Source: a bacterium HR17
GTDB taxonomy: Bacteria; Armatimonadota; Fervidibacteria; Fervidibacterales; Fervidibacteraceae
Assembly (NCBI GenBank): GCA_002898575.1
Contig: BEHT01000018.1
Span: 1-63,709, forward strand
Direction of reading: 5' to 3'
DNA: 63,709 nt
Under the pieces are notes generated by a model. The model did no database searches and was not told the origin of the DNA. It worked only from the letters and a program-made list of their open reading frames with translations. This document shows, piece by piece, positions 1 to 63,709 of the stretch (positions are counted from its first letter, which is position 1; every line of letters starts with the position of its first letter). The position numbers and the translations under genes are program-made.

Positions 1-975
1 CACGGTTGTCCGACTTTGCAAATCTCGCGAGGTAACAGTTGGGGCAATGTCGTCGTCATTGAACCATCGGATTGGCAAACTCGTTGGAAGCATAACTTTT
101 TCCATCCAAGAGGCGAAGAGCAAGCCATCATCAACCGTTTCAGTGACGCCACCTTCCGCTACTTAACGCGTGACCAACGAATTGCAGGTTACTTCCCAGC
201 GGAAGGCGGATACGGCGGCGGGTTGAACTTGCACGGGCACACGGAAACTTTCTTGCATCGCGAAGGTCATATCGTCGCTTTTGAAACGCATCCAAAGTTT
301 GACTATGTGGCAGGAGATGCTACGCTTTCGTGGCAGCCTGAACAGGCTCGGCTTGTCTTAAGGCAAGTCGTTTTCGTTAAGCCCGATTTGCTCATCATTT
401 ACGACCGAGTGCGGTTAGGAGAAAAGGCTCAACGAGCGCATTGGCTGGCAGCGACGGGGCTGGATTTGGTCACTCAAGCCAACTGCTTCCGCGTCCGCAG
501 CGGTAAGGCATACCTGTATGGTGTCGTTGCCTTCCCGTCGTCGCCGAAGTTAGTTGCCATTGACCCATCAACTTCACCCAAATATCGCCTGATGTTTGAC
601 CCGCAAGCGTTGTCGCTTAAGGTGTTAGAAATTCACCCGAACGAGCAAGGCTCAGGGCACGGGGCACAGGACAGGACGGTAGAGTTTTTGGTCGCGATGA
701 GGATCGGGTTGGGTGCATTGCCAACGATGACTGTGACACCTCAACTGATGGCAAATCGCATCGGCGTGACGGTGCGAACGAACGGGCAAACGGTGCAAGT
801 GTCCTTTGACCGCAACGATGTTTGCGGTGGCGAAATTGTAATTGCGAACGGGGCACAAACTTTGCGCCATCGTTTGAGGGAGCAAGTTAACGACACCTAC
901 GAAAACTGGCGCACTGACCCACGCTACCAACTCTGGCGCAGGGAAGCAAGGTTTGACTTTCTCGCTGTCAAGTAA
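1..975 (+). CDS. Heparinase II/III-like protein, C-terminal part (5' end outside window)
   Basis: The reading frame is open to the left window edge; the first possible start inside it (TTG at 16) is not convincing, so this is a 3' fragment of about 324 codons. The residues resemble the C-terminal beta-sheet domain of heparinase II/III-type polysaccharide lyases: a G-H-T-E-T segment, a stretch around VAFETHPKFDYVAGDAT, and FVKPDLLIIYDRV, which matches the usual 'lives in a beta-sandwich, describes a burden of proof strand' position of the family only by general resemblance. Such enzymes cleave uronic-acid-containing polysaccharides by beta-elimination, normally outside the cytoplasm. A second, full-length member lies at 34750-36873. 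The catalytic alpha/alpha toroid is outside the window, so substrate cannot be judged. Confidence 0.7.
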   Translation, partial: HGCPTLQISRGNSWGNVVVIEPSDWQTRWKHNFFHPRGEEQAIINRFSDATFRYLTRDQRIAGYFPAEGGYGGGLNLHGHTETFLHREGHIVAFETHPKFDYVAGDATLSWQPEQARLVLRQVVFVKPDLLIIYDRVRLGEKAQRAHWLAATGLDLVTQANCFRVRSGKAYLYGVVAFPSSPKLVAIDPSTSPKYRLMFDPQALSLKVLEIHPNEQGSGHGAQDRTVEFLVAMRIGLGALPTMTVTPQLMANRIGVTVRTNGQTVQVSFDRNDVCGGEIVIANGAQTLRHRLREQVNDTYENWRTDPRYQLWRREARFDFLAVK

Positions 976-1043
976 AGCATTTTCGGTGCGGCAGGAACCT
1001 TACCGTCCTGTCGCCTAAAACCGTTGTTGGGGAAGGAACGAAA

Positions 1044-2231
1044 ATGAAGCGAGAAGTTTGGCTAAACTACATTGCCGTTATCGTCGCTGTCGTTGTCATC
1101 GCTTTGTGGGCGTGGTGGCTGTTTCGCCCTGAACCGATGCCTTTTGTTTTGCGGGTAAAATGGGCGGTGCGACAAGGCATCGTGCTGGGCAAACCTGCTT
1201 TTTTACCAAAAGGCAACTTGCTGGCAATCCCTGTCTTCTCTTTCGCTTCGGGTGGCACGACGCTTTCGGTCAATTTCTGGCATGTGCCAAGCGGAAGCCA
1301 AGCCAAACCGAGCATCCTCATAAGCAAGCGGTCTCATCCTTTGGGACTTACGCCCCAGCCTATTGCTTTTTCACCTGACGGTCATTTGCTGGCGGTCGGT
1401 TACTTGGAGCAAGGCGTGGGCAAAATCGGCGTGTTTAGAGTTGCTGACGGTCGGTTGGTGCGAGCAATCAGTATGGGCAAGAGCAAAGCGTTTTTGACGC
1501 CATCTGTCCTCTTTTCGCCCGACGGGAAGAAGTTGGCAGTTATGCATGATGTTCGGCTCAGGTTCGTTCAAATCGCTGACGGCAAGCAGGTGGAGACTAA
1601 CATCGTTCCGAACATGGTGGTCTTCTCGTCTGACGGTCAGTTGATTGCTGCCCTTTACGCATCGGATGCAGTGAACATCTACAACGCCAGTGGTCGGATT
1701 ATTCGGCAACTGCGAACAGCGCTTACATCCTCTGTGAACCTTCTTGAGTTTACCACTGCTACTTTTTCGCGTGACAGCCAAAAGTTTCTGTGCGTCTTGA
1801 CGGAAGGGCAATCTCAAGCGGGGCGCGACCGAAGGCGTGAATGGCTTGGCATTTGGCGGGTTAGCGATGGCAAGTTGGAGCGCGCCATATCGTTGACATC
1901 CTTTTACGACCTTTCCCCGAACTTCCACACACCTTCTGCCCTTTCCCTTAACGCTTCTTTAGTCGCTTTAACAGAACCTGACCCAAGCGGTTGGGATGGT
2001 TTGGTATGGCGCGTAGAGCGGTTCATTTGCAGGCTGCTGAAACGCTCAGAACCAATCCCGCCGATGCAGGTGGTAGTGCGCCGCATCGCCGATGGGCAAG
2101 TGGTCGCTAAGTTGCCTCGCTTTGGGCGTGTCGTCAGCGATTGCGTCTTCTCGCCGGACGGACGCTTCCTTGTCGCCGTGCATGACAGAAGAACGATCGC
2201 CGTTTGGGAATACACGGCTAAGGCACAATGA
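1044..2231 (+). CDS. Membrane-anchored WD40-like beta-propeller protein
   Basis: 395 residues. Residues about 8-28 (LNYIAVIVAVVVIALWAWWLF) form one hydrophobic segment, so the protein is probably tethered to the membrane with the rest outside. Five or more repeats carry an FSPDG or FSSDG turn followed by a hydrophobic strand and a D/G-rich loop (near residues 114, 153, 194, 238 and 367), typical of WD40-like/TolB-like propellers. The start is ATG 1044 with AAGGAA just upstream. No catalytic motif is visible; propellers of this kind usually serve as binding platforms. The gene is separated from the DUF456 gene by only 22 bases, so the two may be co-transcribed. Confidence 0.75.
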   Translation: MKREVWLNYIAVIVAVVVIALWAWWLFRPEPMPFVLRVKWAVRQGIVLGKPAFLPKGNLLAIPVFSFASGGTTLSVNFWHVPSGSQAKPSILISKRSHPLGLTPQPIAFSPDGHLLAVGYLEQGVGKIGVFRVADGRLVRAISMGKSKAFLTPSVLFSPDGKKLAVMHDVRLRFVQIADGKQVETNIVPNMVVFSSDGQLIAALYASDAVNIYNASGRIIRQLRTALTSSVNLLEFTTATFSRDSQKFLCVLTEGQSQAGRDRRREWLGIWRVSDGKLERAISLTSFYDLSPNFHTPSALSLNASLVALTEPDPSGWDGLVWRVERFICRLLKRSEPIPPMQVVVRRIADGQVVAKLPRFGRVVSDCVFSPDGRFLVAVHDRRTIAVWEYTAKAQ

Positions 2232-2253
2232 AGGGCAAAAAGGTGAAGGCGCC

Positions 2254-2778
2254 GTGGATTGGTTACTGTTAGCGAAGGTGATGGCGACGCTGCTGGCAGC
2301 TGTGGCGGCGACAGGCATTGTGTTGGGGTTGCCGACGACGCTGCTGGCGTGGCTGGGGTTGCTGATAGTGGCAGCCGTCAGCGGCTTTCAAGCGGTTTCA
2401 GGCGCATGGCTGTTGGGCACTTTCATCGGGTGCGTGCTCATGGAAATCGCCGACAATCTGTTGGCGATGGCGCTGGTGCGCAAATTGGGTGCGACGAAAG
2501 GGAGCGCGACGATGGCGCTGGTGGGCAGTTTGCTTGGAGGATTGGTCGGCGGTGCGGTCGGCGGTCTGGCGGGGCCCGTCGGATCAGCCGCGTCGGCGCT
2601 GGTGGGCGCGTTCGGCGGCGGTTACGCCGCCGTTTACGCCTGGGAGCGTTACCGCCATCAACGACCCCACGCCGACGCCCACAAAATTGCCTTCGGCACC
2701 GTCGTCGGGCGTATCATCGGCATCGTCGTCAAACTTGTTTGGGTTATCGTGTTGGTTTGGCTGAGTTGGGGTGCGTGA
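2254..2778 (+). CDS. DUF456-family small membrane protein
   Basis: 174 residues from the GTG at 2254, chosen because AAGGTGAAGG lies immediately upstream; the frame stays open further upstream but there it overlaps the preceding gene. The sequence is a run of Gly/Ala-rich hydrophobic helices: residues about 6-45, a central glycine-zipper region (GGLVGGAVGGLAGPVG), and a final hydrophobic helix ending in VVKLVWVIVLVWLSWG. This layout matches DUF456, a bacterial membrane family without established function. It is followed after 29 bases by the TIM-barrel isomerase. Confidence 0.75.
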   Translation: MDWLLLAKVMATLLAAVAATGIVLGLPTTLLAWLGLLIVAAVSGFQAVSGAWLLGTFIGCVLMEIADNLLAMALVRKLGATKGSATMALVGSLLGGLVGGAVGGLAGPVGSAASALVGAFGGGYAAVYAWERYRHQRPHADAHKIAFGTVVGRIIGIVVKLVWVIVLVWLSWGA

Positions 2779-2807
2779 CCACCGTTGCGCGAAAGGAGGC
2801 AGGTAGC

Positions 2808-3599
2808 ATGAAGTTGGCGGCGCAAGAGGGTCTGGTGCCAGGCGCATCGCTGGAAGAGAAACTGGACAAGTTGGCGGCATGGGGTTACGAAGGCGTGGAG
2901 TTTTGGGGCAGCGAATGGCTGCTGCAAAATGTCGGGTTCGTGCGGTCGGCAGTGGAAAAAGCGGGGCTGCAAGTCAGCACGATTTGCGCGGGCTATCGCG
3001 GGTCAGTGCTTGACCCTGACCCGAGCGTGCGCCGTCAAGCCGTTGAGGACATCAAAGCCCGTTTGACCGCTGCAGCGGAGCTGGGCGCTGTGGGGTTAAT
3101 TTTTGTGCCCATTTTCGGTCCGCCCAAGTTGCCCGACCTTTCGCCCTACAAAACTGCCGTTGACCTTGAGCGCGAATTGCTGCTGTTTTACTTGGACGAA
3201 CTAGGCAAGCACGCCGAGCAAGTCGGCGCAATTTTGTTGCTGGAACCGCTCAACCGTTACGAGACGCACTTTTTGCGCCGTGTGGGGCAAGCGGTGGAAC
3301 TGTGTGAGCAAGTGGGCAACCCCCGCATCGGAGTCATGGCGGACTTTTTCCACATGAACATTGAAGAAGCGTCTATCCCTGACGCCCTCCGCAAAGGCGG
3401 CAAATGGCTCAAGCACATCCACTTGGCGGACAGCAACCGTTTACTGCCTGGCTGGGGGCACACGGACTTTCGCAGCGGCTTTGCGGCACTCAAAGAAATC
3501 GGCTTCACGGGCTTCATGGCGCTGGAGTGCGGCGTGCCCGATGACCCCAATGAAACTTTGCCCCGATGCGCTCAACTGCTGCGCGAGTGGGGGGCATGA
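2808..3599 (+). CDS. Sugar phosphate isomerase/epimerase (xylose isomerase-like TIM barrel)
   Basis: 263 residues; ATG 2808 is preceded by AAAGGAGG. The sequence is typical of the AP-endonuclease-2/xylose-isomerase-like fold: GYEGVEFW near the N-terminus, LLLEPLNRYETHFL (metal-ligand Glu of the barrel), MADFFHMNIEE (Asp/His), KHIHLADSNRLLPGWGHTDF (His-x-His-x-x-Asp, then the GHxDF motif) and MALECG near the end. These residues normally bind a divalent metal and act on keto-sugars or inositol derivatives. The precise substrate cannot be read from sequence. A distant relative is encoded at 9746-10624. Confidence 0.88.
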   Translation: MKLAAQEGLVPGASLEEKLDKLAAWGYEGVEFWGSEWLLQNVGFVRSAVEKAGLQVSTICAGYRGSVLDPDPSVRRQAVEDIKARLTAAAELGAVGLIFVPIFGPPKLPDLSPYKTAVDLERELLLFYLDELGKHAEQVGAILLLEPLNRYETHFLRRVGQAVELCEQVGNPRIGVMADFFHMNIEEASIPDALRKGGKWLKHIHLADSNRLLPGWGHTDFRSGFAALKEIGFTGFMALECGVPDDPNETLPRCAQLLREWGA

Positions 3600-3602
3600 A
3601 AA

Positions 3603-4682
3603 TCACAGCCACCGCTTCAAAAACGGAAACGCTCCGTGCCCGTTGAACTCGTGCCCGCCGTCAAAGATGTGCAAACTCAGCCGTTCCGTAGCGCCAAACA
3701 CAGCGTAAATGCGCCGCAGATACTCAAAGGCTTCTTTGGTCGCGGCGATAGGGAAAATTGGATCGTCGGTGCCGCTTTCAATGTGCACGGGACGGGGTGC
3801 GATCAAGCCGGCGACATCGGGCATCTCGGCATACCGCAAAATGTTCGGCACATAGTTGTCCACGCAGTGGCTGAGAGCGTAAATGCTGGCTTTGAAGGTG
3901 TTGAAGTAGCCGCTGATGACACAGACCTTGATGCGCGTGTCCAGCGCTGCCGCAAACAGCGAGGTTGTTCCGCCACCGGAGATGCCCATGACGGCGATGC
4001 GGTGGGCGTCCACATCGGGGCGCGTCCGCAAGTAGTCTATCGCCCGCATGACATCGTAAACGCGCCACGCAATCATCGTTTCGCCCAACAGCAGCGCGGC
4101 GCCTGCCAGCGGCTGACATGACGAAACGGTAGGACCGCGTTGGCGGGCGGCTTCATCGCGCCGATGTCCGAACCCCAGTTGCTCTATCGCCAACGCTGCA
4201 AAGCCATGGGCGACGCATTGCAAGGCGAAATCGCGCTGGTAGCCATCCCATCGCTCGCGCAAACTGCCGTCTTCGTTGATGCCCACGATATCGTCCACGC
4301 CTCGCCCATGTCCTGGCAGGCAAATGACGACGGGCAACTTATCGCCGTCGGGCAGCGGACTCAAAAAGTAGCCGAACACCGCCAAGTTCGGGCGGCTTTG
4401 AAAGGTCAGCGTCTCGCGGCGATAGCGCACCGATTGACCGTCGTCGGTGTGGGTGACCAATTCCCGCACTTCCAGCACTTGCGGACGCAACGGGCAGGGT
4501 GTTTGGGGAAAGCCGCCCAGCAAGCGGGTCAGCGTGCGGCGCAATTTGTGCTGCCACGCCTTCGCGTCACGCAAATTGCGGGCGCGAAACGCCAACCGTT
4601 GTTGCACCTCTGCGTAGCGGGCGAGCGCAAAAGGCGTCGGGTCAAACTCCGCCCCTGCCGCTCGTCGTTGTTCATCCGTCAT
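3603..4682 (-). CDS. Alpha/beta-hydrolase, acetyl-xylan-esterase-like
   Basis: 359 residues from ATG 4682, favoured over the in-frame ATG at 4718 because GGAGGG lies about 10 bases before it. An alpha/beta-hydrolase core is visible: VVICLPGHGRGVDD (oxyanion region), nucleophile elbow G-I-S-G-G-G in AVMGISGGGTTSLFAA, a likely acid in ESGTDDPIFP, and the catalytic His in IFDGGHEFNGHGAF. The insert with YQRDFALQCVAHGFAALAIEQLGFG is typical of the Abhydrolase_7/acetyl-esterase group. It probably removes acyl groups from polysaccharide-derived substrates. No signal peptide is evident, so a cytoplasmic location is likely. It is convergent with the upstream isomerase (3-base gap). Confidence 0.8.
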   Translation of the reverse strand: MTDEQRRAAGAEFDPTPFALARYAEVQQRLAFRARNLRDAKAWQHKLRRTLTRLLGGFPQTPCPLRPQVLEVRELVTHTDDGQSVRYRRETLTFQSRPNLAVFGYFLSPLPDGDKLPVVICLPGHGRGVDDIVGINEDGSLRERWDGYQRDFALQCVAHGFAALAIEQLGFGHRRDEAARQRGPTVSSCQPLAGAALLLGETMIAWRVYDVMRAIDYLRTRPDVDAHRIAVMGISGGGTTSLFAAALDTRIKVCVISGYFNTFKASIYALSHCVDNYVPNILRYAEMPDVAGLIAPRPVHIESGTDDPIFPIAATKEAFEYLRRIYAVFGATERLSLHIFDGGHEFNGHGAFPFLKRWL

Positions 4683-4790
4683 CGCTTGATCACCCTCCAC
4701 CAGCGGCTCAAGATGCATTTGACGGGCATAACTTTTGCACCTCGTGCCAAAATTGGACTGCGGGCGACGGGCAAGTGAGGTGCATCCTTA

Positions 4791-5612
4791 ATGGCGTTGT
4801 TTTTCTCTGCTGAAAATGTTCACCTTTACCACGATGACTTTTTGTGCTTCAACGGGTTGCCGCCCGAAAGCGTTGACCTGATCGTCACTTCGCCACCTTA
4901 CGATGTGGACATTCATTACGACGGCTACAGGGACGACATCCCCTACGACAAGTATGTGGAGTTCGTGGCGGCAGCGTTGGAGAAGTGCTATCAGTTGGCA
5001 AAACCTGACGGACGGTTGTGCCTCAACATCCCGCTGGACAAAAATAAAGGGGGGCAACAAAGCGTTTACGCCGACATCGTGACCATCGCCAAAAAAATCG
5101 GTTGGCGCTACCACACAACCATCGTCTGGAACGAGCAGAACATCTCCCGCCGCACGGCTTGGGGTTCGTGGATGAGCGCTTCCGCACCGTTCGTCATCGC
5201 ACCCGTTGAAATGATCCTCGTGATGTTCAAGGAAACTTGGAAGAAGCGGCGTCAAGGCGTTTCCGATATAACGCGAGACGAATTTGTGGAATGGACGAAC
5301 GGCGTTTGGGCTTTCAGCGGTGAACAACGCAGCCGCATCGGTCATCCCGCACCCTTCCCGCTAGAACTTCCCCGAAGGTGTATCACATTGTTCAGTTTCG
5401 TCGGCGATGTCGTCCTTGACCCGTTTGCCGGGAGCGGGACGACACTCTTGGCGTGTTACCAGTTGCAGCGCATCGGCATTGGTGTGGAAATCAGCCGCAC
5501 CTATTGCGAACTTGCCGCCCAGCGTCTTAGAACGGCGATGAAACAAAAGAGCCTGTTTGAAAGCCAACGGGACCAACGGGGTAAAGCGGACCGTCAAACG
5601 GTGTTGCCGTGA
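4791..5612 (+). CDS. DNA amino-methyltransferase (beta-class, probable N4-cytosine type)
   Basis: 273 residues; ATG 4791 is preceded by GAGGTG. Motif IV appears first (VTSPPYD, residues about 33-39), and the AdoMet-binding motif I comes last (DVVLDPFAGSGTT followed by GIGVEIS), the permuted order of beta-class enzymes. The S-P-P-Y form of motif IV is typical of N4-cytosine methylases, although some N6-adenine enzymes share it. The protein has no obvious large target-recognition insert, and no restriction endonuclease gene is seen on either side, so it looks like a solitary methyltransferase with an epigenetic or protective role. Confidence 0.88.
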   Translation: MALFFSAENVHLYHDDFLCFNGLPPESVDLIVTSPPYDVDIHYDGYRDDIPYDKYVEFVAAALEKCYQLAKPDGRLCLNIPLDKNKGGQQSVYADIVTIAKKIGWRYHTTIVWNEQNISRRTAWGSWMSASAPFVIAPVEMILVMFKETWKKRRQGVSDITRDEFVEWTNGVWAFSGEQRSRIGHPAPFPLELPRRCITLFSFVGDVVLDPFAGSGTTLLACYQLQRIGIGVEISRTYCELAAQRLRTAMKQKSLFESQRDQRGKADRQTVLP

Positions 5613-5764
5613 GGCAATTTACCTTTGACTGGCGCTGCCGCGTAGACGGCTCAAAGTATCCTCCACGCATCGTCCGACCTCCTGATCGTCGGAGGACGCT
5701 GCTTTTGCGGCGCCGCGATTCGTTCCGGTGCCGCAGGGTGTTCTCATCCGAAGTATCGCAGGGC
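5613..5764. other. Convergent intergenic spacer
   Basis: A spacer between two converging genes (methyltransferase on plus, zinc-ribbon protein on minus). It contains short inverted segments around 5671-5697 (CCGAC...GTCGG and CTCC...GGAG), which could act as a weak bidirectional terminator, but there is no T-tract. Nothing else is recognisable. Confidence 0.3.
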
Positions 5765-6109
5765 TCAATCCCCGAATTCAAATAAATCCTCAAGGAACTC
5801 AAAGAAGCGGCGTTTGCGTTTCGGATGGGGCGGTTGGTGCGGGTGTTGCTGCGACGGGTGAGGGGGCTGGGTTGGATGAGTCGTCGGACGCGTGGTCGTT
5901 GACGGTGGTGGGGACGGCTCATAAGCGACCGGTTCGTAGCCGCCCGCTGCCATCACTTCGTCACCGTAGCCGCTTTGCGCATATTGGATGATTTTGTCCA
6001 GTTCACCGCGATCAAGCCAAACACCTTTGCAGGACGGGCAAATGTCCACCATCACGCCAAACCGCTCTATTTCGCGCATTGGCGTCCCGCAAACGGGGCA
6101 TTGCAACAT
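5765..6109 (-). CDS. Zinc-ribbon (zf-TFIIB-like) protein with acidic/aromatic tail
   Basis: 114 residues from ATG 6109, which has GGAGGTG upstream at ideal spacing; the frame extends further but the strong site decides the start. The N-terminus is a four-cysteine zinc ribbon (C-P-V-C at residues 4-7, C-P-S-C at about 23-26, then KGVWLDRGELDKI), the signature of zf-TFIIB (transcription-factor zinc-finger) domain proteins. A Pro/Thr/His-rich linker (about residues 65-95) leads to KRKRRFFEFLEDLFEFGD. Function is unknown; such proteins are usually small and stand-alone. Confidence 0.8.
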   Translation of the reverse strand: MLQCPVCGTPMREIERFGVMVDICPSCKGVWLDRGELDKIIQYAQSGYGDEVMAAGGYEPVAYEPSPPPSTTTRPTTHPTQPPHPSQQHPHQPPHPKRKRRFFEFLEDLFEFGD

Positions 6110-6240
6110 CGTGCACGCACCTCCGTTGTCGTTCGTCCCGACCGCCATCAAGTTTGCCATTCGCTTTCAAAAGCGGGCAAAAAGGTTCAAGCCAACGGCA
6201 GAACAGTAACGGAAAAGCCACGCCGTTGCGCCTAAAGGGA

Positions 6241-7809
6241 TCAACTGCCCGCTCTCTCGGAGGCGGCGCCTGGCGCGCAAAAGCGCGGGGCGCCGCTGAT
6301 GAAGACAGCGACGACCTGGATGTCGTGCCATTCATCGGCGAAGGCGGACGCCTCAGGCAAGTGGGACAGCACGACCAAATCGGCGAGTTTGCCCGGCGCA
6401 ACGGTGCCGACTTGGCTTTCAACCCCGCACGCGAACGCGGCGCCCTGCGTGTAAGCCAGTAGGGCTTGGCGCAAGGTCAACCGTTCATTGGGGTCAGGGT
6501 GCGTCAGCGCCCCGACGATGCCGTAAAGCGGACCGAAAGGCATGCCGTCCGAACCGAACGCTAACGGCACATTTGCCCGCACGACGGAACCGAACGGATT
6601 CATGCTTTTTGTCCGCACCCAGCCCAACCGCGTTTCGTAAAGCCCGCCAGGCTGTTGCCAACGGGCGACAAAGTTAGGCTGCATGGACGCGATCAAGGTC
6701 AACCGGCGCAACCAACCGAGGTGCTCTGGGCGCAACAGTTCCAAGTGCTCCAACCGATGGCGCAAAAAACGGTCGCTTTCCATCCGCACAAATCGCAAGG
6801 CTTCAATGGCTTGGTCAATCGCCAAATCGCCAATAGCGTGCACAGCTAATCGCCAGCCCATTTCGTTAAACGCCAACATCAACCCTTCGGCGGCGCGGTC
6901 GCGTAGCAGCAACCGTCCCGTTTCGTTGGGCATGTCAGCGTAGGGTTCGCGCAGCGCCGCTGTGCGGGCACCGAGGGATCCGTCCAAAAACAACTTCACG
7001 AACCGCGCTTCGCACCCCTCGCGGTCAATCCGCCAAGGCAGCGGTGACTTCAATTGCTGCGCTGTCGCAGGTGGAACGCAACAGACAAACCGCACCGTGA
7101 CATCGCCGTCCCGCACAGCGCCCTCGTAAACTGACAGGTCGGCATATAAATCCGCGACCGTCGTGACGCCATGTTCAAGGGCGATGCGGCTGGCGATGCG
7201 AAGCGCCTCACGCTTTTCGCTGGGCGTCGGTTCAACGAACGGCTCCAGAAAGCGGGTGGCGTCGTCGGCGATGAGCCCGTTGGGTTGCCCGTTCGTCTTG
7301 AACACGAAGGGGTGGTCGTCGGGCAAGCGCATCTGCTGCAGCGCCGGCGTGTTGACGACCCAAAGGTGACCGTCCACGCGCCGCAGAGCGACGGGCACAT
7401 CAGGCGCCGCTTTGTCCAAATCCCACCGCGTCGGATAGCGTCGCTCGTCGGCAAACAGGCTTTCGTCCCAATCGTAACCGACCAAAAAGCGGGGCGCGAG
7501 GCGCCGGGCACCGGACGCAGCGTCGCGAACGATTTGCAGCAATTCCTGCAGGCTGCGGGTTTGGCTCAGGTCAAGGCGCAAACGCTTCAGCCCCATGCTG
7601 ATGGGATGCATGTGGGCGTCAATGAAACCAGGCAGCACGGGGCGTTGCCGTGCGTCCCAAACGGAGGCATCGTCGGGGCGAACGATATCGCTTTGCGGGA
7701 TAACCGCCGCGATGCGTTCACCGTCCAACACGATCGTCCAAAGGCGTTGTCCACCGTCGGTCAGCGGCAAGCAGGCATTGACGATGGCACGCCGTCGCTG
7801 CGATGGCAA
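6241..7809 (-). CDS. YtcJ-like amidohydrolase (Amidohydro_3)
   Basis: 522 residues starting at TTG 7809, supported by GAAGGGAG about 10 bases upstream. The metal-site pattern of the amidohydrolase superfamily is present: D-A-H-M-H-P after the N-terminal beta-sandwich, a K-L-F-L-D-G-S segment, H-A-I-G-D, R-L-E-H, and F-G-S-D-G-M-P-F-G near the C-terminus. YtcJ-type enzymes hydrolyse amide or ester-like bonds in small molecules. No signal peptide is visible, so it is probably cytoplasmic. It lies 70 bases downstream of pyrG on the same strand. Confidence 0.87.
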   Translation of the reverse strand: MPSQRRRAIVNACLPLTDGGQRLWTIVLDGERIAAVIPQSDIVRPDDASVWDARQRPVLPGFIDAHMHPISMGLKRLRLDLSQTRSLQELLQIVRDAASGARRLAPRFLVGYDWDESLFADERRYPTRWDLDKAAPDVPVALRRVDGHLWVVNTPALQQMRLPDDHPFVFKTNGQPNGLIADDATRFLEPFVEPTPSEKREALRIASRIALEHGVTTVADLYADLSVYEGAVRDGDVTVRFVCCVPPATAQQLKSPLPWRIDREGCEARFVKLFLDGSLGARTAALREPYADMPNETGRLLLRDRAAEGLMLAFNEMGWRLAVHAIGDLAIDQAIEALRFVRMESDRFLRHRLEHLELLRPEHLGWLRRLTLIASMQPNFVARWQQPGGLYETRLGWVRTKSMNPFGSVVRANVPLAFGSDGMPFGPLYGIVGALTHPDPNERLTLRQALLAYTQGAAFACGVESQVGTVAPGKLADLVVLSHLPEASAFADEWHDIQVVAVFISGAPRFCAPGAASERAGS

Positions 7810-7879
7810 CAGCGCTCACTCCCTTCGGTGTCGGAAACGCTGCGTGGCATTGTGCCCAAAGCGGAGACGCTATAGCGTT

Positions 7880-9499
7880 TCAACGGTGGGCGGCGACGGC
7901 GGCGCGTTGGCGTAACGCTGCCCCGATGAACGCGGCAAACAACGGGTGCGGGCGGTTGGGACGAGACTTGAACTCAGGGTGAAATTGCGTCGCCACGAAA
8001 AAGGGGTGGTCAGGTAACTCAATGGCTTCCACCAGCTTGCCGTCAGGGGAAATGCCGCTCAGCACCAAGCCGTGTCGCTCCAACACTTCGTGATAGCGCG
8101 GGTTGACCTCGTAGCGGTGGCGGTGACGCTCGTAGACGAGGTGGGTGCCGTAAATTTCGGCGACTTTCGTGTCCGGCTTCAAAAAGCAGGGGTAAGCGCC
8201 CAAGCGCATCGTCCCACCTTTTTGCCCAACCCGTCGCTGGTCGTCCATCAGCGCGATGACAGGGTGGCGGGTCGTTTCATCAAACTCAGCGCTGTTGGCG
8301 TCCGTCAAGCCGCAGACATGGCGGGTGAACTCAATGACGGCGCATTGCAAGCCCAAACACAAGCCCAAAAACGGGACACCGTTTTCGCGGGCGTAGCGGA
8401 TGGCAGCGATTTTGCCTGTAATGCCCCGATAGCCGAACCCGCCAGGGACAACAATGCCATCCACGCCGTTGAGCCATTGGGTCGCCGTCTCATCGGTCAG
8501 TTGCTCCGCATCCACCCAACGGATGTGGACTTGGACTTGGTGGGCGAAGCCGCCATGCTTAAGGGCTTCCGCGACGCTCAGGTAAGCGTCACGCAGTTGG
8601 ACATACTTGCCGACCATCGCAACGGTCACGGTAGCGGTCGGGTGGCGTCCCCGCCAGACGAGTTCGTGCCAATCGCGCAAGTCAGGTTCACCGTCTGTCA
8701 AACCCAACCGCTGCATCAGCCACTTGCCCAACCCCTGCCCTTCCAAGACCAACGGCAACTCGTAGACGAAGTCGGTGTCAACGGCTTCAAAGACGGCATC
8801 CGAAGGCGTGTCGCAGAAGAGGGCAATCTTGCGCCGCATTTCGTCGGTCAAAGGCGAAGGGCAACGGCACACCAACGCATCAGGTTGAATGCCGATGCTG
8901 CGCAACTCGCGGACGCTGTGCTGTGTCGGCTTCGTCTTCAGTTCGCCGCCGGCGACAGGCGGGACGAGGGTGACATGCAGGTAAAGCACATGGTCGGCGC
9001 CGACATCCAGTTTGAACTGGCGCGCCGCCTCCAAAAAGGGCAACCCTTCAATGTCGCCGACGGTCCCGCCGATTTCCACGATGGTCACATCGGCGTCCCA
9101 CTCGTCAGCGACTTCGTGGATGCGGCGCTTGATTTCGTCGGTGATGTGCGGGATGACCTGCACCGTTTGCCCCAAGTATTCGCCCCGTCGCTCCTTTTCA
9201 ATGACAGCGCCGTAAATTTGCCCCGTCGTTACATTGGACTTGTGCGTCAGGTTGATGTCCACATAGCGCTCGTAGTGTCCCAAGTCCAAGTCGGTTTCGG
9301 CGCCGTCGTCGGTGACGAAGACTTCGCCGTGTTGGTAGGGGTTCATCGTCCCTGCGTCCACATTGAGGTAAGGGTCAATCTTTTGCAGGGCGATTTTTAA
9401 GCCGCGCGCCTTGAGCAATCGCCCGAGGCTGGCAGCCGTAATGCCTTTGCCCAGCGACGAAACGACACCGCCCGTCACAAAGATGAACTTGCGCGCCAC
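7880..9499 (-). CDS. pyrG: CTP synthase
   Basis: 539 residues from GTG 9499, the usual family length. It amidates UTP to CTP using glutamine and ATP, the last step of de novo pyrimidine nucleotide synthesis, in the cytoplasm. The N-terminal synthetase domain begins [16 protein letters not shown] with the P-loop-like nucleotide site, followed by [24 protein letters not shown]. The C-terminal class-I glutaminase shows VPGGFGYRG, the nucleophile Cys in [11 protein letters not shown], and the His-Glu pair in [11 protein letters not shown]. All key residues appear present. Confidence 0.97.
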
Positions 9500-9532
9500 A
9501 CATCGTCACCCCATTCAGCGATGGGATAGGTT

Positions 9533-9635
9533 TGGCGGGGGCAAGCGTTGACCGGCGGTGCCCGCCAACTTCGGAGGGCGCGTCTCCTGACGCGCCGATT
9601 GGCGGGGCAGGCGTTGACCGGTGGCGCCCGCCAAC
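9533..9635. repeat. Two 37-bp hairpin units flanking a TCCT-loop hairpin
   Basis: A unit running from TTGGCGGGG through GCGTTGACCGG to GCCCGCCAAC occurs at 9533-9569 and again at 9599-9635, with only a few changes. Each unit can fold on itself (TTGGCGGG with CCCGCCAA). Between them at 9571-9604 sits a TCGGAGGG...TCTCCTGA...CGCCGA hairpin of the family also found at 16251 and 62033. The block lies between divergent pyrG and the epimerase gene. Confidence 0.75.
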
Positions 9636-9745
9636 TATTGTAGGACAACAGCCGCAAGGACGCACGCTCACGCCCATGAAAAAATCACTGTCGGCATCGG
9701 ACGGATTATCAACGCTACAATTTTCGGCGGGAAGGAGGGCGTGCC

Positions 9746-10624
9746 ATGAAACTGGCGGTCATCACCGACGAAGTCTCGCAGGACTTGGAGGTCGTGTTGG
9801 CGCTGGCGCGCGCATTTGGGTTGGCGGCGATTGAACTGCGGTCGCTGTGGAACAAAGCCCCACACGAGTTGACCGCCGATGAAGTGCGCCGCATCAAGCA
9901 GCGCTGTGCCGACGAAGGGCTCACCGTCTGCTCTATCGCGTCGCCCGTGTTCAAGTGCGACTACGGTGACCCGCGACAGGAGCAAGCGCACATGGACATC
10001 TTGCGCCGATGCGTGGACATCGCGCACGAATTGGGGGCACCGTTGGTGCGCATTTTCACCTTTTGGCGCAAGCCGCCTTACCCCTCGTGGGACGCCATCG
10101 CAGAAAAGCTGCACGCCGCCGCCTGCGTGGTGGAAGGGACGGGATTGATACTGGGCGTAGAAAACGAGCCGACGACGATGGCGACCAACGCCCGCAAGGT
10201 CGTGGCAGTGTTGACCCGTCTCCAGCACCCGCAGGTGAAAGCCGTTTGGGACCCCGGCAACGATGTCTTTGACCCCGACCGCGAGGTGCCCTACCCTGAC
10301 GGCTACGAGACGGTCAAGGCATGGATCGCCCACATCCACATCAAGGACGGCAAATGGAACGCTGCCGAAGAGCGGTTTGAGCCGACACCCATCGGGGACG
10401 GCGCAGTGGACTATCGCAACCAGTTGCGGGCGTTGGTGCAAAACGGTTACGATGGCTATTTGTCGCTGGAAACACATTGGCGCCCCGTGACTCAACTGCC
10501 CGAAGACTTAGTGCAGATGCCCAAAGGTGAGCAGTTCTCCTACATGGGCGATGTCGCCAGCCGCGAATGCTTGACAAGATTGAAGGCACTGCTGCGCGAG
10601 GTCGGGGCGCCCGTTGCGGCGTGA
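9746..10624 (+). CDS. Sugar phosphate isomerase/epimerase (TIM barrel)
   Basis: 292 residues; ATG 9746 is preceded by GAAGGAGGG. The N-terminus MKLAVITDEVSQDLE and the later motifs fit the xylose-isomerase-like barrel: LGVENEPTTMATNARKV (Glu ligand), VWDPGNDVFDP (Asp), HIHIKDGKW (His-x-His-x-x-Asp) and LSLETHW (final Glu). Substrate is unknown; relatives include inosose dehydratases and hydroxypyruvate isomerases. It is followed closely by the two amidohydrolase-fold genes, suggesting one transcription unit from 9746 to at least 12158. Confidence 0.87.
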   Translation: MKLAVITDEVSQDLEVVLALARAFGLAAIELRSLWNKAPHELTADEVRRIKQRCADEGLTVCSIASPVFKCDYGDPRQEQAHMDILRRCVDIAHELGAPLVRIFTFWRKPPYPSWDAIAEKLHAAACVVEGTGLILGVENEPTTMATNARKVVAVLTRLQHPQVKAVWDPGNDVFDPDREVPYPDGYETVKAWIAHIHIKDGKWNAAEERFEPTPIGDGAVDYRNQLRALVQNGYDGYLSLETHWRPVTQLPEDLVQMPKGEQFSYMGDVASRECLTRLKALLREVGAPVAA

Positions 10625-10655
10625 CGGGATGGGTCGGGGGCACTCCCTTTGAGCG

Positions 10656-11411
10656 ATGGAGGTGGTGCGGTTGGCGGCGGCAACCGGTTTGCCGATTGTG
10701 GATTGCAACACTTGGGTCGGGTTTTACCCGCGCCAAGCCATTGACCTGAGCCCGGCACTGTTGCGCCGCGTGATGCAGCGCTACGGTGTGGCGCGGGCGT
10801 TGTTCGTCCACACGACGGCGGTCTTTTACGACCCCAGCACGGGCAACGATTTAGCGGTGCAAACCGCCCACGAAAGCGGTGGGGTGTTGTTGCCCGTCGC
10901 CACGCTCAACCCGCTGTATTTTCGGGGCATGGTGGAGGAGGCGGAGCGGCGCCGCCAGCAGGGGTTTCGGCTGTTCCGCTTTTTCCCCCAATGGCAAGGT
11001 TGGCAACCGCGCATTGCTCCTTTCCGCGCCCTGACCGAATGGCTCAATGAGAAAGGTGTCCCCTTTCTGGTGGATTGCCCCGTCGTCGGCTGGGTCAGCG
11101 ACTTGGCAGAGTTGGCGGACAAATTGAGCGTGCCCATCGTGTTGGTCGGCGTGCATGAGGGCAATCTGAGCGAGGCGCTGTGGGCCCTCAAAAGTTGCCC
11201 CAACCTGTATCTGGAAACGAGCCGTCTGACGCACCCTGACGGTTACGAAATGGTCGCCGCTGAGGTCGGAGCGGAACGGTTGGTCTTTGGCAGCGGCGCG
11301 CCCTTGCACTACTTCGCCAGCGCGCTGCTACCGCTGTTGCATTCTGCGCTCTCGGACGACGACAAGCGAAAAGTGTTAGTGGACAATTTGCGCCGCATCG
11401 TTCAAGCGTGA
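10656..11411 (+). CDS. Amidohydrolase-2-fold protein lacking the usual metal ligands (first of pair)
   Basis: 251 residues from ATG 10656. No site precedes that ATG, whereas GGAGGTG at 10658-10664 sits six bases before an in-frame TTG at 10671, so translation may start there. The overall pattern is that of the Amidohydro_2 TIM-barrel family (start LPIVDC, then GFRLFRFFPQ, VLVGVHEGN, CPNLYLETSRL, RLVFGSGAPLH). The expected D-x-H-x-H motif reads D-C-N-T-W, and the expected G-S-D near the C-terminus reads G-S-G. It is therefore probably not a classic metal hydrolase. It pairs with the gene at 11424, which shows the same losses. Confidence 0.7.
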   Translation: MEVVRLAAATGLPIVDCNTWVGFYPRQAIDLSPALLRRVMQRYGVARALFVHTTAVFYDPSTGNDLAVQTAHESGGVLLPVATLNPLYFRGMVEEAERRRQQGFRLFRFFPQWQGWQPRIAPFRALTEWLNEKGVPFLVDCPVVGWVSDLAELADKLSVPIVLVGVHEGNLSEALWALKSCPNLYLETSRLTHPDGYEMVAAEVGAERLVFGSGAPLHYFASALLPLLHSALSDDDKRKVLVDNLRRIVQA

Positions 11412-11423
11412 GGGGATGAAACG

Positions 11424-12158
11424 ATGCCCATCGTGGACGCCTACGCCGAACTGGGCTGGTGGACGCTCTATCATCGCGACGGCGACGAAATAGAAGCGAT
11501 CGCGCGTTACGCTGACCGTTACGGGATGACGACGGTGTGCATCGCCTCGGCGGAAGCGCTGCGGGGCGACTTACAGTTGGGCAACCGCAAAATCGCCGAA
11601 CTGGTGCGTCAGCACCAACGGTTGAAGGGCTATGTCGTCGTCAACCCCAACCATCCCGAGGAATCGGCGGAAGACATGAAGCGCTACTTGGGGCAAGCGC
11701 ACTTCGTCGGCATCGTCTTGCCGCCGCCCAGTTTGGCGTATGCCCTGTCATCGTGGCGCACGGTGGAATTGGTCAAGATGGCGCGGCGCTACGATGTGCC
11801 CTTCGTCGCCTTCGCTGAAACGGCAGAAGACGCGCAAGGCTTGGTCGCCCTGACGAAAGCCTTCGCAGGCGTTCGGTTCGTCATGGTGCCCTTGCAAGGC
11901 TGCGATTGGTGGGCGGCATTGAAAATCGTGGCAGAGGTCGCTAACATTGCTGTGGTCGTGTCCGGACTGCTCACGGAGCGCGGCATCGCCGAACAAGCCA
12001 TCGCGTTGTTGGGCGAACGGCGCGTGTTGTTCGGCAGTGGCATGACCCGCTTCCATCCCGCTTGCGGACTCGGTATCGTTTACGAAGCCGAATTGACCGA
12101 ACGCCAGCGTGCGATGGTGCTGGAAACCAACGCCCGCCAATGGCTGCTGGGGGTGTGA
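11424..12158 (+). CDS. Amidohydrolase-2-fold protein lacking the usual metal ligands (second of pair)
   Basis: 244 residues; ATG 11424 is preceded by GAGGGGATGAAACG. Like its upstream neighbour it starts with a strand plus acidic residue (MPIVDAYAELG), but both His of the D-x-H-x-H motif are replaced, and the C-terminal G-S-D is G-S-G (RRVLFGSGMTRFHP). The pair looks like diverged copies of one ancestral gene, spaced by 12 bases. A structural, binding or non-hydrolytic role is possible; function is unknown. Confidence 0.65.
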   Translation: MPIVDAYAELGWWTLYHRDGDEIEAIARYADRYGMTTVCIASAEALRGDLQLGNRKIAELVRQHQRLKGYVVVNPNHPEESAEDMKRYLGQAHFVGIVLPPPSLAYALSSWRTVELVKMARRYDVPFVAFAETAEDAQGLVALTKAFAGVRFVMVPLQGCDWWAALKIVAEVANIAVVVSGLLTERGIAEQAIALLGERRVLFGSGMTRFHPACGLGIVYEAELTERQRAMVLETNARQWLLGV

Positions 12159-12187
12159 CGGGCGCCCAGCGCAAGGGGATGATGGCG

Positions 12188-12565
12188 ATGATGGAAAACC
12201 AAGTCTCGTTGGACGAACTGTTGGCGAAAGCCGATGCCTTGCGTTACGACGGACATTACGACGAGGCGGAGCAACTTTACCTGCAGATTTTGCAACAGCA
12301 ACCCGACAACGCCGCCGCCCACTGCGGTTTGGGTTTGGTCTATTGCTTTCACGGCGGGCGCTTTGATGAAAGCGTGGAAGAGTTGCGCAAGGCGGTCGAG
12401 TTGGCTCCCGCCAATATCTCCTATCGCCTGCATCTCGCCAAGACGCTGACGATGCTGGGCATGTATGAAGAAGCCAAAGCAGAGTTTGAGAAGGTGCTGG
12501 AAATTGACCCTGAAAACGAGGAAGCCACCAAACAACTGGCTTATTTCGCCGAATGGGGCATCTAG
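12188..12565 (+). CDS. TPR-repeat protein
   Basis: 125 residues from ATG 12188, chosen because AAGGGG ends nine bases earlier; ATGs at 12179, 12182 and 12191 are in the same frame. Three tetratricopeptide repeats span nearly the whole protein: ADALRYDGHYDEAEQLYLQIL, then VYCFHGGRFDESVEELRKAV, then TLTMLGMYEEAKAEFEKVL. Tetratricopeptide arrays mediate protein-protein contacts; no partner is indicated. Confidence 0.78.
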   Translation: MMENQVSLDELLAKADALRYDGHYDEAEQLYLQILQQQPDNAAAHCGLGLVYCFHGGRFDESVEELRKAVELAPANISYRLHLAKTLTMLGMYEEAKAEFEKVLEIDPENEEATKQLAYFAEWGI

Positions 12566-12646
12566 GCAACGAGGGCGCCGCTGTGCCCCAAGGCGCTGCC
12601 GTTGCGGCACCACTGTAACCGCTGCTGTTCCAACGAGGTGACGAAG

Positions 12647-14446
12647 ATGCGCGGGCGATGGGGTGTTGTCTTCGCCGTTTTGCTGGCGTTGCTGTCGCGC
12701 GTCGTCGGCGATTTGGCGTCTTACAAGACCGTCGCCACAACCGCTATCACAGCCGCAGAGTTGCGCGAGCATGTGCGTTATCTGGCATCGGACGAACTGC
12801 AAGGGCGCGGCGGGGGCACCGAGGGGGCGCGCAAAGCCCGCGAATACATTGCCGCACTGTTCGCTCAGTGGGGCTTGAAACCGATGGGCGAAGACGGCAC
12901 CTACTTCCAACGCTTTACCTTCACAGGACGCTTACGGCTGGGCGATGGCAATGCCCTGACCCTGACGCTCCCCGATGGGACAACGAAAACCTTCGCGCCC
13001 GAAAAGGAGTTTCTGCCTTTGGCGCTGTCTGCGAACGGGGAATCTGAAGGCGAACTGGTGTTCGTCGGCTACGGCATCAGCGCGCCTGACAAAGGTTACG
13101 ACGACTATGCGGGCGTGGATGTGCGAGGCAAAATCGTGTTGGCGCTGCGAGGTATGCCCGCCAACGACACCGCGTTGCTGCAAGAGGCGATGTTCCCCAC
13201 CAAGTTGCGGGTCGCCCGCGAGAAAGGGGCGCACGCCATCGTCTTGGTCGCAGGTCCGCACAGCCCTTTTGACGACGCACCCGTGCCGTTTTGGAACGAA
13301 CCGATCACAGCGGACGCGGGCATTCTCGCCGTTACGGTCAAACGCACCTTTGCCGAGACGCTGCTGCCGTTGGCAGAGGTGCAAAAGCAAATTGACGAAA
13401 CCCGCAAACCCCGCTCGTTCGCTATCCCCAACGCCAAAGTGCGGCTGCAGGTCCACTTGGTGCGCGAGCGGTTAGAAGACGCCAATGTGTTGGGTTTAGT
13501 GGAGGGACACAACCCACAACGCAAAAATGAAGTGGTCGTCGTCGGCGCGCATTACGACCATTTGGGCGTCGGTGCGGACGAAAACGGGCAGCAGCGCATC
13601 TTTTACGGCGCCGACGATAACGCGTCAGGCACGGCAGGGCTGCTGGAACTGGCGCAATATTTCGCCGCTCACCGCCACCGGCTGCAACGCAGCGTGCTGT
13701 TTATCGCCTTCGGCGCAGAAGAGCGCGGCTTGATTGGTTCGCTGCATTTTGTCAGCCATCCGACCGTCCCGTTGGAGCGCATCGTGGCGATGGTCAACTT
13801 GGACATGATTGGGCGGTTGCGCGACAACACGCTTTATTTGCTGGGACGCGACAGTTCGCCTGTTTGGGCGAAGTTGGTGGAAGAGGTCAATAACGCTTTC
13901 GGTTTCACCCTGCGCGATTCGCCCGGCATCTTTGGCGCCAGTGACCACTTCGCCTTTTACAACCGCGGCGTTCCTGTGCTGTTCTTTTTCACGGGCATGC
14001 ACGAAAACTATCACCGTCCCAGCGACCGATGGGACACGCTCAACTACGAGGGCATGGAGCGGCTGCTGAAGATGGTATCTGTCCTCGTTGAGCGCATCGC
14101 CGGCTTGCCCGAACGCCCGCCCTTCCAACGCTCAACGGGATCGGAGCAACCGCTCATCGCGGGCGCCCGCGTTAGCACGGGCGTCGTGCCTGATTACGGA
14201 TGGGAGGGTGGAGGCGTCAAGTTGTTGAGCGTTCGCCCCAACAGCCCAGCGGAAAGGGCAGGGTTGAAGGCGGGTGACATCATCGTAGAAGTGGTGGGCA
14301 AAAAAGTTCGCAACATCTACGACTACACCGCCATTTTAGCGGAGTTGGAGCCGCACAAGCCTGTCCCCTTTGTCGTCCTGCGGGACGGGCGACGGGTGAC
14401 GCTGACGGTGACGCCCGAACCGGCGCAGCGCCGACCTAATCAGTAG
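12647..14446 (+). CDS. Secreted M28-family peptidase with PA and PDZ domains
   Basis: 599 residues; ATG 12647 has GAGGTGA upstream. Residues 1-24 look like a signal peptide (MRGRWGVVFAVLLALLSRVVG). A protease-associated region lies about residues 125-270. The zinc peptidase core follows: V-V-G-A-H-Y-D-H-L-G (first His/Asp), G-A-D-D-N-A-S-G-T (bridging Asp), F-G-A-E-E-R-G (catalytic Glu pair), N-L-D-M-I-G (Asp) and a late His in MHENYHRPSDRWD. A PDZ domain with SPAERAGLKAGDIIVEV occupies the C-terminus. It probably removes N-terminal amino acids from peptides outside the cytoplasm. Confidence 0.92.
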   Translation: MRGRWGVVFAVLLALLSRVVGDLASYKTVATTAITAAELREHVRYLASDELQGRGGGTEGARKAREYIAALFAQWGLKPMGEDGTYFQRFTFTGRLRLGDGNALTLTLPDGTTKTFAPEKEFLPLALSANGESEGELVFVGYGISAPDKGYDDYAGVDVRGKIVLALRGMPANDTALLQEAMFPTKLRVAREKGAHAIVLVAGPHSPFDDAPVPFWNEPITADAGILAVTVKRTFAETLLPLAEVQKQIDETRKPRSFAIPNAKVRLQVHLVRERLEDANVLGLVEGHNPQRKNEVVVVGAHYDHLGVGADENGQQRIFYGADDNASGTAGLLELAQYFAAHRHRLQRSVLFIAFGAEERGLIGSLHFVSHPTVPLERIVAMVNLDMIGRLRDNTLYLLGRDSSPVWAKLVEEVNNAFGFTLRDSPGIFGASDHFAFYNRGVPVLFFFTGMHENYHRPSDRWDTLNYEGMERLLKMVSVLVERIAGLPERPPFQRSTGSEQPLIAGARVSTGVVPDYGWEGGGVKLLSVRPNSPAERAGLKAGDIIVEVVGKKVRNIYDYTAILAELEPHKPVPFVVLRDGRRVTLTVTPEPAQRRPNQ

Positions 14447-14466
14447 GGGCGCAACCGGTTGCGCCT
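14447..14466 (+). terminator. Palindromic hairpin after the peptidase gene
   Basis: The sequence GGCGCAACCGGTTGCGCC is a perfect 18-base palindrome directly after the M28 stop codon, followed only by TTT. It could terminate transcription, but the weak T-tract and its GTAGGGGCGCA opening, shared with the hairpin at 60475-60509, also fit a dispersed repeat. Confidence 0.45.
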
Positions 14467-14514
14467 TTGACGGTCGGCGTTTAACTCAATTTCGGCAAAA
14501 GGAGGCGGACGAAG

Positions 14515-14766
14515 ATGGCGCGCTTGGTGCGACATGACCGCAACCGCCCCTACACCATTCAGGTGGAGGGCAAGACGATCGCTATCTGTGCCTGCGGCTT
14601 GTCCCACAACAAGCCCTATTGCGACGGCACGCACCGCACGACCTGGGATGAAGATGCCGACACCCTTTACGCCTACGACACTGACCGCAACAGGGTGCGG
14701 GTGCAATTGACGGACGAACAGGGCAACCCCGTCGCTGTCCCGTCCGAGTATCCGCCCGTTGAGTAA
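14515..14766 (+). CDS. CDGSH-type iron-sulfur protein
   Basis: 83 residues; ATG 14515 is preceded by AAAGGAGG. The motif C-A-C-G-L-S-H-N-K-P-Y-C-D-G-T-H (residues about 24-39) provides the three Cys and one His that hold a 2Fe-2S cluster in this family (C-x-C-x2-S-x3-P-x-C-D-G-x-H). The remaining sequence (DADTLYAYDTDRNRVRVQ) is typical of bacterial single-CDGSH proteins. Role unknown, probably electron transfer or redox sensing in the cytoplasm. Confidence 0.9.
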   Translation: MARLVRHDRNRPYTIQVEGKTIAICACGLSHNKPYCDGTHRTTWDEDADTLYAYDTDRNRVRVQLTDEQGNPVAVPSEYPPVE

Positions 14767-14863
14767 CCCGAGCGCGTCGGCAGACAGCCCTTTTTCAAGG
14801 GCAGCGCAGCGGTCGGATCGCAAACCGGTCGCGCCCCTGCGGCTGAACTGAGGTGACCCATGG

Positions 14864-16168
14864 ATGGCGACGAAGTTTAAAGCCCCGCGCGGGACAAAGG
14901 ACATTTTGCCTGACGAGATCGCCGCGTGGCGGTTCGTGGAAGAGACTTTTCGGGCACTGTGCGCCTGTTACGGTTACCGCGAAATCCGCACGCCGACTTT
15001 TGAGGACATCGGCTTGTTTGAGCGGACGGCAGGGGTAACTTCGGACATCGTGCAAAAACAGATGTTCGCCGTCTTGCCCTACGGGGTGCGCCATCCCGCC
15101 AGCGCAGACGAGCGGTGGGTGTTGCGCCCTGAAGGGACAGCGCCCGTCGCCCGCGCCGTCTTAGAGCACGGCTTGCTGCAGCAAACGCCGCTGGTCAAGG
15201 TGTTCTACATCGCACCGATTTTCCGCTACGAGCGCCCGCAAGCGGGACGGTTGCGCCAGCACCATCAATGCGGCGTGGAAGCCATCGGTTCGTCCGACCC
15301 TGCGTTGGATGCGGAAGTCATCGCGTTGGGCACCGCCTTCCTCACGCAAGTCGGCGCTGACAGGTTCACCGTCCAGCTGAACTCCATCGGCTGCCTCAAC
15401 CCCGACTGCCGTCCGCGTTACCGCGAAGCACTTTTCGCCTTTTTACGCGACCATGAAAGTGCCCTGTGCACCGATTGCCAGCGGCGGATGACGCAAAATC
15501 CGCTGCGGGTTTTGGACTGCAAAGAGGAGCGATGTCAAGCCATCGTCGCCCAAGCGCCCGTCACATTGGACTACCTTTGCGCCGACTGTCGCACCCACTT
15601 TGACCAAGTGCGCCGCTGGCTGGATAAACTGGGCATCGCTTACGCCCTCAACGGGCGGTTGGTACGGGGTTTGGACTACTACACGCGGACGGTGTTTGAG
15701 TTTGTGCACCCTGATTTGGGCGCGCAAAGTACAGTGTTAGCAGGGGGGCGTTACGACGGGCTCATCGCGGCGTTGGGAGGTGAACCGACCCCCGGCGTCG
15801 GGTTCGGTTGTGGCGTAGAACGCACCCTGTTAGCCCGCTACGCCAACGGGCGCACCTTGCCCTCTGAGCCCGTCATAGACGCCTTCGTCGCCGTCGCAGC
15901 GCCTGAAGCGCGTGGGACCGCCATCGCCTTGCTGTTCGCTTTGCGGCAGGCGGGCGTTCGCGCCGATACCGACTTTTTGGGGCGCAGTTTAAAAGCACAG
16001 ATGCGGTTCGCCGACAAGTTGGGCGCCCGGTTCGTGCTCATCGTCGGCGATGAAGAGGTGCGGGAAAACACCGTCACCGTGCGAGACATGCGCCAAAGTG
16101 AGCAATGGCGTGAGCCCCTGCCGCAGGTCGTAGACCGAATAAAATGGGCGCTGCAAGGGCAAAGGTGA
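14864..16168 (+). CDS. hisS: Histidine-tRNA ligase
   Basis: 434 residues, normal family length; ATG 14864 follows GAGGTGA. It charges tRNA-His with histidine using ATP. Class II synthetase motifs are visible: PRGTKDILPDE at the N-terminus, motif 2 around FRYERPQAGRLRQHHQCGVE, the histidine-specific LVRGLDYYTRTVFEF, and motif 3 GGRYDGLIAALGG...GVGFGCGVERTLL. The C-terminal anticodon-binding domain ends near RDMRQSEQWREPLPQVVDRI. An overlapping ATG at 14853 is out of frame. Confidence 0.97.
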   Translation: MATKFKAPRGTKDILPDEIAAWRFVEETFRALCACYGYREIRTPTFEDIGLFERTAGVTSDIVQKQMFAVLPYGVRHPASADERWVLRPEGTAPVARAVLEHGLLQQTPLVKVFYIAPIFRYERPQAGRLRQHHQCGVEAIGSSDPALDAEVIALGTAFLTQVGADRFTVQLNSIGCLNPDCRPRYREALFAFLRDHESALCTDCQRRMTQNPLRVLDCKEERCQAIVAQAPVTLDYLCADCRTHFDQVRRWLDKLGIAYALNGRLVRGLDYYTRTVFEFVHPDLGAQSTVLAGGRYDGLIAALGGEPTPGVGFGCGVERTLLARYANGRTLPSEPVIDAFVAVAAPEARGTAIALLFALRQAGVRADTDFLGRSLKAQMRFADKLGARFVLIVGDEEVRENTVTVRDMRQSEQWREPLPQVVDRIKWALQGQR

Positions 16169-16342
16169 CGACACGCTTAGCCCGTTTAGTGTTGCCTAAC
16201 CGCCGCCTTTTCGGGGCGCCTTGCGCGATGTTTGTTTGCATGGGGTTTGGTCGGAGGGCGGCTCTCCTGAGCCGCCGAAAAATGACACGCAAACATTAAC
16301 GGCGCGTCAGGAGCCGCGCCCTTCAAGGCACTGCCGATGCAG
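16169..16342. repeat. Convergent spacer with two inverted copies of the TCCT-loop hairpin repeat
   Basis: Copy one, 16251-16284, opens TCGGAGGG, folds as an 8-bp stem GGCGGCTC/GAGCCGCC with loop TCCT and ends GAAAAATG. It matches the copy at 62033-62066 at 33 of 34 bases. Copy two, 16300-16325, is in the opposite orientation (GGCGCGTCAGGAGCCGCGCC). ATGTTTG at 16228 and CAAACAT at 16289 form an outer inverted pair. The spacer separates the convergent hisS and ribBA genes. Confidence 0.7.
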
Positions 16343-17554
16343 TCACAATTCAATCAGGTGCCCCATTTTGTCCCGCTTGGTCTCCAAGTAACGGCGGGCA
16401 AATTCACTTTGCGGTTCGGCGACCAGCGGGATACGCTCCACGATTTCCAGCCCGTAGCCAGAAAGCCCTGCCCGTTTCGTCGGGTTGTTCGTCATCAGAC
16501 GCATCTTGCGGACGCCCAAATCCCGCAAAACTTGCGCACCCAAACCGTAATCGCGGGCGTCCATTGGGTGCCCCAGTTTCAAGTTGGCGTCAACGGTGTC
16601 CATACCGGCGTCCTGCAACTCGTAAGCCTTCAGTTTGTTAAGCAACCCGATGCCCCGCCCTTCGTGGTGGGGGATGTAGAGCAACACGCCCCGCCCTTCG
16701 GCGGCGATTTTCTCCATCGCCAACCGCAGCTGGTTGCCGCAATCACACCGCAACGAAAAAAGCGCGTCGCCTGTCAGGCAGGCTGAGTGCACCCGGACCA
16801 AAATGGGTTCGTTGGGGTCAACTTCGCCCATCACCAGCGCCAAAAACGCCGCCCCATCCAACAGGCTTTCGTAAGCGATGAGCCGAAACTCCCCAAAGGG
16901 TGTCGGGTAGCGCGCCGTCGCTGCCCGGCGCACAAATTGCTCATGCTGCAACCGGTAGGCGATCAAGTCGGCGACGGTAACGATAACAAAGCCATGCTGC
17001 TCGGCAAACCGTTCCAAATCGGGCAGCCGCGCCATTGTCCCATCGTCGCGCAAAATTTCGCAGATGACGGCGGCGGGATACAACCCCGCCAGCCGGCATA
17101 AGTCCACGGCGGCTTCCGTGTGCCCAGCGCGACGCAACACCCCGCCCTCTTTCGCCCGCAAGGGGAAAACATGCCCAGGGCGGGTCAAGTCCGTCGGTTT
17201 CGTGTTAGGGTCAATGAGCACCTTGACGGTGATGGCGCGGTCATGCGCCGAGATGCCAGTCGTCACGCCAAAGCGCGGGTGGGCATCCACGGGCATCCCA
17301 AAGGGCGACCCAAAAGGCGAAGTGTTGTCGGTGGGTAGCAACGGGATGTGTAATTCGTCCAATCGTTCGCCCGTCAACGCGACACAGACCAGCCCGCGCC
17401 CGTGCTTGGTCATAAAGTTGATGGCGTCGGGCGTCACCTTTTCCGCTGCCAGCACCAAGTCGCCTTCGTTCTCGCGGTCTTCGTCGTCCACGACGATGAC
17501 GAAATTGCCTTTGCGCAGCTCCTCAAGGGCTTGCTCAATCGTCGCCAGTGGCAT
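16343..17554 (-). CDS. ribBA: Bifunctional 3,4-dihydroxy-2-butanone-4-phosphate synthase / GTP cyclohydrolase II
   Basis: 403 residues. The N-terminal RibB half (FVIVVDDEDRENEGDLVLAAE, then TDLTRPGHVFPLRAKEGGVLRRAGHTEAAVDL) makes the four-carbon unit from ribulose 5-phosphate. The C-terminal RibA half (VRVHSACLTGDALFSLRCDCGNQL with the zinc Cys, HHEGRGIGLLNKLKAYELQD) opens GTP. Together they feed riboflavin synthesis. No FMN riboswitch is expected upstream because glgC ends only about 50 bases away; it is probably the last gene of the galT-kinase-regulator-glgC run. Confidence 0.97.
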   Translation of the reverse strand: MPLATIEQALEELRKGNFVIVVDDEDRENEGDLVLAAEKVTPDAINFMTKHGRGLVCVALTGERLDELHIPLLPTDNTSPFGSPFGMPVDAHPRFGVTTGISAHDRAITVKVLIDPNTKPTDLTRPGHVFPLRAKEGGVLRRAGHTEAAVDLCRLAGLYPAAVICEILRDDGTMARLPDLERFAEQHGFVIVTVADLIAYRLQHEQFVRRAATARYPTPFGEFRLIAYESLLDGAAFLALVMGEVDPNEPILVRVHSACLTGDALFSLRCDCGNQLRLAMEKIAAEGRGVLLYIPHHEGRGIGLLNKLKAYELQDAGMDTVDANLKLGHPMDARDYGLGAQVLRDLGVRKMRLMTNNPTKRAGLSGYGLEIVERIPLVAEPQSEFARRYLETKRDKMGHLIEL

Positions 17555-17604
17555 CGTCGGTCACCGCCGCAAATTATGCGTCACGGTATCTCGTGCGGTC
17601 GCCC

Positions 17605-18837
17605 TCACGCAGTGGTCGGAAAGACGACACCTGTCGGGACGACGACGACGCCTTCAGGGCTGACGACGAAGCGGCGTTGGTCAGCGGCAGGATCAACACC
17701 GATGCGTTCGTCAGGCGGGATTTCCACCTCTTCGTCCACGATGGTGCGCTCCAGATGGGCGCCCGTGCCGACTTTCACGCCGGGCAACAACACGCAGTTG
17801 ACGACCCTTGCGCCCGCACCGATGTGGACGCCGTAACCCAGCACGCTGTTTGCCACGACGGCACCGTCGCCCACGACGCAACCAGGCGCCAACAGGGTGC
17901 TATGGATGCGGGTGTGCCCTTGCAAAACGGCTGGCGGTAACAGCGGCAAGTAAGTGCGAATTGCCCATGCCTCATCGTGCAACGACAAAGGTGGCTCGGG
18001 CTGTAACAACTCCATGTGGGCAGCGTAGTAACTGTCCAGCGTGCCGATATCCCGCCAATAGTGAAACAGCGGCGCCAGTTCACGACGGATGTTGAAAGCG
18101 AACAACCGCGCGCCGTTGCGCAACAAATCGGGCACGACATTTTTGCCGAAGTCGTGGGCGCTGTCTTTGCGCTTGGCATCGCGGATAACTGCCCGCACCA
18201 GCGTCTCGGTGTTGAACAGGTAGATGCCCATGGAGACGAGCGATTGGTCAGGGTCATCGGGCGACGGTTTGGGTTGGCTGGGTTTTTCTTCAAAGCCGAC
18301 GATACGGTCGGTCCTGTCTACTTCCATGACGCCGAAGCGGTGGGCTTCGGCGCGAGGCACCGTCGTGCAAGCGATCGTCATTTCCGCACCTTTTGTCAGG
18401 TGGAAATCCAACATCGCCCGGTAGTCCATGCGGTAAACATGGTCGCCCGACAGCACCAGCACGAATTGCGGGCGCTCGTGGGACAACAGGTCAATGTTTT
18501 GGAAGACGGCGTCAGCGGTGCCGCGATACCATTCGCGGACGATGCGCTGTTGGGGCGGGACGGTTTCCAAAAACTCGCCCAGTTCGGTGCGGAACAGTCC
18601 AGCCCAGCCCAACCGCAGGTGACGGTCTAAAGGCAGCGATTTGTGCTGCGTCAAGACAAAAATGCGCCGAACATCCGAGTGTAAACAGTTAGATAGCGTG
18701 AAATCAATGATGCGGTAGACGGCGCCGAAAGGGACAGCGGGCTTGGCTTTCGCCTTCGTCAAGGGGTAGAGCCGCTCTCCCAACCCACCTGCCAGCACCA
18801 TCGCCAAAGTCCGTTCCATCGGGTCTTGCCGTTTCAC
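17605..18837 (-). CDS. glgC: Glucose-1-phosphate adenylyltransferase
   Basis: 410 residues; GTG 18837 overlaps the upstream stop codon (GTGA), implying coupled translation; an in-frame ATG at 18819 is possible. It makes ADP-glucose for glycogen. Motifs seen: VLAGGLGERLYPLTKAKAKPAVPFG (nucleotide site), QHKSLPLDRH, WYRGTADAVFQN, LSGDHVYRMDY, FGVMEVD, EEKPSQP and SMGIYLFN, then the left-handed beta-helix with SVLGYGVHIGAGARVVNCVLLPGVKVG. The family is allosterically controlled; here it is encoded beside a two-component pair. Confidence 0.95.
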   Translation of the reverse strand: MKRQDPMERTLAMVLAGGLGERLYPLTKAKAKPAVPFGAVYRIIDFTLSNCLHSDVRRIFVLTQHKSLPLDRHLRLGWAGLFRTELGEFLETVPPQQRIVREWYRGTADAVFQNIDLLSHERPQFVLVLSGDHVYRMDYRAMLDFHLTKGAEMTIACTTVPRAEAHRFGVMEVDRTDRIVGFEEKPSQPKPSPDDPDQSLVSMGIYLFNTETLVRAVIRDAKRKDSAHDFGKNVVPDLLRNGARLFAFNIRRELAPLFHYWRDIGTLDSYYAAHMELLQPEPPLSLHDEAWAIRTYLPLLPPAVLQGHTRIHSTLLAPGCVVGDGAVVANSVLGYGVHIGAGARVVNCVLLPGVKVGTGAHLERTIVDEEVEIPPDERIGVDPAADQRRFVVSPEGVVVVPTGVVFPTTA

Positions 18838-19217
18838 GCCCCTGACGCCACCCCGCGTTGGCGCGACAACAACTCCTCAACGGCTTCTACCAAGTTGCCC
18901 GTGTCGGGCGATTTGACCAAAAAAACATCTGCCAGCCAACTCAAAAAATCGTCACGGTAACTGCCGTAGGCGGTGTGGATGATGATGGGTAAGCCCGGAT
19001 GCAGTTCGTGAATGCGCGGCAGTAACTCCAATCCGGAAACGCCTGGCATATTCAAGTCCAGCACGACCAAGTCCACGCGTTCACGGCTGAGCGTTTCCTC
19101 GGCTTCTTCTGCGCTCTGGGCACCGATAGCCTCATACCCCGCCGCCGTCAACTCCTCGCAATACAATTGTCGCTGTGCGGCTTCATCCTCAACGACCAAG
19201 ATGCGCGCCTTCGGCAT
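18834..19217 (-). CDS. Single-domain response regulator (CheY-like)
   Basis: 127 residues; ATG 19217 has GGAGGTGAGCCACG upstream. Only a receiver domain is present: acidic pair VVEDE near residue 10, phospho-acceptor Asp in VVLDLNMPGVSG (about 53), the Thr in IIIHTAYG, and the conserved Lys in FLVKSPD. No output domain follows, so it must act by protein contact or a phosphorelay. It lies between the histidine kinase gene and glgC and is probably phosphorylated by that kinase. Confidence 0.92.
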   Translation of the reverse strand: MPKARILVVEDEAAQRQLYCEELTAAGYEAIGAQSAEEAEETLSRERVDLVVLDLNMPGVSGLELLPRIHELHPGLPIIIHTAYGSYRDDFLSWLADVFLVKSPDTGNLVEAVEELLSRQRGVASGA

Positions 19218-19310
19218 CGTGGCTCACCTCCAAGGCGCCGTGACGCCTCGCTCTCTTTCATGATGGCGCCACCTGGCGCCAGTTGTCATCAGGTAAAACC
19301 CTGACGCCCT

Positions 19311-22300
19311 TTACGCCGGCGCGGCAGGCAGCGCAATATCCACCGTCGTGCCGACGCCCACCTCGCTGTGGATTTCCAAAGTGCCGCTGTGCTCGGCGAC
19401 GATCTTTTGCGCGATGGCCAAGCCCAACCCGGTGCCGCCGTGCTTGGTCGTATAAAAGGGCTTGAAAATATGCGGCAAAGCCTCAGGGGAGATACCGACG
19501 CCGGTATCCTTGATGCGCAACCGCACTTGCGCTCCGTCCCGCCAGACTTTCACGGTCAAGACACCGCCGTCGGGCATAGCTTCCACCGCGTTGCGCCATA
19601 AGTTCATCAGCAACCGTTCTATTTGCATCTCATCTGCCAAAACCCAACAAGGGTCGTCGGAAAGCTCCGCGACCACTCGCACCCGCCCCGCCTCCATGCT
19701 GGGGCGGTGCACTTCCACGAGCCGCTGCACGAGTTCCGTCAGGGCACAGCGTTGCGGTTTTGGCGGCGACGGCTTGGCAAAATCCAGCAAGTCGCGCAAT
19801 TGCCGTTCCAACCGTTCCACTTCGTCCACGATGATTTGGGCGTTGCGCATCACCCGTTCAGGGTCGCTCGGATGGCGTTCCAGTTGGCGGGCGTAACCGC
19901 CGATCGTCACCAACGGCGACCGCAAATCGTGGGCAACTTTCGCCGCTAATTCCCCGATGGCAGCCAATCGTTCCGAATGCACCAATTGCTCCCGCATCGC
20001 TTGTTCACGCCGCAGTGCGTCTTTCAATTGCGCGATCAGTTGGGCGTTGCGCAACGCGATGCTCGCCGACGAAGCAAACAATCGCAACAACCGTTCCGCC
20101 TCTTCGGTGATGGGATGGCGACTGAAAGCGTTGTCGGCGACGATCAGTCCCAACGGTTCCTCCTGGGCAACTAGCGGGACACAGATAGCGTCGCTGTCGC
20201 TGAGGACTTGCCGCAATCGTTCAGGTAAGCGCAGTTCGCCGCGGGGATTGGCGATACGCAACGGCTCATGCCGACGCAGACAAAGCGTGAGCAGATTGTC
20301 CTCGTCCAACCGAACGACGAGGTCATGGACGCGCTGCATCAACGGCGCTTGACGGACAGCGGTATCGCCTGGGTATTCTCGCAAAAAATCCCAGAGCGTT
20401 TTGCGCTCCGCCGCCAAACGCGCCCAAGTGGCGTAAGCCTCTTCAGCGGTCAACGCACCGACCGCCATCGCAACGCGCAACATTTGCGCTTCCTTGTCTA
20501 CGAGGAACAAAATGGCACGGTTGAAACCCAACCCCGGTCCCGCCGTCGCTGCCGTCAAGATGGCGTGCAGGAGCGGGTGCAGGTCAATCGTGCTCTCCAT
20601 CGCTTGCCCGATGGCTAACAGCGTTTCCAGTTGGTAGATGCGCCGAACGCGCAGCGATGCGTCCCGCAAGTAAAGCGTGACCCGACACGATTGCCCGCTG
20701 TGCGCAGGGATCACCCGCAAGTCCCACCATGTATCGCGGTGCGGAATCTCCGCGAAAAATGCGGGCTCACCCCGCTTCAACGCAGCGTCTATGGCTGCCG
20801 CTAAGTTCACACCGCTAGCCGTGCAAGCGTGCAGGAAATCGCTTGGCAGCACTTCGTGCCACAAACGCCCTAAAGCCCGCTCCGACGGCTGGGCGCACAG
20901 ACCTTGACAAAACAGGTCGTTTGCGGCGATAACTTCGCCCCGTTCGTTCAGCAACGCGACAGCGTCGGGCAGGCTGCGGACAATTTGCTCGTTCAACTCT
21001 TGCAGCAGGCGCACCCGCTGGAAGTTTTGCAAGGCTTGCACAGCGTGTGCCAATTGGTCAGCGACCGCTTGCGCCATGTGCAGGTCGTCGTCGTCAAAGT
21101 CGTTAGGGCGGTCCGACTGCAGGTCAACGACGCCGATGACGACACCTTCCACTTTGATGGGGACAACCAGTTCCGCTTGCGTCGCCGCTTCCTGAGGGGT
21201 TGCACGGAAGTAGCGGGGGTCTTGGCTCACCTCGTTGACAACGACGGGGTCACCGGTGCGGGCAACCCAACCCAACACGCCGGTCTCTATCCGTTGTCGG
21301 TGTCCCCTTGTCCATACCGTTTCGTAAGCCCCACGACACGCCGCCAACTCCAATTCGCCCCGCTCGGCGTCCACGACAAACACCGCTGCATTGTAAAGGT
21401 GAAGGTAGCGGTGCACCGCGTTGACCGCCGCTTGATACAAGGCTGCCAAATCCGTCGCCACCAACGCGTGGGCGGCGATGTCAGCGAGGACCGCCAGTTG
21501 CGCCGCCCGGTGCCGCTCCCGCTCCAACGCCGCTTGCAACTCCTGCGTTCGCTCCGCGATCACCCGTTCCAGTTCCTCCTGCATCTTCGCTTGCTCGGTG
21601 ATGTTGCGGGCGGCACAGAGGGCATAAGTTTCACCGTTGAACCGCAAAAGCGAGCCGCTTAAGTCCACCTGAACGCGAGTCCCGTCGCGCCGCAGCAGCG
21701 GGACGGACGGCAGCCGCACTTGCCCGTCCCGCCGCAGCCTTTGCAAGGCGCGGGCGTAGGTCAGGCGGTCGTCGTCAGGGGCAAGGGTCAGCGCCGATGC
21801 GCCGATCAACGCCGCGCGGTCGTAGCCGGTCAACTTGGCGGCTGCCTCGTTGGCTTCCACGATGGTGCCCTTCTCGTCCATGCGGATGAGCAAGAAAGCG
21901 TCCGATGCTTGTTCAAACAACGCCAAGTATTTGCGGTGGGCAGCTTCCAAGGCGATTTGACTCAGGTGCTGCCGCGCCGTGACCAAGCGGACGATGCCCT
22001 CGTCCCACACGGCGGTCACGCGGTCGCGGGCGGATTGCGCATCGCCCAACCGTTCCGTCAACGCTTCAACCAGAACGGGGCGTAACCGCAAAAAGGCGGT
22101 GAGCGTTTCCGGTAACGGCAGATTGAGTTGGTCTGCCAAAAACTGCAAAGTTTTTAACGGCTGATAGACGGCTTGCTGCCAGCCATCGTCTGCGAGTGTG
22201 TCCAACAGCGTTTCAATAACTTGCTGCAGCGCAGACCGCATCGTCTCCCAACGCACCCGCAACACCTTGACGCTGTCGTCGGCACAGAGCGCGTTCAGCC

Positions 22301-22358
22301 ACTTGTCCGTCGCACGCGCTGCTATTGATGCGGCATCGTGCTGCATTTGCGTAGCCAT
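19311..22358 (-). CDS. Soluble multi-sensor histidine kinase (PAS/GAF)
   Basis: 1015 residues from ATG 22358 (GAGGTGA upstream). No membrane segment is seen. In order: a helical N-terminal domain (about 20-160), PAS (about 165-285), coiled coil, GAF (about 325-460), a second PAS-like region (about 470-590), a second GAF (about 610-780), the dimerisation/phospho-acceptor helix with A-H-D-L-R-S-P, and a HATPase domain with N-box LLMNLWRNAVEAMP, DTGVGIS and GTGLGLAIAQKIV. It probably senses a soluble ligand or redox state and phosphorylates the receiver encoded 93 bases downstream. It follows galT by 7 bases. Confidence 0.93.
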   Translation of the reverse strand: MATQMQHDAASIAARATDKWLNALCADDSVKVLRVRWETMRSALQQVIETLLDTLADDGWQQAVYQPLKTLQFLADQLNLPLPETLTAFLRLRPVLVEALTERLGDAQSARDRVTAVWDEGIVRLVTARQHLSQIALEAAHRKYLALFEQASDAFLLIRMDEKGTIVEANEAAAKLTGYDRAALIGASALTLAPDDDRLTYARALQRLRRDGQVRLPSVPLLRRDGTRVQVDLSGSLLRFNGETYALCAARNITEQAKMQEELERVIAERTQELQAALERERHRAAQLAVLADIAAHALVATDLAALYQAAVNAVHRYLHLYNAAVFVVDAERGELELAACRGAYETVWTRGHRQRIETGVLGWVARTGDPVVVNEVSQDPRYFRATPQEAATQAELVVPIKVEGVVIGVVDLQSDRPNDFDDDDLHMAQAVADQLAHAVQALQNFQRVRLLQELNEQIVRSLPDAVALLNERGEVIAANDLFCQGLCAQPSERALGRLWHEVLPSDFLHACTASGVNLAAAIDAALKRGEPAFFAEIPHRDTWWDLRVIPAHSGQSCRVTLYLRDASLRVRRIYQLETLLAIGQAMESTIDLHPLLHAILTAATAGPGLGFNRAILFLVDKEAQMLRVAMAVGALTAEEAYATWARLAAERKTLWDFLREYPGDTAVRQAPLMQRVHDLVVRLDEDNLLTLCLRRHEPLRIANPRGELRLPERLRQVLSDSDAICVPLVAQEEPLGLIVADNAFSRHPITEEAERLLRLFASSASIALRNAQLIAQLKDALRREQAMREQLVHSERLAAIGELAAKVAHDLRSPLVTIGGYARQLERHPSDPERVMRNAQIIVDEVERLERQLRDLLDFAKPSPPKPQRCALTELVQRLVEVHRPSMEAGRVRVVAELSDDPCWVLADEMQIERLLMNLWRNAVEAMPDGGVLTVKVWRDGAQVRLRIKDTGVGISPEALPHIFKPFYTTKHGGTGLGLAIAQKIVAEHSGTLEIHSEVGVGTTVDIALPAAPA

Positions 22359-22365
22359 CAGTTTG

Positions 22366-23436
22366 TCACCTCGGTGCGTCCAAAACCCTTTCTTCCACGA
22401 TTTCGGCGAGGACATTGCGCAGCGTTTCCGCAGCGGCTTCCGGCGCGACGGGGTTGATGTAAAACCCTGTGCCCCATTCAAAACCGGCGACCCGCGTCAA
22501 ACGCGGGATGAACTCCAAGTGCCAATGGTAGTCATGGGGCAGCGTGCCCCAAAAATCGGGGCGCCCCGGACGCGGCACCGGGTTGGGCGCTGTGTGCAGG
22601 ACGAAGTTGTAAGCCGGATTGCCCATCAACCGCTTCACCGCTCGCAGCAACCGATGCACCGTTTTCGCCAAATCTGTCAATACAGTGTCGTCGGCGCCGG
22701 CAAAATCGTGGCTGTGCTGCTTCGGGAACAGATGCACCTCGTAGGGGAACCGAGCGGCGAAGGGCGAAAGGGCAACGATGTGGTCGCTTTCACAGACGAC
22801 CCGCTTTTGCAACTCCTGCTCTTGAAAGATGAGGTCGCAGAAGATACACCGCTCCTTGCTCAAGTAGTATTGGCGGGCGGTGTTCAATTCCTCCTTGGGC
22901 AACTGAGGGACGATCGGCAGGGCGATCACCTGTGAGTGCGGGTGCGACAGGGACGCACCGGCTTGCACGCCGTAATTGCGAAAGACGAGGATGTAACGAA
23001 ACCGTTCGTCGCGGCACAACGCCCGTAAACGGGCTTGGTAGGTCTGAAAAACCAATGTCAAATGCTGCGTGGGCAAAGTGTCCCAATCGCAGGTATGGTC
23101 AGGCGTTTCAATGACGACCTCATGCACTCCGACGCCGTTCATCAAATCAAATAAGCCCAAACCGCGCCGACGCAAATCACCGTCCTGACTGACAGCGGGA
23201 AACTTGTTGGGCACGACCCGCACCAACCAACCGACAGTGTCAGGACGGGAACCGTCAGGGCGAACGGCGAACACTTCCGGCGGGGTGCGGTCTTCATTGC
23301 CAGGGCATAACGGGCACGCTCTGGGGCTGACTTCCACAACCGGAGCGTCCGTGTGGAAATCCGACGGACGATGTCCACGCTCCGCGGCGATAATGACCCA
23401 TCGCTGCACGATGGGGTCTTTCCGCAACTCTGACAT
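22366..23436 (-). CDS. galT: Galactose-1-phosphate uridylyltransferase
   Basis: 356 residues from ATG 23436, preferred to the GTG at 23460 because AAGGAG lies 10 bases before it. It transfers UMP between UDP-glucose and galactose 1-phosphate in the Leloir pathway. The N-terminal zinc Cys pair (CPLCPGNE), RVVPNKFPAV, the active-site loop SLSHPHSQVIALP with the nucleotidylated His, a second Cys pair (CIFCDLI) and WHLEFIPR near the C-terminus all match the family. It starts the minus-strand run that continues through the histidine kinase, receiver, glgC and ribBA. Confidence 0.95.
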   Translation of the reverse strand: MSELRKDPIVQRWVIIAAERGHRPSDFHTDAPVVEVSPRACPLCPGNEDRTPPEVFAVRPDGSRPDTVGWLVRVVPNKFPAVSQDGDLRRRGLGLFDLMNGVGVHEVVIETPDHTCDWDTLPTQHLTLVFQTYQARLRALCRDERFRYILVFRNYGVQAGASLSHPHSQVIALPIVPQLPKEELNTARQYYLSKERCIFCDLIFQEQELQKRVVCESDHIVALSPFAARFPYEVHLFPKQHSHDFAGADDTVLTDLAKTVHRLLRAVKRLMGNPAYNFVLHTAPNPVPRPGRPDFWGTLPHDYHWHLEFIPRLTRVAGFEWGTGFYINPVAPEAAAETLRNVLAEIVEERVLDAPR

Positions 23437-23568
23437 GTCTTTGTCACTCCTTGTCGCCACTTCAATTATCGCACCGCCGTAGTGAAAGGGTAATCAAACG
23501 CTTGTGCGGCTGCGTTAAACTTGCTGCCGCGCCTTCAGCGCATTAGGCAAGGAGGTCGTGACTGCGCG

Positions 23569-23946
23569 ATGGGGTTTGTCCGTGAGATCGCTATCCAGAC
23601 CACTGAACACGAGCAACTGATTGACATCACCCAGAAGGTGCAGGCGTTGGTCAATGAACTCGGCATCACCGACGGCTTTGTGTGCGTATATGTGCCGCAC
23701 ACTTCGGCGGCGGTCAGCATCCACCGTGAGGTGGATGTCGCCGACCGTCCCAAACTGGACGAGATGTTGGACAACATAAACCCGGACAAACAATCCCCTC
23801 ACTACACCAAGGCAGCGCTTGTCGCACCGACGGAGGTGCTCATCGTCAAAGACGGGCAATTGGTCATGGACCCCGACCAACGCGTTTACTTCTATGAGTT
23901 TGACGGACCGAAGCACCGCCGCGTCGTCGTCTATTTGACCGACTGA
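23569..23946 (+). CDS. YjbQ/UPF0047-family protein
   Basis: 125 residues from ATG 23569, with AGGAGGT 12 bases upstream. The sequence is a typical YjbQ protein: ITQKVQALVNELGITDG, VYVPHTSAAVSIHREVDVADRPKLDEML and a late strand region RVYFYEFDGPKHRRVVVYL. Members are small cytoplasmic beta-sandwich proteins; E. coli YjbQ has weak thiamine-phosphate-synthase-like activity, but the true role is unsettled. Genes on either side point away from it, so it stands alone. Confidence 0.9.
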   Translation: MGFVREIAIQTTEHEQLIDITQKVQALVNELGITDGFVCVYVPHTSAAVSIHREVDVADRPKLDEMLDNINPDKQSPHYTKAALVAPTEVLIVKDGQLVMDPDQRVYFYEFDGPKHRRVVVYLTD

Positions 23947-23970
23947 ACATGTTCCGTTCAAAAACACCCT

Positions 23971-25461
23971 TCACTCCAAGCCCTTTTCTGCCAGTTCTAT
24001 CGCAGCCATCATCGCTTTGGCTTTGTTGACCGTTTCCTGAAACTCCCGTTCGGGCACGCTGTCGGCGACGATGCCTGCACCTGCCTGCACGAACGCTGTG
24101 TCGCCTTTCAACACGATGGTGCGGATGGTGATCGCCATGTCCATGTTGCCGTTGAAACTGAAGTAGCCGACGCTGCCGGCGTAAGGACCGCGTTTGGTCG
24201 GTTCCAGTTCTTCAATGATCTCCATCGCTCGGATTTTCGGGGCGCCCGTGACCGTGCCTGCGGGGAAAGTCGCCCGCAGCGCGTCAAAAGCGTCGTAGCG
24301 GCGCGTGTCCAACTCGCCTTCAACGGTAGAGTAGATGTGCATGACATGGCTGTAGCGCTCAACCCGCATCAACTCGGTCGTTCTGACCGTCCCGATTTTG
24401 CAGACCCGTCCCAAGTCGTTGCGCCCCAAGTCCACCAGCATGATATGTTCGGCGCGCTCTTTCGGGTCGTTGAGCAGTTCCCGTTCTAACGCTTCGTCCT
24501 CTTCGGGCGTTTGCCCGCGAGGGCGCGTGCCTGCCAGCGGGCGTGTGATGACCTTTGTCCCGAAGCAACTGACCAAAATTTCGGGCGAACTGCCGATGAG
24601 CTTCAAGTCGCCGAAACTCAGACAGAACATGTAGGGCGATGGGTTGACCGACCGCAGCGCACGGTAGATGTCAAACGGTGCGGCACTCACCTGCGTCTGA
24701 AAGCGTTGCGACAAAACGACTTGAATGATGTCGCCTGCGGCGATGTAATCCTTCGCCCGCTCCACGACACCGCAAAACCCTTCGGGCGTGAAGTTGGAGA
24801 TGACGGGGCGCGAGACAGGGGACGCAAGCCGGGGCACAGTGAAAGCGTTGATGGAAATCGTGCGCAACCGATGGATGAGGCTCTCAATGCGGTCAACGGC
24901 AGCGTCGTAGGCTTTCGCGGGGTCACCGTCCACGAGCGCATTGACGAGAACCCGCATCTTGCGTTTTAAGTGGTCAAAGATGACGAGCGTGTCGGCGAGC
25001 ATCAAATAGCAATCGGGCAGTTGCAAGTCGTCAACCGTCTGGTCGGGCAAGCGTTCAAAGAAACGCACCATGTCGTAACCGATATAGCCGACAAAGCCGC
25101 CGCAAAAACGGGGCAAATCGGGCACGGCGACGAAGCGAAATTGCTGCATCGTCCGTTTGAGCACATGCAGCGGGTCTTCGCCTGGTCGCAACCGGTAGAC
25201 TTGCAGGCTGCCGCCCCGCTCAATGAGCACTGTGTCGCCTTTGCTGCGGAAGAGCAGCAACGGTTGAGTGCCCAAGAAGGAGTGGCGGGCGACATGCTCC
25301 CCACCTTCCACGCTTTCCAATAAGAACGCGAAATCTCCCTGCGCTAGTTTCAAAAAGGCGGAGACGGGTGTCTCTAAGTCGGCAAGGATGTCCCGCCACA
25401 CGGGCACGAGGTTGCCCTTTCGCGCCAAACTGACGAACTCGCTTTTGCTCGGCTGCACCAT
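23971..25461 (-). CDS. trpE: Anthranilate synthase component I
   Basis: 496 residues from ATG 25461 (AGGTG nine bases before it). With a glutaminase partner it converts chorismate to anthranilate, the first step of tryptophan synthesis. Chorismate-binding motifs are clear: NPSPYMFCLSFGDLKLIGSSPEILV, RPLAGTRPRGQTPEEDEALE, EHIMLVDLGRNDLGRV, FPAGTVTGAPKIRAMEII, and GSVGYFSFNGNMDMAITIRT with QAGAGIVADS at the end. The partner trpG is not next to it in this window. Confidence 0.95.
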   Translation of the reverse strand: MVQPSKSEFVSLARKGNLVPVWRDILADLETPVSAFLKLAQGDFAFLLESVEGGEHVARHSFLGTQPLLLFRSKGDTVLIERGGSLQVYRLRPGEDPLHVLKRTMQQFRFVAVPDLPRFCGGFVGYIGYDMVRFFERLPDQTVDDLQLPDCYLMLADTLVIFDHLKRKMRVLVNALVDGDPAKAYDAAVDRIESLIHRLRTISINAFTVPRLASPVSRPVISNFTPEGFCGVVERAKDYIAAGDIIQVVLSQRFQTQVSAAPFDIYRALRSVNPSPYMFCLSFGDLKLIGSSPEILVSCFGTKVITRPLAGTRPRGQTPEEDEALERELLNDPKERAEHIMLVDLGRNDLGRVCKIGTVRTTELMRVERYSHVMHIYSTVEGELDTRRYDAFDALRATFPAGTVTGAPKIRAMEIIEELEPTKRGPYAGSVGYFSFNGNMDMAITIRTIVLKGDTAFVQAGAGIVADSVPEREFQETVNKAKAMMAAIELAEKGLE

Positions 25462-25632
25462 TACCCTGTTCACCTGCACTGGCGTCGCTGAAAAAACTTG
25501 GTTTTTTGGGGCGTGCTCCTAATTGTGCCACCGAACGAAATTGGCGGTGCGTCAAGTGTTCGGAAGCCGTCAACCCACTGAGGTGCGGGCGCCGTGCGTG
25601 CGAACAGCGGGGGCTGCGTCGGTATGAAAAAC

Positions 25633-25723
25633 TGGTGCCGCGGGCGGGATTTGAACCCGCACGGGTCTGTGAAACCCACTGGCCCCTCAAGCCAGCGCGT
25701 CTGCCAAGTTCCGCCACCGCGGC
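25633..25723 (-). tRNA. tRNA-Leu (GAG)
   Basis: Reading the minus strand: acceptor GCCGCGG pairs with CCGCGGC, discriminator A and an encoded CCA. The anticodon stem CTGGC/GCCAG holds a loop TTGAGGG, giving GAG. The long variable arm (TGGGTTTCACAGACCCG) and GGTTCAAATCC T-loop fit a class-II leucine tRNA. The gene is 91 bases long. Confidence 0.93.
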
Positions 25724-25740
25724 ACCTTGCGGCGTTAAAA

Positions 25741-25746
25741 GTTATA
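25741..25746 (-). promoter_or_regulatory. Possible -10 element for tRNA-Leu
   Basis: TATAAC on the minus strand, about 18 bases before the tRNA 5' end, at a plausible distance for a short leader. No clear -35 element is seen, so this is tentative. Confidence 0.3.
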
Positions 25747-25802
25747 GCGCGTGTCCCTGATAGCGTTAACGGTGCCCCTGTCAGTGTCCACCCGCTACTG
25801 TT

Positions 25803-28800
25803 ATGCTTTCTTTGAACGGTGACGACCATCCGACCATGCACGGCATAACCTGCTGGCTGAGAGACAGTCCTGTCGTCCATCGCTTGCGCCGCCTGATGAC
25901 CACCGAAGGGCAGACAGGGGCGCAAGTTCAAGGCGGTTTTTTGTCTGCATGGGCGGCACTTTTGGCGGCACTGCTCCACGACCGTCAGCGTCCGACGCTC
26001 ATCCTCATCCCCTCCGCCGAGCGGTTGCCCAATTTCGTCGCCGACATGGAAACGCTGCTTTCTCAACCCGACCGCCTTTTCCCCTTCCCGCCCCATCCCG
26101 CCTTGCTCTCGGGCGACACAGACATCGCCATCACGCGCGACCGCATCGCCGCCGTTGACGCCGTGCATCGCCGTCGTAACGCCATCCTCGTCGCCACACC
26201 GACCGCCATTTGCCAGCCGACCATCCCGCTCAGTGTTTACGAACGCAGCGTTTTGACCGTGCAAGTCGGAGCGACGCTTGAGCGGGACGAATTGGTGGCG
26301 CACTTGGTCGCTGGTGGCTATGAGCGCGCCTCTCAAGTGGAAGCGCCGGGACAATTCGCTGTGCGCGGTGATATCGTGGACTTCTTTTCGCCTGCCTACG
26401 ACATGCCCGTCCGCATTGAACTGTTCGGTGACGAAGTGGAAAGCATCCGTCCCTTTGACATTGAAACGCAGCGCTCAACGGAGCAGTGGCACACCTGTGT
26501 GGTTTTGCCCGCACGGGAGTTCATCATCGGCGACAAGGGACACGGGATGCAGGACGGGGATTTTGCGGAGCGCGTTCGGGAAGCGCTGGAGCGGGAAGTG
26601 CAGCGGTTGGAACGGGAAGGGAAACCGCAGCAGGCGCAGCTATTGCGCCGACAGGTAGAGCACGACCTAGAACGGCTTTTGGACGGGCGCTACTTTGACG
26701 GCTGCGATTGGTATCGCCCGTTCGTCCATACTCCCCTACCGACGCTCGTGGACCATTTGCCCGCTGACACGCTCGTCGTTTGGCTGGAACCGCACGACTT
26801 GGACGCCGACGCAGCGGCGTTGGATGAGCGCTGGCGGAAACTCGTCGCCGAACTCATTGACACCGGCGATTTATTGCGCCCACCTCAACCGCCGTTTGCG
26901 GCATGGGACGCAGAACACCGGGCGCGGGACAAGGGACGAGAGGGCGAGGCACCTGACGAGCCCTATTTCGCTGAGCCCCACGCCATCAAAAACCGTCTGC
27001 GCAATTTCCGTTCGCTCACTTTCACCGCCGAACTCCGCGATCCAGTCCCGTCCGCCAACACCCAACTCCTCGCTTGCCATCGCATTGAAGCCTTTTTGAG
27101 CGATGTCCGCCGCTTCCTTGCGCGCGTGGACGAATGGCGGCGACGCCATTGCACCATCGTCGTCGCCACCCGTTACCCCGAACGCGTCAGCGATTGGCTG
27201 CGCGATGTACCGCCCGGCGATGTGCCGCCTATCGTGCGATTGGACGCAGGCGATTTGCCCATTGCCGACTGCATCAACATCGTCCCGACACCGTTGAGCG
27301 CGGGCTTTTTCCTGCCCGATGAACGGCTGGTCACCGTCACGGACGCCGAACTGTTCAATGCGCCCTACAAGCCCCGCAAAAAACGCTGGAAAGGCACGGC
27401 AGCGGTCAAATCGCCGTCAGATTTGCGCGAGGGCGATTTTGTCGTCCATGTCCATCACGGCATCGGCATCTATCGCGGCGTCGTGCGACAGGAAGTGTTG
27501 GGCAAAGAGAGCGACTACCTTGTCATTGAATATGCCGAAGGCGAGCGGCTCTATGTGCCCGTCTATCAGATTGACCGCGTGCGCAAGTATGTCGCCGTTG
27601 ACAGTGGTGAGCCGCCCCTTTCGTCCCTGTCCAACAACAAGCGTTGGCTTCGGTTGCGTCAAAAAGCGCAAGAGAGCGCCGAACAAGTCGCCAAAGAGTT
27701 GCTGGAACTTTACGCCCAGCGCCAAGTCGCCGAAGGGCATGCTTTTTCTCCCGACACGCCGTGGCAACGCGAGATGGAAGACGCCTTCCCCTTTGTCGAG
27801 ACCGAAGACCAACTGCGGGCGATTGAAGAGGTCAAAGCCGACATGGAAGCGTTTCAGCCGATGAACCGTCTCGTCTGCGGCGATGTCGGGTTTGGGAAAA
27901 CGGAAATCGCTATCCGCGCTGCCTTCAAAGCCGTCATGGACGGAAAGCAAGTGGCGGTGCTCGTGCCGACGACGGTGTTGGCGTTGCAGCACCTCCAAAC
28001 CTTCACGCAACGCCTTGCGCCCTACCCCGTCAAAATTGCGATGCTCAGCCGCTTGCAATCGCCGAAGGAGCAGAAGCAAGTCGTCAACGGGTTGCGAACG
28101 GGCGCTATTGACATCGTGATCGGCACGCACCGACTGCTGTCCGACGATGTGCGGTTCAAGGATTTGGGCTTGCTCATCATCGACGAAGAGCAGCGGTTCG
28201 GCGTGCGGCAGAAGGAGCGGCTCAAGCGGTTGCAAGTCGGTGTGGATGTGCTGATTTTGACGGCGACACCTATTCCCCGCACCCTGCACATGGCGCTGGG
28301 CGGGTTGTTGGACATAAGTTTGGTCAACACACCCCCTGAAGGGCGCCGCCCCGTCCGCACTTACCTAAGCCTTTACGACCCGGAGTTGGTGCGGTTTGCC
28401 ATCCGGCGCGAGTTGGAACGGGGTGGGCAAGTGTTCTACGTCTTCAACCGCGTGCAAGGCATTGAGCATGTCGCTGAAAAAGTCAAGCGACTCGTCCCCG
28501 AAGCGCGGGTCACTGTCGCCCATGGACAAATGCCCGAAGACGAACTGGAGCGGGTGATGCTGGAGTTTGCCGAAGGCAAATGGGATGTGCTCGTGTGCAC
28601 GACCATCGTCGAAAACGGGCTGGATGTGCCCAACGCCAACACACTGATCGTGGAGCATTGCGAACGGTTCGGGTTGGCACAACTTTACCAGTTGCGCGGG
28701 CGGGTCGGGCGCAGCGAGCGACAAGCCTACGCCTACTTTTTCCACGACCACCCCAAACGCCTGAGCGAAACGGCACGCAAACGCTTAGAAGCCATCCGTG

Positions 28801-29486
28801 AGTTCACCGATTTGGGCAGTGGCTTTCGGTTGGCTTTGCGCGACTTGGAAATCCGCGGCGCAGGCAACTTGCTCGGCACCGAGCAACACGGCTTCATCAA
28901 CGAAGTCGGCTTTGACCTTTACATGGACATGTTAGCGGAAGCCGTGCGCAAACTGCAAGGGCAACCGCTGCCACAAAGAGCGGCGTTGCCTGAAGCCGAT
29001 TTGCCCGTCAAGGCGTTCATCCCCGAAACCTATGTGCCCGACTCAGAGCAGCGGCTTTACCTGTATCGCAAGATGGCAGGCGTGCAGGGCGAAGACGACA
29101 TCGCGCAAATTGAAGCCGAGTTGCGTGACCGCTACGGCGAACTGCCTCAACCTGTCCGAAACATCTTGAGCGTCTTGCGCATCCGCGTGCGAGCGCATCG
29201 GGCGCAAGTTATTGCCATCACGCACGATCGCCGCACGGTGACGGTGCGGTGCGGCGTGAATTTGGGTTTAAGCAACGCTGCCCTCACGCGCTTTTACCTT
29301 CGTTTGCGCGAGACGCAACCGCCTGAGGTGTTGCATTGCGTCCGCTACGAACGCGACCGCTTTTTGATTGAGTGGACAGAGTTGGCGCAACCGCAACTGC
29401 TGCGGCTATTAGAAGACTTGCTGGCAGCGCTGCCCGCCTTTTTGCCGCAGGACGCCCCAGCGCCAAATGCCCCCGCCCCGATTTGA
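25803..29486 (+). CDS. mfd: Transcription-repair coupling factor
   Basis: 1227 residues, usual size. It releases stalled RNA polymerase and recruits UvrA for nucleotide excision repair. The UvrB-like N-terminus is followed by a polymerase-interaction domain (FVVHVHHGIGIYRGVV...YVPVYQIDRV), the motor with Walker A GDVGFGKTEIA, Walker B IIDEEQRFGV, TATPIPRTL and GRVGRSERQAYAYFF, and the C-terminal regulatory domain. No ribosome binding site precedes ATG 25803; ATG 25836 is an alternative. The last six codons run into the antisense tRNA-Arg gene (see findings). Confidence 0.96.
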   Translation: MLSLNGDDHPTMHGITCWLRDSPVVHRLRRLMTTEGQTGAQVQGGFLSAWAALLAALLHDRQRPTLILIPSAERLPNFVADMETLLSQPDRLFPFPPHPALLSGDTDIAITRDRIAAVDAVHRRRNAILVATPTAICQPTIPLSVYERSVLTVQVGATLERDELVAHLVAGGYERASQVEAPGQFAVRGDIVDFFSPAYDMPVRIELFGDEVESIRPFDIETQRSTEQWHTCVVLPAREFIIGDKGHGMQDGDFAERVREALEREVQRLEREGKPQQAQLLRRQVEHDLERLLDGRYFDGCDWYRPFVHTPLPTLVDHLPADTLVVWLEPHDLDADAAALDERWRKLVAELIDTGDLLRPPQPPFAAWDAEHRARDKGREGEAPDEPYFAEPHAIKNRLRNFRSLTFTAELRDPVPSANTQLLACHRIEAFLSDVRRFLARVDEWRRRHCTIVVATRYPERVSDWLRDVPPGDVPPIVRLDAGDLPIADCINIVPTPLSAGFFLPDERLVTVTDAELFNAPYKPRKKRWKGTAAVKSPSDLREGDFVVHVHHGIGIYRGVVRQEVLGKESDYLVIEYAEGERLYVPVYQIDRVRKYVAVDSGEPPLSSLSNNKRWLRLRQKAQESAEQVAKELLELYAQRQVAEGHAFSPDTPWQREMEDAFPFVETEDQLRAIEEVKADMEAFQPMNRLVCGDVGFGKTEIAIRAAFKAVMDGKQVAVLVPTTVLALQHLQTFTQRLAPYPVKIAMLSRLQSPKEQKQVVNGLRTGAIDIVIGTHRLLSDDVRFKDLGLLIIDEEQRFGVRQKERLKRLQVGVDVLILTATPIPRTLHMALGGLLDISLVNTPPEGRRPVRTYLSLYDPELVRFAIRRELERGGQVFYVFNRVQGIEHVAEKVKRLVPEARVTVAHGQMPEDELERVMLEFAEGKWDVLVCTTIVENGLDVPNANTLIVEHCERFGLAQLYQLRGRVGRSERQAYAYFFHDHPKRLSETARKRLEAIREFTDLGSGFRLALRDLEIRGAGNLLGTEQHGFINEVGFDLYMDMLAEAVRKLQGQPLPQRAALPEADLPVKAFIPETYVPDSEQRLYLYRKMAGVQGEDDIAQIEAELRDRYGELPQPVRNILSVLRIRVRAHRAQVIAITHDRRTVTVRCGVNLGLSNAALTRFYLRLRETQPPEVLHCVRYERDRFLIEWTELAQPQLLRLLEDLLAALPAFLPQDAPAPNAPAPI

Positions 29487-29540
29487 ACGGGGATCTCCGG
29501 CTTAGGAGGCCAGCGCTCTGTCCACTTGAGCTACGGGGGC
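29468..29540 (-). tRNA. tRNA-Arg (CCT)
   Basis: Minus strand: acceptor GCCCCCG with CGGGGGC, discriminator A and no encoded CCA (TTT follows). Anticodon stem CTGGC/GCCGG encloses CTCCTAA, anticodon CCT. T-arm CCCCG/CGGGG with TTCAAAT loop. 73 bases, overlapping the 3' end of mfd by 19. Confidence 0.93.
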
Positions 29541-29657
29541 AGGAAGGACGGGAAAATTTTGCCGTCGCCGGCGATGACCGTTGAGGGCTTAACAGAAGCG
29601 GTCACCGGCGCAAAAATTGGTGCGGTAAGACATCGCGCTGCGGGAGGTGCCGCAACG

Positions 29658-32600
29658 ATGCGGTCAAACTCTCAACGGACGACGGGCGTGTGGGCTTTCG
29701 TCATCGCGATGACCTCTGCCGCGATGGTGCACCCTTCTCCCCGCGTGGAACTCCTGCCTCCCAACCGGTCTGTCACCGTCTCCTTGCGTCCCGGCGGAGC
29801 CCTTCAGGTGCGCTTGCCCGCTCTTTCCCCTGCTGCCATCTACAGCCTCTCGGTGACGGTGTGTAACCCGTCCGTCCTGAAAGGCAGCCACGGAGAAACT
29901 TTCGTCGCTTCACCCAGCGTCTTCAATATGGAGCCCCAAAACTTTCGCCCCGTTAGGGGCGCGGTGCATCTCGCCCTTTTTCGCCCCAACGACCGTATCT
30001 TGCTCTCCAAGCGCCTGTGGTGGGGTGACCCCTCGCTGTTCGTCCATTTCCAGCCTAAAGCCGCTGGCGACCATTACTTGGAACTGAAGGCGCTGGACGG
30101 CGAACTGAAGGGCGCCGCGCAAGTTTCGGTTCAACTTTTGCGACTGAACTTGCGCCCTGAAGAGATGACCCGCATCGAGCGCGAACCTAACGATACCCCC
30201 GAAGACGCCAACCCGATGGAAATCGGCAAACCCGTTTACGGCACGGGCGACGATGTGGACTACCTCTATAACACCGATGAGGGCAAAAACGGCTGGGATT
30301 GGTTCACCTTTGAGTGGCGGGGCGAACCCAAACTCGTCTTCTTTGAGGTGGACCTTTTAGATCGCGATGTCATCACGACGCTGAAACTCTTCAAGCAGGA
30401 GCAAACCCCGGACGGCAAGACGCGACTGGTGGAATACACGCAAGGCAAAGACCCGACGGAGGTGCGCCATGACGACCAAGGCGATGAGTTGCTGGCTTGG
30501 AAGTTCGTCACTCGCGTCCTGACACCCGGACGCTACTACCTTGCCGTTCGCCCCAACCATCCCGTCTACACCTTGCGCACCGCCATCTACGATGTCCCGC
30601 CTTACCTGAAACCCGAGCAGATGGGCAAGGCGACGCCGGAGCAAATTGCCGCTGCCGCCCGCAAAGCCATCGCCGTCGCGATGCGTTACATGGTGGATGG
30701 CGGCGATAGCTTCTTCCACAACACGCCCCGCAAAGGCGGCATTCGGGTGCGCGCGGAAAACCAGACGGACGAGACGGAACGCTGCCTGACTTGCCATCCG
30801 GGGCACTTTACGATGTTCAGCGTCTTAAGCGCCGTCAAGCAGGGTTACCCCATCGCCAATCGCAGCCAGTTCAAGTGGATGATGGACAAACTCTACAACG
30901 CGATGGCGCCTTTTTACGGGCACGAGGGCGCCTATTGGACGCGGTTTGATCTGGCGCCTGCCAACGGCGTTTCACGGTTAGGGCACATGATTGTCCTCTA
31001 CGAGAACTACTTCAGCGGGCGCAAGACGAACTTCCCCGCCAAAGCAGGCGGTTTCCCGCTGTTGGTCTATCGGGGTCGGGACAAATTGCCGCAGGTCGGC
31101 TACGACGGCAACCCCAAGCGTAACTTTGAACACGACGGCAACCGCCCCATCAGCGACTTCCGAGTCGCCTGCGACAGTTGGGTGTGCTTTGTGGAAGCCT
31201 ACAAGCGCACGGGTGACGAAAAGTGGCTGAAAGCCGCACAGCATTTGGAAAGCCTCATTCGCACAGGACGCCTCAAGGACACCGAAGACATTGTGGAGCA
31301 GACCAAGTGGGCGCTTTACATGAGCGACCCACGCTTCGGCTATGTGGACCGATTGCGTCGTGACTGGGACGACCTGATTGAGGCGAATGTGCAGGAGTTG
31401 CTGCGCCGCCAGCAGGACGACGGAGGGTGGCTGACCGCTGAATATCTCAGCAACGCCCATTACTTCCCGGCATGGGAGTTGGCGGAGAAGGTGAAAAAGA
31501 GCGACCCGTCCTTAGTGTTCTTCACCGCCGAGACTGTCTATGTGCTGGCGATGGCGCTGGAGCATCTGGGCGACATCCAAAAGCCGTCAGACATCCTCAA
31601 TGACCCCCGGTTGGCAAAAGCGGTGCGATGGATCCTGACAGAGCAAAAAGAGTTCGGGGCGTGGTTGGACCAAAAGGGCGAACTGTTCTTCACGCCCTAC
31701 TTGGAGACGAAATGGGCGCTGATTTTGCTCAGCCACTTGTTCCCTGGCGAATGGTCACGGACGAAGGAGTTGGCGCAGGCGAAGCAAGTGACGCCGCCAC
31801 AAATGGACAGGCTCACTTACACCGAACTGTTGGATTGGCTGGACGGGCTGTGGGCGCCGCTGAACGGACGCATCGTGCGCACCGTGTTGCCGCTGTTGAA
31901 ACATGATGACCCGCTCATCCGCCAAAAAGCGGCTGCCGCCATCGGGCAGATGGCGTGTGACACGGTGGTCAAGGACGGGTTGGACGAAGCCGTTGAGCCG
32001 CTGATAGGGTTGCTAACGGATGACGCCAAGATGGTGTGGCGGTCAGCGGCGTGGGCGCTGCGGCAACTGGCAAACAACGGCATCGGCGTTGAGCGGATAA
32101 AGGCAGCCCTCAGCAGCGATGACCCGCGTGTGCGCCGGGGCGCGACGCGGGTTTTCTTGCGCTACTTCTACCACCTCGTTGACCGCAAGGACATCGCCGA
32201 ACGCTTGTGCACCCTGACGCAGGACGATGACCCATTGGTGCGCGTCCATGCCTTGCAATCGCTGTGGCGGTGGTGGTATCGGACGACGGATTACGCCCTG
32301 CGGCGGACGATAGAACGAGCCTTCCTGCAGTTGGCGGCAAAGGAGCGCGAACCGTTGGTGCGGTTGAACATCGCCCAGGCGTTGCACAACATCTTGGATG
32401 AGAACACGGTGCAGTTTTTCAACAACTGGCTGCGGGTCGTGCATTTGGACGAAGACAAAGAGCGCGCTAAGCAGGTGCGCGTTGAGATGGTAGAGCGCCC
32501 GTTGGCAAGGGCGGTGGCGACAACGCTGCGACAGTGCGACGATGTGGGCAAAGAGACCGTCCTGACGGCGTTCGGCTACTTCTACCTGCGGGGTGGTGTC

Positions 32601-32894
32601 GGCAACGACTACGACTTCATCACCTTCTATGACCAGCAGGCAGCACAAGAGTTGGCGGAAGCGTTGCTGCCGCTCCTAGACCATCCCGACACGACGCTGC
32701 GACTGAAAGCGACGAAAGCCGCTGTCGCAGCGCGGATGGCAAAAGATGTGCGGTTAGTGACGAAATTGATGGAGCGGTTGAAGGATGTAGACGCCGGAGT
32801 GCGTCAGGCGGCGTTGCAGGCGCTGCGGCACCCGGCGTTCCCGGCAGACTACCGCGTCTTTACGCCGACAGTCGCACAACGGTCGGCGCAATGA
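29658..32894 (+). CDS. Secreted HEAT-repeat protein with one haem-c motif
   Basis: 1078 residues from ATG 29658, which follows GGGAGGTGCCGCAACG; the frame is open upstream but lacks a site there. Residues 1-30 look like a signal peptide. The N-terminal 330 residues are beta-rich (possible pre-peptidase-like domain around EREPNDTPEDANPMEIGKPV). C-L-T-C-H at residues 376-380 would bind one haem c. An alpha-toroid-like region follows (FVEAYKRTGDEKWLKAAQHL, RRQQDDGGWLT), and the last 350 residues are HEAT repeats (DDPLIRQKAAAAIGQMA, DDPRVRRGATRVFL, DHPDTTLRLKATKAAVA). Probably periplasmic or surface-located; function unknown. It is followed by a second HEAT/haem protein. Confidence 0.8.
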   Translation: MRSNSQRTTGVWAFVIAMTSAAMVHPSPRVELLPPNRSVTVSLRPGGALQVRLPALSPAAIYSLSVTVCNPSVLKGSHGETFVASPSVFNMEPQNFRPVRGAVHLALFRPNDRILLSKRLWWGDPSLFVHFQPKAAGDHYLELKALDGELKGAAQVSVQLLRLNLRPEEMTRIEREPNDTPEDANPMEIGKPVYGTGDDVDYLYNTDEGKNGWDWFTFEWRGEPKLVFFEVDLLDRDVITTLKLFKQEQTPDGKTRLVEYTQGKDPTEVRHDDQGDELLAWKFVTRVLTPGRYYLAVRPNHPVYTLRTAIYDVPPYLKPEQMGKATPEQIAAAARKAIAVAMRYMVDGGDSFFHNTPRKGGIRVRAENQTDETERCLTCHPGHFTMFSVLSAVKQGYPIANRSQFKWMMDKLYNAMAPFYGHEGAYWTRFDLAPANGVSRLGHMIVLYENYFSGRKTNFPAKAGGFPLLVYRGRDKLPQVGYDGNPKRNFEHDGNRPISDFRVACDSWVCFVEAYKRTGDEKWLKAAQHLESLIRTGRLKDTEDIVEQTKWALYMSDPRFGYVDRLRRDWDDLIEANVQELLRRQQDDGGWLTAEYLSNAHYFPAWELAEKVKKSDPSLVFFTAETVYVLAMALEHLGDIQKPSDILNDPRLAKAVRWILTEQKEFGAWLDQKGELFFTPYLETKWALILLSHLFPGEWSRTKELAQAKQVTPPQMDRLTYTELLDWLDGLWAPLNGRIVRTVLPLLKHDDPLIRQKAAAAIGQMACDTVVKDGLDEAVEPLIGLLTDDAKMVWRSAAWALRQLANNGIGVERIKAALSSDDPRVRRGATRVFLRYFYHLVDRKDIAERLCTLTQDDDPLVRVHALQSLWRWWYRTTDYALRRTIERAFLQLAAKEREPLVRLNIAQALHNILDENTVQFFNNWLRVVHLDEDKERAKQVRVEMVERPLARAVATTLRQCDDVGKETVLTAFGYFYLRGGVGNDYDFITFYDQQAAQELAEALLPLLDHPDTTLRLKATKAAVAARMAKDVRLVTKLMERLKDVDAGVRQAALQALRHPAFPADYRVFTPTVAQRSAQ

Positions 32895-32920
32895 GGAAAC
32901 GAAACCCCGCCTTGACCACG

Positions 32921-32945
32921 CCCTTTTTTTGAGGGCGGTGCTTTT
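32921..32945 (+). terminator. Hairpin between the two HEAT-repeat genes
   Basis: CACGCCC and GGGCGGTG can pair around a loop TTTTTTGA, with one unpaired base. A short CTTTTG run follows. It may attenuate read-through between the two HEAT/haem genes; support is modest. Confidence 0.3.
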
Positions 32946-33039
32946 GCGCTGCCGAATGTTTCGGTGTGCCCAGAAAACGGTCATGGAGCGTTGCAGATGT
33001 AGCGCCCCCGACAAAGTGTGCGTGAAGGGAGTGTCGGCA

Positions 33040-34563
33040 ATGCGACGGATGCGTTGGATTTGTTGTGGGTTGGTGCTGGCTTGGGTGTTAGCCCTCTCGC
33101 TGCCCGCCCAGCAAAGCACCGACTACGAGGTCAAACTCAAACAGCAAGGCGCTGACCCGCAAGCGGTGCGGTTGGTCGTGGAGCAGATCAAGCGCCTCCT
33201 GCAGAGCGACACCTCGGAAGCCAAAATAGGCGCTTTAGACTGGCTTCTGCGCGACAGCAAAGCCTGCTCACCGGATCTGGCGCCGCTGATTTTACCGCTT
33301 TGCCGAGACCCCAACCTTGAAGTGCGAGTGCGGGCGATCCGCAACTTGCGGTGGTTGGTGGAAGACGCCCAAAACGCCGCCGCCTTAGAGGGTTTCATTC
33401 AAGCGCTTTCAAGTGACGATAAGGCGGTGCGCCAAGAAGCCTTGACCGTGTTGCTGCAATCGGCGCAAAGCAACTCCCCTTTGCACCGTCACAGCGCTAT
33501 CGTGCACCTTTTACCGCAACTCGTCAAGCACCCTGACCCGGAGACAGCGACGACAGCGTTGAAAGTCGTCGGTGCATCGGAAGAGTTGCAGGCACGGGCT
33601 GACCTGTTGGCGGCATGTATGGAAGTGTCCCGCAGGGACGATGCTCGCATCCGCGCTGCGGCAGCGGAAGTGCTGCTGGGTTACTTGAATCGTTTGAACG
33701 AGCAGCGGACGAAAGTGCTTTCCGTGCTGACGGCGGTGGCAGAAAAAGACGGGGCGTTAAAAGAGCGCCTGGCGCAACTAACACCGGCTGCCCCTGCTGG
33801 CAATAACGCTACCGTCGCAGCCCAACCGCTGTTGTTGACCCTCCCTGCTAATGCACCCGACCTGACCTTCTTTACGGCGTTCGTTCAACCCCTTCTGGCA
33901 AAGCCGTTAGCGGCGGCTGGTGGGAAGAGTTGCGTCAGTTGTCACACTGATCCAGCCCAACAGACCCGCTATCGGTTGCAACCGCCGGAGGCTGACGGGC
34001 GGTTCACTTTGCAGGCGACGATCCACAATTACCAAGCGACGCTGCAGGCGGTGAACCTTCAAGCGCCGATGGAGAGCGAACTGGTGCGGAAAGTGGCACA
34101 GCCGCACGGTGGCGTCGGAGCGCTGTGGGCGGAAGAAGGGAGCATGGAGCGACAACTATTGGCGGCTTGGTTGAACGGCGAGAAGTTAGACGCGTCGCTG
34201 CGGACACTGCTGGACTTTGAGTTCTTCGTCCAAAACATTCAGCCGATTTTGGTCAAGGTCGGCGAAGACGGGTCGTCGTGTGCGACCTGTCACAACACCC
34301 ACGCGGTGTTTAACATCCGCCCGTTGCGCTCGGATGGGACATGGACGCTGGCGGATGCCCGGCACAACTACGCCAATGCGTTGAAAGTGGTGGATGTGGA
34401 CGACCCGCTCAACAGCCTGATTTTGAAGAAGCCGATCAGCGCCCGTGAGGGTTCGCCCGATACTGGTGTCCCCCACGCCGGCGGTGTGCGGTGGCGGGAC
34501 CGACGAGACGCAGCGGAGTGGAAGGCGCTCTACGCATGGGTGCAACGACGGTTGCTGAAATGA
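33040..34563 (+). CDS. Secreted HEAT-repeat protein with two haem-c motifs
   Basis: 507 residues from ATG 33040 (AAGGGAG nine bases before). Signal peptide MRRMRWICCGLVLAWVLALSLPAQQ. Residues about 45-260 hold HEAT repeats (DPNLEVRVRAIRNLRWLV, SDDKAVRQEALTVLL, DDARIRAAAAEVLLGYL). Two haem-binding motifs follow: C-V-S-C-H at 298-302 and C-A-T-C-H at 414-418, each after a P-L/I-L stretch (FVQPLLAKPL, NIQPILVKV) like the planctomycete-type cytochrome domains. It probably carries two c-type haems outside the cytoplasm and partners with the preceding HEAT/haem protein. Confidence 0.82.
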   Translation: MRRMRWICCGLVLAWVLALSLPAQQSTDYEVKLKQQGADPQAVRLVVEQIKRLLQSDTSEAKIGALDWLLRDSKACSPDLAPLILPLCRDPNLEVRVRAIRNLRWLVEDAQNAAALEGFIQALSSDDKAVRQEALTVLLQSAQSNSPLHRHSAIVHLLPQLVKHPDPETATTALKVVGASEELQARADLLAACMEVSRRDDARIRAAAAEVLLGYLNRLNEQRTKVLSVLTAVAEKDGALKERLAQLTPAAPAGNNATVAAQPLLLTLPANAPDLTFFTAFVQPLLAKPLAAAGGKSCVSCHTDPAQQTRYRLQPPEADGRFTLQATIHNYQATLQAVNLQAPMESELVRKVAQPHGGVGALWAEEGSMERQLLAAWLNGEKLDASLRTLLDFEFFVQNIQPILVKVGEDGSSCATCHNTHAVFNIRPLRSDGTWTLADARHNYANALKVVDVDDPLNSLILKKPISAREGSPDTGVPHAGGVRWRDRRDAAEWKALYAWVQRRLLK

Positions 34564-34749
34564 GCGTCCAAACGCAGGCGTTTTTAAGGCAGGCGGTGAA
34601 CGCCTGCGCGTTCCTGACTTCTTAGCACGACTTCGTCGTGGAACCGCAAGTTGAAGCCCATCCCCGCGCAAGGGCGCCGTGCTGAAACAAACCTTAAGGA
34701 TGCAACAAGTTGTGCCCTCACAAAGCCGTGCAGCGAGTAGGTGATGCGC
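34564..34749. other. Intergenic spacer with two hairpins
   Basis: An imperfect hairpin at 34569-34612 (AACGCAGGCG with CGCCTGCGCGTT) could terminate the HEAT-cytochrome unit, and a tight hairpin CACGAC-TTC-GTCGTG lies at 34626-34640. No gene is seen in the rest. Confidence 0.4.
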
Positions 34750-36873
34750 ATGCAACGGGCAGAAGGCATCTGGTTGGTGGTAGTGTTTGGCGGTGTGGTG
34801 CTTGGGTGTGGGAGTGCGGTGTCGCAAGCGGAGGTGAAGGCAATGGCGCTGCCGCCCCATCCGCGTTTGTTGCTCAACGGCGATGGCATTGCAGAACTGA
34901 AAGAGCGCATCCGCCGCTACGACTGGGTGGAAGCCCAATGGGAAGCGCTCAAAAAGCGTGCCGATGGGGTGCTGAACGAACCCGTCAACTTGCCCCCTCG
35001 CGGCGGCAACTGGTGGCACTATTACGCCTGTCCCAAACACGGCGCGTCGCTGCGGACGGGCAGGCAAATTGGCGAGTGGCAGTGGGAACACATCTGCCCC
35101 GTTGACAACGAACGGTTGCCCAGTGACCCGACAAAACCCGAACGCGACTACGACGGCGTCGTGATTTCGGGCATCCATCAGCGTTACGCCAACGCCGTTC
35201 GCGATTTAGGCATTGTCTACCGAGTCACAGGTGACCGCCGCTACGCCGACAAAGCGAGGGCGATTTTGCTGGCGTACGCCGAGCGTTACTTGAGTTATCC
35301 GTTGCACGATATTCGGGGCAGAGCGCAAATCGGGGGCGGGCGTGTCGGACCACAAACTTTGGACGAAGCCGTTTGGCTCGTCCCGATGGCGCAAGGTGCG
35401 GACTTGATTTGGGAGACGCTGAGCGACACAGAGCGCCAAACGCTGGCGCACAAATTGTTTTTGCCCGCCGCAAAAGAGGTCATCTTGCCCCACCGCATGG
35501 GCGTGCACAACATCCAGTGCTGGAAAAACAGCGCCGTCGGATTGGTCGGTTTTCTGCTGGGTGACGAGCGACTCATCTACGAAGCCATTGACAACCCCGA
35601 ACGGGGCTATTGGACGCAAATGCGTAAGGGCGTTTCGCCTGATGGTGTTTGGTGGGAAGGCGCATGGGGCTATCACTTCTACACCCTGGCAGCGCTATGG
35701 CCTTTGACTGAGGCGGCGCGCAATTGCGGCATCAACCTTTACGGTGACGAACTCAAACGGATGTTTGATGCGCCTTTCAAGTTCATGATGCCCAACTGGC
35801 GGTTGCCTGCCTTCAATGACAGCACCGAAGTGGCGCTGCTGACGGAAATCGGGTTTGCCCGCTTCGGCATCACGCAACCGATTTATGAACTGGCTTACGC
35901 CAGGTATCGTGAACCGATGTATGCGACCTTGTTGGCGCGCGGCGACCGGAGAAGCGATTTTGCGCTGTGGTTTGGCGTCGGCGCATTGCCCCCACCGCAA
36001 CCGCTGCAGTGGCGCAGCGCTAACTACCCCGCGTCGGGATACGCCGTTTTGGCGAAAGGCGAAGGCGAACAAGCGACTTGGCTGTGCCTGAAATATGGAC
36101 CGCACGGCGGCGGACATGGTCACCCCGACAAACTCAACTTCGTCCTTTACGCGCGCGGACAAGTGCTGGCACTTGACCCTGGCATCACCCGCTACGGTGT
36201 GCCGTTGCACAGCGGTTGGTTCAAAACGACCTTGGCCCACAACACGCTCATCGTGGATGAGACGAACCAAAAGCCGGCTGAAGGTAAATGCGTGGCGTTC
36301 GGCAATGAGCAGGGCGTTGATTTCGTCATCGCCGACGCGGGCAACATTTACGACGGAGTGCAATTCCGCCGCGCCATCGCGTTGCTCGACGAGAACTCCA
36401 TTGTCGTGGTTGATCGCATCCGCTGCGACAGTGAGCGGTTGCTGGATGTGGCGCTGCATTTGCGGGGGCAGTGGGCACAAGCGCCCAAAGGCGATCGCTG
36501 GACGCCACCGGACAAAGACGGCTACCGCTATCTGACCGATGCATCTGTGCTTCGCGTAGACAGCGCCGTGACCGTGACGCTGCGCGTCCGCGACGAATGG
36601 CAAATCGCTGTGACGCTCCTTGCCGATGCACCCATTGACCTTGTGACCGCATTGGGCATCGGCAATCACGCCGACGACCGCGTGCCGATGTTGATGGCGC
36701 GCCGGCGCGCTGACGAGATGACGCTCATTTGGGGCATCAGTTTGAACGGGCAACCCCTCAAGGTCGCGTGGCAGCACCTTCCACACGCCGTTGCAGTGCA
36801 GGTCACTTTGCCTGACGGAAAACAGCGGGCGCTTGTCGCCGACATGGAGCAAGGCAGCATGCGGGTGCGTTGA
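34750..36873 (+). CDS. Heparinase II/III-family polysaccharide lyase, probable lipoprotein
   Basis: 707 residues from ATG 34750, six bases after AGGTGA; ATG 34744 is in frame. The N-terminus VVVFGGVVLGCGSA could be a lipobox (V-L-G-C). The alpha/alpha toroid runs from about 30 to 400 (LRDLGIVYRVTGDRRYADKARAIL-type helices, GVHNIQCWKNSAVGL, WWEGAWGYHFY with a candidate Tyr/His), then the C-terminal beta-sheet domain with KYGPHGGGHGHPDKLNFVLYARG and ALDPGITRYGVPLHSGWFKTTLAHNTLIVDE. Lyases of this kind cleave uronate-containing glycans. The next gene encodes an enolase-superfamily enzyme, suggesting shared catabolism of the product. Confidence 0.88.
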   Translation: MQRAEGIWLVVVFGGVVLGCGSAVSQAEVKAMALPPHPRLLLNGDGIAELKERIRRYDWVEAQWEALKKRADGVLNEPVNLPPRGGNWWHYYACPKHGASLRTGRQIGEWQWEHICPVDNERLPSDPTKPERDYDGVVISGIHQRYANAVRDLGIVYRVTGDRRYADKARAILLAYAERYLSYPLHDIRGRAQIGGGRVGPQTLDEAVWLVPMAQGADLIWETLSDTERQTLAHKLFLPAAKEVILPHRMGVHNIQCWKNSAVGLVGFLLGDERLIYEAIDNPERGYWTQMRKGVSPDGVWWEGAWGYHFYTLAALWPLTEAARNCGINLYGDELKRMFDAPFKFMMPNWRLPAFNDSTEVALLTEIGFARFGITQPIYELAYARYREPMYATLLARGDRRSDFALWFGVGALPPPQPLQWRSANYPASGYAVLAKGEGEQATWLCLKYGPHGGGHGHPDKLNFVLYARGQVLALDPGITRYGVPLHSGWFKTTLAHNTLIVDETNQKPAEGKCVAFGNEQGVDFVIADAGNIYDGVQFRRAIALLDENSIVVVDRIRCDSERLLDVALHLRGQWAQAPKGDRWTPPDKDGYRYLTDASVLRVDSAVTVTLRVRDEWQIAVTLLADAPIDLVTALGIGNHADDRVPMLMARRRADEMTLIWGISLNGQPLKVAWQHLPHAVAVQVTLPDGKQRALVADMEQGSMRVR

Positions 36874-36890
36874 AGCGGGGCGAAACGATA

Positions 36891-38288
36891 ATGGCGATCC
36901 AGATGCGCGTCGTGGGTGTGAGCGTTTACTTTTTGCCCATCACGATGCGGATGCCGTTGAAGTTTGGGCGCGAAGTCGTCACCGATGTCGTTTGCTGTCG
37001 CGTTCAAGTGCGTGTTGCCGACGAACGGGGCAACCGTGCCGACGGTTGGGGCGAAACGCCCCTGATTGCGCAATGGGGATGGGCAAGCGAGACGCTCCCC
37101 TACGCTGAACGGTTGACAGCGATGCAGGCGTTTTGCTTGCGCTTGGCGACTGCTTGGGTCAACTTCGCCGCAACGGGGCACGCATTGGAAGTGGGGCATG
37201 CCTTCCTTGAGGGGGTGTTGCCGTCGCTTCTCGCTGCCTTCAATGCCGAACGCGCCGGACGCGCACCGATGCCTTACCTTGCGGCGCTCATTTGTGCTTC
37301 ACCCTTTGACCTTGCACTCCATGACGCCTACGGCAACCTCGTCGGTTTGCCGACCTATGCGACTTATCGCCCGCCTTTTTTGCGCCACGATTTGAGCCGT
37401 TACCTTGAACCTGACGGCGATGTGTGTTTTCGGGGCAAGTTCCCTGCCGATTTTCTCGCCGCCGACCCGCCGAAAAAGTTGCCGGCGTGGCATCTCGTCG
37501 GCGCTAAAGACCCGCTGACTGCCGATGATTTGACGGGCGACGAACCCGATGACGGCTACCCCGTTTTGCTCGCCGATTGGATTGAGCGGGATGGGTTGAA
37601 GTGCCTGAAGGTCAAATTGACGGGCACGGATTTTGACTGGGACTACGCGCGTTTTGTGCGCGTCGGACACATCGCGCTAGCCCACGATGTCGCGTGGCTG
37701 ACGGCGGATTTCAACTGCACCGTCACTGACCCGCAGTATGTCACCGGGTTTTTGGACAAACTGTTGCAGGATCACCCACGCTTGTGGCAAAGGCTGCTTT
37801 ATATTGAGCAACCGTTCCCTTACGACCTTGAGGCGCACCCGATAGATGTGCGGGCGATCGCCGCGCGCAAACCGCTGTTCATGGACGAAAGCGCCCACGA
37901 TTGGCGGTTTGTGCGGATGGGTCGCCAACTGGGCTGGACGGGTGTGGCGCTGAAAACTTGTAAGACGCAGACGGGCGCCCTGCTGATGCAAGCGTGGGCA
38001 AAAGCCCATGGGCTGTTGCTGATGGTGCAGGATTTGACCAACCCGATGCTGGCGCTCATCCCGCATGTGTTGCTGGCGGCTTACGCCGGCACGCTCATGG
38101 GCGTGGAAGTCAACGCGATGCAGTTTTACCCCCACGCCTCTGCACCCGAAGCGACGGTGCATCCCGACCTGTATCGCCGCCGCGACGGTTGCGTGGCTTG
38201 GCACACCGTCAACGGCAGCGGCTTCGGCTATCGCCTCCCTGAAATCCCCCGCCAATTGCCTACCACCGCTTTGGTCGTCGGCGACTGA
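36891..38288 (+). CDS. Enolase-superfamily (mandelate racemase/MLE-like) enzyme
   Basis: 465 residues from ATG 36891; a TTG at 36870 overlapping the previous stop is an alternative. The superfamily barrel residues are all visible: catalytic K-V-K in LKCLKVKLTG, metal ligands Asp (TADFNCT), Glu (YIEQPF) and the D-E-S of LFMDESAHD, and the opposite Lys in VALKTCKTQTGA. This looks like the MLE subgroup, which abstracts a proton next to a carboxylate; acid-sugar dehydratases and cycloisomerases are relatives. It is longer than the usual 350-400 residues, mainly in the middle insert around 185-225. Context suggests a role in uronate or aldonate breakdown. Confidence 0.85.
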   Translation: MAIQMRVVGVSVYFLPITMRMPLKFGREVVTDVVCCRVQVRVADERGNRADGWGETPLIAQWGWASETLPYAERLTAMQAFCLRLATAWVNFAATGHALEVGHAFLEGVLPSLLAAFNAERAGRAPMPYLAALICASPFDLALHDAYGNLVGLPTYATYRPPFLRHDLSRYLEPDGDVCFRGKFPADFLAADPPKKLPAWHLVGAKDPLTADDLTGDEPDDGYPVLLADWIERDGLKCLKVKLTGTDFDWDYARFVRVGHIALAHDVAWLTADFNCTVTDPQYVTGFLDKLLQDHPRLWQRLLYIEQPFPYDLEAHPIDVRAIAARKPLFMDESAHDWRFVRMGRQLGWTGVALKTCKTQTGALLMQAWAKAHGLLLMVQDLTNPMLALIPHVLLAAYAGTLMGVEVNAMQFYPHASAPEATVHPDLYRRRDGCVAWHTVNGSGFGYRLPEIPRQLPTTALVVGD

Positions 38289-38296
38289 CCTGCTCT

Positions 38297-39862
38297 TCAA
38301 TGCCGAAAGTGGCGCCTGCCTGTGAAGACCATCGCAACGCCGTAGCGGTTGCAGGCGGCGATGACATCGGGGTCGCGTTTGCTGCCGCCTGGTTGGACGA
38401 TGGCGGTGACACCTGCTTGTGCGGCGATTTCAGGACCGTCGGGCATCGGGAAGAAAGCGTCGCTGGCGAGCACCGCCCCTTTCGCCCGTTCACCCGCTAA
38501 CTCAACGGCGATCTTGACGGAAAGGGCACGGTTCATCTGCCCCGCCCCGATGCCCACGGTCGCACCGTTTTTCGCCACAACGACGGCGTTGCTTTTGACA
38601 TGCTTGACGACTTTCCACGCAAACCACAAATCGCGCCATTCGCTCTCCGTCGGGGCTCGTTCGGTGACGACTTGCCAGCGTTCTGACGGCACATCGTCTA
38701 CATCGGCGGTCTGTGCCAGCAAACCGCCTGTCACCGATTTGACATACAGTTCGGCGGCGCCCACCGCCGGCAGCAACGGCTGGTCGCCCAACTGCAAACT
38801 CAAAATGCGGATGGTTTCACCCCAGCCTTTACGGGTTTTGATGCGTTCCAGTGCGTCAGGGTCGTAGTCAGGTGCGATGATGGCTTCGTAAAAACTGCCT
38901 TGCACGAGGATTTCGTCAGCGGTTGCGCCGTCCACTTTGCGGTTGACGCCGATGATGCCACCGAAGCGCGCTTCGGGGTCGGCGTCCCGCGCTTTTGCAA
39001 AGGCGTCCGCCAGCGTTTCGCCAATCGCCACACCGCACGGGTTGGTGTGTTTGATGATGCATGCAGCGGGTCGGTCAAACTCGCGGACAAGGTTGAGCGC
39101 AGCGTCCAAATCGGCGATGTTGTTAAACGACAACTCCTTGCCCGAAAGTTGCACCGCCGTCGCCACGCTCGGCACTTCCGAAAGCGGGTCAACATAGAAC
39201 GCCCCTTGCTGATGAGGGTTTTCGCCGTAACGGGCATCCATCCGCTTGACGAAGCCAAGCGCCAGTTCGGACGGAAATAGAATGCCCGTTTGCTGGCGGA
39301 AGTAACTCAGAACGGCAGCGTCGTAAGCAGCGGTGTGGGCGAAGGCTTTTAACGCCAACTCCGCCCGCACCTTTAGCGGCATTGCGCCGTCCTTCAGCCA
39401 CCGCAACACTGGCAGGTAATCGGCGGGGTCGCAAACGACGACGACATCGCGGTAATTTTTCGCCGCCGCTCTGAGCAGCGTCACGCCCCCGATGTCAATG
39501 TGCTCCAACGCCGTCAGTTCATCCACGCCTTGTCGCACGACTTCACGAAACGGATAAAGGTTGACGGCAACGAGGTCAATGGGTGCGATGCCTAATTGCT
39601 CCAATTCGCGCAGGTGAGCGGCGACATCGCGGCGCGCCAAGATGCCCGCCGCGATGAAGGGGTGAATGGTTTTGACCCGCCCGTTCAGGATTTCAGGAAA
39701 CTGGGTGACTTCGCGGACTTCGGTGACGGGCAACCCTGCGTCCCGCAGGGCTTTTGCTGTCCCGCCCGTTGAAATCAACGCAAAACCCAATTCGTGCAAC
39801 CCTTGCGCGAACGCCACCAACCCGCGTTTGTCCCAAACGGAAAGCAACGCCCGCTTTGTCAT
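38297..39862 (-). CDS. purH: Bifunctional AICAR formyltransferase / IMP cyclohydrolase
   Basis: 521 residues from ATG 39862 (GGGGTGAAAGCGCA upstream). It performs the last two steps of purine synthesis. The N-terminal cyclohydrolase (ALLSVWDKRGLVAFAQGL, ISTGGTAKALRDAG, EILNGRVKTIHPFIAAGIL) and the C-terminal transformylase (RYGENPHQQGAFYVD, ELSFNNIADLDAALNLV, ACIIKHTNPCGVAIG with the catalytic Lys-His, SDAFFPMPDGPEIAAQAGVTAIVQPGGS) are complete. It converges with the enolase-like gene. Confidence 0.97.
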   Translation of the reverse strand: MTKRALLSVWDKRGLVAFAQGLHELGFALISTGGTAKALRDAGLPVTEVREVTQFPEILNGRVKTIHPFIAAGILARRDVAAHLRELEQLGIAPIDLVAVNLYPFREVVRQGVDELTALEHIDIGGVTLLRAAAKNYRDVVVVCDPADYLPVLRWLKDGAMPLKVRAELALKAFAHTAAYDAAVLSYFRQQTGILFPSELALGFVKRMDARYGENPHQQGAFYVDPLSEVPSVATAVQLSGKELSFNNIADLDAALNLVREFDRPAACIIKHTNPCGVAIGETLADAFAKARDADPEARFGGIIGVNRKVDGATADEILVQGSFYEAIIAPDYDPDALERIKTRKGWGETIRILSLQLGDQPLLPAVGAAELYVKSVTGGLLAQTADVDDVPSERWQVVTERAPTESEWRDLWFAWKVVKHVKSNAVVVAKNGATVGIGAGQMNRALSVKIAVELAGERAKGAVLASDAFFPMPDGPEIAAQAGVTAIVQPGGSKRDPDVIAACNRYGVAMVFTGRRHFRH

Positions 39863-40034
39863 TGCGCTTTCACCCCGTTCATCACCATGTGGAGTTAGGT
39901 GAACGGCTGTTCGCCCCACTGTCGGCGCGGTAAGTCAATCGCCGGCGATCCACCTCAGGTAGTCTAACACGCAGGCGAAAAGGAGCGGGTGCTAAAATGG
40001 CAGCACAATTTGCCGAACAGAGGAGGGCACGCCA

Positions 40035-42257
40035 ATGAGGTGTTGGTGGGCTGTTGCGACGGTGTTGACGAGCATGTGCGGTTACGCCATCCTGCGGGCA
40101 AGCGAGGTGGTGCCTGTGACGGTGACAATTGTAGGTGAACAGTTCCTGCTGGACGGCAAACCGACCTACGCCGATACGCCCCACGCCAACCCCAAAGCGC
40201 TGGGCATGTTGCTGAACACCCGCATGGTTCAAGCACTCTTTGCCGATGAAAACCCCGAAACTCGGCACCTTTGGCGCTATCCCGACGGAACTGAATTTGA
40301 CCCTGAACGAAACACGAATGAGTTCATCGCTGCATTGCCCCTTTACAAGGCTCACGGTGTCATTGCTTTCACCATCAACTTGCAATGCGGTGCTCCGAAA
40401 AGGGATCAAATCACTGGCAATCAACCTTGGCATGTCAGCGGTTTCAACCCTGACGGCTCACTTAAACCTGCATGGCTCAACCGGCTCAAGCGAATTTTGG
40501 ATGCGGCACAAAAGCAGCGCATGGTTGTCATCTTGGGGCTGTTTTACTTTGGTCAAGACCAAAGATTACGAGATGAGGATGCTGTCAAGAGGGCAGTTGT
40601 CAACGCTGTTGATTGGTTGATGGAGCAAGGCTATCGGCATGTGCTCGTTGAAATCGCCAACGAGTGCAACAGTGGTGGCTACGACCATAAAATCATCAGA
40701 CCTCCGAGGGTGGTTGAACTCATCAAACTGGCAAAAGAACGAAGCGGCGGTAAGTTGCTTGTCTCAACCAGTTTCACCGGCGGCGTTGTTCCCCCAGACG
40801 AAGTTTTGCGAGCCGTTGACTTCGTGCTCGTTCACGGCAATGGGCAAAAGCCGGAGCGGATTCGCGAAATGGTTCGGACAATTAGAGCGAAATTGCACTC
40901 TTGGGGCACCCCGAAGCCCATCGTTTTCAACGAAGACGGAACGGACCTGCGCAACATGGAAGCAGCGCTTGAGGAAGGAGCAAGTTGGGGTTACTTTGAC
41001 CCAGGACGCAACAACTACCGCAACGGGTTTCAATCCCCACCTACCAACTGGCTCATCAACACACCAAGCAAAAGGGCTTTCTTCCGCAAAGCCGCTGAAT
41101 GGGTCGGTATCGTTCCGCCAAAAGGGGTCACTTACGAAATGCAACGCCTCATCATCGCTCGTCTTGACCCACAACTCAACCGAACAGTTTGCGCCGTCGG
41201 CGACATCAACGGTGATGGCAAAGAAGATGTGGTGATCGGCAGCAGGCAGAAAGGTAAAGACTCGCTCGTTTGGTTGGAACAAATTGGCATGGGCGATTGG
41301 AGAGTTCATGTCATTGACGATGAAGCCGAAATGCTGGAATCAGGTGGAGTGTTGGGTGATGTGGATGGCGACGGGAGACTTGACTTTATTGCTGGCGGAG
41401 ATTGGCGCAGCCCCAACCTTTGGTGGTGGCGTCAACCTTCTGACCCAAAGCAAAAATGGCAACGGTTCGTTATCGGTTCATTCGCTAACAAGTTCCACAC
41501 TCAACTTTGGGCTGATGTTGACGGTGACGGTAAGGGCGAGTTGGTGACTTGGAATCAAGGTCAAAAGGCATTGCTGTGGCTCAAACCTCAAAGCGACCCG
41601 ACAAAAGAGTGGCAAGCCTTTGTCATTGCCCGCGATGTTGAAGGCGAAGGACTGGCTTGGGCGGATGTTGATGGCGATGGGAAACCTGAATTAATTGCAG
41701 GCAACTTCTGGTTTAAGCCGACAAGCGATGTCCGAAAAGAATGGCAGCGGTTTCAGTTCGCAAAAGGTTATGTCGGAACAGTGGTTGAGGCAGCAGACCT
41801 TGACAACGATGGTCGTATTGAAATTATCCTGTCTGAAGGCGATGCCCAATATTTTGGTCGCAAAGAGCAAGGGCGCGTCGCTTGGTTCAAAGCAGGGAGC
41901 GACCCACGCCAAATTTGGCGCGAACATGTTTTGGCAAGCGACTTGGTTGACCCCCATTCGCTTATCGTCGCCGATTTCACCGGTGACGGTTTGCTTGACA
42001 TTTGCGTCATTGAGATGGACTTCACCGACCGTCCCCAAGTCATCCTGTTTGTGAACAGAGGCAGCGGAAAATTTGAGACCCATGTCGTTGACGAAGGGGT
42101 CGGCAGCCACGACGCCAAACTTATCCGCATCGGCGACAAACCCGCCATCGTCGGAAAACCTTTCACGGGCAAGCGCTTGGGCGAAGTGCACCTATGGATG
42201 ATGGAGTGCAACCCGATCGCCTTCACTTTGTGCGCTTGTTGCGAACGCAGGCGTTGA
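40035..42257 (+). CDS. Secreted clan GH-A-like glycosidase with C-terminal VCBS/FG-GAP propeller
   Basis: 740 residues; ATG 40035 follows GAGGAGGGCACGCCA. Residues 1-22 look like a signal peptide. About 30-350 form a TIM barrel with the clan-A proton donor in VLVEIANECNSGG and a likely nucleophile Glu in PIVFNEDGTDL. Residues about 375-710 contain FG-GAP/VCBS-type repeats with calcium-binding loops: VGDINGDGKEDVVIGS, LGDVDGDGRLDFIAGG, WADVDGDGKGELVTWN, WADVDGDGKPELIAGN, AADLDNDGRIEIILSE and VADFTGDGLLDICVIE. Substrate is unknown. GC appears lower than in its neighbours, as for other glycan genes here. Confidence 0.8.
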   Translation: MRCWWAVATVLTSMCGYAILRASEVVPVTVTIVGEQFLLDGKPTYADTPHANPKALGMLLNTRMVQALFADENPETRHLWRYPDGTEFDPERNTNEFIAALPLYKAHGVIAFTINLQCGAPKRDQITGNQPWHVSGFNPDGSLKPAWLNRLKRILDAAQKQRMVVILGLFYFGQDQRLRDEDAVKRAVVNAVDWLMEQGYRHVLVEIANECNSGGYDHKIIRPPRVVELIKLAKERSGGKLLVSTSFTGGVVPPDEVLRAVDFVLVHGNGQKPERIREMVRTIRAKLHSWGTPKPIVFNEDGTDLRNMEAALEEGASWGYFDPGRNNYRNGFQSPPTNWLINTPSKRAFFRKAAEWVGIVPPKGVTYEMQRLIIARLDPQLNRTVCAVGDINGDGKEDVVIGSRQKGKDSLVWLEQIGMGDWRVHVIDDEAEMLESGGVLGDVDGDGRLDFIAGGDWRSPNLWWWRQPSDPKQKWQRFVIGSFANKFHTQLWADVDGDGKGELVTWNQGQKALLWLKPQSDPTKEWQAFVIARDVEGEGLAWADVDGDGKPELIAGNFWFKPTSDVRKEWQRFQFAKGYVGTVVEAADLDNDGRIEIILSEGDAQYFGRKEQGRVAWFKAGSDPRQIWREHVLASDLVDPHSLIVADFTGDGLLDICVIEMDFTDRPQVILFVNRGSGKFETHVVDEGVGSHDAKLIRIGDKPAIVGKPFTGKRLGEVHLWMMECNPIAFTLCACCERRR

Positions 42258-42413
42258 TGGTAATGGTTCGGCGATGCCCAAATAGGTAGTCACTTTAGTG
42301 GCTGCTGCGTCCTACCAGTGCGTTAGACTACCTGTGGCGATAGGGAGATGGGCAGTTTCGTGTCGTCCCGGCTTAATTTCCTGTTGCCCTGATCATGACG
42401 GTGGTGATGGACG
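42258..42413. other. Short spacer with nested inverted repeats
   Basis: AGGTAGTC (42284) and GACTACCT (42326) can pair around 34 bases that contain a second small inverted repeat, CACT-TT-AGTG. This could be an RNA leader structure or a terminator of the preceding gene. No gene is seen here. Confidence 0.3.
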
Positions 42414-42989
42414 ATGGTGCGGTTGAACAAAGAGGCAGTAGCGCTTTTAGTCGTGGATGTGCAGGAGAAGTTTGTGCCCGTGTTGTTTGAAGCGGAACGC
42501 TTGATTGCTGCGTGCCGGTTGCTTATCGGCGGGACACGCCTGCTGGGTGTGCCGATCTTTGTCACGGAGCAAAACCCTGACAAATTAGGGCGCACCGTCA
42601 CGGAATTGCAAGACGCATTGGGCGACGCTTACTGCCCCATCGCCAAGATGACTTTCAGCGCTTTCGGCAGTGAAGAGTTTCGCCGCACCTTTGCGGCATC
42701 GGGACGGACTCAGTTGCTCCTTTGCGGAATTGAAACCCATGTCTGCGTTTGGCAGACGGCGTTGGATGCCCTTGAGTTGGGCTATGAGGTGTTCATCGCG
42801 GAAGATGCGACGACGGCGCGCCATGCGTTTCTGTGGCGGTCGGGCGTGCAAAGTTGCGTGGAAGCGGGCGCAGTGCGGGTGAACGCGGAAGCGGCGCTGT
42901 TTGAGTTACTGGGCACGGCAGAGCACCCGCAATTTCGGCAGGTGCAAGCGTTGGTGAAAGCGTTGGCGCCATCCATTTACAGCCGATAG
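42414..42989 (+). CDS. Isochorismatase-family cysteine hydrolase
   Basis: 191 residues. The catalytic triad of the family is present: Asp in ALLVVDVQEKF, Lys in CPIAKMTFSAF and the nucleophile Cys in LLLCGIETHVCVWQTA (cis-peptide region). Family members act on small amides, for example nicotinamide or biuret-like compounds; the substrate here is unknown. A small hypothetical gene begins just after the stop. Confidence 0.88.
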   Translation: MVRLNKEAVALLVVDVQEKFVPVLFEAERLIAACRLLIGGTRLLGVPIFVTEQNPDKLGRTVTELQDALGDAYCPIAKMTFSAFGSEEFRRTFAASGRTQLLLCGIETHVCVWQTALDALELGYEVFIAEDATTARHAFLWRSGVQSCVEAGAVRVNAEAALFELLGTAEHPQFRQVQALVKALAPSIYSR

Positions 42990-43003
42990 AGGTGAGCGCC
43001 TGC

Positions 43004-43312
43004 ATGGCGACGATGGTGCGACGGCAAGACTTTTTCACAGGCATCGCTGTGCGCGTTGATGGGCGCACTGTGCCGTTGGCGCTTCCCGAGGGGACACGCT
43101 CTTGCTGGTTCACGGTGCGTTTTCGCAAGGGGCGGCGCATCGTTACGGTATGGCTGGCGGTGCACCGGCGCCGCGACGGGACGCCTGACATCGTGGTGCA
43201 GTTGCCCAACGATTTGAGGGGGCTGCGGGTGCATGTCCATCGGGGCGGGGCGTGCTTACACTGCGTGGAACCGACACACGATGTGCCCGACAAAGGGGGC
43301 AAGGAAGCGTGA
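43004..43312 (+). CDS. Small hypothetical protein preceding glcE
   Basis: 102 residues from ATG 43004, which has GAGGTGAGC about 10 bases upstream; GTG 42992 is an alternative. Mostly beta-strand-like, Arg-rich, with C-L-H-C near the end (residues about 82-85) that might bind a metal. Not recognised. The stop overlaps the glcE start by GTGA, so it is probably translated together with glcE and glcF. Confidence 0.55.
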   Translation: MATMVRRQDFFTGIAVRVDGRTVPLALPEGTRSCWFTVRFRKGRRIVTVWLAVHRRRDGTPDIVVQLPNDLRGLRVHVHRGGACLHCVEPTHDVPDKGGKEA

Positions 43313-44583
43313 CGGCGCTCCCTTTCGCCGTCCAAGACCTGACAGAACAGGTGCAAGTGGATGGACAACGGCCAGCAGAAGTGTGGCTGCCCGAGACGGT
43401 AGAACAAGTTGCGGAAGCGATGGCTCTCGCTTTTGAGCGCAACTTGGCGGTCATCCCGCTAGGCAACGGGACGAAACGCCACATCGGGTTGCCCCCATCT
43501 CGCTACGATGTGGCGCTGTGCCTGCGGAAGTTGTGCGGGTTCGTGGAGTATGCGCCCGACGATTTGGTCGTCATCGTCAAGGCGGGCACGACTTTGGCGG
43601 AGTTGCAACAAGCCTTGCGTGAACGCGGGCAGTTTTTACCCCTTGACCCGCCCTTTCCTGAACGCACCACGGTGGGCGGCGTCGTGGCGACAGCGATGAC
43701 AGGACCATGCCGTTGCCTGTATGGCGCCGTGCGCGAACACCTTTTGGGCATCAAGGTTGTGCAACCTGACGGCAAGGTCACCCGCTTTGGCGGCAAAGTC
43801 GTCAAAAATGTCGCAGGCTACGATGTGACGAAATTGTATGTCGGCTCGTTTGGGACATTAGGCGTTATCGTGGAAGCCAATTTCAAGGTGCGTCCGTTGC
43901 CCGAAACGCAAGCGACTTTGCCTCTGTGGGCGGATGACACCGACGCTGTTGAACGCTTCTTGAGCGCGTTGGTGCTCAGTGATGTCACACCTGCTTGCGC
44001 TGAATTGCTGAACGCGACTGCGTTGGAGCAAACAGGTATCGGAGCGCTGCTGGTGCCAAAAGGGCGTTATTGTTTGCTGCTGGGCTTTGACGGTTTCCGC
44101 GAAGAAGTGGCATGGTGGCTGGGTGAAGCGCAGCGATTGGCGGCGACGGCGGGTTTGGCGGTCGCTGACACCCTTGAAGGGGAAACGGAAAAAGCGCTGC
44201 GGGCGCAGGTGCGTGACGCCCACGCAGGCGAAGGGGCAACTTGGGTGTTGCGGGTAATTTTGCCGTCGTCGGAAGTGTGTGGCTTCACAGAAAAGGTGCA
44301 ACGCGTGTTGGGTGAACGCAGCGGCGTGTTGGCGCACAGCCTTAACGGTGTCTTGCGGGTGCTAGTGCATGAACCGTTCAACGAAGAAATGGCGGACGCC
44401 GTCACCGCGTTGCTGCAACACGCCGTTAAACAGGGCGGCAACTTGGTCGTGGAGAAGGTGCCAACGGAATGGAAAAAGCGTCTACCCGTTTGGGGGCAAC
44501 TGCCGTCGGCGTGGCAGTTGATGCAGCGCTTGAAGGCAGCGTTAGACCCCAAAGGCATCCTGGCGCCAGGGCGCGTCGTGTAA
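43309..44583 (+). CDS. glcE: Glycolate oxidase FAD-binding subunit (GlcE-like)
   Basis: 424 residues from GTG 43309, overlapping the previous stop. FAD-binding type-4 (PCMH) motifs: VIPLGNGTKRHIG, FPERTTVGGVVATAMTGPCR and the FAD-site FGGKVVKNVAGYDVTKLYVGSFGTLGVI. GlcE with GlcF oxidises 2-hydroxy acids such as glycolate with electrons passed to the respiratory chain. The C-terminus ends in DPKGILAPGRVV, typical of the family. No glcD gene is adjacent. Confidence 0.88.
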   Translation: MTALPFAVQDLTEQVQVDGQRPAEVWLPETVEQVAEAMALAFERNLAVIPLGNGTKRHIGLPPSRYDVALCLRKLCGFVEYAPDDLVVIVKAGTTLAELQQALRERGQFLPLDPPFPERTTVGGVVATAMTGPCRCLYGAVREHLLGIKVVQPDGKVTRFGGKVVKNVAGYDVTKLYVGSFGTLGVIVEANFKVRPLPETQATLPLWADDTDAVERFLSALVLSDVTPACAELLNATALEQTGIGALLVPKGRYCLLLGFDGFREEVAWWLGEAQRLAATAGLAVADTLEGETEKALRAQVRDAHAGEGATWVLRVILPSSEVCGFTEKVQRVLGERSGVLAHSLNGVLRVLVHEPFNEEMADAVTALLQHAVKQGGNLVVEKVPTEWKKRLPVWGQLPSAWQLMQRLKAALDPKGILAPGRVV

Positions 44584-44639
44584 AAACAATCGCTTCGGGC
44601 GAACCCTGACGGGCACGAAAAAGTTGGCGTAAAGGGACG

Positions 44640-45959
44640 GTGGAACGCGTGACAGAAGCAAACAAAGGTGCGGCACCACGGACGGATGACACAGGAGTGC
44701 GCCAGCGTCCTGCGTTGGTGCTGGATGACGCGACTTTTGAGTTGCTGATGGACTGTGTGCATTGCGGGTTTTGTCTGCCGACTTGCCCGACTTTCGCGCT
44801 GACGGGCGATGAAACGGATTCGCCGCGCGGTCGGCTTTACTATTTGCGTCTGCTGGCGGAAGGACGCATTGACGCCGATGAGACGGTGCTGGTGCATCTT
44901 GACCGTTGCTTGGATTGTCGGGCGTGCGAAACGGCATGCCCGTCGGGTGTGCAGTATGGTTTGCTGATTGAACTGGCACGGGCGCAACTGGCGCGGCAGG
45001 GCAAAGGTCCGCTGCGCCGTTCGGGGTTGAACGCGTGGCTCATCCGCCACATTTTTCCCTACCCATCGCGCATCGCGGCACTGCTTGCACCGTTGCGGGC
45101 AGCGCAAGCGATGGGCGTGATAAAGTGGCTGGACAAAATCCCCAAGTTAGGGCGGATGGCCCAAATGGTGCCGCCGTTACCCGCACCGCAACAGTTACCG
45201 GCAATCGTGCCCGCCAAAGGCGTCCGCCAATTGCGGGTCGGGTTGCTGACGGGTTGTATCGCGTCGGTCGTGTTCAGCCCGACGAACCGCGCGGCAGCAG
45301 AAGTGTTGGCGGCAGCAGGGTGCGAGGTCGTCGTTCCGCCGCAGCAACCGTGTTGCGGTTCGCTGTTGGCGCACACGGGTCAACCCGAAGCGGCACGACA
45401 CTTTGCCCGCCAACTCATCGCGACCTTTGAGCGCTACGAGCCACTGGACGCGATTGTCGTCACGGCAGCGGGTTGTGGGACGACGATGAAGGCGTATGGG
45501 CACTTGTTGCACGATGACCCTGAATTTGCTGAGCGGGCGCACCGTTTTGCGGTGAAGGTGCGTGATTTCAGCGAACTATTGGACGGCTTGGCGTTCCAAA
45601 TGCCGCTCAAACCGTTGCGGTGGCGGGTGACCTACCACGACCCGTGCCACATGGCGCACGGGCAGAAAATTCGCGAGCAACCCCGTCGGCTGTTGCAGCG
45701 GGTGCCTGAGGTGGAGTTGGTGGAGTTGCCCGAAGCCGATTGGTGCTGCGGAAGTGCAGGGGTTTACAACTTGCTGCAACCCGAGTTCGCCGACGCCTTG
45801 TTAGAGCGCAAAATGACGAACATTCGGGCGACAGGCGCAGAGGTCGTCGTCACAGCGAACCCTGGCTGCTTGATGCAGTTGTGGTATGGCGCGCAGCGCT
45901 ACAAAGTGCCCGTGCGGGTCATGCATTTGGCGGATTTTCTGCGGTTGGCGCTGGTCTGA
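44640..45959 (+). CDS. glcF: Glycolate oxidase iron-sulfur subunit (GlcF)
   Basis: 439 residues from GTG 44640; GTG 44649 is equally possible. Two 4Fe-4S motifs near the N-terminus (CVHCGFCLPTCP, then CLDCRACETACPSG), and two CCG domains (PQQPCCGSLLAHTG; DPCHMAHGQKIR...ADWCCGSAGVYNL) identify GlcF. It carries electrons from the FAD subunit. It follows glcE by 56 bases. Confidence 0.93.
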   Translation: MERVTEANKGAAPRTDDTGVRQRPALVLDDATFELLMDCVHCGFCLPTCPTFALTGDETDSPRGRLYYLRLLAEGRIDADETVLVHLDRCLDCRACETACPSGVQYGLLIELARAQLARQGKGPLRRSGLNAWLIRHIFPYPSRIAALLAPLRAAQAMGVIKWLDKIPKLGRMAQMVPPLPAPQQLPAIVPAKGVRQLRVGLLTGCIASVVFSPTNRAAAEVLAAAGCEVVVPPQQPCCGSLLAHTGQPEAARHFARQLIATFERYEPLDAIVVTAAGCGTTMKAYGHLLHDDPEFAERAHRFAVKVRDFSELLDGLAFQMPLKPLRWRVTYHDPCHMAHGQKIREQPRRLLQRVPEVELVELPEADWCCGSAGVYNLLQPEFADALLERKMTNIRATGAEVVVTANPGCLMQLWYGAQRYKVPVRVMHLADFLRLALV

Positions 45960-45971
45960 GAGGGACGGACG

Positions 45972-46907
45972 ATGGGGCGTGCGATTGGGACGAAGACGGC
46001 ACGAGGCGTCTTGCTGGTCAACTTGGCGACTTTTCTGTGGGCGACGAACGCACTGGTGGGGCGGTGGCTGCGAACGGAAGTCGGACCGTTCACTCTCTCG
46101 GCGGCGCGGGTCATCATCGGCGCGGTGATTTTCGCGGGATTGCTGCGGCAGGTGCCCCCATCTGAGCGACAAGCAGGTGCTGAGCGCTGGTGGTTGTGGG
46201 GAATGACCCTTAGCGGTGTCGTGCTGTTTTCCGCTGTTTACTACGCAGGGCTGCGGTTCACGACGGCAGTTAACGCCACGCTCGTGCACGGGTTCACACC
46301 GTTGCTGACCCATTGGCTGGCAGCAGGGATTTTGCGGGAGCCGTTGTCGCGACGCAATGTGGTAGCGGCGCTGGCGGCGTGGTTGGGTGTCGTTTTGATT
46401 GTCGCAGGCAACGGGACGCCGCAAGGATGGCGGGTCAACGCCGGCGATGTTTTGGTCTTGCTGTCGGCGGCGCTGTGGAGCGTTTACTCGGTGCTGGCGC
46501 GGCGGGTGACAGAGCGCCGGTCGGCGTTGGCGGCGACAGGACTGGCGACCCTCTGGGGTGCACCGGTGGCGGTGCTCCTCGGTGCGGTTGAGGTGATATG
46601 GCTGCCGCCCCGCTGGACACCAATGACAATGGCGGGGATGGTGTATGTCGGTGCCGTGCCAATGGTCATCGGGTTTTGGGCGTGGACGGAAGGTGTGCGG
46701 GTGCTGGGAACGCAACGGGCAGCGTTGTTTTACAACACGCTGCCCCTTTACGGGGCGGTGTTGGCGCATTGGCTGTTCGGTGAACCGCTCACTTGGCGAC
46801 ATGGAGTCGGCGGCGTCATCATCGGCGTGGCGAGTTGGTGGGCAACGCGCCCTAAAGCAGGCGTTCACGCTCTGCCTAATAGGCGTTGCAACTCTTCCAG
46901 CGAATGA
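45972..46907 (+). CDS. EamA-family (DMT) transporter
   Basis: 311 residues. About ten hydrophobic segments arranged as two EamA repeats are visible, from LLVNLATFLWATNALVGRWL to GVGGVIIGVASWW. It exports or imports small metabolites across the cytoplasmic membrane; substrate unknown. The last 43 bases overlap the 3' end of the oppositely oriented ABC ATPase gene. Confidence 0.9.
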   Translation: MGRAIGTKTARGVLLVNLATFLWATNALVGRWLRTEVGPFTLSAARVIIGAVIFAGLLRQVPPSERQAGAERWWLWGMTLSGVVLFSAVYYAGLRFTTAVNATLVHGFTPLLTHWLAAGILREPLSRRNVVAALAAWLGVVLIVAGNGTPQGWRVNAGDVLVLLSAALWSVYSVLARRVTERRSALAATGLATLWGAPVAVLLGAVEVIWLPPRWTPMTMAGMVYVGAVPMVIGFWAWTEGVRVLGTQRAALFYNTLPLYGAVLAHWLFGEPLTWRHGVGGVIIGVASWWATRPKAGVHALPNRRCNSSSE

Positions 46908-48142
46908 ACGGTAGCGACGCGTTTGGTGGCGTAGATTCGCTGCAGCAAGGTAGTCGCTTGACCGTTGACGAAATCGCGTTGCGCCATTGTTTCGGGGTTG
47001 AAAATGACGACGAGCCCTTGCGCTGCTTCCGCGATGGCGTGCAAGTTGGCGAGGTTGCCCCAGCCGAAGGGGACATCGGTCAAGATGACGACATCGGCGG
47101 CGGCGATAAGGCGGCGCGCCTCCGCGATGGCGCGCTCGGAAAGGGGCATGAAAGGTTGCTCTTCGGCGACAGGCACGCCTAACAGTTGTGCCGCTTCGTA
47201 GTCGCTGTCGCCCCGATTGAGTGCCCCTGCGGTCACTTGGCAACCGGCAGCGACAAGCAACGCCATCACTTCACCGCCCGTCCCGCCGCCGCAGACGACA
47301 TGGACACGAACGGCGTTGAGGGGCACGATGCGCCGTTCGGTCAAAACGATGAGCGGCTTGCCCGTTAGCGGGTGGCGGAGCACCAAAACGGGGACGCCAT
47401 AAACTTGCTGCAAGTTTTGCGGCGTGAGGACAGCATCGACATCGCCCATCGCTACGATGCGCCCGCCTTGCATGAGAATAAAGCGGTTGCCCAACATCGT
47501 CGCCAAGTTGAGGTCGTGCATGACGACCAAAACGGTCAACCGGCGGTCACGGTTGAGCCGCTGGACCAACTCCACGACTTCCAGTTGGTAGTGCAAATCC
47601 AAGTTGGCAGTCGGTTCGTCCAGCAGCAGCACCTGTGGCTCTTGGGCTAACGCTTTTGCCAGCAAGACGCGCCGTCGCTCGCCCCCCGACAGTTCAGTGA
47701 ACAGGCGGTCGCGCAAGTGCCAAGTGTCGGTCGCTTCCATTGCGTCGCGGACAACTTGCCAATCGTGGGGCGAAAAGGGCGCCAACGGGGCGAGATGCGG
47801 GATACGCCCCATCAGCACGATGTCCAAGACGGTGAAAGCGAAGGCGGTGCCTTCCGTTTGCGGGACGACGCTGAGGCGGCGCATCAGGTGGCGGACAGGC
47901 ACCTCCGTGACCGCTTTGCCGTCCAACAACACCGCACCTTTTTGGGGCGTGACGGCACGGGCAATGGTGCGCAACAGTGTCGTCTTGCCCGCTCCGTTGG
48001 GGCCGAGCAATACGACCAAATCGCCCGCGTGGACGGAAAAGGTGACATCGTGCAGGGCGGTAACGGCGCGAAACGCTACCGTAACGCCTTGCACCGCGAT
48101 GCAGACTTGCGGATGTCCAGCGGTTAAAGACGACAGCGCCAT
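46865..48142 (-). CDS. FecE/BtuD-type ABC transporter ATPase with extra C-terminal domain
   Basis: 425 residues; ATG 48142 follows AAGGTGACAGTAG. The first 255 residues are a normal ATPase: Walker A GPNGAGKTT, Q-loop SVVPQTEG, signature LSGGERRR, Walker B VLLLDEPTAN, and the switch His in VVMHDLNLA. The pattern fits metal-chelate (iron, haem, B12) importers. A further about 170 residues, starting VRVHVVCGGGTGGEVMALLVAAG and including ILTDVPFGWGNLANLHAIAEA, look like a Rossmann-type domain. No permease or binding-protein gene is adjacent. Confidence 0.87.
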   Translation of the reverse strand: MALSSLTAGHPQVCIAVQGVTVAFRAVTALHDVTFSVHAGDLVVLLGPNGAGKTTLLRTIARAVTPQKGAVLLDGKAVTEVPVRHLMRRLSVVPQTEGTAFAFTVLDIVLMGRIPHLAPLAPFSPHDWQVVRDAMEATDTWHLRDRLFTELSGGERRRVLLAKALAQEPQVLLLDEPTANLDLHYQLEVVELVQRLNRDRRLTVLVVMHDLNLATMLGNRFILMQGGRIVAMGDVDAVLTPQNLQQVYGVPVLVLRHPLTGKPLIVLTERRIVPLNAVRVHVVCGGGTGGEVMALLVAAGCQVTAGALNRGDSDYEAAQLLGVPVAEEQPFMPLSERAIAEARRLIAAADVVILTDVPFGWGNLANLHAIAEAAQGLVVIFNPETMAQRDFVNGQATTLLQRIYATKRVATVHSLEELQRLLGRA

Positions 48143-48274
48143 CTACTGTCACCTTGCCGGCAAAAATTTGGGCGCAGCAAGCTATAACCCGACCCAAAAA
48201 AACGACGGCGCACCGGGTTTGACGCTACGATTTTGAAGGCGGACCGACTTAAGCGCCAATGGGGGACGATAGCC

Positions 48275-48925
48275 ATGCGGGTTCTGGTCGCCGATGACGA
48301 ATGGCTTGTCCGTGAGGAAGTCAAGGCGTCCCTTCAAGAGGTAGGGCACACAGTCGTCGGGGAAGCAGGTGACGGCGAGACAGCGTTGCAGTTGGCAAAA
48401 ACACTTCGCCCCGATGTCGCTGTGCTGGACATCAAGATGCCTGAACGGGACGGGATTGAGGTCGCCCGTGAGTTGGTCAAGGACGGCATTTGCGCAGCGG
48501 TATTGCTGACGGCATATGCGTTGCCCGAATTCGTGCAGCGGGCGACGGAAGCGGGGGCGTTCGGCTACTTGACCAAACCCTTTGACCCGAAGGCGTTGGA
48601 CGCAGCGCTACATATCGCCGTCGCACGCTTCAACGAATTTCGGCAACTGCAAGCGGAAATCGGGGAACTGGAAGAGGAACTGGCGACGCGCAAATTGGTG
48701 GAGCGGGCGAAAGGGTTGCTGATGAAGCACTACAACTTGGACGAGGCGGAAGCCTACCGCATCCTGCAGCGCCGCAGCATGGAGACGCGCAAGCCGATGC
48801 GCGAAGTGGCGGAAGCGGTGCTGATGGCGTTGGAGCTGCTGGAAGAGCCGACAGCACAAAAGCGTAAGAGCGGAAAACGCAAGGAGGGACAAAGCGGCAA
48901 ACCGTCCGGTCAGCAAACAGGCTGA
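48275..48925 (+). CDS. Response regulator with C-terminal ANTAR RNA-binding domain
   Basis: 216 residues from ATG 48275, nine bases after a G-rich site. The receiver has VADDEWL, the phospho-acceptor Asp in VAVLDIKMPERDG, Thr in LLTAYALP and Lys in LTKPFDPK. A coiled linker leads to the ANTAR helices LVERAKGLLMKHYNLDEAEAYRIL and RRSMETRKPMREVAEAVL. ANTAR proteins bind paired hexanucleotide-loop RNA hairpins to prevent termination. No partner kinase gene is adjacent. A basic tail (KRKSGKRKEGQ) follows. Confidence 0.93.
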   Translation: MRVLVADDEWLVREEVKASLQEVGHTVVGEAGDGETALQLAKTLRPDVAVLDIKMPERDGIEVARELVKDGICAAVLLTAYALPEFVQRATEAGAFGYLTKPFDPKALDAALHIAVARFNEFRQLQAEIGELEEELATRKLVERAKGLLMKHYNLDEAEAYRILQRRSMETRKPMREVAEAVLMALELLEEPTAQKRKSGKRKEGQSGKPSGQQTG

Positions 48926-48940
48926 GGTGGGAGAAAACCG

Positions 48941-50098
48941 ATGCGTATCGCTTTTGTGACGGAGTGCTATCGCCCTGTCCGCAACGGCATCGTGACGGTC
49001 ATTGAAACGCTGACGGCAGGATTGCAGCAGCGGGGGCATGAAGTGCTCATCGTTGCTCCGCATCACCCCCGCGCAGAAAAGGACGAATCGCAAGTCGTGC
49101 GGGTGCCGTCCGTGCCTAACCCGTTTTATCCCGACTATCCTGCGGCTGTCCCCTTTGCGCCCCAACTGACGCGGGCATTAGACGATTTTCGCCCTGACAT
49201 CGTGCACACCCATTCGTTCATGTGGTTGTGCCGCTTCGCGTTGCGCTACGCGCGCAAGCGGGGCATCCCTGTCGTGACGACCTACCACACGCTCGTCACG
49301 GAATACTTACACTACGCGCCTTTGCCCCGTTGGCTAAGTCGGCGGTTCATCGCTTACTGGAGCGCCTCGTTTTGCAATGCGTGTGCGGTGGTGGTTGTCG
49401 TGTCACCATTGGCGGAGACATTGCTGCGGTCGTTCGGGGTGAAAGTGCCGATTGAGTTCATCCCGACAGGCATTGATGCGGAGCGGTTCAGTCACGGCGA
49501 CGGATATCGCGTCCGCAAAAGTTTAGGCATCCCGATGACAGCGAGCGTGCTGTTGTTCATCGGGCGCATCGCCAAGGAGAAAAACATCGCTTTTTTGCTG
49601 GACGCTGTGGCGCCGATTTTGGCGGAGCGTCCCCGCACCTACTTGGTGTTGGTCGGCGATGGACCTGAGCTGGCAGCGATGCAGGCAAAGGCGCGGCGGT
49701 TGGTGAGCGGTGAGCGCATTTTGTTCGTCGGCAGCCGCCCGTATCAGGAAATCCCGCATTTTTTGGCGGCAGCGGATGTGTTCGTGTTTGCGTCGGTGAC
49801 AGAAATGCAAGGGTTAGCGGTGTGTGAAGCGATGATGGCAGGATTGCCCGTCGTGGTTGTCGGGGAAGGCGGCGTGCGCTATTTCGTCAAGGACGGCGAG
49901 ACAGGCTTCGTCGTGCCCCACGACGCGATAGGGTTCGCCAACGCCGTGCGGACGCTGTTGGATAAACCGCACCTGCGGATGGCGATGGCGGAACGCGCCC
50001 GCCAATACGCGCGTCAATTTCTGTCGGTGGCTGCGTGCCTGGACCGTCTGGAGCAACTTTACCATCAAGTGTTCGCCGACCGATTGGCGCGCGTTTGA
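48941..50098 (+). CDS. Glycosyltransferase family 4 protein
   Basis: 385 residues. The N-terminal Rossmann domain starts MRIAFVTECYRPVRNGIVTVIETL and includes HTHSFMWLCRFALRYARKRGIPVVTTYHTL. The C-terminal half has LLFIGRIAKEKNIAFLLDAV, LVLVGDGPELAAMQ and the acceptor/donor E-x7-E site FASVTEMQGLAVCEAMMAGLPVV. Resembles alpha-glucosyl- or mannosyl-transferases acting on lipid. The ANTAR regulator is encoded 15 bases before it. Confidence 0.92.
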   Translation: MRIAFVTECYRPVRNGIVTVIETLTAGLQQRGHEVLIVAPHHPRAEKDESQVVRVPSVPNPFYPDYPAAVPFAPQLTRALDDFRPDIVHTHSFMWLCRFALRYARKRGIPVVTTYHTLVTEYLHYAPLPRWLSRRFIAYWSASFCNACAVVVVVSPLAETLLRSFGVKVPIEFIPTGIDAERFSHGDGYRVRKSLGIPMTASVLLFIGRIAKEKNIAFLLDAVAPILAERPRTYLVLVGDGPELAAMQAKARRLVSGERILFVGSRPYQEIPHFLAAADVFVFASVTEMQGLAVCEAMMAGLPVVVVGEGGVRYFVKDGETGFVVPHDAIGFANAVRTLLDKPHLRMAMAERARQYARQFLSVAACLDRLEQLYHQVFADRLARV

Positions 50099-50147
50099 CA
50101 GCGAGACGCCAAAGGGTAAAGGGGCTAATGTCTGGAGGTGCGGACCA

Positions 50148-51560
50148 TTGGCTGTATTCTGCCGCCATTGCGGGAACGCCGTAGCAGCTGGGACAACCCG
50201 GTGTGCCAGTTGCGGAGCCCTTCTCCAGCAGACTCCGCCGCCACCCCGACCGAATGGGCGCGATGCTGCCCTGCGGTTGCCCCAAGAGACTCCCGACGAG
50301 TTGCTTCGGCAGGCATTGCAGTTGATGGCGGAAGGGGATTGCGACGATGCCATTCTGTTATGTCGGCGGGCGATAGCCCTTGACCCGCAGAAAGTTGCGG
50401 CTTACACGCTGCTGGGTGAACTTTACGAGCGGGTCGGTGAGACGGAACGGGCGCGACGCGCGTATGAGCAAGCCTTAGCCATTGATGCCCACTACGAGCC
50501 GGCGCGATTGGGCAAGGAGCGGCTCAGCGCCCAACCCCTCGCTGTGCCGGCACCACCGCCAACGAGTGACACGACAACGACGGACGCTGCGGTGCCCCTT
50601 ACAGCACCGGCGCCGACAGTGTGGAGCGGGCATCCGGTCCCGTTGCTGGCAGCGACAGCGTTAGTGGTAACAAGTTTGTTTCTCGTTCGGACGATCGTGC
50701 CGCCGCCAGCAAGTCAGGTTCGGACACCCTCGCTTCCACCTCCCATCCTTGTGGCGCCTGCGCCGAACACCCCAATGCCCCCACCCACACCGGCACCCGA
50801 AGGAGACGCGGTGCGCAAAGGGTTGGACGCCTTGAACCGTCGGGACTACGACGGTGCCATTCGGTGGTTCACGCACGCGCTGCACCAAAACCCTCAAAGC
50901 AACGAAGCCCGCAGTTGGCTCTTATTAGCGCGAGCGATGAAAGAGGAGCGGCGCATGTCAGCGCCTTCCACACCTTTGATGCCACCGCTCCCGCGTGCTC
51001 CGTCATCACCAGCGCCTGCGACGCCTTCGTTGCCTGACACACCGTCGTCGCCGCCGCCCACCACGACGCCTTTGCCTGCTTGGCAATGGCAGCGCCCGGC
51101 ACCACCGCCAACGGTTCCACCTGCGTTGGCACCTCAGCCCTCGCCCCCTGCTACGCCGCCGTTTACGCCACCGCACCCCGCCGTGCAACCCTCGGCTCCG
51201 TCAGCGGTGCCTGACACAGCGCCGTCACACGCATCCGCCGGTGCGCCGTCGGCGTCCACCGCTGAGGATTGGGAGCGATACGCTATACAGCAAGCGCTGG
51301 ACGGCAATTTGGCGGCAGCCGCTGAGGCGTATCGGATGGCGCTGGCACGGCTCAATGACAGCAACCGTGAGGGCTATCTCCGCCAACAACTGGCGTTGAC
51401 CTTGCAACGGTTGGGACGGTATGAGGAAGCGGCAGCGGAATACGAACGGGCTATCGCCGCTTACCGCAAACAGATAGAACGGGGCGTGCAAGTAGACGCC
51501 GCTCAACGCGGCATAGAAGCGTGCCAACGCGGCTTGGAAATTTGCCGGCGATCGCCTTAA
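50148..51560 (+). CDS. Zinc-ribbon, transmembrane, TPR protein
   Basis: 470 residues starting at TTG 50148, confirmed by GGAGGTG seven bases before. Residues 5-25 form a zinc ribbon (C-R-H-C...C-A-S-C), followed by TPR-like helices (about 50-125), a membrane segment (VPLLAATALVVTSLFLVRTIV, about 165-185), a second TPR motif (KGLDALNRRDYDGAIRWFTHAL), a long Pro/Ser/Thr-rich linker and C-terminal TPRs (LDGNLAAAAEAYRMAL, LGRYEEAAAEYERAI). Probably a membrane scaffold; function unknown. Confidence 0.8.
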   Translation: MAVFCRHCGNAVAAGTTRCASCGALLQQTPPPPRPNGRDAALRLPQETPDELLRQALQLMAEGDCDDAILLCRRAIALDPQKVAAYTLLGELYERVGETERARRAYEQALAIDAHYEPARLGKERLSAQPLAVPAPPPTSDTTTTDAAVPLTAPAPTVWSGHPVPLLAATALVVTSLFLVRTIVPPPASQVRTPSLPPPILVAPAPNTPMPPPTPAPEGDAVRKGLDALNRRDYDGAIRWFTHALHQNPQSNEARSWLLLARAMKEERRMSAPSTPLMPPLPRAPSSPAPATPSLPDTPSSPPPTTTPLPAWQWQRPAPPPTVPPALAPQPSPPATPPFTPPHPAVQPSAPSAVPDTAPSHASAGAPSASTAEDWERYAIQQALDGNLAAAAEAYRMALARLNDSNREGYLRQQLALTLQRLGRYEEAAAEYERAIAAYRKQIERGVQVDAAQRGIEACQRGLEICRRSP

Positions 51561-51654
51561 CCGCTTTTCACCCTCCTGCCGTCGGAACCGGATGCTGCGT
51601 CAAAATTGACAGCAACGCCGCAAGCGATTTCTGAGACAAGGCAGGGGAGGTTCC

Positions 51655-53244
51655 ATGCACCGTTACCTTCTCGCTGCCGCATGGATGTTCGCTGTCGGGC
51701 AAGGTTTTGCCAGCCAACCGAGCACCGTGTTGATGTTGCCTCCGCTATCACCGCCCGTTTCTGCCACCGCTCAAGACGCTCTGCTTGCTGCTTGCCGGTC
51801 TCTCTGGGAACGCCAACAGAAATGGGTCGTGGTGACCTTTCACCGCGAATCGCCGTCGTTGGTGCGGGCTGTCAAAGAAGGGCGGCTTCCTGCCGACGCG
51901 CTGACACGCCCGTTGGACCACGCCGTTGCCGTGTGTGCCGAAGAGGGAGCCCAAGTCGGCATGTGGTTGCGGGTCACTCGTGCTGACGACGCGACCCCGC
52001 AAGCAATGGAAGCGATGTTGTTGGTGCCAACAGCCGCGTCGTTCCAAGCGGACCTGCAAACTCAACCGATAACCGAAACGGAGCGGGCGCTTCTGAAACC
52101 CTTTCAAGTCGCTGAGCGCCAACTTGCGGCATGGGTGTTGGCGTTGCGGCTGGGGCAATGGCTACAAGATCGCCTCGCACCGCCGACGCCACTTAGTGCA
52201 CCGAGCGCACCAGGCGCCGACGGCGATCAAGATGTCGCTGCGTTGGTCGCAGCAGAAAAGTGGGACGACGCCGTTCGGCGGATAGATCAACTGTTGCAAA
52301 GTAACCCCAATGACCCACGACTTTATTGGCAATTGGCGGTGATTTACGAGCGACAAGGGCGTTGGGAGGACGCCACTATTGAATATCGCCGCGCCCTGCA
52401 ATTGCAAAGCGATTTGTGGGAAGCGTGGAAAGGGCTTGCCCGTGTCGCCGCTAAGCGGGAACGATGGGACTGGGTGTTAGAAGCCGTGCAACGGCTCCAA
52501 AGCGCTCAAAGGAGCGACCCTTTGTCCCTTGCCTTAGGCGCTCAAGCCGCTGCGGTGTTAGCGGCTACCGCCCGCCAACGCGGGCGCGATCGGGAAGCCG
52601 ACGCCTACCAGCAATTAAGCCTGACGCTGGACGAAGCGGTAGTGCAGACTGCAGATGACCCACAGTTGCTTTTGGACGCAGCACAACGGTTAATGACGCA
52701 CCAGCGCCTGAATGTAGCCGCAAGGGCGATAGAAAAGTTGATGGGTGTCGCAGACGCCGCTCTTTTGGATCAAGCGGTGCCTTTAGCGGTCGCCGCGAAG
52801 CGCCCCGACCTCGCTTATCGGCTGCTGTTAGCGCGCCTGCGGTTCAAGGCACCTTATGCCCCCTCACCGGAGCCGATGCGGGTGTGCGGCGAGGCATTGA
52901 ACGCCGAAACGGTGCGGCTTTTTGAAGCCGTGCGGGATACTTTGGCCGCCTTTGATCGCCGTGCCCTGAACGCAGCGGAACTGCAGACGCAGTTACGCAA
53001 GGTCAACGCCGATGCCGAACAGTTGCTCAAAGCCGCCCAGAACATTCGCCCCCCAGAGGCTTGGGCTGCACTTTACAAACGGCGTTTATTGGCGTATGAA
53101 CTGTTTCTGCAAGCGACGGCATTGCTGCGGGAATGGGCGGAAACGCAGGACGGGCTGACCCGCACCCGCGCCGTTGTGTTGTATGACTTTGCCCGCTCAG
53201 AGTTGGAAAGCGTTTGGGCGGAAGAGCGACGCCTCGCACCTTAG
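51655..53244 (+). CDS. Secreted TPR-repeat protein
   Basis: 529 residues; ATG 51655 follows GGGGAGGTTCC. Residues 1-20 are a signal peptide. A globular N-terminal region (25-165, possibly FlgT/TolB-N-like from its VLMLPPLSPPVS opening) precedes TPR repeats (EKWDDAVRRIDQLLQSNPND, RQGRWEDATIEYRRALQLQS, KRERWDWVLEAVQRLQSA). The helical C-terminus has no recognisable motif. It directly follows another TPR gene, so the two may act together. Confidence 0.72.
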   Translation: MHRYLLAAAWMFAVGQGFASQPSTVLMLPPLSPPVSATAQDALLAACRSLWERQQKWVVVTFHRESPSLVRAVKEGRLPADALTRPLDHAVAVCAEEGAQVGMWLRVTRADDATPQAMEAMLLVPTAASFQADLQTQPITETERALLKPFQVAERQLAAWVLALRLGQWLQDRLAPPTPLSAPSAPGADGDQDVAALVAAEKWDDAVRRIDQLLQSNPNDPRLYWQLAVIYERQGRWEDATIEYRRALQLQSDLWEAWKGLARVAAKRERWDWVLEAVQRLQSAQRSDPLSLALGAQAAAVLAATARQRGRDREADAYQQLSLTLDEAVVQTADDPQLLLDAAQRLMTHQRLNVAARAIEKLMGVADAALLDQAVPLAVAAKRPDLAYRLLLARLRFKAPYAPSPEPMRVCGEALNAETVRLFEAVRDTLAAFDRRALNAAELQTQLRKVNADAEQLLKAAQNIRPPEAWAALYKRRLLAYELFLQATALLREWAETQDGLTRTRAVVLYDFARSELESVWAEERRLAP

Positions 53245-53285
53245 CCTCTGCCCCTGCGGCTAAAATTTGCTGCAGGTGATGGGCT

Positions 53286-53522
53286 ATGAACGGGCTGGAC
53301 GCACTCGGCAAACTGCTTATCGGCGTCGGCGCTTTGCTCATCGTCGCAGGCGCCATCGCGCTGGCGTTGAGCAAGTGGGGGGTCGGATGGAAGCCGCTGC
53401 CCGGCGACATCGTGGTGCGCCGGGACAACTTCACCTTTTACGCACCGATCGCCACCAGCCTACTGATCAGCCTCGTCCTGAGCGCTGTGCTGACCCTGCT
53501 GGCATGGCTGTGGCGGCGATGA
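53286..53522 (+). CDS. DUF2905 small membrane protein
   Basis: 78 residues; ATG 53286 follows AGGTGATGGGCT. Two membrane helices (KLLIGVGALLIVAGAIALAL and PIATSLLISLVLSAVLTLLAWL) flank the family signature KPLPGDIVVRRDNFTFYAP. Function is unknown. DUF2905 genes are often next to queA and ruvB, as here. Confidence 0.88.
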   Translation: MNGLDALGKLLIGVGALLIVAGAIALALSKWGVGWKPLPGDIVVRRDNFTFYAPIATSLLISLVLSAVLTLLAWLWRR

Positions 53523-53545
53523 GCCAGCGCCGAGGTGAAAGCAAT

Positions 53546-54589
53546 ATGCGGCTGGAAGAGTTGGACTACGAACTGCCCCCAGAACTGATTGCCCAAGAGC
53601 CGATAGAGCCCCGCGACCACGCCCGGCTGATGGTGCTGAACCGGCACACGGGTGCCATTGCCCACCGACGGTTTTACGAGTTGGGCGATTACCTGCAGCC
53701 GGGCGATGTGCTGGTCATTAACGACACGAAAGTCATTCGGGCGCGGTTGCGGGGCAAGCGAGCCGACACAGGCGGACAAGTGGAAGTGCTTTTGCTACGC
53801 CCTGACGACCACGACGACTATGTGTGGCGGGTGTTGATCAAGCCGGGGCGACGGGCGCGAACAAGGGGGCAGTTCGTGTTTGGGTGTGCCCCGTTGCAGG
53901 TCACCGCGAGCGTGGAAGAGCGGCTGCCCGATGGCTCTTTCGCAGTGCGGTTTGACCGCCCGCGGGGCGAACTGTTGCAAGCGTTGGACACCATTGGCGA
54001 AGTGCCGCTGCCGCCTTATATCAAAACGCCGTTGACCGATGACCGCCCCTATCAGACAGTTTACGCGCGCGAGCCCGGCTCCGTCGCGGCACCGACAGCC
54101 GGGCTACATTTCACCGAACGGTTGTTGGCGGAGTTGCAAGCCCGCGGGGTGCAAATCGCCCGCATCACTCTCCATGTCGGTTGGTCAACATTCAAACCCG
54201 TCACCAGCGAAATCGTGGAGCAGCACGACATCGGCGAAGAGTTTTACCGTGTCCCGCCCGAAGCCGCCGAAATTATCAACGCTGCGTGGCAACGGGGCAA
54301 TAAGGTCGTCGCCGTCGGAACGACCGCGACGCGAACGCTGGAAACGGTGGCAGTGGATTTTCATCGCGTCGTGCCCGGCGAAGGTTGGACAAGTTTGTTC
54401 ATCACGGTCGGGCATCCGTTCAAAGCCGTAGATGCGCTCGTCACCAATTTTCACTTGCCGCGTTCTTCCAACTTGCTGTTGGTGGCAGCGTTTTGTGGCG
54501 GGATGGCGTTGGTCCGCAAGGCGTATGAGGAGGCGGTGCGGGAACGCTATCGCTTTTACAGTTTCGGTGATGCGATGCTCATTCTCTGA
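53546..54589 (+). CDS. queA: S-adenosylmethionine:tRNA ribosyltransferase-isomerase
   Basis: 347 residues from ATG 53546, seven bases after GAGGTGA; an ATG at 53519 overlapping the previous stop is also in frame. QueA adds the ribosyl part of AdoMet to preQ1 in tRNA to form epoxyqueuosine. Motifs: ELPPELIAQEPIEPRDHARLMV, DVLVINDTKVIRARL, DDRPYQTVYAREPGSVAAPTAGLHFT and TRTLETVA...TNFHLPRSSNLLLVAAF. Confidence 0.97.
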   Translation: MRLEELDYELPPELIAQEPIEPRDHARLMVLNRHTGAIAHRRFYELGDYLQPGDVLVINDTKVIRARLRGKRADTGGQVEVLLLRPDDHDDYVWRVLIKPGRRARTRGQFVFGCAPLQVTASVEERLPDGSFAVRFDRPRGELLQALDTIGEVPLPPYIKTPLTDDRPYQTVYAREPGSVAAPTAGLHFTERLLAELQARGVQIARITLHVGWSTFKPVTSEIVEQHDIGEEFYRVPPEAAEIINAAWQRGNKVVAVGTTATRTLETVAVDFHRVVPGEGWTSLFITVGHPFKAVDALVTNFHLPRSSNLLLVAAFCGGMALVRKAYEEAVRERYRFYSFGDAMLIL

Positions 54590-54619
54590 GGGCGTGTGGC
54601 AAGGGGCGCAAGGAAGCCC

Positions 54620-56590
54620 ATGTCGACCCAACTGGCGGCGCGACAACTGCCGGCTGAAACGCGGGCACCGTTGTCCCACCGCGTGGTGGTGATAGCGGCG
54701 GGGTTAACCGTCGCCTTCGCGCTGTTAGTGCCCTACAACGACCTTTACCTGCGCAACACACCTTTAGCGGGCAACTTGCTGCCCACCAACACGGTGTTGA
54801 CGCTGCTGGTGTTGGCAGTGGGGATCAACCCGCTGCTGCGGCGATGGGCACCGCGATGGGCTTTGTCGTCGGCGGAATTGGCAGGACTGTGGGCGCTGCT
54901 GCTCATCCCGTCGGGCATCCCGATGGCAGGGTTCTGGCGCTACATCTTGCCGCAAGTCGCTAGCCTGGCTTACCACGCTTCGCCGGCGAACCGCTGGGAC
55001 GTGTTGTTGCTCCCTTACGCCCCTGACTGGCTCGTTTTGACCGACCGCGTCGCCGCACGGGGATTTTACGAAGGCGCCGGTGGCGTCATCCCTTGGGCTG
55101 CGTGGAGCCGACCGCTGATGTTTTGGACACCGCTGGGTGCGGCGCTGGTTCTCGCTACCGCATGCACGGCAGCGTTGGTGCGCCGGCAGTGGACGGACTA
55201 TGAGCATTTTGTCTTCCCGCTGGTGCAGCTGCCAGCGGAACTGGTTCAATCGCCAGTAAAAGGATGGTGTCCCCCACTGATGACGCAACCGGCTTTTTGG
55301 TGTGGGTTTGGTGCGTCGGCGCTTTTTCACACGCTCTGTGGGCTGAACGCTTACTACCCTGCGATACCAGCGCCGCAGCGAGTGCGCCGGTTGGGTGACT
55401 ACTTGACAGGCTTTCCGTGGGACGCTATCGCAGGCACTTTTGTGAACATCTACCCCGCCGCTATCGGATTGACCTACTTGCTAACGAGCGACATCGCCTT
55501 TAGCCTTTGGTTCTTTTACCTGTTGGAACGCTTGCAGCAGGTAGTGTTCGCCTACTACGGTTGGACAGGGTTAGGCTATTCGGCGACGGATTTTGTGCAG
55601 TATCAGCAGGTCGGGGCAGTGCTGGGCTTGCTGTCAGTCATCGTCTACGCGGGACGGACGCATTGGCGGCAGGTCGTCGCGGCAGCGGTGAAATGGCGTC
55701 GGCGGTCGGACGGTGCCGCTCACGAGGATACCGATGAACCGCTGCCCTACACCGCCGCCGTGTGGGGAGGTATTGCCAGCGCCGGGTTCATTTGCGTCTG
55801 GCTGATGGCGCGGGGCGTTTCAGGGTTGTTGGCCGTCACTTTTGTCGCTATGACGCTGGGTTTTTATGTAGCGGCAGCGTGGATCGCCAGCAACAGCGGA
55901 TTGCTGATGGTGCAGATGCGGATTTTGCCCCACGACCCTGTTTGGGCGTTGCTGGGTTCGCGACGGTTTTCGCCTCGCGATGTGATCGTGTCGTTCCTGT
56001 TGCAGGAAGCCTTTGCCTACGACTTGCGGGAGACGCTCATGCCCTCGTTGCTGAACGCGATGAAGATGGCGGACATGGCAAAGTTATCGCGGCGGCAAGT
56101 GATGGCGTGGGGCATGGGACTCATCGCGCTATCGGTGCCCGTAGCGCTGTGGATGTGGCTGCGGTTGTGCTACACCTACGGTGGGGTCAACTTGGAACCG
56201 TCCACTTTTCAATGGCACGCTTTTCACCCTTATTTGCTCACGGTGCAGGCGATAGACCCCGGGCTCCAGCCCAATGCGGTGCGAGCGACAGGTATGGCAG
56301 CGGGGTTCGCCGTGTTCGTGGGCAGTTTCGCCTTGCGGTGGCGCATAGCCCATTTCCCGCTGCACCCGATCGGGCTGGTTGTCTGCCGCGGATGGGCGAT
56401 GGAAAACTTTTGGCTGATGGTGTTGGTCGGTTGGACGCTGAAAGGGTTGACCGTGCGCTATGGCGGATTGCAGGCGTATCGCCGTGGTCGCCCGTTGTTT
56501 TTGGGGCTCATTTTGGGCGACCTGACGATGGGAGGCGTGTTCGGTGCGCTTGGCGCTATCACACGGCGTGGCTATGTCGTGTTGCCGTGA
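54620..56590 (+). CDS. Large polytopic membrane protein (DUF6785/DUF6784-like)
   Basis: 656 residues; ATG 54620 has AAGGA upstream. At least twelve hydrophobic segments span the sequence, for example VVVIAAGLTVAFALLVPYNDLYL, LLPTNTVLTLLVLAVGINPLL, VIVYAG, FICVWLMARGVSGLLAV and PLFLGLILGDLTMGGVFGALGAI. The layout resembles the DUF6784/6785 proteins of Armatimonadota and planctomycetes, which recall oligopeptide transporters but have no proven role. The next gene starts 15 bases later. Confidence 0.72.
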   Translation: MSTQLAARQLPAETRAPLSHRVVVIAAGLTVAFALLVPYNDLYLRNTPLAGNLLPTNTVLTLLVLAVGINPLLRRWAPRWALSSAELAGLWALLLIPSGIPMAGFWRYILPQVASLAYHASPANRWDVLLLPYAPDWLVLTDRVAARGFYEGAGGVIPWAAWSRPLMFWTPLGAALVLATACTAALVRRQWTDYEHFVFPLVQLPAELVQSPVKGWCPPLMTQPAFWCGFGASALFHTLCGLNAYYPAIPAPQRVRRLGDYLTGFPWDAIAGTFVNIYPAAIGLTYLLTSDIAFSLWFFYLLERLQQVVFAYYGWTGLGYSATDFVQYQQVGAVLGLLSVIVYAGRTHWRQVVAAAVKWRRRSDGAAHEDTDEPLPYTAAVWGGIASAGFICVWLMARGVSGLLAVTFVAMTLGFYVAAAWIASNSGLLMVQMRILPHDPVWALLGSRRFSPRDVIVSFLLQEAFAYDLRETLMPSLLNAMKMADMAKLSRRQVMAWGMGLIALSVPVALWMWLRLCYTYGGVNLEPSTFQWHAFHPYLLTVQAIDPGLQPNAVRATGMAAGFAVFVGSFALRWRIAHFPLHPIGLVVCRGWAMENFWLMVLVGWTLKGLTVRYGGLQAYRRGRPLFLGLILGDLTMGGVFGALGAITRRGYVVLP

Positions 56591-56605
56591 AGGAGGCGTT
56601 AGTCG

Positions 56606-57391
56606 GTGACGCTGGGCATCGCGTTTGTCATCTTCTGGTCGGCGGTGATTTTGATTGCTGCGGCGGTGGCACTCAGCGCCGCCGTGCGGTGGCTACAAGG
56701 GTGGTTAAACGCCCCGGAAGAACCGCCGCTGCCGCCCCCTAATTGTGTGGGGGCAGAATGTGTCGTCTGGCAATTTGCCGACCGGTTCGTGGACGCTGTG
56801 CCCAAAGCCGAAGTGCCCGAATGGAAACGCCACCGCTATACCGAAATCAACGATGGCAAGTTGGCACTGACCCAGCAATTGGCAGAAGCCATGCTGTTAG
56901 CCGCCTTAGCAGACTTGTGGCAGCGTGGCTGTTTGCAACTGCGGGTGCAACCGAAGTCACCAGACCCTTTTGACCCCCACAGTTTGGACTACGAAGTATG
57001 GGTGAAACTCAGCGACGCTACACCGTTGACCCCTTTAGGACGCAGTTTGCGGGTCGGTTTCCGGCAAGCGACGCGCCCCGTGTGGTTATTGCGCGAAGCG
57101 CGCGACGAAGCCGCATTGGAAGACTTGGTGGAGTTCGCTTTGCGTGAAGTTCGCCGATGTTTGGGTTGGCGCCAAGCCTCTCGCAGCAGCGCCGAAAATT
57201 TGGTGCGTTACATCGCCCATTTCGGACGCCAACATCGCGCCGACGAAAACGCCGTCGGTGCCGTCAAAGACGCCATATCCGCGTTGCGGTCGCGCGACCC
57301 ACATTTAGCCCAAGCGTTGCAGAACGCTTTGGGCTACACCCTGCTAGCGCTGCGCCGGTTGGAACCAGACCGCGACGAATGGGGCTTGTGA
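56606..57391 (+). CDS. Hypothetical membrane-anchored protein
   Basis: 261 residues from GTG 56606, eight bases after AAGGAGG. Residues 4-28 form a single membrane helix (IAFVIFWSAVILIAAAVALSAAV). The remainder is helical and soluble (AEAMLLAALADLWQRGCLQLRV, LVRYIAHFGRQHRADENAVGA, ISALRSRDPHLAQALQNAL). Not recognised. It closely follows the DUF6785-like gene and may be its partner. Confidence 0.7.
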   Translation: MTLGIAFVIFWSAVILIAAAVALSAAVRWLQGWLNAPEEPPLPPPNCVGAECVVWQFADRFVDAVPKAEVPEWKRHRYTEINDGKLALTQQLAEAMLLAALADLWQRGCLQLRVQPKSPDPFDPHSLDYEVWVKLSDATPLTPLGRSLRVGFRQATRPVWLLREARDEAALEDLVEFALREVRRCLGWRQASRSSAENLVRYIAHFGRQHRADENAVGAVKDAISALRSRDPHLAQALQNALGYTLLALRRLEPDRDEWGL

Positions 57392-57460
57392 AGCCCTCCC
57401 CGCATGGCAGCGCCTCCCTGCAATGGCAGCGATATGGTAGAGCAGGCCGTCCTGAGGTTG

Positions 57461-58333
57461 TCAGGTCGGCTGCCAAAGGATTTCGCCCCGAAACACCTCG
57501 GCAGCGGGGCCGGTCATCAACACGGTGCCGTCCGATTGCCAATGGATATCCAGCGTGCCGCCGGGCAAATGAACGCGGGCGCGTCGGTCTACCCGCTTGG
57601 TACGCACCGCAGCGACTAACGCCGCACAAGCGCCGGTGCCGCACGCCAGCGTTGCGCCGGCTCCGCGTTCCCAGACACGCACCCGCAACTCATGAGGGGA
57701 GATAACTTGAACGAACTCCACATTGGTGCGTTGAGGGAAAGCGGGATGGTGTTCAATGAGAGGACCGACCCGCTCTATGGGGATCGTGGCTACATCGTCC
57801 ACAAAGACGACGCAATGCGGGTTGCCCATAGACACGACCGTCACTGTGAGGGTGCCGACTTCGTCCACAGGCAAAGGCACTTCCACCGCTTCGTTGCCGT
57901 TGCCCAGCGTCGTCGGGACGCGGGCAGGGTCAAAAATCGGGGCGCCCATATCCACTGACACCGCGACAGCGCGTCCGTTGTCAGTGTGCACTTGCACCGT
58001 TTTAACGCCAGCTTTCGTCGCCACGCGCACCCATCGGTCTTTGGCGTAGTCGCGGTCATAAAACCACTTGGCGGCGCAGCGGATGCCGTTCCCACACATT
58101 TCCGCTTCACTACCGTCAGGGTTGAAGATGCGCATTTGAAAGTCGGCGAGCGTCGTCGGTAGAACCCAAATCACACCATCGGCACCGATCCCGAAATGAC
58201 GGTCACAGGCAAAGCGCGCAAACGCCGCCAACCGGTCTTCCGAAAGGGGCAACCCGTCTAACGCCCCGATGACCACAAAGTCGTTCCCCAACCCGTGCAT
58301 TTTAGTGAAAGTTAGCGCGACCGCTTCGTCCAT
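57461..58333 (-). CDS. dapF: Diaminopimelate epimerase
   Basis: 290 residues from ATG 58333; GTG 58342 is nearly as likely. It converts LL- to meso-diaminopimelate for lysine and peptidoglycan. The two catalytic cysteines are in AEMCGNGIRCAAKW and LACGTGACAALVAA; also FTKMHGLGNDFVVI, RHFGIGADGVIWV, VSMGNPHCVVFVD and RTNVEFVQV. It lies 12 bases after hfq. Confidence 0.97.
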   Translation of the reverse strand: MDEAVALTFTKMHGLGNDFVVIGALDGLPLSEDRLAAFARFACDRHFGIGADGVIWVLPTTLADFQMRIFNPDGSEAEMCGNGIRCAAKWFYDRDYAKDRWVRVATKAGVKTVQVHTDNGRAVAVSVDMGAPIFDPARVPTTLGNGNEAVEVPLPVDEVGTLTVTVVSMGNPHCVVFVDDVATIPIERVGPLIEHHPAFPQRTNVEFVQVISPHELRVRVWERGAGATLACGTGACAALVAAVRTKRVDRRARVHLPGGTLDIHWQSDGTVLMTGPAAEVFRGEILWQPT

Positions 58334-58345
58334 CTGCCTCACCGC

Positions 58346-58699
58346 CTATTGCTCTAAAGTGCCCGCCGGCTCCTTTGCTGTCGCGCGGCGGGGGCGCTTG
58401 AGGCGTTGGGCATGGGCTTGTTGCTTGGCTTGCTCGGCTTGCTGCGCTTCCGCAATCAACCGCCCAATCACATCGCCCACCGGACGCAACGGGTCAACAT
58501 ACAAGATGCCGTGCTTGAAAATCAACACCTGTTTGTTGGTGCCTTCCAGTTCCAAAGCGATGGTGTAAGTGTCAAAGCCGCGCACGATGCCGCGCAGCTG
58601 CATACCCGTGAAAAAATGCACCGCAATCGGGACGCGTTCACGACGCAGAAAATTCAGGTAGCCGTCTTGGACCTTGACTTTTGGCTCCTTGTTGTTCAC
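58346..58699 (-). CDS. hfq: RNA chaperone Hfq
   Basis: 117 residues; GTG 58699 follows AAGGAGGG. The Sm core aligns with proteobacterial Hfq: QDGYLNFLRRERVPIAVHFFTGMQLRGIVRGFD (Sm1, with Gln, Leu, Asp equivalents) and VLIFKHGILYVDP (Sm2, K-H in place). A 40-residue basic Ala/Gln tail (AQQAEQAKQQAHAQRLKRPRR) follows. The location downstream of miaA is the classic order. Hfq guides small-RNA pairing and forms a hexamer. Confidence 0.9.
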   Translation of the reverse strand: MNNKEPKVKVQDGYLNFLRRERVPIAVHFFTGMQLRGIVRGFDTYTIALELEGTNKQVLIFKHGILYVDPLRPVGDVIGRLIAEAQQAEQAKQQAHAQRLKRPRRATAKEPAGTLEQ

Positions 58700-58845
58700 T
58701 GCCCTGCCCTCCTTATCCGTTGTATGTTGTCCATCTCCGAGCAGCCCAATACCTGTAACCGCTCCCAGCCGCTTAGACGGTCACCGCTATGCACAGTTGG
58801 GGAAAAGCACGCGCTTAATTGTAGCGTGCGATAGGCTGTCGCGAT

Positions 58846-59793
58846 TCAGCGCAATAAGGTTAGCACAGTTTCTGCGATTTGCGCCGTTGATTTATCCGTC
58901 GTGCCCACCCAACGCACATACGGGCGCCGCTTTAGCCAATACCACTGCCGTTTGGCAAAGGCTTTGGCGCGGCGCAAGTATTCACGCTGCCCTTGCTCCA
59001 GCGTCCAATGCCCCAAGACAACTTGAACGAATTCGCGATAACCCAACGAGCGCAGCGATTTCAACGCCGGCGAATAGCCCTGTTCCAACAGCCACTGAAT
59101 TTCGTCTAACCAACCTTGCGCCAACAAACGGTGCATGCGGTGTTCAAGACGCTGCCACAAATGCAGGCGGTCGCAAATCAACCCGATGACGCGGGCGTCG
59201 GGGTAACGGTGCAGCCGGGGCGATTGCCACGCGTCGGACCAAAACGCGGAAATAGGTTTGCCTGTTATTTCAAAGACCTCTAGCGCCCGCACCAACCGCA
59301 CAAGGTCGTGCGGGTGAATGCGCTGAGCGGCGACAGGGTCAATGGCTCGCAAGCGCCGGTGCAGCGCTGCAGCGCCTTCCGATTCCGCCCACTTTAGCAA
59401 CCGCTGGCGCACTTCGGGGTTCGGCGGAGCAAGGGGCAAATCCAACCCTTCCAGTAACGCCGAGAGGTAAAGGGTCGTGCCACCGACGACCAACACGGGC
59501 TTGCCCCGCCGCCAGATGTCGGCGATGGCTTTTTCTGCGTCAACGACATACTGGGCGACATTGTAAGGTTCATCGGGGTCAACGACATCCAACAAGTGAT
59601 GGGGCACTTTCGCCCGCTGCTCGGGTGTCGGTTTGGCGGAACCGATGTCCAAGTAGCGATAAACTGCGACGCTGTCGCACGAGACGATTTCGGCGCCCGT
59701 CCGCTCGGCGACTTGCAGCGCCACATCGGTTTTGCCGACCGCAGTCGGACCCGTGATAACCCATAGCGGCGGGTGGCTGCTGTTCAGCGTCAT
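58846..59793 (-). CDS. miaA: tRNA dimethylallyltransferase
   Basis: 315 residues from ATG 59793, with AAGGTG upstream; the frame extends further but without support. It adds an isopentenyl group to A37 of tRNAs that read UNN codons. P-loop ITGPTAVGKTDVA, CDSVAVYRYLDIGSAKPT, PHHLLDVVDPDEPYNVAQYV, LVVGGTTLYLSALLEGL, RALEVFEITGKPIS and AKRQWYWLKR are conserved. Followed by hfq and dapF on the same strand. Confidence 0.95.
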   Translation of the reverse strand: MTLNSSHPPLWVITGPTAVGKTDVALQVAERTGAEIVSCDSVAVYRYLDIGSAKPTPEQRAKVPHHLLDVVDPDEPYNVAQYVVDAEKAIADIWRRGKPVLVVGGTTLYLSALLEGLDLPLAPPNPEVRQRLLKWAESEGAAALHRRLRAIDPVAAQRIHPHDLVRLVRALEVFEITGKPISAFWSDAWQSPRLHRYPDARVIGLICDRLHLWQRLEHRMHRLLAQGWLDEIQWLLEQGYSPALKSLRSLGYREFVQVVLGHWTLEQGQREYLRRAKAFAKRQWYWLKRRPYVRWVGTTDKSTAQIAETVLTLLR

Positions 59794-59827
59794 CGCATTC
59801 ACACCTTGCCCCACTAACTGAGTGAAA

Positions 59828-59860
59828 ATTTTTGCGTCAAACTTGTTGTGACGCAAAAAT
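59828..59860. promoter_or_regulatory. Perfect 12-bp inverted repeat upstream of selenoprotein gene
   Basis: ATTTTTGCGTCA (59828-59839) and TGACGCAAAAAT (59849-59860) are exact inverses with a 9-base spacer. It lies between the divergent miaA and selenoprotein genes, 27 bases before the start codon of the latter. It could be a dimeric repressor operator or an mRNA leader hairpin. Confidence 0.6.
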
Positions 59861-59886
59861 GCCCCCGTTAGGGAGGTGACTGGCTG

Positions 59887-60453
59887 ATGAAGCGATGGCT
59901 CTGGAGTGGCGTGGCGCTGGCGGCGTTCGGGCTGGCGCTGTTCGCCCAGCAAGGACAGGCGCCGGACACGGGGCTGAAGGTCGGCGACCCCGTGCCTGCT
60001 TACAACCCCATGCATGTCGCCGGTCCTGATAAGGGCACGAACACCTGCCCTGTCTGAAAGTATGGGATGACGCCTCAGGTCCAGATTTTGGTGCATCTGG
60101 ACCCTGAGGACAACGCCGCCAGTCTGGCGGTGAAGTTGCAAGACCTCATCCGCAAGGTCCGCCAAGGTGGGGCGAAAGCCTACGGGTTCGTTATCTGGAC
60201 GGACCCCAACGCCAAAGACAAAATCGCCAAACTCGCCGAGGACAAAAAGATTGAGGATATCGCCCTCTGTTACCTGCCCGACAAGCAGCGCGACAACTAC
60301 CTGAGGCTCCTCAAAATTGAGCCGTCAGAGAAACTGCGCAATGTTATCTTTGTCTACCGTAACAAGCGCCTGACGCACAAGTTCGTCAACTTGGATGCCA
60401 AGGACTTCGCGAAAGTCGAAGAGGCAATGAAAGCCGTTATCAGCGCCCAATAG
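59887..60453 (+). CDS. Candidate selenoprotein: secreted thioredoxin-like protein with CxxU motif
   Basis: 188 codons if the in-frame TGA at 60055-60057 is read as selenocysteine (residue 57). ATG 59887 has GGGAGGTG upstream. Residues 1-21 look like a signal peptide (KRWLWSGVALAAFGLALFAQ). The active region is T-C-P-V-TGA-K-Y-G, matching a thioredoxin-type C-x-x-C with the second Cys replaced by the stop codon. Reading continues without break through VQILVHLDPEDN, AKAYGFVIWTDPN, IEDIALCYLPDKQ and LRNVIFVYRNKR, a plausible thioredoxin-like alternation of strands and helices. The downstream half alone has no start with a ribosome site (ATG 60067 only). A SECIS-like hairpin at 60073-60109 follows. 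Alternatives are a nonsense mutation or base error of TGC/TGT to TGA. Selenium genes cannot be checked here. Confidence 0.82.
60073..60109 (+). promoter_or_regulatory. Candidate bacterial SECIS hairpin
   Basis: CCTCAGGTCCAGAT (60073-60086) pairs with ATCTGGACCCTGAGG (60095-60109), 14 base pairs with one bulged C, around the 8-base loop TTTGGTGC. It begins 15 bases after the TGA, inside the coding region, and the loop starts 29 bases after it. Bacterial SECIS elements occupy this position, and a G/GU in the loop contacts SelB. Confidence 0.78.
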
Positions 60454-60474
60454 CCGAAGACCACAAAACGCTAT

Positions 60475-60509
60475 ACTGTAGGGGCACAGCACCGCTGTGC
60501 CCCTACAGT
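60475..60509. terminator. Perfect 16-bp hairpin after selenoprotein gene
   Basis: ACTGTAGGGGCACAGC and GCTGTGCCCCTACAGT are exact inverses with a 3-base loop. It lies 21 bases after the stop codon, so may terminate transcription or protect mRNA, although no real T-tract follows. Its GTAGGGGC opening recalls the hairpin at 14447. Confidence 0.5.
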
Positions 60510-60589
60510 GCTTTCAAGTTTTGCCCTCCCCCTCTTCTGTTTTAAGGTCGTTCGTTGTCCAGTTTTCCGCGTCTCCGTCTCTAGCAACC

Positions 60590-61040
60590 GTCCGAAAGAC
60601 TTTCACGAACCCAAAACCCGAAAGATGAACGACCCTTACCTTCTTCGGCACCTCCACCTTCTTGGGCACATTCCCCCTCTATCTCAAAGCCTCGCCCCTT
60701 GGCTTGAACAAGTATCGCCTGAAAGGGATCGGTCTCGGTCTGTCCGCAAATGGGCTTGTTGTAGACCCGAAAGGCACAAGGGATGTAGGGCTTCCCCATA
60801 AGTCCAGAGCAAAGTCAAAAGGGCAATGCCCTTCGCTACCCTTTGGTGTTTGCCCCTTCAGTGATAGGGCAAAAGTTCCATCTTGTTGGCATCGGGCTTG
60901 TGCAATGTGGTTCCCTCTAAGACCAAAAGCCTTTTTCTTTTTCCACGAACGCCTTTGCTTCCTGCCACAACTATTGCCTCCTCTTGACAAGCGGGTCTTT
61001 GCGTGCTGTTATTATGACAACGAAGGGGTTCGCAGCCAAC
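60590..61040 (-). pseudogene. Decayed transposase (DDE type) remnant
   Basis: Reading the minus strand, pieces of a DDE transposase appear in order but broken: LLVLEGTTLHKPDANKMELL, then a stop codon, RGKHQRVAKGIALLTLLWT, a frame change, and GKPYIPCAFRVYNKP with DPFQAILVQAKGRGFE. They match the usual order 'DDT...KP...GKH..VVKGI.LVTLLWT...P..FRVY...F..ML..AK.RGF' of IS4/IS701-like transposases. The Asp pair is replaced (E-G). Only a central portion remains, and no terminal inverted repeats or target duplication were found. Open frames on the plus strand here are shadows. Confidence 0.7.
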
Positions 61041-61085
61041 TGCGTAACTCTTAACGAGATTAGGGTGTTTTACTGAGGTTTGTTT

Positions 61086-61098
61086 TGTATCGAATACA
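61086..61098. promoter_or_regulatory. Small inverted repeat TGTAT-CGA-ATACA
   Basis: A 13-base inverted repeat about 48 bases before the membrane-protein start at 61146. It could be a regulator-binding site, but its size makes chance occurrence possible. Confidence 0.25.
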
Positions 61099-61145
61099 GT
61101 CATGTCTGCAGTTGAGAACCGCAATCCATGAGGGAGTGTACGGTC

Positions 61146-61769
61146 ATGGTCTATCATTTTAGATATGCTCAAAGAGAACACTTACGGACGAACCTTAAAA
61201 GTTTGTATTTTATGTTTTGGGCTCTTGTTCTTTTGCCTCCCTTTGTTGGAGGTATTTCCATCTTAGTAAGGTGGGGTCTTCTTGCGGATGGGAGCAAACT
61301 ATCTGGCAAATTGAATGAGTGGCAAAAGCTCCTAGGGCTAACGGGGATTATGGTCTTCTGTGCCATTTACATTGTATTAATAGTATTTATATCATTAATA
61401 GCGAAATCTTTACATTTTATTGATGCCGAGTATAAGTTAGATGATATGGGTATGACTATAATGACGAATTCAATTTTGATTGAAATTAAATGGTTAGAAA
61501 TTGAAGAAATTAAGCGACCTACGAAATTATCACGATTCCTACCGTTTTGGGATGGCGTGGTAGTCTTTATCACCCCTCAAACCGCCCTTCCTGTAGGGAT
61601 AGCCTATCTGCATAAGAAAAAAGAAGAATTTCTGCATCTACTCCAGACTCATTTACCCTCATTTTGTGTGAATGAACTTAGCAAAATCGTGAATCTCTCT
61701 CCTGCAGGGCTTTGGATTATGGAGGATAAGCGCCTTAAATTGAGTGTAAGGCGGAAGTTATTACCATGA
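61146..61769 (+). CDS. AT-rich hypothetical membrane protein (YcxB-like)
   Basis: 207 residues from ATG 61146 (GAGGGAG upstream); ATG 61128 is in frame. Two hydrophobic segments (LYFMFWALVLLPPFVGGISILV and GIMVFCAIYIVLIVFISLIA) precede a beta-rich region (YKLDDMGMTIMTNSILIEIKWLEIEEI) that recalls YcxB-like PH-fold domains. Base composition is clearly AT-richer than the rest of the window, with many ATT/TTA/AAA codons, which suggests recent acquisition. Function unknown. Confidence 0.65.
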   Translation: MVYHFRYAQREHLRTNLKSLYFMFWALVLLPPFVGGISILVRWGLLADGSKLSGKLNEWQKLLGLTGIMVFCAIYIVLIVFISLIAKSLHFIDAEYKLDDMGMTIMTNSILIEIKWLEIEEIKRPTKLSRFLPFWDGVVVFITPQTALPVGIAYLHKKKEEFLHLLQTHLPSFCVNELSKIVNLSPAGLWIMEDKRLKLSVRRKLLP

Positions 61770-62220
61770 GGTTTTCTAAGGGGGTTGTGTATTGTTATTC
61801 TGAGACTGGGATGGAGAGTTTGCGGTTGAAGAGAATGCAACACAAGCTGCGGAGGTGATTCCGACGAACCTGACCGGTCAGGTTCGACGCAGTCGCAGAC
61901 GCCGTTACCAGAGCAGGAGCCGGTCGGGTTTTGAGACCCACTATTCTATGACAGTCAGATGCCGGTGCTGGAGCAGGATTTTGAGGATGGCACCTTGAAG
62001 CAGAGCCGTGTGAAACCTGTTGGGTGCAAGAGTCGGAGGGCGGCTCTCTTGAGCCGCCGAAAAATGGAACGAAACCATCTTCCTTGGTCTCTTTCCTTTG
62101 TTCGTCCCATTCAGAGGTGAACCCATCGCTCACTCAGCAAAGTTTCACTCATCAAACTGACCAAAACCCCAAAACCGAGCACTTTTCATCCCCTCGCTCA
62201 CGCTAAATTTGCCTCAAGTT
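61770..62220. repeat. Gene-free stretch with a palindrome and a hairpin repeat
   Basis: No believable gene. It holds a perfect 22-base palindrome CGAACCTGACC/GGTCAGGTTCG at 61865-61886. A TCTT-loop hairpin at 62033-62066 (stem GGCGGCTC/GAGCCGCC, ending GAAAAATG) is almost identical to the copy at 16251-16284. Confidence 0.65.
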
Positions 62221-63709
62221 TCATTTTCGCTTCGCATATGCACGCACCCAATCAACATACATGTAGATTGGGCTTTGGAGTTTGTCAATTGGCCAACCTC
62301 CTCCGAGCGCCAAGTTGAGCAAAATCATGAGCGGCTTGTTGTGCTCTGGTGGTGTTTTCACTCTCCAAACTTCAACCCCATCAAAATACATGACAATCCA
62401 TTCAGGTGTGACCAAGCAGCCGTAATTGTGAAAGTCTTCGGACACCTCATTTTCTCGGGTTGTTATCACTGTCCCGACAGCCCTGTGAGGCTTTGATTCC
62501 CAAACATGAACTACGCTGCTGTAAGCGTTCGGGAAGCCTTAGTATTCAATGACATCAACCTCCACTGAACCATCCTTGCCTGCATTTGGGTTTGTCCTGT
62601 CGTAACTTGAAACGAGCCAGAATGCCGGCCAGACACCAACTCCACTCGGGAACTTTGCTCTCATCTCAAAGTAGCCATACTGCAAGGAAAAGCCGTTTCC
62701 CTTTGGGTCATTTGAGCATAGCAAGCCAGACCGCCAAGGTCTCTTCCATGGGTCAGTTTTCGCAAACTCTTCGTCTTTTCCCGCCTTAATCCATAGCATC
62801 CCGTCCTTGACAGTCAATGGCAAATCGGGTGTTGGATCAGCAAAAGCGGCGTCACCAAAATTAACATGCCAAGGCGTGTGGGCAATCTATCTCGTTCCCG
62901 ATCCCCAAGGTAGGACATCCAAAGGTTCTTCAAACCCCTCGTTGAAAACCAACTCGTATCCAGTAAGGTCAAGGGTGCGTTTGCCTTGATTATCTGGTGG
63001 CGCAGCCAGCGATCTTGAGTCAACAACCAACATTCCTACGCGATACCTAAACTCTTTCTCCTCCGCTACGCCTTTGCCAGCCTTCAGTTTCAATCTCCCC
63101 TCCTTGTTGTAAAGCCCAACGACGATTCTGTAAGAGCCGTCGGTAAGTTCTTTGGGAACGATGAATTTCATTTCGTAACTTATCTTGCCCTTCCACTGCG
63201 GGAGGTTCGTCTGCATCAACGGTGGTTCGTGGTCTCCTTGCATGCTTATCCTGTCTTTATCATCAAAGAAATGGACGAAAAATTGTGTAAGCATCTTGAA
63301 GGGGACCTTCCGCTTCCCGCATTGAACTTCACTTTGAAAGCACTGCGACACTGACGCAAAAGTTCCAACCCCAGTAGTTGGCAAAATTTGCATCTTTGAT
63401 GCGAAAGGTGTGTTTATGCCAACCTGGTTCTTTGGGAACCGTCCACCAATCGTCAATATAGCGGTTGATGACCGAGAAGTTGAGTGAGGGCTTGAACGGC
63501 GCGAAAGGAAGGTCGTTTTGACCAATCCTGACGAATTACCCCATTCTCTCACATAGTCACGCCAATAGCGGATGTCTTTGATGGGGAAAGCACGCGTTGA
63601 AGGCGGTTTTGCAGATGCCCAAGGTGCAAGGTAAAGGAAGATGCCGAGAATTTGCAGGTTGCCGGATTTTGCTGACTTGACAATGTTGTCGGAAAGTGAG
63701 AAATCCCAT
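62221..63709 (-). pseudogene. Multidomain glycosidase with GH16 domain, disrupted (5' end outside window)
   Basis: On the minus strand the frame enters from the right edge (VLSDNIVKSAKSGNLQILGI-like text reading WDFSLSDNIVK, then PIKDIRYWRDYVREWG, resembling a clan-A barrel). It then shifts frame near 63535 (to NFSVINRYIDDWWTVPKEPG), and again about 63340-63300, before a beta-sandwich with QFFVHFFDDKDRISMQ and SYEMKFIVPKELTDGSYRIV. A GH16 domain follows, from LTGYELVFNEGFEEP. In that domain codons at 62887-62889 (TAG, where Trp is expected) and 62539-62541 (TAA, where Tyr is expected) are stops in the same frame. The catalytic E-V-D-V-I-E (about 62545-62562) is still intact. It ends WVRAYAKRK at 62221. 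This would have degraded beta-glucans such as laminarin. Confidence 0.8.

Follow-up and report, generated by a model that had tools for sequence, protein, structure and literature searches.

The gene at positions 59887-60453 of the window, by which we mean the whole stretch of 63,709 nucleotides analyzed here, raises the question of whether its in-frame TGA (60055-60057) terminates translation or is read as selenocysteine (Sec). We put the probability that Sec is inserted at codon 57 at about 95%, a reading for which the decoding machinery of the genome, Sec/Cys exchange among relatives, purifying selection downstream of the TGA, RNA covariation and the predicted fold provide support at the level of sequence. 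SelB carrying Sec-tRNA-Sec would be recruited by a hairpin located just 3' of the TGA, and selenocysteine would be inserted at position 57 instead of termination.

Gene layout and flanking elements

All elements of the gene described below lie on the plus strand. The start codon is the ATG at 59887, which has a strong ribosome-binding site in front of it (GGAGGTGA, 59872-59879, read from the sequence, 7 nt upstream of the ATG), and the gene would encode 188 residues, with Sec at codon 57 and TAG as the stop codon. The segment at 59887-59946 (MKRWLWSGVALAAFGLALFA) is a probable signal peptide, as judged by eye from its basic start and hydrophobic core, and the N-terminus comprising this region is of low confidence in the AlphaFold model. 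Cys54 (TGC, 60046-60048), which is conserved to at least 90% in the family alignment A1, opens the C-P-V-U motif, while the TGA is assigned as codon 57 from the sequence and from homologues that carry TGA or Cys at this place, except for two distant ones.

The first-pass annotation had placed an in-frame TGA at the second cysteine of a C-x-x-C motif, which was borne out by the C-P-V-TGA reading. It had also counted 132 codons after the TGA. The frame is indeed open, but that count includes the stop; 131 sense codons precede the TAG at 60451-60453. Standard ORF calling yields a 56-residue peptide and a 128-residue ORF starting at 60067, in agreement with the short peptide and headless protein that had been predicted. 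We rejected the ATG at 60067 as an internal start of translation, since it is not conserved and reads ACA in L015, which together with L016 is one of the two nearest relatives (family f1) of the window gene (L001).

A strong hairpin located 20 nt 3' of the stop codon (60474-60510, 17 bp, -36.8 kcal/mol, z -7.7) marks the probable end of the transcription unit as judged from its fold energy, and it is probably a terminator, one without a good T-run; stem-loops were also seen by eye 3' of the stop in L015 and L016. Between the gene and the divergent miaA lies an inverted repeat (TTTTTGCGTCA...TGACGCAAAAA, 59829-59859). When searched as genomic repeats, this element and the downstream hairpin each proved to be unique in the source genome. 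The inverted repeat contains GCGTCAAACT, a candidate promoter or operator that precedes the gene in L015 and L016 as well, and the motif TTGCGTCAAACT at 59832-59843, partly common to the two relatives, is likewise a possible promoter or operator element. On the minus strand, positions 57461-59800 read to us like dapF, an Hfq-like protein gene and miaA in a row, a presumed assignment; pairing of hfq with miaA is known in other bacteria. Pieces resembling a GH16-type glycosidase are present in separate ORFs at 62221-62823 (minus strand), near the contig end, and possibly represent a broken gene.

Decoding of the TGA

The source assembly (3.15 Mb, 96% complete) contains SelB (409 bits, cut-off 242), SelA (581 bits), SelD (385 bits), together with a canonical tRNA-Sec (78 bits) whose anticodon is TCA, so that the search for selA, selB, selC and selD proposed in the first-pass annotation found all four. 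The selD gene has an in-frame TGA of its own at the known position, PKGG-U-ACKIG, followed by the hairpin GGUCC-GGC-GGACC. A second gene besides the window gene therefore very probably uses Sec decoding. Both genes have a hairpin after the in-frame TGA; however, SelD is a known enzyme of Sec synthesis and its hairpin loop carries GG, whereas the window loop does not have a G at its start. A search of the source genome for a selenocysteine formate dehydrogenase gave only sub-threshold matches, which had no TGA.

Relatives of the protein were found in 58 of the 201 genomes around the window's organism, and a profile search detected them in about a third (103/291) of the Armatimonadota genomes. 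A search of a wider collection of genome contigs with the single protein returned no relatives, but a small alignment used as the query found them. The named records come from Armatimonadota (including SKYB58 and SKYB36), Planctomycetota, Eremiobacterota and Bacteroidota; the CxxU family extends beyond the type of bacterium considered in the first-pass annotation.

Position 57 is TGA in 18 distinct loci (L001, L015, L016, L023, L031, L044, L049, L056, L057, L058, L060, L098, L099, L105, L106, L161, L163 and L164), and it always falls on the motif's second residue. Other members read in detail nearly all have Cys, the residue that the first-pass annotation had proposed to look for in homologues; these readings were taken without L111 and L158, and the exceptions, L061 (SxxS) and L063 (CxxR), are both distant. 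The TGA is kept in one same-genus and one same-family genome, both from separate assemblies. When the Sec/Cys label was mapped on a tree of 76 members, six changes were counted without regard to direction, at least four of which are forced by well-supported branches.

Within the 58 relative-bearing genomes, which were paired across searches by hand, SelB scored above the cut-off in all 11 genomes bearing a TGA form, compared with 24 of the 47 that have Cys forms only (Fisher p = 0.0018). A tRNA-Sec was detected at the threshold used in 10 of the 11 TGA-bearing genomes; in the remaining one (G020, 85% complete) none was detected at this threshold.

For the region 3' of the TGA, NG86 estimates among L001, L015 and L016 put dN at 0.22-0.33, and dS either exceeded 2.7 or was saturated; YN00 gave 0.29-0.39 versus 0.86-1.14 where computable for the same region and genes. 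With dN this much lower than dS, selection acts at the protein level on the part after the TGA, and together with the TGA kept in relatives this led us to reject a pseudogene. A decaying gene, in which the TGA would be a true stop due to nonsense mutation or to an error in sequencing, is hardly credible, because the formally interrupted frame is set against a TGA shared with other assemblies of the same genus and family, its constant coincidence, in 18 loci from several phyla, with a codon conserved as Cys, the low downstream dN and the presence of SelB in every TGA-bearing genome tested.

The TGA might instead be subject to generic read-through or be reassigned to Trp, Gly or Cys. In some bacteria, UGA is known to be read as Cys by special tRNAs, and the source genome encodes a tRNA-Cys (L008:1501-1591) that is unusually long, has a long variable arm and scores above the threshold of the tRNA-Sec model (55.9 bits). 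Its anticodon is GCA, however, and not UCA, and the Sec set of the genome is complete, its tRNA-Sec being canonical. Among the window ORFs of at least 250 codons, TGA is the commonest stop (32/43, counted from a mechanical list of which some entries may not be genes), and the L015 copy of the gene itself terminates with TGA, which makes a genome-wide reassignment unlikely; a genome-wide code change was rejected on the grounds that TGA is the main stop codon of these long ORFs. With a structured RNA following the TGA in addition, we regard read-through or reassignment as very improbable.

The RNA in question is a hairpin at 60073-60109 (CCTCAGGTCCAGAT / TTTGGTGC / ATCTGGACCCTGAGG), a putative SECIS element identified by folding and covariation, with 14 pairs, one bulged C and an 8-nt loop that begins 29 nt after the TGA. 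Its energy is -23.0 kcal/mol. The bacterial SECIS model prescribes a stem of 4-16 bp, a loop of 3-9 nt located 16-37 nt from the TGA and an energy of at most -7.5 kcal/mol (PMC13188914), and the window hairpin agrees with the model in stem, loop size, spacing and energy. Neither of the first two positions of the loop (UUUGGUGC) in the minimum-energy fold is a G, a departure from the apical-G rule; the hairpin also fails the uninterrupted-hairpin test, and the loop of the L015 hairpin is without any G. The apical G is a sub-rule of the consensus model and no condition for selenoprotein membership, and some of the predicted elements do not conform to the bacterial SECIS model (PMC13188914). The SECIS-like hairpin of the first-pass annotation is therefore upheld in its distance and by covariation, but not in the apical-G sub-rule.

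Compared with synonymous recodings, the window gene folds at z -3.6, and none of the 200 recodings folds as well. Across the family, the 54 nt after codon 57 have a mean z of -1.80 in 16 Sec forms versus -0.25 in 103 Cys forms (p = 1.7e-5, an optimistic value because related sequences are not independent). Hairpins satisfying the strict bSECIS rules were found in 7/16 Sec forms versus 1/103 Cys forms, and by these measures a clear hairpin is missing in several Sec forms, e.g. L049 and L058.

In the three family-f1 genes, 95% of the hairpin pairs are kept, and three pairs have both partners altered in two relatives, whereas slid controls showed no such changes; this covariation comes from three sequences only, and 43 of 500 shuffles reach the same level. 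Two of the both-side changes replace amino acids in the 3' arm (Pro to Ser and Glu to Gly). Other Sec forms have hairpins of their own. L023, L044, L098 and L161, which originate from Armatimonadota, Planctomycetota and an unclassified bacterium, have the hairpin GACCUGC-GGU-GCAGGUC in common, and the Eremiobacterota-type L099, L105 and L106 have in common GACCUG-CGUGC/U-CAGGUC. All seven pairs of the recurring hairpin were found in none of the 35 alignable Cys forms.

Predicted fold and redox site

The AlphaFold2 model (mean pLDDT 91.7) confidently assigns the protein to the peroxiredoxin/TlpA-type thioredoxin fold. The best PDB matches in Foldseek are BCP/PrxQ peroxiredoxins (E 4e-8), and Sco and TlpA-type proteins were also recovered. 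In the model, C54-P-V-U57 is placed at a short helix (55-59) ahead of the core strand 64-69, while D-P-E-D-N, with no Cys at 70-74, lies between this strand and helix 74-93. In peroxiredoxins and thioredoxins, a Cys is found between that strand and the following long helix. This order of elements suggests, from the predicted secondary structure, that the redox site is displaced from the canonical thioredoxin place. The thioredoxin-like character stated in the first-pass annotation is thus retained for the fold, with the CxxU apparently outside the canonical active-site position.

Following export via the signal peptide, the mature protein would present Cys54-Pro-Val-Sec57 on the short helix ahead of the first core strand. 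Sec57 would most likely attack a disulfide or a peroxide outside the cytoplasm, Cys54 would resolve the intermediate as a selenenylsulfide, and a partner thiol protein would then reduce it. We infer the export, the redox chemistry, the attacking residue and the substrate, and fold and motif make a redox role of the selenol/thiol pair on a disulfide or peroxide a good deal more probable than its absence. No conserved partner gene or substrate-indicating neighbour was found across Armatimonadota families in a neighbourhood search. Among the Bacteroidota Cys forms (L111-L162, CPVCKYG), neighbouring genes are common across about 40 loci; by eye, they encode a membrane protein resembling a sensor kinase and a dioxygenase-like protein, which could hint at function.

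Alternatively, the protein may be a selenoprotein whose CxxU/CxxC motif binds a metal, as in Sco-like copper or haem handling, or transfers electrons. We regard this as unlikely but worth keeping in mind, given that the structural matches include Sco proteins and that the motif seemingly lies outside the usual thioredoxin active site. The nearest folds, however, are peroxidases, no metal-handling neighbour genes stood out, and where Trx-fold proteins contain Sec, it usually serves in redox chemistry (PMC13188914).

Extending the displaced-site reading to the family, we lean towards the view that, in at least three phyla (Armatimonadota, Planctomycetota and Eremiobacterota), the canonical site was lost and a new Cys-x-x-Sec/Cys site arose elsewhere on the fold, while Sec and Cys replaced each other repeatedly and the hairpins came to differ from lineage to lineage.

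Relation to known families

No Pfam or NCBIfam model, including Redoxin, AhpC-TSA and TlpA, matched the window protein significantly, and for the 50 aligned members these collections yielded no more than marginal matches here and there, with Redoxin and AhpC-TSA each matching two of the 50 (best E 0.004 and 0.01, respectively). A sequence search of solved structures returned nothing significant. PrxQ/BCP and TlpA/redoxin proteins have the same fold and topology as predicted here, and Bcp1 and the yeast nuclear thiol peroxidase reach TM-scores of 0.62-0.65 over the query and 0.73-0.80 over the targets. The window protein differs from them in having no significant Pfam/NCBIfam family match and in lacking the Cys that in those enzymes follows the core strand; its predicted redox pair precedes that strand.

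SelW/SelT/SelH (Rdx, PF10262) and Sep15/SelM resemble the window protein in their thioredoxin-like fold and in having Sec second in Cys-x(-x)-Sec, but the window protein is longer, is predicted to be exported and has another topology. PF10262 did not match it and is absent from the 25 families listed for the 50 members; PF08806 (Sep15_SelM) is marginal in 2/50 members (E 0.07). The CxxU motif also occurs in the bacterial selenoproteins Trx7/PDZ (NF041199), Prx-SUH (NF045827) and AhpD-like (NF041047/NF041238), and none of these four models matches any of the 50 members at E 0.1.

Table 1 of the 2026 inventory of prokaryotic selenoproteins, the fullest one located, has no matching entry, the comparison being made by name and cited models (PMC13188914). 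Given that neither a Pfam/NCBIfam model nor an inventory entry corresponds to it, and in comparison with the open-access journal literature, the sequences define a new family of bacterial Trx-fold CxxU selenoproteins. As for the proposals of the first-pass annotation, the unannotated selenoprotein is supported by the machinery, the Cys at position 57 of homologues and the TGA in two relatives, and the CxxU family is indeed absent from catalogues and models but is not confined to such bacteria.

As the 2026 inventory, NCBIfam and Pfam all miss the family, annotation is apt to split its TGA forms into a fragment and a headless protein. If the relocated CxxU is true, a second redox site was invented on the thioredoxin fold. 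The findings further show that hot-spring-type Armatimonadota probably use Sec in more than the synthesis enzyme SelD. The family also offers a natural Sec/Cys series of one exported (predicted) protein in which to ask what selenium buys.
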